The notes under the pieces: model-generated
The model's database searches: none
The model's input: only the letters and a program-made list of their open reading frames with translations
What the model was told of the DNA's origin: nothing
Assembly (NCBI GenBank): GCA_000467715.1
Contig: AJFK01000915.1
Location: 1-40,266, forward strand
Length of the DNA: 40,266 nt
Reading direction: 5' to 3'
Source: Hysterium pulicare CBS 123377
Lineage: Eukaryota; Ascomycota; Dothideomycetes; Hysteriales; Hysteriaceae
Shown: piece after piece, positions 1 through 40,266 of the stretch
Numbering within the stretch: the stretch's first letter is position 1
Layout: each line of letters opens with the position of its first letter
Position numbers and translations under genes: made by a program

Positions 1-340
1 CGGCTTTGCAAACTTGCGCCGAGTGGGTTCTCAATTCAATGTACTGTATCAAATCGCATCATGAGGAGATAGATAGTACTGATCTTCATCACCGTAGTCA
101 GCGCTTATCTAGATTCTATCTTATCTTTATCAGCACTTCCCATTATAACTCATTATGCTGAAAGCAGAGCACATAAGGAGGATCTGGAGTGACTTTATAA
201 GATCTCTCCAACCAGGAATCTAGAGCCTCATCCATACTTGACATTTTCAAACCAGTTCCGCAGACCAAACCATAGGAAATAATTTGGTGTGGTGTTTCTC
301 TAGAAGCGATGAGTCGCGTAGAGTCCGATAGAGGGCTGGG
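1..340. other. 5' flank of the cassette array, no gene seen
   Basis: No supported gene. Around positions 45-100 there is a sequence matching the one at about 665-710 (a TGTATYA..ATCGCATCATGA core followed by TTCATCA). This is probably the tail of an array unit whose promoter lies outside the window. Confidence 0.4.
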
Positions 341-351
341 ATAAGAGAGCC

Positions 352-445
352 TTTATACCTACGGCCGCTAAGGAGAGTTAGCCTCCCCAGTTACCAGAAT
401 CACGTGCACCTGGATATCCCTTTTTGTTTTCCAGCGATATAAAAA
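352..445 (+). promoter_or_regulatory. Array cassette 1
   Basis: TTTATACC box at 352-359 and GATATAAAAA at 436-445. The two bZIP-like sites are degenerate (TTAGCC at 378, TTACCAG at 391). The leader contains CTTCTAAAACCTTCAATG, resembling the sub-repeat sequence near 8380. Confidence 0.5.
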
Positions 446-961
446 CATTTCTTTCGCTTCGAACTATCTTGCTTCTACAGCTTCTAAAACCTTCAATGTT
501 AGAACATACCGAACTACTATGACATGGATCGGAAGAAGTAATAAGGGAAAACGATGTCTCCGCTGACCGTCGAGCCGCGAGCTCTCGGAATTCGGCTTCC
601 AACCATTAACACAGACAAGCTATATGGCTGAGATTGGGAGGATCTCTGGAATCTATCTTCAGCCCTCATATTGTATTACATCGCATCATGATAGTGATGT
701 TCATCATGAAGAAGATTTTAAGCTTCGTATCTCTCTCCACCCATCGCCGGATACTGTGATAGTAGTTGGAAGCCCCGAGCACATCCGACGAGTCTGCCGG
801 AGGTCATGAAAAAGCAGAGAACACGCCATTTGGAAGTTTCATTCATACATGACACAGCCGCAACAACTCGCCGGCCAGAGCATGGCACCGCTTCCGTGTA
901 GTTGTTGTTCCTGGAACTGCAAATTGGCGTAGTCTGAGAAAGTCAAGCTGGAAGAGGAGAG

Positions 962-1077
962 TTTTATAACAGTGACAGTGAAGTAGAGAGCAAGCTGTAG
1001 GATGACTTATTAAGCTATTGGGGTAGGTCATGTGAAGCGTCATGCTAGCTATCTTTCTTCCTCGAACATATAAAAAA
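962..1077 (+). promoter_or_regulatory. Array cassette 2
   Basis: TTTTATAAC at 962-970 and TATAAAAAA at 1069-1077. Half-sites are degenerate (TTATTAA at 1006, TAGGTCA at 1024). Downstream, near 1195, there is a copy of the ATGTCTTTGCTGGTG-like motif and at 1395-1408 a perfect GTGATG/CATCAC inverted repeat. Confidence 0.5.
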
Positions 1078-1730
1078 GTTTTCTCTGCTGCAATATTTTC
1101 AGAATCTACACTACTTGGCAAATGAGGTCCATATGAGCACTCATATCTCGCCGAGATACTGGACGATGGATTGGAATCCCAGAGCAAAAGATCGCATGTG
1201 TCTTTGCTAGTGTTTGGGAGTCCTTGGAATTCCAAAACTCTCAGATATCCCTGTACGTGTGTGTCTATTTGGACTTCCGTATCATCCAATTTGAAGCTAG
1301 TAGAGACACGTTAGTTGCCGCGGAGGGTTTAATGGAGCGGCATTTGGAGACGAACTGCGGAGCTCACTGAAGCGGGATTGAATCTGAGGTGGTGGTGATG
1401 AACATCACTAGTTCTTTGTGCCATGATTCGAAATTTTTCTAAGGTATCGTTCTCACTCCACACCACAGCTTTGGTCCGCGAACGACTGCCATAACTCCCA
1501 TTTGGCTTCCTTATGTCATCTGCTCTATGCCCTACCGATGCAGGGCCATCGCAGTGAGTGAAGAGTTTGTTTTAGATCCACCAACCATTCTAGTCTTGAG
1601 ATAAGCTATAGTCCCAGAGCCAAGGCCATATGTTAATAACCCATTCGGTGTTTGATAGCCCAATCAAAGCCATCACATCCACGAAAAAATGGGAAAAGTG
1701 TAGAAAATTGGGTTAGACGAAGGAGTAGAC

Positions 1731-1854
1731 TTATTTATACCACTCTCTGTGAACGTTTTCCCGAAGTCGAAGATTACTCATCTTCTTATTACTTGTCATA
1801 TCCTTCGTCCATCGCCATTCTGCTAACAATTGTTTCTTAATTTGATATTAAAAC
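1731..1854 (+). promoter_or_regulatory. Array cassette 3
   Basis: TTATTTATAC at 1731-1740, TTACTCA at 1774-1780, a degenerate partner (TTACTTG at 1789, 15 bp on), and a weakened TATA box GATATTAAAAC at 1844-1854, further downstream than usual. Confidence 0.45.
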
Positions 1855-2591
1855 ATCTCTCAGTCATAACCTCTTTCCCTTCCACTACTGGCCAAACACT
1901 CTCTTCACAGAGATTCTAAAAGTCTACAGCAATCAACCCGTCCGCAGCATACACAATATGGACTAGAAGTAAAAGATGTAGCAACCTATGTATCCTATAG
2001 TACGTTGGCTCGATACGCATATATGGTGTGGATTAGATCGGAGTCTTTCATCTGCAATATCTTGGCCGAAAATTGACATGTCGCTGTGGGAGGCGACCTG
2101 TCTGCGGAGGAGGCGTGAGATGGCCAGGAGAGCACCTCAGGTCAAAGGCTGCGCAAGGCACTGGCGGAATTTCGAAATGGTATTGATCATGATAATCCTT
2201 GCAAGGCCTCTGCAGCATCTGTAATGCTGGAGAAGACCATTGGCAATTTGCAGGATTTTTGGACTGCTCCTCGTTTGCCATAGCCGTTACCCCAAGACTT
2301 CGCCAAATACGCGCCTCTTTGCTCCACCGACGCTCCACAGTCACGATTTCGTGTCCATCTTTCGACTATTCCCCAAGCCATTTCCAGGGGTTGAGAGCTA
2401 GATTTGATCCAGATAGCCCCATGTCAGTTGCCCAGGGATAATTCCTAATCGAAAAGAAGCCCATATCAAAGTGACCTCGATAATCTGCGTGAGACATGAA
2501 ATCGTTCATTTCACATGATAACGTAGGAGAGCTACCCATGACAGGCCTTGGAAAGTGACGAAAAAAGAAGCTGGACGGAGGACTAGAGGGC

Positions 2592-2700
2592 TTATATATT
2601 GTAATCCGGTGAGACTTCCTGGGTGAAGGCTTACTCATCGCCGTTCTCACAGTTATTTTACTTGCATATCTTCCTTCTGGGTTGCTCATCGATATAAAAA
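2592..2700 (+). promoter_or_regulatory. Array cassette 4
   Basis: TTATATATT at 2592-2600, a perfect TTACTCA at 2631-2637, a lost second site, and a strong GATATAAAAA at 2691-2700. No ATGTCTCTG-type start was found after this cassette. Confidence 0.5.
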
Positions 2701-3375
2701 TACCTCTTTCCTGAGATTCCCGACCCACCATTTTCAAGGCCATATCCTGCGGAGTGTCCAAACCCTTATGGCTTCTACATTTTATGGATCAATAGCCTAC
2801 TTGAAACGAATGGCTCTGTTGCCTTTTGGTATCCCAGGGGGAAATATCAATAGGTAGAAAGAACCGATGCAATTTCTGTGCGATTGATATACTTATGAAG
2901 AAACGAAAGATGGGTTTGGGGGTTAGGGGGTTTGAGTGCGGAAGGGAGACATTGGCAATGTCATTGATAAGTTTTGAAAGAATGGTGACGAGGTTGAGTA
3001 TTATCCTCCTATGTGATTTCGTGTACATCATTATCCGAAGCTGATGACGATCACCACCAATAGCTAAATACTTCCGCCGCTCGCTGCTCAACGAAAACCA
3101 AATCGACTGACCCGCTTCCGGTTTCTCCAATCCATAAAACAAGTTTTGTCGTCTAGGCGTACATTCTTCGCGAAAAAGAATACTCCTGATCCAGGAAAGA
3201 ATCCACAAGCCATGGGGAATGCGGCTTGCTGGTGCGAAAAAAGGCTCACACAGCGTATCAATATCCCGCGCTTTCGGGGCAAGACATGGGGATTCTGCCT
3301 CTTATGCTATGGCAAGATTCACAATGAAAGCTGTAATGTGAAAGAGAAAATAAGTCAAACTGAGAATTGGGGTAC

Positions 3376-3468
3376 TAATATATCTGGGGCAGAAGAAGAT
3401 TCCGCTTACTCAACCCGAATTAGTCATCACAGTTCCAACAACAGTAACTCGTGCCCTGCAATATAAGA
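3376..3468 (+). promoter_or_regulatory. Array cassette 5
   Basis: TAATATATC at 3376-3384, TTACTCA at 3406-3412, TTAGTCA at 3420-3426 (both perfect, 14 bp apart), TATAAGA at 3462-3468. The ATGTCTTTGCTGG motif follows at 3551 and a TTGATGATG tail near 3710. Confidence 0.6.
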
Positions 3469-3962
3469 TCTTTTACGGTCTACTTCCTTCGTTATTGCCA
3501 GGACGAATCATTTCCACGTAGATCCCAAATCAACTTTGCAGCAAAAGCTTATGTCTTTGCTGGTGTTTGGAGTCCCCAGAAACCCTCAATGAAAACATGG
3601 CTTGTATTGATTTAGGCCTTACGGAGTACTTCGGAAGCAGAATTGTCTCTCCAATAGTGACGATTGGTATCACGCAACTATGATCATATTCCTTAGTAGT
3701 TTGATGCTGTTGATGATGCTTTCTAGAACTGACGAGCTAACACAGCCTCTCCAAGCAACCCGAACTGGCTCCTATTCCAGCTCAGTGAAGACCCCACAGG
3801 CCGTGATCGTTTGGGAGCCGAATAATGATCTCCTCCCATCATTGAGGTCCGATCTAATTTTTGGCAAGACATGGCTCTTCTTCTCATTGGTATAGCAGGG
3901 AGGCTACCCACGGAGGAACTTGCAAAATGAAGAAGAAGCGAGTTGGATGGAGAAAGGGTAGG

Positions 3963-4061
3963 TTATATAATTAGATTGGTACAAATCGTAGCTTACTACA
4001 GCATCATTTGTCAGCACTATTCTCCGACTTCAGCCGATGCCCCTGCCCTAATATATAAATA
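3963..4061 (+). promoter_or_regulatory. Array cassette 6
   Basis: TTATATAATT at 3963-3972, TTACTAC at 3993, TTTGTCA at 4007 (14 bp on), TATATAAATA at 4052-4061. The preceding GAAGAAGAAGCGAGTTGGA is one of the clearest copies of the upstream purine block. A 28-codon ORF starts at 4179. Confidence 0.55.
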
Positions 4062-4178
4062 TGTTTTCAAATTGCCCTCCAATTTCAATACCTTGGCTCG
4101 GACTATCGCCTCAGCTTGAAACAAAAAACAAGTTCGAAATACAGTCCATGGGTTCACTATAAAAGAAAGCGGCAGCTG

Positions 4179-4265
4179 ATGTCTTTGCCATTTGTAAGAC
4201 GCCGAAGCTTTCAAAACGGAATTTCCAGACAAGCAATGCGTTTGAGCTGGGGCTTTGAGGGGTAG
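4179..4265 (+). CDS. Possible 28-aa micro-ORF of array unit 6 (MSLP start)
   Basis: It starts MSLPFVRRRSF and has exactly the length of the ORF at 7680, which starts MSLPAVERP. It lies about 120 bp after the TATA-type box of its cassette, where a first ORF would be expected. The shared start motif and position are seen in sequence. That it is translated is inference. Beyond the first few residues similarity is weak, so it may equally be part of a non-coding repeat. Confidence 0.25.
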   Translation: MSLPFVRRRSFQNGISRQAMRLSWGFEG

Positions 4266-4660
4266 GATGGAAGGGATGTGGTATTTGATCGTTATAGTAA
4301 TAACCAGTATCTCGTTGCTGGATACCATCTTTCGAATTCCTCGAATGCTGATCATCTCCAGGGTCAATTTACTTCGCACTGGATAACATTTAGCAAGACC
4401 GACGACCATATCAACTTGGTCACGGAGATCGATCTGATCGGTGCTATGACGGCGTGCTTCGCGCTCAGGTGCAATGGCGGGAGCCTCAATCCTATCCAAC
4501 ATCGCATAAGTTGAGCTTGCTATAGGTGAGATATAGAAGATTGTAGGGCATATACTTCCGAGATAAATTTCTGCTTGAAGTTTGGATTTGTATGCCTGAG
4601 CCTGCAACGTACGGCCGATGAGGCCGTCTACCGTAGTCTATTGGTATTCTATGAAAAGTT

Positions 4661-4894
4661 CTAGTACATTTGGAAAGGAGAGCCGTTGAAACGACCGCCT
4701 CCACTCCAGCTTACAGTGGCTCCACCGCTCGTGGCTTTCGCACGGCGCAGCTCAAATATCTCGCCGTAGAAGCTGCTTCCTTCAACCGCGGAAACGTGGA
4801 TATATGTACCCGAAGTATGAGACGCTGCCTGTGTTTGACGGGCAATGCCAAGACAGGGCAAGACCTCATCGTGCTTCCTTGAGGGCCCTAGCAT
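4661..4894 (-). CDS. Small unrecognised ORF downstream of the oxidoreductase gene
   Basis: 77 codons, same strand as the FAD gene and beginning 40 bp after its stop. The last ~35 residues (AKATSGGATVSWSGGGRFN region) are Gly/Ser/Thr-rich and look more protein-like than the rest. The first half is less convincing. It could be a 3' exon of a short separate gene, a relic, or chance. No family is recognised. Confidence 0.22.
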   Translation of the reverse strand: MLGPSRKHDEVLPCLGIARQTQAASHTSGTYIHVSAVEGSSFYGEIFELRRAKATSGGATVSWSGGGRFNGSPFQMY

Positions 4895-4933
4895 ATAGAT
4901 AAAGCGCTGCCAAGCGTGCTATCTATACCAATG

Positions 4934-6148
4934 TCATCGAGCCTCTTCTTCGAGCCACTGGGGAGACACTCTCTTGACAAACTTCATAAACTTAAACCAG
5001 CCCACGGCACTTTCAACGTTCCCCTCAGGATCGGTAACGCGTTCTGGGAAAGCAATGCCAGCGCCGTAGAGTCCTTTCAGATACTCGCGACTCCCTTGGC
5101 CCTTGTAGAACTTCCCAGTCAACGGGTCGAAGTCTGGTTGGGCTTCCCTTCCATCGACATCGATCCGTGGCAGCTCGTTGACATCGTACCCGATCGCGCT
5201 GATGATGTGGGTGCAATCTTTCAGCTCAGCATCGTAGATCTGTTTCTCACTCCTCGTGTCTTCCTTCAGGTTCACCCGGTGCAGGTTCGGCGGCAGGTGT
5301 TCCGCTTCTAGCACTTCCTTCGCCCAATCTGCCGCCATACCCTTCAGGCCGGTATTGTCGTAGAGGATCCAGCCATCTTTGTAGATGGCGTAGAGAAGTG
5401 GCGAGCGATAATAATTGACGATTGAGACGTCATCAAAGTCAAATAGATTCTTCAGTGCGAGTATGGCAGAGTGGGACGAGCCGATGACGCCGACTTTTGA
5501 TCCTGCTGGCACTAATTTGCGAAGAACTGAAGGTGCGAGGGCTGTGTCAAGATCCAAAGGTGTAATATGAGGATAGTCGTCGAACATAGGATTGGCCCTT
5601 GGATGTGAGCCAGTTGCAAGCACCACTCGGTCTGCGTTGAAGTCTTCGTGAGGAACACCCCACGTGTTCTTCTGCTTCGAGAGATGATTGACGGTGGAGG
5701 TGACACTTGTGACCCTCGGGTCGTTCCTCAAGCCATCTGAGAGCAGCCTGGCTACATCGATGGCATCCGCCAGCTGACAAGTCTTGTCCGGATCCAAAGA
5801 CTTTAGCTTCTCAAATGCATTGCCCCTTGGGGCACGGTCGATGATCTCGGAGAAGACGTTTGTGCCAGTCGCCCACTGCACAAATAGGCCGGCCTTAGTG
5901 TTGCTTGGGACCTCTCGGTATTTCTCATTGATGCGTCCAGCGTTGAAAGCACTGTCGAAAATGCAGATCTTGGACAATCCTTGATCCAGGAGATTCGACG
6001 CGCATGTCAAACCACCTGGACCGGCTCCGATGACGATAGCATCGAAGTGCTTGCCAGTCTCATGGGATGCTATATATCTAGCATGATTAGATCTTGATAG
6101 CAGCTTCGGACCGATATTGTAGACCGAAGCGCGCCTGATAGTTCGCAT
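4934..6148 (-). CDS. FAD-dependent pyridine-nucleotide oxidoreductase
   Basis: An intronless 404-residue ORF. Residues 1-33 are basic and lack acidic residues until about 30, so a mitochondrial presequence is possible. Residues 36-46 form a Rossmann dinucleotide-binding start (AIVIGAGPGG). VVLATGSHP at 175-183 is the usual ATG motif of two-dinucleotide-binding-domain flavoproteins. KVGVIGSSHSA at 218-228 is a second Rossmann loop, probably for NAD(P)H. GLYGAGIAFP at 359-368 is the C-terminal FAD-contacting segment. There is no CxxxxC redox-active disulfide at the glutathione-reductase position, so this is likelier a monooxygenase-like or L-lysine 6-monooxygenase-like family member than a disulfide reductase. 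Substrate unknown. The start chosen is the first ATG of the ORF. The gene lies in the cassette array but runs on the opposite strand. Confidence 0.88.
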   Translation of the reverse strand: MRTIRRASVYNIGPKLLSRSNHARYIASHETGKHFDAIVIGAGPGGLTCASNLLDQGLSKICIFDSAFNAGRINEKYREVPSNTKAGLFVQWATGTNVFSEIIDRAPRGNAFEKLKSLDPDKTCQLADAIDVARLLSDGLRNDPRVTSVTSTVNHLSKQKNTWGVPHEDFNADRVVLATGSHPRANPMFDDYPHITPLDLDTALAPSVLRKLVPAGSKVGVIGSSHSAILALKNLFDFDDVSIVNYYRSPLLYAIYKDGWILYDNTGLKGMAADWAKEVLEAEHLPPNLHRVNLKEDTRSEKQIYDAELKDCTHIISAIGYDVNELPRIDVDGREAQPDFDPLTGKFYKGQGSREYLKGLYGAGIAFPERVTDPEGNVESAVGWFKFMKFVKRVSPQWLEEEAR

Positions 6149-6378
6149 AGTGAGGTGCTGTGATGGGTCTAAGCTACAAGGGTTCGAGAGGTGAAAATAT
6201 TGCCAAGACTGGCCTTAGTTTTGCATCCGGCTAAACATCGGGCCGATGACCAATTACTTCGTGTCCATCCCTTCTTCTACTTGATGATTCCACGTCTTGG
6301 TCAATCATCTCCGCACGGAATTATAACATGATGCCTCGCCCTATCCCATAGTTTCAGCGCACAGCTAAGGAGGACATC

Positions 6379-6483
6379 ATGGCCCTGCCTACCATTGACG
6401 TGCAGGTTCTAAAACAAACTCTCAAGTCCATTATGTGTCGGCTTGAACGTTGTAAGTTTGAAGCGACATTGGGCCTAAAGTAG
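6379..6483 (+). CDS. Possible 34-aa micro-ORF, orphan array unit between cassettes 6 and 7
   Basis: It starts ATGGCCCTGCC, and 27 bases on has TTCTAAAACAA followed by TGTGTCGGCTTG. Both blocks recur in the same frame in the ORF at 8363, the peptides aligning as LKQ..L.S...CRL..C with a spacing difference of one whole codon. No cassette precedes it: the upstream 230 bp is the 5' flank of the FAD gene, so its promoter was probably displaced. Translation is not established. Confidence 0.28.
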   Translation: MALPTIDVQVLKQTLKSIMCRLERCKFEATLGLK

Positions 6484-6861
6484 TGTTATTGATATTGATT
6501 TTTCATGTAATACCGTGTAGCATCATCAATTCCTATAAGGATGTTTTGTTGAAGGCATTACCACTTCCGCCAGTTAACACTCCCGAAGCCAAACTTTCCG
6601 ATCCGATCCGCCGTTCTTCATCCCCAGCAAAACTTCCGCAGGCCATGGATGCCATCTTTGAGAGCGTTACGGTCTTTGAAACAGCACCATAGAGCTATCT
6701 CGTGTCTTGATTCTGCTCCGAAGAAACCCAAAGACCACATGATTGTGTTATTTGCCCCCAATTGACTAACATGTTACTCTTTATCCTGGTCTAGTATTGC
6801 AGACATTCATGGAAGGAGGTGTTAAGTGAAAAATAGAGTCGGAGTAGACAAGAGGGTGAGG

Positions 6862-6954
6862 TTTATATATCTCGAACGAAAGAAGTTCAATTACTTGCTA
6901 CTGGGTTAGTAATCACCAAGCTCACGACCATTCTTCCTTGGCTCCAATATAAGA
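6862..6954 (+). promoter_or_regulatory. Array cassette 7
   Basis: TTTATATATCTC at 6862-6873, TTACTTG at 6891, TTAGTAA at 6906-6912 (15 bp on), TATAAGA at 6948-6954, then a CT-rich leader. First cassette on the far side of the FAD gene. Confidence 0.6.
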
Positions 6955-7495
6955 ACTTTTTCACCATAAATTCTGCTTTCTCTCCTACTGCTTTGAATAT
7001 CAGCTCCAAAAGAGACCTCCAGGTTCAAGAAAGGATTACATATCATGTATTTCCAGATGTTTGGGACAGCCTAGGCTTTAAACCCTTGATGTGACAGTTT
7101 TGATGTTGCGCGCGGAAGAGTTTAGAAGCAATGTTGAAGCTCATTAGAGATGCTCTCTTTCTGAATGCTGTACATATCCTCCTTCATTACTTAAAGTGGA
7201 TGATCCTCCTCAGAATCTACCATACTTCACTCCGCACAACCTCTGCCGTGAGCCTTTCCCAATGTAGGTCTCGTAAGCCAGACCGAGAATCGATGAGAGA
7301 GTTTGGCCGCTCAGTATCGTAGTCAGGTCTAGTTGTATGTTCCGGAACCAAAGAACCCAACATCAGGAGAGCGATCAGGCGTAGATGGCCACGACATACA
7401 CCGTAGTCCATATTTAGTATGACATGGGAGTATTATAAACGGACCCTGCATTGTAAAGAAGAAAGATTGCGAGTCCGCTCGATGGAATGGAAGAA

Positions 7496-7593
7496 TTTAT
7501 ATTCCAGCAAGAAGTTCGACCGAACACCTTACCCACCCTCATGTTAGTCAACACCACTCTCACCAAGATCCATCTTGCCTACTGGTATAAGAG
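7496..7593 (+). promoter_or_regulatory. Array cassette 8
   Basis: TTTATATTCC at 7496-7505, TTACCCA at 7529-7535, perfect TTAGTCA at 7544-7550 (15 bp on), TATAAGAG at 7586-7593. A 28-codon ORF starts at 7680. Confidence 0.6.
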
Positions 7594-7679
7594 CATCTCC
7601 TTATCCAACCGTCCTATTCTCCACCATACCTTGGACAATCCCTTTGGGAGGATACTCCAAATGCACTCATAAACATTCT

Positions 7680-7766
7680 ATGTCTCTGCCGGCGGTTGAG
7701 CGGCCCATAATTCGAAACCGGAAGTTTCAACGTTGTTATGTGGGCGGTTTGGATTTTGCAGAGTGA
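7680..7766 (+). CDS. Possible 28-aa micro-ORF of array unit 8 (MSLP start)
   Basis: It begins ATGTCTCTGCCGGCGG, the best match to the start motif shared by many units, and lies about 95 bp after its TATA-type box. It is the same length as the ORF at 4179. There is no signal peptide or recognised domain. Either a short peptide or a structured non-coding repeat would fit. Confidence 0.27.
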   Translation: MSLPAVERPIIRNRKFQRCYVGGLDFAE

Positions 7767-8175
7767 GTCGGAAGGCTATGTAACAGTGGAATCCAATATA
7801 ATAGTGATTAGTAGACTATTGTGTATCGTCCCTCAGTATTTTCAAATGCCAATGACGTTCATCTTCAGTCCTAGCTACTAGTACGAGTTTCCCTTTAGCG
7901 GTCACCTCCCAATCCAATCCGACTTCACCCCTCTTTCAACAGACGTCCCACAACCCATGTTCAATTTGGTTATCCATTTTCGTCTTCATCTAGCCCGTAT
8001 TCGCAAAGTTAACTGTAAAACCGTACTGATCCACAAAAGCACATGAATCCGGACGTTAGTGAAATTCTGGAAGTGGACATGTGGCTTGACAAGCCTAATT
8101 GATGGTAAGGATGCAAGACCGGAAGAAACTTGCGCAGTAAAGAAGAAGAACGAACTGGATAGAGAAGAATGGACA

Positions 8176-8276
8176 TTTTATATCTAAGACAGTGGCAGCA
8201 AAGGTTTGAGGCTTACTAATCTTTGCGTTAGTGATTTGCATTCCCACGACGACTTCCTTATGCCGCGATATAAAAG
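8176..8276 (+). promoter_or_regulatory. Array cassette 9
   Basis: TTTTATATC at 8176-8184, TTACTAA at 8213-8219, TTAGTGA at 8228-8234 (15 bp on), GATATAAAAG at 8267-8276, followed by CTTCTTTCTTTCTACTTCT, a typical fungal CT-rich initiation region. Confidence 0.62.
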
Positions 8277-8362
8277 CATCCACTTGCTCCGAATCTTCTT
8301 TCTTTCTACTTCTGGATAGTCCCCTCCGCGTGAAATCTAGAACAGACTTGTGGGATTCTGCA

Positions 8363-8479
8363 ATGTCCCTGGCGGCAGTTGGACTTCTAAAACAATGTCT
8401 TTGGTCAACCTATGCGTGTCGGCTTGGACTTTGCGGAATAAAATGGAAGCGATCCGGATCTAGAAGAAACAGCGGATAG
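8363..8479 (+). CDS. Possible 38-aa micro-ORF of array unit 9 (MSL start)
   Basis: It starts ATGTCCCTGGCGGCAG about 87 bp after the cassette's TATA box. The peptide is basic with four Cys/Trp-containing clusters and ends in an Arg/Ser-rich tail. It aligns in frame with the ORF at 6379 over LKQ and CRL blocks. That in-frame agreement is the main evidence for coding. The ORF is short and could be fortuitous. Confidence 0.28.
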   Translation: MSLAAVGLLKQCLWSTYACRLGLCGIKWKRSGSRRNSG

Positions 8480-8835
8480 TACTTCACTGTTGGATATTGT
8501 CATCGTTCATGGTTTTCAACTGCTAATGATTATCATCATCATACTTCGCACCGCATAACCTCTGCGCAGGGTCCTAACCTGCCTATCCTAATCCCCCCCG
8601 CCCGACGAAGACCCTGCAAGCCCATCCAGCTGTTCTGGCGGAGATCATGACCTCTCGTCTAGCAGCATTGCGAAGTGATCTGGCTGTGTTATCCACAAAC
8701 CACACATAGGTAGTTCCCGAGCACGATTCTGGAAGCGGACATCAGTGGTTACGATCAACTATATTTGATTGAAAGCGGCAAGGCACGAAAGTAGCCGCAG
8801 TGTAAAGAGAAGCAAGTTACACCAAGGATAGGGAC

Positions 8836-8925
8836 TTATATATCCACGACGGCGGAAGTCCAGCTTACTCAACCTGTGTTAGTCAGCTACTCTCACCATG
8901 AATCTCCCATGCCATCATATAAAAA
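8836..8925 (+). promoter_or_regulatory. Array cassette 10
   Basis: TTATATATCC at 8836-8845, perfect TTACTCA at 8865-8871 and TTAGTCA at 8879-8885 (14 bp apart), TATAAAAA at 8918-8925. With cassette 11 this is the closest pair: both share GGGACTTATATATCCACGAC and extended downstream similarity. ATGTCTGGC follows at 9012. Confidence 0.65.
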
Positions 8926-9590
8926 CACTCCCTCTTGCCGTGAATTTCTCTTCTCACCACTACACCTGAGACCTAGTCACACAGCTGTGGTCTCTGGTGG
9001 GGATGCAAACAATGTCTGGCAGCCAACGCATGGCTTTGCCGTGCGCTGGGACATCTGAAAGCCTAGACTTGACGATGTCCTTTTCCATTGGTGTCTGCTG
9101 GATCGAAAAAGTTGTGATAACAACGAGATGGCTCTGCTGGGTGTGGGATCTCCTGGAACTCTAGAACGAATTTACAACGACCAGTTGATGGCTTGGCTCG
9201 AGAGAGCGTCCAAAATTCCGGTAAATGGGATTTCGATGTTGCCTCTGAGGAAGTCATGAATGATAAGGAGGGGAGTGAAGGGTACTCGGTTGCTACCTTT
9301 CGTCGTTCAGAATTCTCTGGTGTTGATGATAAACATCACCAGTCCTCACGACAGGTACGTGCCCCACCACCCAACCAACCACTCTCCCAATGAAGGTCCT
9401 CCAACCATGCGCTGCTCCAGCTCCATTCTGTACGCAGCGGTAGATTGTTGATGCTATTGCTACGAAGAGCAGACCAATTCTGGGAGCAGACATTATTCTC
9501 TTTCTTTCCACTTCTGGTATGGGAGAGAAGATTCAAAGTTGGAGCTTGTAAAGTCAAGAGCAGGAGCAAGTTAGAGGAAGGAATAGGGAC

Positions 9591-9690
9591 TTATATATCC
9601 ACGACAGCAGAAGCTCGATCGTTGAGCTTGCTCACCCCCGCATGAGTCAGCACCACGCTCACCCCGCGTTTCTATGCCTTGATATAAAAC
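9591..9690 (+). promoter_or_regulatory. Array cassette 11
   Basis: TTATATATCC at 9591-9600, TTGCTCA at 9628-9634, TGAGTCA (perfect AP-1/Gcn4-type core) at 9643-9649, GATATAAAAC at 9681-9690. ATGTCTCTG follows at 9812. The segments at 9128-9262 and 9913-10050 are visibly homologous, showing that the duplicated unit reaches beyond the promoter. Confidence 0.65.
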
Positions 9691-10428
9691 ACCCCTTCTT
9701 GCCACGATCTCTTCTTCTTCCACCACTTGCTAGGAACTCTAGTCCATTTCAGAATATAGCTTCAAGCGCGAAACATGGCATAGTTTTAAAAAACCACGCA
9801 GTATTCTTTCAATGTCTCTGTGCGGGATTCGGGATTCAAAAGCTAAACTCATTGGGCTGACATTTAATGGTGTTGGGTAAAGTGTTTCCAAAAAAGCAAC
9901 AGGCTATTGCGCTATGGCTCTGCTGGTCCTAGAATGCCAGAACGAACCTGATCCACCCCGAATGGCTCCGGCTGGGAGACTGTTCCGAAACTTTGGTGAT
10001 GGAGATCCATGTTATCTCGGAGGAAGTCCTGAAGGATAGGAAGGATAGGAAGGGTATGGAGGTGAGCTGGGTATTAGAAGTTGGGTTATGTTGGTAGTGG
10101 CGTTCACTTTATCGTGATAGTGTTGACAATTGTCGGTAGATGTGAACGATGTTGCTTAGCTTTCCCCTAAGCGTGAGGAGAGCTCCGCTCTCTCCCAGCA
10201 CCGTAATGTTCCTTCGAAGTTGATCATGATCGCGATTCCCACCAGCATCGTGAAAGGGGTTCGGTGTCGTTGTTGATTCCGATCCAAAGAAATCCACATC
10301 AGCTTTTCGTCGGTCTTTATTTGGCCCGGCCATGTGGAGGCTATCTTAGCCTATATGGTAAAGATAAAAGCCATAATAGAGCTTGCAGTGTGAAGAAAAC
10401 GAAATAAGTTAGACAGCAGATGGGAGGG

Positions 10429-10515
10429 TTTATATCTCCACGACATTAGAAGCCCGCCTTACTCACCCTCACATTAGTCACCACCACTCCCTCCTTTTCC
10501 TCTGCGATATAAAAA
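10429..10515 (+). promoter_or_regulatory. Array cassette 12
   Basis: TTTATATCTCC at 10429-10439, TTACTCA at 10459-10465, TTAGTCA at 10474-10480 (15 bp on), TATAAAAA at 10508-10515. It heads the unit with the largest sub-repeat block. Confidence 0.65.
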
Positions 10516-10628
10516 TACCTCATGCCTCGAACTCTTCCCTTTCCACCACAAATTGAAGATACAAGTCTCCTCAAAACAAACCATCGGACCCGTGGCATGG
10601 CATCAGAAACAAATACTCTTTCAAGATC

Positions 10629-11220
10629 ATGTCTTCGCTCCAGCTCCGGGCTCCAAAACCCAACCTCAGTGAGATGATCTTTGTGGTTGGCTGGGACTGC
10701 TTTAAACGCATCCAACGCCAGAGCCATGTCTTCGCTCCAGCTCCAGACCGCAAAAGCCTAAAACAGCCGCGAAAAGTATCCATGTTGTTGGTTGGTATCG
10801 CCTCGAAAACATCGAAGAGCAGGCCCATGTTCTCCAGCTCTGGGCCTCAAAAGCCAAAGACAGACGATTGAGATTTTCATGGTATTGGCGGGAGTTGTCT
10901 CTGAAAAAAATTAGAGCCGAGTAATCCATGTCTCTGCGGCGGGGTCGGTTGTCCAAAATCCAATTTGTATCGGTGGTGGTTTGGAGTTGCCTCTAAATCA
11001 TCTATGAGCTAGAAACCGATGTCTCTGTGGTGGGATCCGGGCATCCAAAAAGGCAAACCGCGTCAAGTGATGGAGTTGGCTGGAGCTGGTTTCGAAAGCA
11101 AGGAAATCTTCAGGAACCATGTTGGGCTGGGAGAAAGTCTTGAATTGGATGAAATCGAAGCCACGCAGTTATTCTGCTGGGTACCGCGCCCACGCATGTT
11201 TTGAAGCAGGAAACCGCCAG
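10629..11220 (+). repeat. Minisatellite of about 100-bp sub-repeats, seven copies
   Basis: Diverged copies each begin with an ATGT(C/T) anchor: ATG at 10629, 10726, 10827, 10928, 11019, 11119 and 11196, so spacings are 97, 101, 101, 91, 100 and 77 bp. Each copy then has a G/T-rich block, a (T)CCAAAA-like block and a GTTGG..GG block (GTTGGCTGGGACTGC, GTTGGTTGGTATCGC, GTTGGCTGGAGCTGG). Copy-to-copy reading frame is not kept and several copies contain stops, so this block as a whole is not an obvious protein repeat. The same anchor opens sub-repeats in the neighbouring units (9012, 9128, 9812, 9913). Confidence 0.6.
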
Positions 11221-11234
11221 TTTCGCCAAAGAAA

Positions 11235-11525
11235 ATGAGTGAATGCGGAACAAACGCCAGGCACGACGCTCACACCAGCGGGGTTCCAAACACCAGCACC
11301 TCAGACGCCAAACCATGTGGTAGTCTATACGATGACCCACTCGAAAACGAGCTTTTGTTCCAGCTGGGAGACACAGACCAGCAGCAGGTCCAGCAGGAGA
11401 TTTCGGCATTGGACGTATTTCCGGACGACGATACCTTCGGTGGATTACTGAGGCATAAGGGGCAGGTGGACAGGAGCGAGAATACCTCGGAATCAGGGGG
11501 GTATGAGCGATGGTTGATTGTTTGA
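11235..11525 (+). CDS. Possible 96-aa acidic protein at the end of array unit 12
   Basis: A 96-codon ORF with A at -3 of its ATG. The second half is acidic and Gln-rich (DTDQQQVQQEISALDVFPDD). No domain or signal peptide is recognised. It lies after the last sub-repeat and before a GATGATGA-rich tail. Since it is more than 700 bp from the cassette TATA box and preceded by many ATGs, expression is doubtful. Confidence 0.25.
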   Translation: MSECGTNARHDAHTSGVPNTSTSDAKPCGSLYDDPLENELLFQLGDTDQQQVQQEISALDVFPDDDTFGGLLRHKGQVDRSENTSESGGYERWLIV

Positions 11526-11964
11526 AGCCGGGAATGAAGAAGTAGTGTGATGATGACGATGATGAATCGATGATGAGCCTTATCATCGTCTGCAGATAAC
11601 CTTCTATCCCTTATATCGGTGAATAGAATTGGGAAATAGTGCTACTGCTACTTACCACCCACTCCAAGATTTAAAGTCATTCTTCAGACATCTGAACTTC
11701 GAATATCGTAGTTCCACACAAATGCCCCGAAGCCTCCAACCACATTCTGTAGTGCTCGGTAGGATTCAGGTTCCCAAATTCACGTACTCCATATACGGCA
11801 TCTCAATCATTTGCTTAATCCACACAAAGAGAACATGGTGCCGAAACGACGAGGCTGCAGACCGGACATGCGTCGCATGTCCGAGTGATTCTACAACCAC
11901 GTCGAAGTCCGATGAGGGTCTTGAAAAGTGCAGAAAAAGCAGTTGGACAGAGTGAGGAAGGGGA

Positions 11965-12053
11965 TTTTATATCCAGTCCCGAAGAGGTCCGAAGCTTACT
12001 CACTCTTACGTTAGTCAGCTCATCTCCGCCAAAATCCCTTATCAGCCTATAAG
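11965..12053 (+). promoter_or_regulatory. Array cassette 13
   Basis: TTTTATATCC at 11965-11974, perfect TTACTCA at 11996-12002 and TTAGTCA at 12011-12017 (15 bp on), TATAAG at 12048-12053. The distance from cassette 12 (1.54 kb) is about twice the usual period, so one cassette may be lost between them. Confidence 0.62.
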
Positions 12054-12125
12054 TTCTCACACTTCCTTACTCCAAAATGGACTTCCTTCCTCACCCTACC
12101 TAAGCTCCAAAGCTAGCCGCATTTT

Positions 12126-12362
12126 GTGATGCCGTTCGAAGTCGAGGACATGTCTCCCAGCTCTTGCTCAGAACTTCACTGCTACAGAGTTCATGTGCGG
12201 AAAGTCTCTGCCATCTCTCGTGTCCTCGCTGATAAGGAGAAGAGCGGGGCTAGAGGCATTAGACTTAGCCAGCGCAGACCCCTTGATGTGGTGGCGGCGC
12301 TGTCTGCCGGATATCGGAAGGTGGAAAAAGATGATGCGGGGAGTTTTAGGGGCTGCGATTGA
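12126..12362 (+). CDS. Possible 78-aa basic protein of array unit 13
   Basis: The longest ORF after cassette 13, starting about 75 bp from the TATA-type box. It has a Lys/Arg-rich centre. A MSPSS start, in frame at residue 8, resembles the MSL starts of other units. No family recognised. A GTTGATGATGATTAGC tail follows at 12389. Confidence 0.25.
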   Translation: MMPFEVEDMSPSSCSELHCYRVHVRKVSAISRVLADKEKSGARGIRLSQRRPLDVVAALSAGYRKVEKDDAGSFRGCD

Positions 12363-12750
12363 AGAGCCCAGCTGAGGAGTTGGATTAGATGTTGATGATG
12401 ATTAGCAGCCTGAAGTGATAGTGCTTGTCAGATAATGTCTAGAGTGTCTCAGCTAATTAAGCAAAGCATAGCTTCCGTCACTCCCGCACCCAGAATTTGC
12501 GAAGGCTACCAAGCCAGATCACATATGTCCGCCTCGTTTTTGGCGATTGACCCACAACCATCAAGTGGACTCAGACCTGCTTCCTGATCACACATAATAG
12601 ATGCCTTCTATAATGAAACTATCGGTTCATTCCGCTCAAGTCCCCAGCTCATCGCAACGTCGAGATCAGTTGTCGTTAACAAATTCAGGCTCAAGCGGAG
12701 AAGAGGTTGATGATGTAGAGAAACCAAGATAACCCGGAAGAAAGAGAGGT

Positions 12751-12889
12751 ATTTATATTGAGAGAGCTTGAGAATATACGCAGAGCAGTCAGATGACTTA
12801 TCGTCAGGTGCGCGAGAGTTCGGAGTCGTCTAGCGGTGGGCGTGAAATCACGTAGGCCGACTTGAAATCTACCTCCAGCGTCTATAAAA
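12751..12889 (+). promoter_or_regulatory. Array cassette 14 (most degenerate)
   Basis: ATTTATATTG at 12751-12760 after a GAAGAAAGAGAGG block, TGACTTA at 12794-12800, TATAAAA at 12883-12889. The box-to-box distance is longer than in other cassettes. It marks the right edge of the array. Confidence 0.4.
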
Positions 12890-15173
12890 GCTTCCAGTAA
12901 ACCCGTAAGTGGACCACCTCAAGCTGGTTGTAGGGCATGGAACCTGGGGGACTGATTTCATAAAAGGTCCGTCCGCACAACTATGGTAATTTCTTCCAGA
13001 AACTCGGAGCCTTCCCAATTCATGGCGCGAAGAGAAAAGCATTTGATGTTCCTTGTTGGTAGTTCCGAACGGTGAAATGTTTCTAGACAACAGAAGAGCG
13101 CCTCTTCATGCTCGTGGAGGAAGAGTGGAGTTGACTTGACGCCCAGGTATTCGGATTTGAAGGTAAGTAGAGGAGTGAGCGACAGTAGAATGAGTAAATG
13201 GTGATCGTTAGTAGTTTAGAAAGATGGGTTTCATGACATTTTAACGCAAGGTTGATATCGAGTACTGCCCAATACTAGACATGGGTATTATCGATGGTGG
13301 CGAGCTTCTCGGTCTACTTGTTCAATGCAATCATTCGACTTCGATATGCTCTCACAGCTGAGCTCTGCAAGAAATGGAGATGCCTTGCTGATAACCTATG
13401 GTCCTATCAATAAACTTTTAGGCCTTCGAAAATGTTAACTTGCTGTGGATGCGAACGAGAACAACCACCCATCGGGCCGATTAAATGTCTCTACGCTTTC
13501 CCTACCGAAACTGCGGGGAGACTTCGAACTCTACGTCTGTATCTCAAGTGTTAACGATATCGATATTCTTTTCACGATCCTCAATCCCCTGCGATCACCG
13601 CTCAGCCTCGCTTGCTTACCGAATCTCTCCATCTTCCTCGCTTGTCCCCCTCACCTCCTCAACTTCGTCGCTTGTCGTCCCGAATCTTCCTATCATCCGC
13701 ACGTCCGGTTCTACTTGCCATGACCTCCCATCCCCTGCATTCGCAAATATTGAATGACGCATCTGGCGTATCTCCCATGGAAGATGTCGTAATCCAAGCT
13801 CCACCTAGCCCAGGGAACCCAAGGACCAGTTCCCATCCCGCCGCGCGGATCCTAATTCCAAATTATCGTTCCCGGGGGATGCTGGATTGGGATGAGCTTT
13901 GCCTATTCTGCTGATGAGGTCCCAAGATGGAGATGGAAAGCGAGCTGGATCTGTCTGTAGACGTAAAAGTGGATGTGAGTCTCCACCGTGCTGCACGCCT
14001 GCCAATGTTTCGAAACGCATCTGCTGGCATCGGCGACGCCGTATGGCTTCATCAATTTCCAAGGTTCATGCGAGGCGTGTACTCGCCCACTGCGCCGAGA
14101 ATCTTGGGCGAGTAAGCGGAGTAAATGAGTCGTGATAGAGCATTGCTCTACTGCAGGAACGCGACACGATAGCGCTGACGTTAGGACGAAATGGCGTTCT
14201 CGTGATCAAGAAAGAAGGCATAAGGCGTCTTCTAAGCCTTCCATGGATGGGACCCTCCAAGGCCACCAGCTCCAGCCTTACAGACCCGAGCCCACGTCAA
14301 CCCCTAAACTTAACGCATGAAGATTAATCTTAACTCACGATTCATTAATGTCCGGTACGTCGATGACCCGGACCACAGTGGCTTGATCTTCGTCAGCATT
14401 GCGATGTCGGGTCGTGGAGTCAAGCTTCGATCGACGGAAGGGTTGGGCTTTAATTTGACGTGTGAATAAAGTTAGGACGTGGGAAGCTGAGGAACATGGG
14501 TTCGCATAAAAATAGACGATCGAAGGGGATTGGTGGCGTTGCAGGTACTTGAGATGATGAAGGGTGTGATGCTGTTTCAAAGTTGCGACGGCGACTGAGT
14601 CATGTCGCATGCTTAAATGCACCTCGCGTTTGAGGCGACTGTTTTGGGAACGACAGGAATTGGCAAAGGACAAGAGGGGAAGATTGTTCAAGCGTACGAT
14701 ATGGAAGTCTATGGTCGAAAGTTTAGTGGCAAGTGCATCGGTCAAAGCATCAGAAATGGCTGAGGCGTGGAGTCACAAAGCTGAAAAGCGAGGCGAGTGA
14801 AGAGGAGGTTTGCGCCAAGAAATCTATTCCGATTCTAGGTATCTACCACGTGCGTTCCGAAGAAGCGCCGTATTCTTTCCATCGAAGCCTATCGTACAAG
14901 TCCACCTTAAGAGATTGAGAACTGAGGAAATAAGTATGGAAAAGGTCTAACTCCCCTACACGCCATGACCGGGACTAGCGACCTGAATAGCCCAATGTCT
15001 CCTCGGCCAGTTCAGAATGAGATACAAGAAGTGTGAATGAGTGTAAGAAATGAAAATATCCCAACAAAGGTGGAAATAAGAAAAGTTCGGTCCAATCATA
15101 GCATGATCAAAATCAGTGGTACCCGATCTGTATAAATTTTGAATAGATGAAATATAGAGGAAAAGGTCGAAAT
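12890..15173. other. Spacer between the cassette array and the first SANT gene
   Basis: No well-supported gene. The 13560-13720 stretch is CT-rich with short internal repeats (CTCGCTTG / CGTCGCTTG), like a promoter or 5' leader. ORFs on the - strand at 14335-14745 and the + strand at 14609-14800 have no recognisable features. The last ~200 bp should contain the 3' untranslated region of the SANT gene. Confidence 0.4.
13720..13914 (+). CDS. Possible 64-aa ORF after a CT-rich leader
   Basis: The ATG follows a long CT-rich stretch, as many fungal starts do. The peptide is Pro/Ser-rich (VIQAPPSPGNPRTS) and ends WDELCLFC. Another open frame (13927-14115) follows closely. The two could be exons of one gene, but no clean splice pair was found. 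No family recognised. Confidence 0.2.
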   Translation: MTSHPLHSQILNDASGVSPMEDVVIQAPPSPGNPRTSSHPAARILIPNYRSRGMLDWDELCLFC

Positions 15174-16213
15174 CTAATCCCTCATCGTTACGTCTCCACG
15201 TGGGTTCTTGTCGTCTGTCAACAAGCTCGCAATTGGAACATTCTCTCGCGTTGTTGAACCCCATGTGGAGCTACGGCTTTGGCGTCCAGACGGAATAGGC
15301 ATCGGCAAGACAAATGGCATCCGATCTGGGGCCGAGACGGCGCTGATGTTGTTTACCGGGCTGAACATACGGCTAGGCTCCGTCGCAGAAGAGGAGTTGT
15401 AGGCGAAAGGAGAAGGCTTGAGAACAGGATTGGCCATAATGCTGCCATCTGGTGATGCATCGGGGGTGGGTGGACGCACGGTGTGGGAGCCGCTACGCCA
15501 GATCTCCTCAAGCTGAGCAGGAGAGACATCCGCACCATATTCCGAAGCAATGCTGGCCCAGAACTGAGCACGGCGGGCTTCATAAATTGCGCGCAGACGG
15601 TCTGTATCGACGCCCTTCTGTTGATGGATGTCGGTGGTGTTGATACGAAGAGCGTTGAAGGGTTCGGGAGAACCTCGGGGAGTCAAAGTACGTGGCTTGG
15701 GGAGTAGGATCTTGTGTTGGGTGCGGTTGGGCGACGCAGTGAGGGTGGAGTGCCGCATGTGAGGGCTGGTCCCGACCTGGCTGATCGGGGAGCCGTGGCG
15801 GGATGATTGATAGTAGTCATCTTGATCGGCTGCCATAGCGTACGGTGCGCAGTTGGGTGATTGACCAGCCGAGTGGGATGATGTAGACGAGGAGACGGAA
15901 GAGGTACGTTTTCGGCGGTGGCTTCCGTGTGACAATTGATGGTAGTGAAGACGGCACGCCAACTCGGTCTTCTTCAAGTGTGCAGCAATGTGCTTGTATG
16001 GCATCTTCTGCATGCGAGTCTGGAGGAGGTAGTTCTCCTATGAGTGCCGTTAGCATTACCGTTTACCAAGGGATGGTTGATGATGCATACCTCTTCCTCA
16101 GACCAAGATCTGTTACCACCGGTTGATGACATCTTGCGGGCTCTGAGGCTGGACGAAGAGTGGGAGTCCATCTCGTTAAGAGGAGAGAGTACTTGAGGTG
16201 TGTGATGAAGCAT
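15174..16213 (-). CDS. SANT/Myb-like DNA-binding protein, 328 aa, two exons
   Basis: Exons 16213-16091 and 16037-15174. The intron 16090-16038 (53 bp) has GTATGC and CATAG ends and a GCTAACG-type branch site. The join is in frame, WSEEE-ENYLLQTRMQ. Residues 35-78 form one SANT/Myb-like helical unit: W37, an acidic first helix, KHIAAHLKKTELACRLHYHQL as second and third helices, then a basic SHRRKR tail. Residues 189-222 (RAIYEARRAQFW..LEEIWR) form a second conserved-looking helical segment that may be a divergent second unit. The rest is Ser/Pro-rich and likely disordered. Probably a nuclear regulator. Start taken at MLHHTPQ; an in-frame ATG 18 bp upstream is an alternative. Confidence 0.82.
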
Positions 16214-18717
16214 GGTGAAACTGTAGACCAATTGCTTGAAACGAGAACTTCGTAGAAAGGGTGTCTTCGGAAATGTAAAGTCGTAAAAATCGTCTCGTTC
16301 TTCGTCCGCTTGGGAATGTTCGGCGTTTGTCGAGTCTTGCTCTTGAATGAATGGATTACAAAGTGTGTAGGTTTACACAAAAGTCTATTGCACAGCAATG
16401 TCAATTAATGAATGTAAGGCAGCCCAACCAGTGGGAAGTAAAAGAATGTAATTAAAAGGCTGCTAAGAGAAACAAATGACTGTTGCCGTTGAACAATAGC
16501 GGTTGAGGGCCCTAAAACTTGGGGCATCAATGGTTAAGATATAGAGTTTGACCAGAACAACAGACCGCTCGTTCCCGTTGGCAGGCGAGCATGGCTGATT
16601 AGAGTGGCAGGAGGTGATGTTGGCAGCGTTTTCAAACCACCCTCCTGCAAGCTACGTTTTGATCGTCGTCATGGTGGATGTCGGCCTGGGGAGCGACTTT
16701 GTTTAGGAAATCCATGACACGAGACAGACTAGGACCGAAGAGGCTGGCGCGGAGGCTTGAACGAGATCTGGACAGCGAGGTAGGAACGGAACAGCGGCGG
16801 TTGCGTGAAGGCGTGCATAACAACCAGAGCCTTTTCCAGCAATGGTGGAGGGAGTTTCAAAACTCGGCGCGTTAGAGAGGCGGAGCGTGCTCCTGATTTG
16901 CCCCGAAGCGAGACGTTTGACACAACGCTGAGGAGAAACAAGCACGACAAGCTCTACCGAGACCCCGTCCAACTCTCGGGCGCTAAGAAGAAAGCGTCCG
17001 TGACGGACAGTGGGAAGAACAGTGCACGATCAGGTCTATCTGCGGCCGGGTCTGATTTGGTCGACTGGGCCACGAGAAAGGAAGAGGAGAAGTGTTTTGG
17101 GGGGGTTTGCGGCGAGCGGAGAAAGCTGCAAAGTGCGTTCGAAACCGCAGGTGGCGCCTGGCGTCGCAAGACAGGACGACACAATATTTCGGAACAGCCG
17201 CGATCCGTAGAGAGCAGCATCAAGAGAACAATCCTCTGTCGGGGCCAATCTCCTTGGCAAGTTCATGGAGAACAGCCAGAGCCTCGCGGTGAGTGTGGGC
17301 TGGAGCGCTGGTGGCCGCCTCAAACACTGAGGCTTGATTGCTGAGACGGAGTGGGCGTCAAGGGTGCGCATGGACGTCGCTCCCGTTCTTGGCGCCAGGC
17401 GGGCGGGAAACACACCGCGGAAGGTTAAGAGCGCTGCCAGCCCTCTCTGCGCTGCTGTGCTGCACTGGTGTAGATACCACAGGCAGGAGCACTTCCCGTC
17501 GACCCGTCTTCGGCGATCGTTTTAATCTTTTTGCTGTCTTGCTGGCGGGTTCCCTGGTGCTGCCGACGAGCAGAAGACGCACCTCGCTCTCCGCACTCGG
17601 CCATGGACAGCTGCAGTGCTGGCTTCCATTGTGCGAAGAACCCCATGTGACCTGCAGCTCTGTGCAATTTGCAAATACACGAAAAGCCGGCAATAAACAA
17701 ATAATCTGCGAAGGCACGCTGGTGATTCGTTGGCAATAGCCCTTTCTCTGGGTTCGCCGGTGAAGAGTGGGTGCGTACGTGGAAATGTACTATGTATGGT
17801 AAGCGTTGTGCGACGAGGACAAGCACGGTGTATGGGACTCGGGAGGGCCTTTTCGCCCACAAATTAGGGGCTTGAGCACGAGCATAACTCCCCCAAAACA
17901 CCACCCGCGCAAGGACCACGCCTTTCGTGAACAGCTCCAAAACACCACCACCACCACCACCACCACCACCACTATGCGCTCAGCGCCGAAGACACCGCAA
18001 ATGTGGATTCTCTTCCCACATACGCAGCCTGCAGTCATCCCGCATGCCCACTTCTCGGCGAGTGCGCAAGTCATCACAAGCAAGGCGGAGTCATCCACCC
18101 AAGCAGCGGGGCGTGGACGGTGGAGGCTGGAGCCAAAATCCGATGTATATGCATTCAATGCAACACTCGCATGAAAATAGGCGCGTGACGGCGACGTCTA
18201 TCTGCATGTCCCCCGCCCTCCATCCCTCACGGCCAGTAGCTCTGAAGCCACCTAATTCATCAAAGGCCTAGCAGGAGGCTTTTACCCCGCTTCTTGTCTG
18301 CCCGCCCCAAGTATAGATACTTTCCCCATCATAGCCCCCTTCACCACCACGCAGGTAGAGATACGGCCTCTCCACGTTTAAACCACGGCCCTAGCCGGCA
18401 TTGGGCCCATAACCCCAGAAGACGCCCTGTCCGTCCTCCACACTTGCGCTTTGCAATCCTCCCATTCGCTCGCCTGCCCTGCCATGCCTGCGAACCTGAC
18501 CCTTCCTGTATCCCATGTACTTGATCATCGTCCGCGCCCGGCCTGGAGATCTGCCTACTTGAATATCATGATTGATCTACCGCTTTCAAGCTGGCGGCGT
18601 TTCGATAATCTCTGAATGAGGTCTTGAACTTGCTCTGGAGCATGACCCCAGTAACCAGTCCAGTTGTCCACTCGCCTCATACAAGCCGTCCGCCGCCCGC
18701 CAGCCCGTGGAGCCATC
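16214..18717. other. Long spacer between divergent SANT genes, no supported gene
   Basis: Several overlapping ORFs on both strands (for example 16805-17344 + and 17425-17940 -) are low-complexity, Arg/Pro/Ser-rich and mutually overlapping, as expected of GC-rich non-coding DNA. The segment should contain the promoters of both flanking genes, which point away from it. The region just before 18718 is CT/CCGCCC-rich. Confidence 0.55.
17943..17973. repeat. (CAC)n microsatellite
   Basis: About ten perfect CAC/CCA triplets in the non-coding spacer. On the opposite strand it reads as a run of Val codons in a spurious ORF. Confidence 0.9.
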
Positions 18718-19713
18718 ATGTCGTGAGTCCACTCTCAACCTCATTTGACCTCTTGAGACCTGCCCTGTGTCGAGCTCTTCTTCTCACCCCGCGGCGCTGA
18801 CGTTGTCTACTGCTGTTTCACAGTTCGTCGCCCGCCACGAAGCGCAACCTGAAACCCTCACCTATCTCAGCGGCTCAACCGAACACTCAGTTCGCCTCGT
18901 CCTCCGAGCTTCCTACCGTTCATCCTGCTGGTAATCCGAACCCTGACGCCTTCTCCGCGTTTACTGCTGCGCCGACCGCGGGGAATTCAAGAAAGCGAAA
19001 ATCCTCCATCCAGATGCAGGAACAGATGGCGAACACCATAGCTCCGGCTGCGTCGTCGTCCAACGCACCAGGTGCTCCAGTTGCCGATCTGGACCCATCA
19101 CCGCAGGAGCCCAAGGTCAAGAAAAGTCGGACAAATACGCCGTGGACACCACAAGAGGAGCAGAGGCTGAAAACAATGAGAGACGCGGGAAATAGCTGGA
19201 GCGAAATTGCAAAGGTAGAGAAACACAAATCCAAAATGACGAGGCATGGATGCTGCACTGCATGCCTGATTCGGAAGCGATTCAGAAGACTAGGGTAACT
19301 GACTCGGGTGTCATCTCGTCAGACGTTTCCACTGCGAACAGAAGGGAGTGTGAAGAAGCACTGGTACAAGGTATGCGTGTTCCTTATCAATACTCTTGTA
19401 CTTGTCCCTTCGCTAATCACGACCGATAAAGGACATGCATTACGCCGAGTTCGGGGAAGACGAGGTGGGTCCTCCAGTAGACCTGAGGCATGTGTGGTAT
19501 GCGAACGCTGACCAGATTCAACAGAGCGCAGCGCTGCTCGCTGCGATCAAGGAGTACGACGCCAATAAATGGAAAGTCATCGGTGCGAAGGTCGGCAAAC
19601 CTGCAAAAGTAGGCCGGCGTGCATCTCTTGTGTTCAAGTCGTGAATCATTCCAGCTGACGGAGAACAGGCATGCGAGCAGTATGCGAAGGAGCATTTCGG
19701 TGGGAGAGTTTGA
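18718..19713 (+). CDS. Two-SANT/Myb-domain protein, 221 aa, five exons
   Basis: Exons 18718-18722, 18824-19214, 19323-19370, 19432-19608 and 19669-19713. The introns (101, 108, 61 and 60 bp) have GTGAGT/CAG, GTAGAG/CAG, GTATGC/AAG and GTAGGC/CAG ends. The first exon holds only ATGTC; the join makes ATG TCT TCG TCG. Residues 1-105 are Ser/Pro/Ala-rich with a KSRKRKS-like basic patch near 57-62. Residues 108-153 (PWTPQEEQRLKTMRDAGNSW then SEIAKTFPLRTEGSVKKHWY) are a clear SANT unit. Residues 180-217 (LLAAIKEYDANKWKVIGAKV, then ACEQYAKEHF) are a second SANT unit lacking its first Trp. Likely nuclear and DNA- or chromatin-binding. An alternative last acceptor (CCAG at about 19651) would destroy the ACEQYAKEHF helix, so it was not used. 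Confidence 0.85.
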
Positions 19714-22700
19714 ACTTTAAAGAGCACAGTCTGCATCTTCCCGGGTTTAGCGCATTGGGCGTATGATACCAGCTTTCTATTCTTGATAGAGCATTTGCAT
19801 GTGCAGTCTTCCTGTCGGCAGCCGCTCCATCTTTCTTGGGAGTTTTCGGACATGGTTCTTGGCGATGGGTGTGTACTGTGTGCGAGGCATTCTGCGGTTT
19901 CCATTCGGGCAACGGCTTTGGAGACATCGGTTGCCTTCTTCCTGTTATCCCGTGCATTTAATTCGTCTCCTTCCATTTTCACTTCCATGGTATTGGGAAA
20001 TGGGTTCGAAGGCAAAATTCTCTGGGCATAATATCCACTTCCTTGATATAGCGAAATCTGTCCACGCGGCAGCTCCAGTTCCTTGATGAACTCGGACAGC
20101 GCCCCGATGGCCTGGGGGTCGCAGCGGCCATTGGCTAGTTTGAAATTTGTCAGTTGTTTCAATGTTTGATTTCGATGTTTCGTTGTTGTTGCCTCGACAG
20201 GACCGTTTTTTTCCCTTGTCATGTTCGCAGATCGCTCTCAAGCCATCGCCCAGCGTCGAGTGGCACACATGCAGCCTGCCTATCCCGCGGCGATATTGCA
20301 ACGCCGCAACCTTCGCTAGGTGGTCCGCTTCCCGCTCTGGCGCAATCAGCATCTGGAGATCTCGGTCCAAATGTGCTTGTGTAACGATGAAGCCGCGGCC
20401 GGGCCCATTCGGTTGCTCTACCGAGCCGATGCTGTGGTGCTGTGTGTTGGCAGCCTGGGGAAAGGCGGACAGACGAGCTGTACGCAGTGACCAGCGGCAT
20501 TTTACGAGGGCCGGGACGGTGTCGAGTCTGGGGCGCGTGATTGCTCCATCGTCCCAATATGATGCTGTCGTTTTGTCGACGCGGCATCCAAGGGCCGTAC
20601 CTGGGCGACGAGCGAGGGCGATGAGCGGTGGCAGCAAGCCCGGTCGAGTAGAATATGCGGCGATGACAAATGCCAGAGGTAGCTATGGTGGGCTCTCTCA
20701 CGGCAGCCAGGCCGTTGAATGGTGGTGAGTTACAGCCTAAATGGTTAATAGCATGCGCCAGAAGATGGAGCTGGCAAAAGCGTATCAAGCTCGATTCCAC
20801 CCTGCCAAGTATCACCAGCAGAGGCCGTGATAATGAAATGACGACTGCCAGCGCGGTAGGGAGTACCCCAGGAGGTACCCGGCCAGACATCGTTACCACA
20901 AACGTCACGTGCAACCGCAGTCTTGGTTGAAACAAAACCCCCTGCGGACGAGGGTATGTGGGAGAAACACGCTGTAGAGAAAGTGGGCCGTGACGATGCT
21001 GGCAGAACGGCGGCGATGGCTCTGGCTACTCCCTCGAGCAGATGAACCTACTCGCCCCGTGATGTCGCAACGTGCATCGTGATGATGATTTGCTGGTACA
21101 TGCAATTACCACAATCCGCAGTACATGAAGCCGTGGGAGCTCTGACAATAATCACGAAGCATGGCGGGCGACGATGGATCATGGCCTGGAGCAGCACGCC
21201 CAGCGTGGCCCGCGGAGTGCCAGCGCTGCCGCTTGAGTTTGCAGCTGTTCGCCCGAAGTCACGCCTCGCAGCAGCGTCCCTCCCAGTGGGTCCCCGCCAC
21301 AACTCCTTCGCGCCTCTCCACCAACATCCCTATCACCACATCGCGGCCCTCCCCAGACCTGGTCGATTGCGGTCTGCTCGCCACCGCAGCGCGACCAGCA
21401 GGCCGTGTCTTGTTTGGTGCGTCATGCTCAGGGTAGTGCGCTCGGAAGATTCCTGTGGCTCGGGCGATCCTCGCGCTCGGGGGGATGCTGGAACCGCATA
21501 TAGGCCCAGGGCACGGCAATATAGGGCCTGAAACGGCATTCGCATGAGCTGAGCCAGTCTCAATGCCCACCTCGCTATGCGTCAGAGGGGGAGCACACGG
21601 GTGAGTCTGCTGCCTCTCCACGGCAAAAGCGCCTACTCTGCCGGCATGACATCCGCTTTTCCCTGGGCGTCTTCCGGTGCTTCCTCTGCCTGGAGGCAGC
21701 ATGGCAGCATAGCAGAGCGGTCGCAATGGCATAGTCAGCCCTGACGCCCCCCCAGTTCCTCCCGCGGCCCTGGCTTTCATCTCGTCTGTTTCATCTATCT
21801 GGCATCTGTTAGTGTTTGGCAGTGGCGGCGCTGCTTTGGGAACTGCTCATCTCCCTGCCGATGTGCCAATATCTGGCTGTTAATGCACATCGCCACGCTT
21901 TGAGGCTTTCCTGCACCCGGGATCGGGCATGCAGAGTCTGTAACGGCTCTGGAGATCTTCTGTCGGCGTTCTAGAAATAGGGCTGCGGTGGCATGGGCCG
22001 CCGTCGGTGCGCGTACTCGATTGGAACCAGCTCAACCTATTCTGAACGGCCTTCAATTTGAGTCGTCAGCCACTCAAAACACGAGGCCCGCCGCATTGCA
22101 ACCTGCTAAATGACTGCGATTACTCTCCAGATCTAGTGCTGGGGTGCGCTGCCCCGGTCATTGATCACCGCATTAATGCTTGACGTAGAATTCGTCCTGG
22201 GCTTGCCCATCTCAGCTACTTCCCTACCCTTCAGGAACAAAGACCGTCTCGTGGGAAGGCCCATTGCCTCTCGTGCTTGGACACAGAAGTCCGTGTGGCA
22301 ATTGCACAGGGCCGGCGCTTTTGTAGGGAAGACAGTTCCCGAACTTTTTAATGCTCCTCCTATCTTGCGCGACGACATGTTATAATGCACTTCGCGCCCG
22401 ACACGTACTCTGGAAAAGGTTTTGTTGCTTCAGGCCTATATCACGCATCCTAACGCTTAACACACCCGATAAGATTCTGCTGCTTATGGCGCGTCGCTCC
22501 GAGCTACTTCTGCTGCAACATTTGTCAATATAGCAAAACCGAAAAATCCCAAACACGTGCGATACATCTCCTCGACCGGCGCCGTATCTCAAACTGGTCA
22601 TCCTTTCTGGTTCAGGTCTCACTGCGGCGGCCTGCCAGAGCAAGCTAGCTCTGGTAGTCTCCATGCATATTCGCAACGCTGGCGAGTCCCTATCGAGGCT

Positions 22701-22717
22701 TCACCCTCGACTACGCG
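19714..22717. other. GC-rich spacer before the third SANT gene, no supported gene
   Basis: Overlapping ORFs of 190-240 codons on both strands (20147-20728 +, 20219-20935 -, 19945-20637 -) contradict one another and lack domain-like patterns. Cys/His/Arg-rich composition reflects base composition. The segment likely includes a long promoter and leader for the gene that follows, possibly with an unseen 5' exon. Confidence 0.5.
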
Positions 22718-22939
22718 GTGCAAGAACAAGCGGGAGAAGAACAAATACCATCCTCAAACGTCGACTCTACTCAACATGTCCTCCAGCATGGCTTGCCGTT
22801 CCAGAGCCCCTTCCTGCAGCCACCGCATCCTCATCTTCAAACACACGTGCATGGCGGCCACCATTCTCTCGTCCACCAAGTCACAAGTATCGAGGCCCAT
22901 CCCAGTCTACATCAATCGCACTTGTTGCGCCATTCACAG

Positions 22940-23793
22940 ATGCAACAACACTCTCCATCTTCTCCCTACGGCCCGGGCTCTCATATCGACTACGGCCAGC
23001 CTCCACCGGGAAGCCGAAAGCGCAGTCGGCACGAGGATTTACAGCAGCTGGATCTGCAAGGACTCCAAGACGTTCACGGCCAGTCCTCCGGAGACGTCCA
23101 AGTGGAACTAACTCCCGGCGGCCATCATACTCAGCCACAGGGGCTTCTTCACTATCAAGCTCCAGCTCCCCCTCAACAAGCTGCGCGCTATCATCACCAC
23201 CGCCCTCCGAACCAGCAGCATCCCAATAAGATGCCGCGCCTCGGCGAAGCAACTTCTCCTACTCATCATACTGGACCTCCCAGTGTGGTAGGGCAGGAGG
23301 GGATGCCACCGCCAGCTCCGCGACCGCGTGGGCCGAAGCTCAAATTCACTCCCGAAGACGACACGCTACTCGTCGATCTCAAAGAGAAGAAGAACCTAAC
23401 TTGGAAACAAATTGCCGACTTCTTCCCCGGGCGAAGTTCCGGTACGCTGCAGGTGCGATACTGTACGAAGTTGAAGGCAAAGACGACAGTGTGGACTGAT
23501 GAAATGGTAAGTGTGTATGCGCGCTCAACTTTGAGACGCGAGACGTTTAGTCGCCTCGGACGTGCTAACCAGGATTGGATAAGCAGGTACAAAAGCTTCG
23601 CAACGCCATGCAGGAGTACGAGAACGATCGTTGGCGCATTATCTCCTCAAAAGTAGGCTCTGGGTTTTCTCCGGCTGCGTGCAGAGACAAAGCTGAGGAA
23701 CTGGAAGTGGAAGCCGAGGTTGCTGAGGAGGGCGGTTACACGCAGTCGCAAATTGCGGGAAGTTCGAGCGATCCTGCCCAGTCCTTTCAATGA
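22940..23793 (+). CDS. Two-SANT/Myb-domain protein with His/Gln-rich N-terminus
   Basis: Exons 22940-23506 and 23587-23793. The intron is 80 bp with GTAAGT and GCAG ends, and the join reads VWTDEM-VQKLRNAMQEY. From the first in-frame ATG (22940) the product is 257 aa. The frame stays open back to 22658 without an ATG and codes a His/Gln/Pro-rich stretch of natural appearance, so the true start probably lies in an upstream exon. Counting from 22940, residues 132-180 (KFTPEDDTLLVDLKEKKN, LTWKQIADFFPGRSSGTLQV) are a clear first SANT unit. Residues 184 to about 230 (VWTDEMVQKLRNAMQEYEND, RWRIISSKV) are the second. KRSRHED and low-complexity sequence precede them. It is a likely paralogue of the 18718-19713 gene by domain layout, and probably nuclear. 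Confidence 0.8.
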
Positions 23794-26700
23794 CTCGCCG
23801 ATCAGTTCGAGGGCCTTCATGCGTGGTAATTAATGAGGAAGCGCTTTTTGGGGTGTGCTGGACACATTTTTCTCTACTGAGAGCGCCGATTCCGGAGACA
23901 TCGGTATTAATAGGGCAATTGCATTTAATAACCTTTCTTTCACGACACTCACACGAACTCTACGGCTCTTTACTTCTCGACTCTCGTTAAGAATTTTGCA
24001 TTTGGGGAACCTTTTTTACTCTACTTTCGGAATCACCTCGGACAGGGGCATGGCTGCTACACTTCTGCGGGAGAACCAGGGAAAGAATCAGATAAGCATA
24101 GCGGAACGGCGTTTGCAAAAGCTTGAACAGGTCCCAAACTTCTGGGACCATTATGGGTTCTGCTTTGGAGGCGGCATATACGACATCGTCACCACTATTT
24201 CACAGCATGTTTGATGGATGGCAGAAGTTAGAACGGTTGAAGTAGCAGCAATGCAAGGTATAGCTCTTGGCCTTTTACACCCAATTTTCTTTGTTTCGGA
24301 AATCTCAAATTGGAATGTGGACTCATAGTGAGAATAGATGGAAGGAAAGATACCCAGGGAGATTTCTAATTGCGCCTTTTTGCCTCTATTACTTTACTTT
24401 GTCATTGAATTCAAGCAAAGCAACCTTAAGTGTAACCTCTGATTCATCCTATTACATTTTTCAGATGAATACCATAATTCTTCTTGCGTATTTGGCATTG
24501 TCCTTAGCTGCAGCTGCGCAAACCACTCTCGTTACAAGTTTCTATTCATTTCTCTAAACGGCGCTTTGCATTCCTTGAAGTCTCCATAGACACATACATA
24601 ATTGTAATGCTCGGTTGGATAGCATTCCGAATCGAAAGGCTTCGCAATTCAAACCTCACAGACACTAATAAAAAGTTTTGGTATGCGCCGTCCGTATCTT
24701 CAAGCATCGCCACGCACGGCATGCACTCCGCATCGGTTGCGCGATCTGAAACTTCTTACTGTTCAGCTATTAATGCGAAGGATCAGGGACGGGAACATTC
24801 CCGTTACCGAGTTGACAGGAGACCTATTTCTCTGCCTAGCTAATCCATATGCAGGACGTCTTACTTCGTATCTACGACGGCTCTAACTTCATGACCTTCT
24901 CTATGCGAATGCAAAGTAGAGAACCCTGAGTAGCTGTGGTCCAGCTGTACCTCACCATACGAAGTTGCGCGAAAGCTACGACCACAACCCATATCAATAG
25001 CAGGCACGGACCTCCTTAACAGTCGTTTACTACGCCGGCGACAGTCCACATGACAACCGGAGCACCATGCTCCTTCGCTGAATAAGACGTTTTATTATTG
25101 ATTCTCGCCCACAAACGAGAAGCTGATTATCGTGAAGGTAGGAAGCCCTTCTCACGCCTACGCAGGCCTATCACTGATAGTCGCCTGGATAAATTGGACA
25201 CCAGCCGATTCCTACTTCGAACTCAGGAAATGTCTCGGTGAGCGCGAGACCTCATAACCCAAGATCGAGAGCACACAAAAAGAGAATTGATCCATGTCAA
25301 TGCCCAAATTACCCTTACCCTGTCCATGCATTCCGGCGGTCGAGCACTCGCTCGCTCGCAGCGCGCACAGCTTTGCCCTCAATCCACCCGCCACCCAGGT
25401 AGCAGGCAGCCGCCTCCGCCTCCCCTCCTCTCCCACGATCTTTGACGAAGGTCGTACAGATGATCGCCTCTTCCGTCCGTCCATGTACCCTCGTTGGGCC
25501 ATGTGGCAGTGGCAAACTCGCACCTCCACCGAGGATCTTTCATCAATGTGAAGCCTCCGTTTCGCCAGGACCAGTAGGTATCGTTCCCGAAGCCTTGCTT
25601 TTTCGGGACTATGGCGATCAGCACGTCGTTGAAATGTGACAAACATATCGGGGCCCACTTCCGCGCGTGTGGAGCACGTTGTTCTAGGATTCGATGCACA
25701 TCGGATCACGTCGAAAGATCAGCATATGAGCGACGAGGGCGACCAAAATAAGTTTTTCTTAGTTTCCAGAACGGTCGTTTAGATTGAAAACGATTGACGT
25801 GGGCGCGAGTCGATATCATAAGACCCTCGGAATTATCAGAATAGGCTTGAGGGATCCAGGAACGCTTCCCGCCCACACATACAGCACCCATAGACACACA
25901 CACACCCTTCTCGAACGGTTTATTCCCCACAGCCATAAAGCGCCCAGGACCAGGTCAAGACCACACTTCGTCCGATCCATGAACGCTTAAGAGAGTTTCG
26001 ATAATGCCCAGGCAACTCATTTTATCACAAACCAGCATTTCACCCACGAACAGCCGTACCAAAGTTCGAGACTTCCCAAACTCTAAATCCGCACATCCAG
26101 CAATTTTAAACGAAATGCTCAATATTCTACACACCACATCCTCCCCTTCTTTTCCCCAACAAAAAGTGCTAACCTTGTTTCGTTTCGTACTTCGCCGACG
26201 TTCCTCCAGGATCATCAAAGTTTTGTTCAGATGTTTCATCACACTCACTTGTCCCCGCAGAATATCGCCTTCCATGGATCTTCCACGGCAAGGATACGGC
26301 GCCTTCGTAATATCAGTCACATCGTGGTGTTCATGCAGGAAGCGCGGAGGCGGCAGGCGGCGAGTTGCCTAGGGGCTTTTGGACGGAGCTTTTACTGATA
26401 TCATGACATATAAGTGGGGTCTGATATAGGCTGTATCAACTTCCAGGGTAGTTCGCCGAGAAAAACGATAGCGCTCAACGTTTTGGAGGCAAATCACCGT
26501 TTGAACTTCGGGAGGCTGGGGGCGAGTAGTCACTCTCGAAAAAGGGAACGCTAATTTTGGATGTTTGGTTAGAGTACGGAGGTAGCAGTAGGACGCAACT
26601 AGAGCTTCTTAAGGGGTATGTCCGGTAGGGGATAGGACAACGATCCGATGGAGACATGTTGAATTGAAGATTGAAATTAGATTGCTTGATGGAAGATGAA

Positions 26701-29700
26701 GATGGTCTGTTCACCTCGTACTCGCGATGCCTTCTGTTTTTCTATGTCGGTATCCGGCTCCTCCTTTCGTCGGCACTGCGGCGAAGCCTGCGTATACTTC
26801 GTGTTGTTATAGGGGCCTTGCGGCGCAGGCCACTTAGGAGGAGCATTATGGTTCAGTGCTGAGCGGGGCGGACGAATCCGCTCGATAGTATCTCTACCAG
26901 ACTTGAGAGCACTTCTTAGAGTTTATAGTAGAATCTTTGTTATTTTATGGTGGTTTATGACAGATAGCGTTGAATATAGACTACAGACTCAAGTTAGACC
27001 GCAGTGCTTATGAGCTAGATTGCTTTATCGCGCGAGCTTGCATGTGAGCCCTTTATCTGCTGACCGATCTCTTGCTGCAACGTGCGACCGTAGGATCGAG
27101 GATCATGGCGCGATTTGATGCCTGGATCAACTTTTATGAGGACAAGTATTTCACCGTCGCCCACGCGAGGACAGTTCTCTGACAGGGACGATTCGAACCT
27201 CTCACCGATCCTCACACGACTACGATCTTGACCTAGAGTCTGGTAGAAAATTTTGAGTCTTCTAATTTGGCTTCACAGTCATCCTGACTAACTTTACTCT
27301 ACTTATCACCGAACTATACTGACTCTAGGGTATGAAAGAGAGAGCTGTCGTGGCATCGTGAACATTCTTAGGGATGTCGGTGCAAAGTATAATGGTGATA
27401 CTCTCCTGAAGCAAGAATCCAAGATACATTGTTATTGTGAGTCGTCTTTCGCCTTCACTTTGACGAAGGACATCTAACGGTCTCAACGAAATGCTGAGGA
27501 TAGCGACGTCTTCTGCGTAATAATAGCTAATACCTGATGTGTGGTCTGAAGCCAAGTAATGAATCTATATACTATAGAACACTCCGTCGACAAACCCATC
27601 GACTACTTCCTATTTCCATCCATCTCAACAATCCTCAACCGCGGCCGTGATGCATGTATGGAGAACCGAGAGGTATAGATGGGCAATGGGACTGGTAGGC
27701 ACAACATAACGATGGAGACGGAGTGGCATCTTCACTGAAGGCCGAACTCCCAAGTTAGCAAGGAAACTTCACGATGGAGAGGCAGGATGGTGAAGAAGTC
27801 GACTCACAACTTGGCACCCCTAACCCTCTATGGGAGCCCTTTGCCGGCAGAGATCCCGGAATCCAAGTCAAGAGAAGGATGAACGATTCCAGTACATGAC
27901 GTAGGTGGAGGACAGAAGACGAAGAAGACAACAAATGATGACGGCAGTGAGGATGAACGACCGCAGACGGCAAAGCGATAAGACAATGCCTGAATAGGGT
28001 CAGAGGAGGATAATTGGAGATGAGAGAGGTGACACCAGCCAGATCGAAAGCATAGACATCCAGTCTATCGAGGCGCCCCTATTCCCAGAGACCCGTGCGT
28101 GGCATCATCATCGTTCGACCATTTTCCATTCATCGCATTGATGTCGACTCACTTCAATGGAATTCGTCAATCGAAGCGTCAGCACACACCACCTACTTTG
28201 AAGGGACATCCACATCGACCAGAAGTTTTCGCCTCGAAGTTCTTGAACACCACGCGATTGTTCGAGCACTGACTTGTCAATGCCATATAGCTGGCAATAG
28301 AAGAGATGATGGGATATATTTGACTCAATGTTGGGTCGCATATGACATATAGGTGGAGAACAGGAAGATGAAATAATGCCTAACTGGTTGTCGAGCTTGG
28401 GATTATCTGTGGAGGTCACCCGTTGATATCAAGTAAGTATTGACTTAATGCTATGACCGTTCATAACGATAATTGATATAATTCTACAGGCACAGCTTGA
28501 CACCTTTGAGCATGCGCCACCAAGAAACTGTTTCGGCCTTACTACAAACCTAGTCAACACGTATTACACTTGGGCCAACCGATATGGATCTCTACATATG
28601 ATGGGAGCAATCTCCAGGAAACGGACATGTTACCGCAGAGAAGCCATTGTCAATTCTGGGGTCGGGTGGGTGATGATACCTGGTAGATGGAGCTCACGGA
28701 AAGAGGTTTCTCGTGCGAAATTCTGCCTGAGGGCTCAGGAATGAGGTACGGAGACAATAGCACCGGCTGGAGAGTTAGAAACATCCGTAAAGCATTGAAA
28801 CACTTCCATGCGACTTGGGACCGAATACAAAAAGTCAGGTGGTGGTCACCAATGCCTTAGACAGGCCTCACTGGGATGCGGTGGTCGTTCTCTTCGATAT
28901 TATGCTTGTGTCGGAGGCCCTGCGGACTCATTATAGGTGTAGGATCGAGATATTGAGAAAGAGAAGATGTTATTCAAGCAACAAAAGTCTCTACTTTGGA
29001 GATATGAAAGAAGTGGCAATAGTTCAAGCATTCAAGACATGCATGATGATAAAAGAGAAGATTGTCATGCATAAAAAATTACGGAGATGTATGAACCTGC
29101 CTTTAGTAGCTTTAATCTGGGGGGAAAGCGCATGGTTAGGGCGGGCAATAGTATCACTGAGCAAAAGTTGCTCCAGCAAAATGAGGTGGACTCTCTGCAT
29201 TTCAGTATATTCAGAAGGCAGCCAGCAGCTATTTACCGTATACGTTGACAAATGTAAGATGCAGGGCTGGGAAGTATTGATATTAAGCGAGGCCTCCAAC
29301 CTGAAGCTGGTGTTTGATCGACAGCCTGATCGGCGTATGGGAATGTGACAAGGGTATACCTGAAAAGCTTGGCGACATCAGCCTCAATATGTACATAGAC
29401 AAGGGCCGGGGGAGTGAGGCCTCGGTTGGCTCCTACTTGGAGAATTTTCGTGACGCCCGAGGACAACGTCGTCAAGAACGTGGTGTGCTATCTGCTACGC
29501 TAATTGCTAAGTATGAGAAAGGAGAGGTTTCTGATGCGAATGATTTTTACGCATGGACAGGAGACGGAGGGTCGTGACTTCGTACTTTTTATTATCGCAT
29601 AGCTCAAGAGAGGCTGTGGAAGACCTCCTAGTAACGTGAGAGTGAGTCGAAAATTTCAGTGAGTACTCTTTTCGAGAAAACCTAGTAACTATCGTGGGAA

Positions 29701-29763
29701 AGGCGCAACTATTCCATTTAAGGTGATCGAGCAGACTCCTTCCGCAGCTTTCGAGGTCTAATA
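23794..29763. other. Gene-poor region, no well-supported gene
   Basis: Almost 6 kb with only short or unrecognisable ORFs. The longest on the + strand (28815-29348, 177 codons) has no domain pattern. A minus-strand ORF at 27325-27555 includes YYYAEDVAIL, which loosely resembles reverse-transcriptase motif C, but nothing around it supports this. A CA-rich patch lies at about 25875-25910. The sequence may include old transposon relics, but I cannot identify any. Confidence 0.5.
24465..24557 (+). pseudogene. Signal-peptide-like ORF, possible relic of a small secreted protein
   Basis: 30 codons starting MNTIILLAYLALSLAAAAQ, a textbook secretory signal peptide with an Ala-x-Ala cleavage site, then TTLVTSFYSFL and a stop. 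Fungal secreted and GPI-anchored proteins often begin their mature part with QTT(T/V)xxF. Here the chain ends after 11 mature residues, so it is either a truncated relic or the first exon of a gene whose splice donor I cannot identify. No downstream continuation is evident. Confidence 0.3.
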
Positions 29764-31430
29764 TTAAATCTTGCCGACGTCGATATCGTACCTTCGCTTC
29801 TCAAATTTCCACCATAAAGCCCACCCAAACAGGGTAATAAGAGTAAGAGGCACGCTAACTGCCCAGTACATCCAAAACCGAGAGGAGACAACGCCGCCTG
29901 AAGCTGAACTGGGATTGGAAGCGTCATGTTGCCAGTCAAACATGCTCATTGAGAAGAGAGTCTAATTGAAAATTATTAGTGATGATGATAGCGAAATTGA
30001 TTACTTGATGAAGGAAGGTAACCTACAGCTACGAACGTCCCCGGAAGGAAGAGAGTGGTGATGAAAGCTAGGATCTTCATGGAGGTACTATCTTGACCGG
30101 CAGTGGCAGCCAGCCGAGCACTCAGGCGATTGTCCGTTTGAGCCACGAAGCTGTATAGCTGTGTTTTGTTAATTGGCTTTGAGCACCCACAGACCATCGG
30201 AAGTTGGTTCAACTTACTACGTTCAGTTGGAGATTTATTCTGGATTCAAGGTTTTGGATGAGGTCCTCTACGGAATTGGCAACGTGGATGTTATATTCTA
30301 GCAGCTCTGATGGTTGATTTGACCATGGATTCTGACTCCGTGTCGTTTCGATGAATTTCGTGCGGACAGATAATAAAAATTTGGACACTGCGAGGTTCCA
30401 CTCCGGAGAACGTTTACAGAACAGGACTTTAGTCATTTGACCATGAATCTGTATAGTGAGGTCGGTGGTTTGTGATCTCTCCACTAATTGACCTTTGGTT
30501 AGCCTCTCCGCCGCCAGCATAGCTGCTTCGTATGCACTGTCGGGTAGACTGGACTTCATTTTTCGGCGGCCTTCTCTTACAACACCAATCTTGTCTTCGA
30601 CTTCCATCACATTTTCAGTCAACACTTCCCCACAGAATCCACGCAGTCGCTCAAGATGGTCGCTCATCAACGCGCACGGTAGTAAAAAGGGATCGGTCCA
30701 TAAATCCGCGGAGTGAAGAAGAGTCTGCAAGATTCCTGTCACGGGGCCGCGGGAATCTAAAAATCGGCTTTTGTCTATCGCAGTTCTGTAGCCGTCTAGG
30801 GTAACCCTCTCTCCGATAAGAATAGCTTGAGTCCAACGAGTTGAAATATCGTACGTAAAAGAAAGCATATAATTGGCGATCTCATACTTCTGGGGCGCTT
30901 TGATGAGAATAGCTAGAGATTATTATTAATATGTCAATGTCACTCGGACAGGTGGTTACTGACACAACATACGAGGCTCTCGGGGGTCGGATCCGTTGTA
31001 CTCGATATGACGCGAGTACGTACCACCACGAACGTCGAGCATTGGAAGTGTAGCAGGGTGGAGATGGAAACTCGACTCAACCGCAAGATAACTTTTTTCA
31101 GACATGCCAACTGACAGGTCTGGAAATGCACTGGATCCGCAAAATAGAATTCTTGTACCTCCTTCCAAAGTACCAGCTGAAGTGGGTTCTACGGGGGCAG
31201 CAAAGTCGCCTTCTTGTCGAAGCCATTCCTCAATCTGGGTAGCATTTATAGCTCCATGACGGAAATTATCCGAGGATGCTGTATCAACCTTCCAATTAAA
31301 TATTAGTGGCACGATAGAATACGATTTCAGGCAAACTGACCTTGCTGTACTTCCAAGTCTCAATATAGCGCACTTCTTGGGGTCGCCATGTCACAGCCTT
31401 CAGAGATTCCTCTCGAGCAACTTGAAACAT
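29764..31430 (-). CDS. CorA-like Mg2+ transporter-family membrane protein, 476 aa, five exons
   Basis: Exons 31430-31341, 31288-30973, 30912-30218, 30158-30027 and 29961-29764. The introns (52, 60, 59 and 65 bp) have GTCAGT/AAG, GTATGT/TAG, GTAAGT/CAG and GTAGGT/TAG ends, and the exons total 1431 bp in one frame. Residues 1-390 are a soluble, partly helical region. The C-terminus has two membrane helices, about 394-416 (MKILAFITTLFLPGTFVATL) and 440-462 (WMYWAVSVPLTLITLFGWAL), with a basic cytoplasmic-type end. The second half of the first helix is built by the last splice (FVA-TLFSMSMF). The Gly-Met-Asn signature of true CorA channels is replaced by SMSMF, common in the expanded fungal CorA-like family, so ion transport should not be assumed. 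Start is the first ATG in frame with the first exon. Confidence 0.88.
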
Positions 31431-32018
31431 GCTCAATACCATTCATTTCATTCCGGTATTGCTGGTCGTCTTAAAACTTGATATCATGTTATAGACGTGC
31501 CAACTGCGAGCGTAAGCTGAGAAGTTGTCGGGCGTATGACAACGCTAAGCGAAAAGACGTTAGACCAAGATTCAGAAGCGAGTGAACTTCAGCCTTCTCA
31601 CTCCAAGGTTTTATCAGTCTCTCGAGCGGCAGCGCGTCCCAACGCTATCTAGCCAACATCTCATTTGAATGAAAAGACATGCCCGATTATTCGTTATGCC
31701 TTTGAACTTCCGTATGCGAGTTCACAGTGCTTCCCGAGACACCTGGCAAAAGCGGTGACGGTGCAGCTGAAGAAAATGTCGAATGAACACGGGGATGCCA
31801 TCCAAAGAGCTCTTATGCTTTTGGCACTCACGTGTTATGTGTTACAGAACTCCCAGAGGTTACCGGCACCGAGAATGCTGGCAAAGGGTCACATACTAAT
31901 ATAAACACTCGTGCCGCAATGAAGATCTGAAAAGGTAACTATCGAGTGGAGAAGGATGATCTTACTTCTATCAAAGAAACAGTTCCTGACCTTATTTCCT
32001 TTCTATCGAGGCGAGTAC

Positions 32019-32396
32019 TCATTCTAATAAGTACACGGCTTGTGCGTGGCTCGACTGGGGGTGATCTTCGAAAGCTCTAACTGGAGGACATCCGAGACAG
32101 CGACGATTGAAATGCTCGCCGCGTGAGATAACCCTCTTCTTCAACACAACTTTGTTACAAGCTAGGCGGAAATATAGTTCGAGTTCATTGTACACAAGAA
32201 TAGCAAGGATGTTTTCAATATCGGGCCCCCACTGCTTATGAATCTCCTGCGGCTGTACTATGCCAATTCTCATGGCATAAGAAGCAATCCACCGAAAGCG
32301 ACCAGAGAGTGAGATGTTTTTCTCTGATGAAGCAACAGTAATCGCCGCCGGGATCTTCCTTGATTTGTTAGGTGAAGCAAACGAGGCCGGCTTGGC
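32019..32396 (-). CDS. Possible terminal exon of an unrecognised gene
   Basis: The frame is open for 125 codons from just after a TAA at 32399-32397 to its stop. Composition is natural: GRFRWIASYAMRIGIV, then DIENILAILVYNELELYFRL and a Lys/Arg-rich helix, then a Cys-containing segment. The first in-frame ATG is at 32273. The coherent sequence upstream of that ATG suggests that an acceptor site precedes it. No upstream exon was found, so it may be a relic. Confidence 0.3.
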   Translation of the reverse strand, partial: AKPASFASPNKSRKIPAAITVASSEKNISLSGRFRWIASYAMRIGIVQPQEIHKQWGPDIENILAILVYNELELYFRLACNKVVLKKRVISRGEHFNRRCLGCPPVRAFEDHPQSSHAQAVYLLE

Positions 32397-33098
32397 TTAA
32401 GGGGAGTCAAGATAGTGGGAATTGTAGCACTATGTAATTAAGTCCTCTTCTTCTAACCATAATCAAGGCAAGAATTCGTTGTTCTTTCGGTGCTATACCC
32501 GCGCGGCCATTGTTCTTTATCTTCAGTCCACATTACTCATTGAAACTCGGTAAAGGTCAACAAAACCAGTAGAAGTCTTGAGGCAAACCCGGAAAGCGTC
32601 ACCGAAGAATGCTCTCACTCGGAGGACTCGTTGAGTGCTATGAGGCCTTCTAAAATCGGGAAGGGAATCTGACAACTGGTCTGGCAATAGCTATGTTGAG
32701 CTAAATAATCAGGTAAGCACAAGTCATAAATTCAAGAGACGATCCAGAGGGGACGGCCGTAAGGAAAGCGAAACATACATCGCTTCTCCCATTCTATCGA
32801 TCTTTCGAGCCATGGCACGCTTTCATGTGATCCAAGGCAAGCCTTCTTTGAATGAAATAGTGAGATCACGATTGATTGAAGTAGCTAGCAAAGGACATGG
32901 ATGAGAATGGTGGGGCAGATTCGGAGGAGACTGTAGTTGATAAGTACGTGTTCGATTTCGACAAGGCTAATCATTGAGAAGAATGATAATCGATATGATG
33001 ATATTTGGCTCTGCTAGCCTAGCCGTTCTAGCTCTTTAAAGCGAAGCAGTGGCTAACGCGGTTGTTTCGGGTTGGTTTTAAGGGAAGTTACGTTACGG

Positions 33099-33487
33099 TC
33101 ATCTACAGAGAGATATTAGGCTTGGTAGACAGAAATTGGCAGAAGCGAGCTCCGAGAGCCACCGAATGTGGATTTGATTGAGGTAAGTTAAGTGCTGGTC
33201 GACCAGATCTTTATAATTCTCAGCACTTGGTTCTCTCGCCTTGAGATGCAAATAAGTTCCTCCGCCTTCGTGTTCTTTGAGAATACTTGACAAGTCTTTG
33301 GGCGAGTCGGCCCTCCCTCTCACTTGAAGAATGGATTCGTGCATGGTCCTTCCGAAAGAGTACGTAAGAAATGGCTCTTCATTGGCATTCCTGAGTTCCC
33401 ATACAGCAGTTAGAACCTCCTTACCTTTCTGAAATCGTAGTGACGGAACAGATCATTGTCGTTCTCGGTTCTCAGAATGTGATTCAT
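33099..33487 (-). pseudogene. Fragment of an unrecognised protein gene, possible frameshift
   Basis: A frame from 33428 to 33099 reads KGKEVLTAVWELRNANEEPF, then SFGRTMHESILQVRGRADSP, and is coherent for about 109 codons. A second frame begins with an ATG at 33487 (MNHILRTENDNDLFRHYDF) and meets the first near 33425. The two fit as one continuous protein if a one-base shift occurred there. The only intron that would join them is 34 bp, too short for this genome. A TTTCAG acceptor at 33429 with an unseen upstream exon is the alternative. No family recognised. Confidence 0.3.
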
Positions 33488-33811
33488 TCTCGCGGCTGGG
33501 AATTTTCTGGAACGGCGAGCCTCTTCGGCATTGTCTAGGCTTATCGGTGCGAACCAATCAAGAGCCCAGTGTTATATGTTACAAGGAGATACGAGAAATT
33601 GTGTGGGTTGATGGTGACTGAAGGTTGAAGGCGGGAATTGAATATCTAAATCGCGCTTGAAGTAAGCTTGATTAGGCTTAGCTCCTCGTGATCTCGCGAC
33701 ATCTAACCGATCTTTTACCGAATAGCATCTTCAAGCTTCGCGTTTCAATCTCCTTGAACATCCTCACACAATTACGCCCTCCCGATTCGCCTCTAGCTAT
33801 CAATTTCTGCT

Positions 33812-34828
33812 ATGGTGCAAACCCGAACGACGAGGTCTGGTCGACAAAACCAAACCCAATCACAATCCCCAGCGTCAGCGCCAACGACCGGAAAGCTGAA
33901 GCCGGAGACGAAAGCGAAGACGAAGACGAAGGCTGGAGTACAAGCCCCACCCAAAGCTAGCAAAAAATTAGTTGAAGCTCCAGTCTCAAAGTCAAGTGCC
34001 GTCGACCTTGAAACTCAAAAGGCTGAATCAGGGAAAGGACAAGCTCGAAAACGCAAGGGAGATACTGTGGAGCTCGAAAATGAGGGGTAGGTCATACAGG
34101 ATTCGTATCTTCTTCAAGTTTTTAGGATCGACCTAAGTTTAGAGTATATTAAATGTGCGCTAATGCTTGATCGATGACATAGCCGCTCGCCGACCACGAA
34201 ACGCAGCAAACCGAATGGTCCCACTCAGTCTACAACAAATCCACAACAAGAAGTTTTCTGGCTTCTGAAAGCGGAACCCGAGTCGCGCATAGAGAATGGA
34301 GTTGACGTAAAGTTCTCCATCGATGATCTCGCTGCCTGCGTCTCGCCAGAGCCGTGGAGTGGTGTTCGGAACTATCAAGCGAGGAACAACATGATGGCTA
34401 TGAAGAAGGGCGATCTGGCTTTCTTCTATCACTCAAATGCGAAGCCGAGTGGCATTGTGGGAATAATGAAGGTCGTAGTGGAAGCTACCGTTGACGGTAC
34501 GAGATAATCCTGTTTGGATGGCGAATTGGACGGATCGCTGACATTTGTGGCAATAATAGAAACTGCCTTCGATCCAAAGGATCCCTATTACGACCCCAAA
34601 TCGAATCGCGATAAACCGAAGTGGTATAACGTGCACGTTGAATTTGTCCAGAAGTTCCCCAATATCATTGATCTACAAACCCTTAAAAGTATTGCGAGTC
34701 AAGGCGGCCCGCTCGAAAAGATGCAACTTGTCACAAGCAGCCGGTTAAGTGTGTCAAAAGTCGCGAAGGGAGAGTGGGACTTCATTATGGGGATGGTAGG
34801 GAGTGGAGCAAGAACGCAAAAGACATAG
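33812..34828 (+). CDS. EVE-domain protein (THYN1-like), 285 aa, three exons
   Basis: Exons 33812-34086, 34183-34496 and 34560-34828. The introns (96 and 63 bp) have GTAGGT/TAG and GTACGA/TAG ends, the first with a GCTAATG branch-like site. Residues 1-112 are a Lys/Ser/Thr/Pro-rich, basic, likely disordered tail with a KRSK-type nuclear signal near 98-101. Residues 116 to about 275 match the EVE fold of thymocyte nuclear protein 1: VFWLLKAEPESRI, WSGVRNYQARNNMMAMKKGD, FYHSNAKPSGIVGIMKV, AFDPKDPYYD, KWYNVHVEFV and a final EWDFI helix. EVE proteins belong to the PUA-like superfamily and several bind modified bases in DNA or RNA. The ligand here is unknown. The splice joins restore both the GRSPTTKR and VDETAFDPK contexts, so the model is well supported. 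Confidence 0.9.
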
Positions 34829-35563
34829 GTGTAGATATTGATTGGCCTCTTACAAACGACAAGGCTGAACAACTCTACATCGTTGGATCAACTTGCGCCA
34901 CCCCATCCGGAGCATTGCTATATCCGTAGCAGAACTTTGGCCCTCAAATATACCCGATTTCCCTGTGCATCTTGTCGCAAGGGGGGTGAGGACCTAATGC
35001 CGTAAACCCTTAAGGTCTCCGGGGCCAATACCCGCCACATATTGTATCCCTCGCATCCATTTAATCTGTCTGATTGCAAGGGCACTACTGCGATAGACGG
35101 ATGGAACTATCGCTTCCTTGCCCTTCAACTGTCTCAAATATTCCCCAAAGCGAGTTTCCTACTTGTATATGACGAGCAGTTCATTTTACCTCAGGCCATC
35201 CTATGGAGTACTTGCCAATACTGAACTAAGGGTGAGGCTTCTCAGCCTTACTCGTCAACAGCTAGAGAACTTACCGACAGTAGCAGATATCCAAGGTCAG
35301 AAACTGAGCTGCCGTAGTGAAGCTAGAAGATTAACCTAGACTTTAGCATTATCGAGCTTTCGCAAATTTCTTCTGCGCATAGTTCTACTTCTTTCGTGGA
35401 TCTCGACAATTACGAAGAAGCTCTCGCGCATACGGGATCAATGCAGTGCAAGAAGGAGCATCGACGGAGCACGATACAAATGAGCGTACTATTCACGTGA
35501 TAGTTGCCAATGCTATCAAAGTCGTTGCTATATTTTCAACGTTGAAAATGAACCCAACTTCTT
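34829..35563. other. Spacer between convergent genes, nothing recognised
   Basis: The EVE gene and the GTPase gene end here tail-to-tail. Short ORFs at 35042-35339 have no supporting features. The segment should contain both 3' untranslated regions. Confidence 0.5.
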
Positions 35564-36924
35564 TCATTGATTACTTGTGCTAGCACTATGCTTTTCACAT
35601 GGTTTCTCTGAGCTCTTCATACCGAAAACTTTAGAGGCCACCCTCACAGCAGTTCTACCACTTCCAAACGGAGACGGTATCGGTATGCCCAACAACATGG
35701 TAGTCGCGAAAGGAAAGATGACTTGCAGTGCACCGAATAGAAACCTACAGCTACCGCTAATTTTCCGCACTGATGTCTTCCCCGACGTCGATAGCTCAAC
35801 TGACCGCGAGAGCTCAGCTATTTTATTTTCTAGTTTTTCGCGCTCGTCCACTCTGATTTTGGCTTCGTTAGCCCTTACTAGAGCTACCGCTTGATCGAAA
35901 TTGAGTTCGCCCACCTTCGCTTGCTTTTCAATCTCCAATTCCATGGCGCGAAGCCGAGCCTCGTAGTCATTTTCCATCCTTCTTTTCTCTGCTCTTCGAT
36001 CATAACGCAGCTGCTCCTGCTGCCGCTGCACCTTGTTAATTTCCCTATCCAATCTTTCCTGTTGTTTCTCAAGGATGTCCTTCATTTCCTTGTCATGGTC
36101 CTTGATGGCATCTTCTAGCTCCTGCTGCACCTTCTCGAGTTCTTCTTTGTGCTTCTTTGCCAGGCGCATAAGTTCTTCATTCACTACTTGACCAGCTGCG
36201 GTGTCGATTAAAGATTTGTCTTCCTCGACCAGTTCACGTTGAATTCGCAAGATAACGGGAGACTGTTTGATGAGAATAGAGATAAGCTCTAATGCTGATC
36301 CTCGATCCTGTAAGCGTCCCATGGTGGACCCCCGGGCGAGCATCTCTCCCCAAAATTCAGGCGTAGTGCGGAGTTCGTCCTCGCGTCTCGCGGCAACCTG
36401 GCTGTTGACCTCTGACCAGAATGTGGTTGCCAAAATGACGTTCTTCAATGGTTCTGGTCCACAGAGTTGACGGAACATCTTCAGATTCCGCAGAGCTGAC
36501 CCCTCCATACGGACGTTGACGATGCTGTGGAGATATATTATCCCATGGAGCTTTGTGTTGCCTTCATATGTCTCCTTTAGCCAGGTTGCGATGCTCTGAA
36601 GCACATCAGTTTCTGATTTATGGGTATCATTGAATCCGGGAGTATCGATCAAGTTAACGTTGTATCCATTGAAGTGAAATGTATAGCCTCGGACGTCAGA
36701 TGTGCCTGTACCAAACTGCCGTGTCAATATCTATTGCTGAGTGATGGTTCGTTGAAACACTCACACGACTGGAGATCGTGGCCAATTTCAATGTCCTGGT
36801 TCCCACTCGCCGATTGGATGAACGAGCTCTTACCAGCACCAGTCACTCCCATTACCGCGATGAACGCCCATGGAGCTCCAGGCACAGGGTCGTAACTAAA
36901 TGTCTCCTCTGGAATTGAAGCCAT
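35564..36924 (-). CDS. AIG1/IMAP-like GTPase with coiled coil and C-terminal membrane anchor, 433 aa
   Basis: Exons 36924-36765 and 36705-35564. The intron is 59 bp with GTGAGT and TACAG ends. This acceptor was chosen because the join gives GHDLQSC-TSDVRGYTF, with the switch-I Thr (T55) in the family context; the nearer CAG acceptor breaks the frame. G1 is GVTGAGKSS (26-34) and G3 is DTPGF (74-78). The usual NKxD is replaced by ATTFW at about 146-150, as often in fungal members. Residues 227-356 are a long, highly charged coiled coil (EELMRLAKKHKEELEKVQQE, then EKQQERLDREINKVQ). Residues 374-396 are hydrophobic, a likely membrane anchor, followed by a basic tail. Probably a GTP-dependent self-assembling protein on a membrane. 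Its biological role is unknown. The next gene upstream is on the same strand. Confidence 0.87.
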
Positions 36925-37240
36925 TATGTCGCTTTCAATGGTGAGATTCTATGGCATATTAGTAGATTGTAGCAGAAGAGAACTTGAAGGTGCAAGGCTT
37001 GGTAGGTGGGGTATGCATTTCACTTGGAAGAGTGCCGTGCTTCAGCCCCAATCGGCCACCGCACAAGGCCGACTTCGAAACAGCCCTAGGTTGACAGATG
37101 TAGTAATTTGTTCCATTCTGCATTGCTTCAATCGAGCACCGACTATCATTGCTTCTGCTACTTCACTGAATTAGCATACTTGGAGCTAAAGCGAAAAGAA
37201 CCAGGCGAGTAGCCTTTATGTATTTGTCTATATTGATAAA
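36925..37240. other. Spacer between same-strand genes
   Basis: About 315 bp with no gene. It serves as the promoter region of the GTPase gene and the 3' end of the coiled-coil gene. No TATA box or binding motif stands out. Confidence 0.45.
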
Positions 37241-38808
37241 TTACGACTGTATAGTGTCCAATTCTCCCATCCAACAAATAGCTTTCTTAAGCACACTGCT
37301 GACAGAATAGTCCGTTCCGTCATCGTTTCCCCAACTAATGACCGCAGGATGTGTAATTGCAACAATAGGCTTCCCATCTAGTCGGGTAGGATCATCATTT
37401 AAATGCTTATTGTGAAGTTGATGAGCCTCGAGCCAGGGGTGGTCCTTCGAAAATAAAACCGGTAGCCCGCTCAGCTCTTTGTACTCCAAATTCTTTTTCT
37501 GTACCCAAAGTGAATATGCAATCTGAGCTGCTTTGATTGCGCACTTTTCCAATTCCTTCTCCATTGACGTTGTGTTGCTATCTTTGAGGAGAATTCTGAT
37601 TGCGGACTCAAGATAACGTTTGCAGAGTTGGCGAGCGGCCTTCTCCCGGGCAATATCGGTAGCTTCCCTCGTCCGGGATATCCTCCCGAGTTTGTTCTCA
37701 TCTTCAACGGTGTGCGATGGTGGGCTCAAGAGTCGCAGTGTTTGAGCTCTCCAGGAGATGGCTTCTCTTGTATTGTCTGATCCGAACTTAGCAAACAAGT
37801 TACAAGCGGAACGAATGACCGGAAGGACACTTACTATATTTGAATTCCCGGTAAAGCTTTTCCATTATATCGTTAGCGACTTCCACCGTCTGAATGCTTG
37901 ATGTGTTTTCAGCAAATCTGTCCCCAAATGAGAAGAATGGATTACCGAACACGTCGGCATAGAGTCTCTGCATCACGTACGCCTGCAGGAGCAACCATGG
38001 ACGTGCCACAAATACATCTGCCGGTGAGCTTTGGAGCTCTATTGCTCCCACATCGGCTAGAATCATCATGAGTTCTTTTCGCTTGGTATCTCTTGCGTCG
38101 GTTCTTTTGAATGACGATACAGCATACATCTTTGACCAATGCTTGACATCGAACTCGAGAGACTTCAGTTTACGGGCGATCTCGTCATTAGAAGCTGGCA
38201 TCCAATCGCCGGATTCGAAATTTCGAAAGGCACTCTCCTGCACTCGGCGGAACGTCTCCTGTTGCTTCTCACGTTCGTCGAACACGTTCGACATCTGACT
38301 TTGAATGGATTCGCACTCCGCTTTCCATCTTTGGATTTCATCTCGGGACTGAGATAGTTGACTTCGAAGCTCATTGCTTACTGCTTCTGCCGCTTCGAGA
38401 CGCCGTCCCATCTCTCCTGCATCCTTGCCATTTTGCACTCGAATAGCGCGGAAGAACCAGGCTTTTTGTTCTTCGGTCATAGATCTCGATGACATTGAGT
38501 GATCTGACGTTGCCAAAGATTGCTCTTCCTGCGCTTGGGAGCCTTGATCTTGAACATTATGCCGCTGTGTCGCATTCTCGGATCTTGAAGTTGCGCTTTT
38601 TGAGGGTCCGCTGGGCACGGCAAACCGCGTCTTCACCCCTCTCACTTGGTTTGTGTATGATTCAAAGGACTTTAAGATATTTTCGCGATCGTATTGCATA
38701 GCTTCTCTTTCTGCACTCCACGTTAATACATCCGCTCGCATCTTGACTTCCTAAGTAATATCTTAGTACGCGTGCCTGTCGGATAAGGTCATATACTCCG
38801 TTCCCCAT
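37241..38808 (-). CDS. Unrecognised fungal coiled-coil protein, 487 aa, three exons
   Basis: Exons 38808-38797 (a 12-bp first exon, MGNG), 38750-37835 and 37776-37241. The introns are 46 and 58 bp; the first has a TACTAAG branch site before ATTACTTAG, the second has GTAAGT and ATCAG ends. The join FKY-NNTREAISW keeps the frame; the nearer TAAG acceptor does not. Residues 112-179 form a coiled coil (RRLEAAEAVSNELRSQLSQS, DEREKQQETFRRVQ). Residues 185-212 (DWMPASNDEIARKLKSLEFD, VKHWSKMY) match a recurrent fungal motif after such coiled coils. A helical C-terminal region follows. If the 12-bp exon is wrong, translation starts at 38741 (480 aa). No enzymatic motif is seen. The Hsp70-like gene is divergent from this one. 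Confidence 0.8.
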
Positions 38809-39507
38809 GGGTGGACATCGGGAAAAAAAAGTGAACTTCACCATACATTCCCTTCATGAGTTGACCCATGGGCGGCCATATTTGCTTCCTTGTCTACTCT
38901 CCGATATCAGAGTTTAGGTTTGTTTCGTAGAGCCAAACGCAACGTTGCTATTGTCTACGAGTTGTTACGTGCTGGTTGCTCTCTTTCGTCGCCGCGTCTG
39001 ATGGTTGGCATGCCGCGTCTACCTTGTGCTATGTGAGTGCAGCTATTCAAAGATATAAGGAATAGTTGGCTGGCAAGTCGAAATTCTCGAAACGCTTTGC
39101 AGGGTAGGGTAGGGTAGGGTGGGGTCCAAGAGCTTTGCCTGACGCCGAATGGCGTACAGGTCCACGTTGCGATGAGGGCGCATAGAATCAGCCGAGGCCA
39201 AGTATCCTTCACCGGTCTTCATGCATTGGCTCGGATCCCTTATCGAACCAATGGCCTTTTTTCGTTGTGGTTGCTGCAAGGCTGAAATTGTGATTTGGCA
39301 AGCCTGCATGCATGAAGCTACATGAAAGGCAGCGAAAGCCGAGTTATCCAGTCAAAATTCGCCATCCGTCTTTAGCTGAAGGACGACAGGGTGTGGGCAG
39401 CTGGGTGGCACAACTCGAGGCATTTTCTCTGATGGTTTTTGTCGGAGGTGTAGCCCGCTCTAGTCAGCCATCATCAGTCTTTCGAACACTTCTAGGCACG
39501 TACTCGA
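38809..39507. promoter_or_regulatory. Shared divergent promoter of the coiled-coil and Hsp70-like genes
   Basis: About 700 bp separate the two 5' ends. It contains (AGGGT)4 at 39101-39120 and, just before it, TTCTCGAA (39084-39091), which has the TTCnnGAA layout of a minimal heat-shock-factor site. One such 8-mer is weak evidence. No strong TATA box is visible on the + side. Confidence 0.4.
39101..39120. repeat. Short (AGGGT)4 tandem repeat
   Basis: Four perfect AGGGT units followed by a variant GGGGT, inside the divergent promoter. The unit is AGGGT, not the TTAGGG telomere unit, and it lies inside the gene-bearing DNA. Confidence 0.9.
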
Positions 39508-40239
39508 ATGATTTTATCCTACTCTCGAGTCCCTAAGTCTACGCCTTCGACATCTGAAATTAGTTCCAGCGTAGGCGGCATGAGTAAGAAGACTGCGCTG
39601 AAACGCGACAGTGTAATGGACACTTCGCATCTAATATCGCAACTGGCAACATTATCGGTCACCCCTAATAGCCATCGCATCATTGTTGGGGTCGATTATG
39701 GAACGACATATACAGGTAAGCAGTTCTAGTGTTTCCAGTTTAGATCGGCAAGGAGCATTTAATTGACGGCTATACTAGGGATCAGTTATGTGGACTCCTC
39801 AAAGAAAAACATCAATGATATCCAGATCATTCGAACGTACCCTGGACCAGGAAAGGAAGGAGATGCCGTCTGGAAGACTCCTTCCCGTATTGCATACAGC
39901 CATGAAAACAAGGATGCCAAGTCCAATCAGTTTGGATATCAAGTCATGCCGAAGATGGTCAGCTATTCTTGGACAAAGCTCCTCCTTGACGGAAAGGCAC
40001 CACGCACTGAACACGATGACCCTCTTTTGACTATGTCCGAAGGAGCTGGCCTCCTGAGACTCCCTAAGGATAAAAGCGCAACTCAAGTTGCTGGCGATTA
40101 TCTGCGAGAAGTGTACAAATGGACAATGCAGCAGCTTGAAAAGCGCATCTCTCCGGAAGTTCTACTCGCAACTCCAATGGAGTTTTGGTTTACTGTACCT
40201 GCAATCTGGTCAGACAAGGCCAAAGCTGCAACAGAGGCT
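39508..40239 (+). CDS. Hsp70-like (HSPA12-type) ATPase, 5' part only
   Basis: Exons 39508-39715 and 39779 to the window end. The intron is 63 bp with GTAAGC and CTAG ends, and the join reads VDYGTTYTG-ISYVD. VDYGTTYTG is the first phosphate-binding motif of the actin/Hsp70 ATPase fold, as in fungal Hsp70-like proteins related to HSPA12 (DFGTTY/F in that group, against DLGTT in classic Hsp70). Further on, SYSWTKLLLDG and FWFTVPAIWSDKAKAATEAG are typical of that family. Only about 223 residues (of usually 550-650) are present before the G run. The start could be 39508 or the in-frame ATG at 39580 (MSKKTALKR). Such proteins are numerous in filamentous fungi and mostly uncharacterised. Confidence 0.88.
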
Positions 40240-40266
40240 GGGGGGGGGGGGGGGGGGGGGGGGGGG
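40240..40266. other. 27-base G run at the end of the window
   Basis: Immediately after the codons for ATEAG the sequence becomes pure G to the last base. It interrupts a well-conserved Hsp70 segment and is most simply a no-signal G artefact of two-colour sequencing or a bad contig end. Confidence 0.8.

Follow-up and report, generated by a model that had tools for sequence, protein, structure and literature searches.

A tandem array of putative divergent promoters in Hysterium pulicare

At one end of a contig of Hysterium pulicare CBS 123377, a promoter-like cassette recurs in tandem, which raises the question of whether its copies form a genuine array, in which direction they would drive transcription, and what they might express. 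The window analyzed here is the entire contig (C550; 40266 bp), which belongs to an assembly of 37.2 Mb in 596 contigs; a GAPDH gene with introns is in keeping with an ascomycete.

The array and its units

The tandem cassette array is genuine, which confirms the observation made in a sequence-only reading, and the interpretation attached to it is partly supported as a whole. Of the 14 copies proposed there, 11 are firm (u3–u13) and one, u1, is weak; the remaining two (u2 and u14) are placed by eye plus their outward-pointing TATA boxes. A profile model built from u3–u13 (R1) matched those units and the part of u1 around its second TATA box (TATA2; 15.2 bits), missed u2 and u14, and had no match on the minus strand of the window. 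Leave-one-out nhmmer searches regained 9 of the 11 firm units, all except u3 and u6, above the best plus-strand match obtained when the first 13.3 kb were dinucleotide-shuffled 40 times. The complete 11-unit profile gave 12.5 bits for u1, 2.4 for u2, and −0.7 for u14 against a shuffled maximum of 6.2; u2 and u14 are at noise level in both models.

All cassettes are given here on the plus strand, each with the positions of its minus-strand and plus-strand TATA boxes. The weak and by-eye units lie at 340–454 (u1; 357 and 438, with an E-box CACGTG between them), 952–1092 (u2; 968 and 1069), and 12739–12900 (u14; 12757 and 12883). Two units are known from R1 scores, u3 at 1715–1870 (1739 and a TATT box at 1846; 34 bits) and u6 at 3945–4076 (3969 and 4052; 50.2 bits), and the remainder from leave-one-out scores: u4 at 2573–2717 (2598 and 2693; 20.2 bits), u5 at 3359–3484 (a TATA-like 3382, and 3462; 26.5 bits), u7 at 6846–6968 (6869 and 6948; 34.8 bits), u8 at 7481–7607 (7501 and 7586; 33.8 bits), u9 at 8157–8293 (8182 and 8269; 37.4 bits), u10 at 8825–8941 (8842 and 8918; 47.3 bits), u11 at 9573–9709 (9597 and 9683; 49.7 bits), u12 at 10411–10532 (10434 and 10508; 46.2 bits), and u13 at 11951–12075 (11971 and 12048; 40.8 bits). 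The steps from unit to unit are 615, 763, 861, 784, 590, and 2897 bp for u1–u7 and 636, 679, 659, 755, 837, 1537, and 787 bp for u7–u14, and the spacing noted earlier, mostly 590–860 bp, was borne out, with 11 of 13 steps within 590–861 bp. A FAD/NAD(P)-oxidoreductase-like gene lies within the array on the minus strand (4934–6148; Pfam Pyr_redox_2, 33.5 bits, cut-off 26.1). A unit body with no recognizable promoter, u6b (6372–6480, plus strand), can be aligned with the body cores; it scored 8.6 bits in a model that included u6b itself (shuffled maximum 8.3), had no R1 match, and was not regained in leave-one-out.

TATA boxes are concentrated in the array: TATAAAA occurs nine times on the plus strand and three times on the minus strand, vs. 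zero on both strands at 13.6–40.3 kb, and the looser TATA[AT]A occurs 18 and 16 times, vs. three and four. The RIP indices of the array resemble those of the neighboring DNA.

Two-sided architecture and its conservation

The cassette had been taken for a one-way promoter, which its first TATA box (TATA1) contradicts. TATA1 is a minus-strand TATAAA or TATATAA (TATATTA in u5) in all 14 units and reads as such on the plus strand in a single unit (u6), with TATATAT at TATA1 of u4, u7, u10, and u11 readable on either strand. TATA2 faces the plus strand, and the two boxes of a cassette thus point outward, their starts spaced 74–126 bp apart (74–101 bp in 12 of 14 units). The single orientation claimed for the copies accordingly holds for the polarity of the sequence, which R1 matches on the plus strand only, but not for the TATA boxes. 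Between the boxes, 11 of 14 units carry central bZIP-like sites, which we take to be AP-1/YAP-like, or E-box CACGTG sites; TTACTCA and TTAGTCA occur together in four units, u5 carries an exact CTTACTCA-TTAGTCA, and a search of this interval for known sites found none in u2 and u14.

Beyond the TATA boxes, both sides follow one plan. The pyrimidine share of the next 45 nt is 0.67 on the plus side and 0.73 on the minus side vs. 0.50, a bias matched on either side by 0 of 20,000 random draws. ATG(T/G)C, a search pattern that itself dictates Ser or Ala as the second codon, lies 88–130 nt from the TATA box in 10 of 14 units on the plus side (equal windows farther out: mean 2.35, maximum 6) and in 11 of 14 on the minus side (mean 1.57, maximum 3), where 11 of 11 fall within 94–116 nt (elsewhere, maximum 2). 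On the plus side, the start block of u5 (3551–3586) is one example, and the ATGs of the other units are at 554, 2810, 4179, 7680, 8363, 9030, 9812, 10629, and 12150; on the minus side, u11 has a start block with a 66-aa ORF (9293–9493), and u1, u3, u4, u5, u6, u8, u9, u10, u12, and u13 have an ATG 95–113 nt from the minus TATA. A half-cassette profile from one side gave no significant match to the opposite side, and the two halves therefore share a plan, not a sequence. Where adjacent cassettes face each other, palindromes (e.g., TGATGAT-type, 9298–9356, between u10 and u11) lie at 0.44–0.60 of the interval between the facing TATA boxes in 8 of 8 measured intervals; four of these palindromes were clearly regained blind, a fifth passed by 0.1 bit, and the full model supplied the positions of the other three. 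A divergent promoter, which would drive transcription in both directions, is the best reading of the cassette.

Promoter and body were compared in u3–u13 (11 of the 14 units, 55 pairs). By free local alignment against shuffles, 49 of 55 promoter pairs were detectably similar, vs. 17 upstream pairs and 27 of 55 body pairs, and in fixed windows, in which ∼3 pairs are expected by chance, the promoter exceeded the null 95th percentile in 52 of 55 pairs, the upstream stretch in 27, the leader in 10, the body in 7, and the tail in 1; the promoter values are inflated because promoters served to find and anchor the units. The slower decay proposed for the promoters is thus upheld, whereas the intervening DNA, described as mostly diverged beyond alignment, is still alignable in about half of the pairs: the promoter is the best-kept part, yet the bodies are homologous too. 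Selection on the promoters would account for this difference, and conversion limited to the promoters would give the same picture. Blind, leave-one-out recovery extended to 8 of 11 upstream stretches, 12 of 17 plus-side ATG cores (many narrowly, and five of the 17 being sub-repeats of u12), and 5 of 11 palindromes (the one by 0.1 bit included), and to 0 of 12 copies of a second body core. The u12 sub-repeats (10628–11117, plus strand; families D4, D6, and D8) comprise five copies of the plus-side ATG block 91–101 bp apart, of which four of five were regained in leave-one-out.

This architecture resembles several known systems. Paired fungal genes can share divergent (bidirectional) promoters with common central sites, outward TATA boxes, and two starts; the array is alike in all three features and differs in repeating about a dozen times in tandem with no recognizable genes. 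The 21U-RNA minigenes of nematodes are likewise many small units in which the promoter is conserved and the product is not; they belong to another kingdom, have another motif, and are one-way. Ribosomal intergenic spacers are described in one account as containing tandemly duplicated spacer promoters with no long ORFs (PMC1215480). Those promoters are one-way and served by Pol I, in contrast to the two-way plan of the array; the window contains no rRNA match, and a 5.8S search of the assembly found none. Among the matches listed in a literature search (listings and the starts of abstracts), such an array was not described.

Similar modules on other contigs

Divergent modules, defined by motif as outward TATA boxes with at least 62% pyrimidine on each side, numbered 10 in the array. 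Of 14 other loci examined, seven had at least one, namely three on C58 (17.9 kb), two each on C140, C434, C13, and C102, and one each on C18 and C117; 112 kb of controls contained none (eight random 5-kb stretches, 15 motif-fetched 3-kb loci, and the remainder of C550). The other seven loci had no motif-defined module, including C74, which looks symmetric by eye. Because these loci were picked by cassette-like patterns, they are enriched in modules by choice, and the counts demonstrate that modules exist elsewhere, not how many. The paired modules are 885 bp apart on C13 and 598 bp apart on C102; among the matches listed, neighbors of ordinary composition were identified by eye on C31 (694 bp), C102 (598 bp), and C117 (656 bp). 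R1 matched near its full length on C13 (22.5 bits), C74 (18.8 bits), and C18 (17.4 bits) and partially on C140 (14.1 bits), L013 (20.2 bits), and L021 (13.6 bits), loci that were again chosen for their resemblance to the cassette, with no match in the eight random 5-kb stretches.

Three loose patterns gave modestly more matches than their reversed controls: 123 vs. 103, 19 vs. 9 (4 of the 19 inside the array), and 156 vs. 100 (of which a portion was listed, many of these AT-rich). Earlier genome searches had regained few units of the array (4 of 14, 4, 2, the query stretch only, or none) and could not prove absence, since the array itself was only partly regained; a search for close DNA copies, as a transposon would have, matched only the query stretch and missed even sister units, whereas diverged modules do occur elsewhere. 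The view of the array as the only such locus was abandoned in light of the modules that looser patterns found on other contigs, and these similar modules would make the array part of a dispersed, clustered family.

Possible products and competing explanations

The expectation that the units lack long ORFs held, as no long coding frame is common to them, and frame tests on both strands gave no sign of a reading frame kept downstream of the start. When protein similarity was measured from the start ATG, the ATG frame did not exceed the other two frames on the minus side (18.7 vs. 19.3 and 19.1) or the plus side (18.4 vs. 19.6 and 19.0), where amino-acid similarity in frame +1 exceeded that in the ATG frame. 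The ORFs from the start ATGs range from 4 to 80 aa. Two results favor a coding family: a deficit of early stops and slightly longer first-core ORFs. With u3 and u12c omitted and u2 read from GTG, 14 of 18 plus-side copies stay open for 20 codons, as do 43.6% of array positions, and stops per frame number 6, 15, and 11, in copies that have their first codons in common; first-core ORFs have a median of 25 codons vs. 14 for other ATG ORFs (one-sided p = 0.034, with the u3 start misplaced). ORFs of at least 60 aa are about twofold above shuffles on both strands, in scattered places. Frame comparison of the bodies was inconsistent; the best block, 44 nt in u10 and u11, has 10 mismatches, with 5, 2, and 3 at codon positions 1, 2, and 3, and the distances between the u12 sub-repeats are not divisible by three. 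Two resemblances noted by eye on the minus side, one among the starts of u9, u10, and u11 and the other in a short motif shared by u4, u7, u8, and u12, gained no support from the frame test. Pfam scans of nine array ORFs gave no match besides the oxidoreductase-like gene.

We favor, at a probability of roughly 45%, an array of divergent promoters, each of which would express two very short genes or transcripts. The space between the outward TATA boxes would be occupied by a bZIP-type or E-box-binding factor, and transcription would start in the pyrimidine-rich stretch on each side. Each transcript would reach an ATG ∼100 nt from the TATA box, the next codon being in most cases Ser or Ala, and might be translated, as suggested by the fixed distance of the start on both sides. 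One cassette would thereby serve two very short, fast-evolving genes in a back-to-back arrangement; the arms of adjacent cassettes would meet at the palindrome, which possibly marks 3′ ends.

Other readings draw on the same observations. The missing frame conservation would suit functionless relics, i.e., tandem and dispersed duplicates in which a divergent promoter was copied together with the 5′ ends of its two genes, and so would the pattern of decay, with the edge units u1, u2, and u14 most decayed and u10–u12 most alike. Relics would not be expected to keep, in most units and on both sides, their TATA boxes, their pyrimidine tracts, and the position of the ATG while about half of the body pairs are not detectably alike, and this reading is unlikely. 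A non-coding output needs neither a conserved frame nor a long ORF, and promoters do face each other at both ends of each interval, so that overlapping arms could yield RNA, non-coding or double-stranded, as input for silencing. This reading leaves the fixed-distance ATG on both sides unexplained, and the RNA searches lend it little: Rfam and tRNA searches of the window gave no match, rRNA included, and the folds of 15 cores were ordinary except in u2, with no fold in common; we regard it as unlikely.

More improbable still is a cis-regulatory array or factor decoy for neighboring genes such as the one at 4934–6148. The central AP-1/YAP-like and E-box sites, and the position of that gene within the array, are compatible with such a role, in which the outward TATA boxes, pyrimidine tracts, and ATG blocks would be superfluous.

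A wider version of the favored reading, with paired minigenes, is that two-way minigene clusters occur genome-wide, in which the switch and both start codons are kept and the products are free to vary; we consider this doubtful. If it is true, the locus would generate a diversity of micropeptides or short RNAs. If the promoters fire, they would be a natural setting in which to test whether selection acts on switches and start sites and not on products, and they would provide short fungal genes overlooked by annotation based on ORF length; if they are silent, the array would exemplify how duplicated divergent promoters decay. At the contig edge, positions 42–64 match 669–691 (23 nt, 87%), which may represent a further unit or chance.

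Cassette-like sequences on other contigs

On contig C74, a locus picked by its cassette-like pattern (L071) carries a nearly symmetric pair of outward-facing TATA boxes (about 8283-8375), with both CACGTG and TTACTCA lying between them, and scored 18.8 bits with R1, the profile model of the cassette trained on u3-u13. On contig C58, several outward TATA pairs were found in the 17.9 kb from 27.5 to 45.4 kb (L052 and L053), where TATAAAA occurs seven times on the plus strand and eight times on the minus strand, a density almost equal to that of the array; this stretch is perhaps a second cluster, of mixed orientation.

Unit u12 and the oxidoreductase-like gene within the array

The 1,537-bp length of u12 reflects the presence of the ATG block, the plus-side start block, in five copies spaced 91-101 bp apart (10628-11117). 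The tail of this unit holds a 96-aa ORF (11235-11525, plus strand), the composition of which appears more protein-like than that of other ORFs. The array also contains a FAD/NAD(P)-oxidoreductase-like gene (4934-6148, minus strand) that lies next to a unit body with no recognisable promoter (6372 onward); the 404-aa product of this gene had no matches in a PDB sequence search at E 0.001.

Remainder of the contig

Elsewhere, the contig encodes a Myb/SANT-domain protein (22718-23656, plus strand) and a GTPase-like protein (35564-36727, minus strand) with weak AIG1 similarity, under Pfam's cut-off. The final 27 nucleotides of the contig (40240-40266) are all G, which is possibly an artefact.
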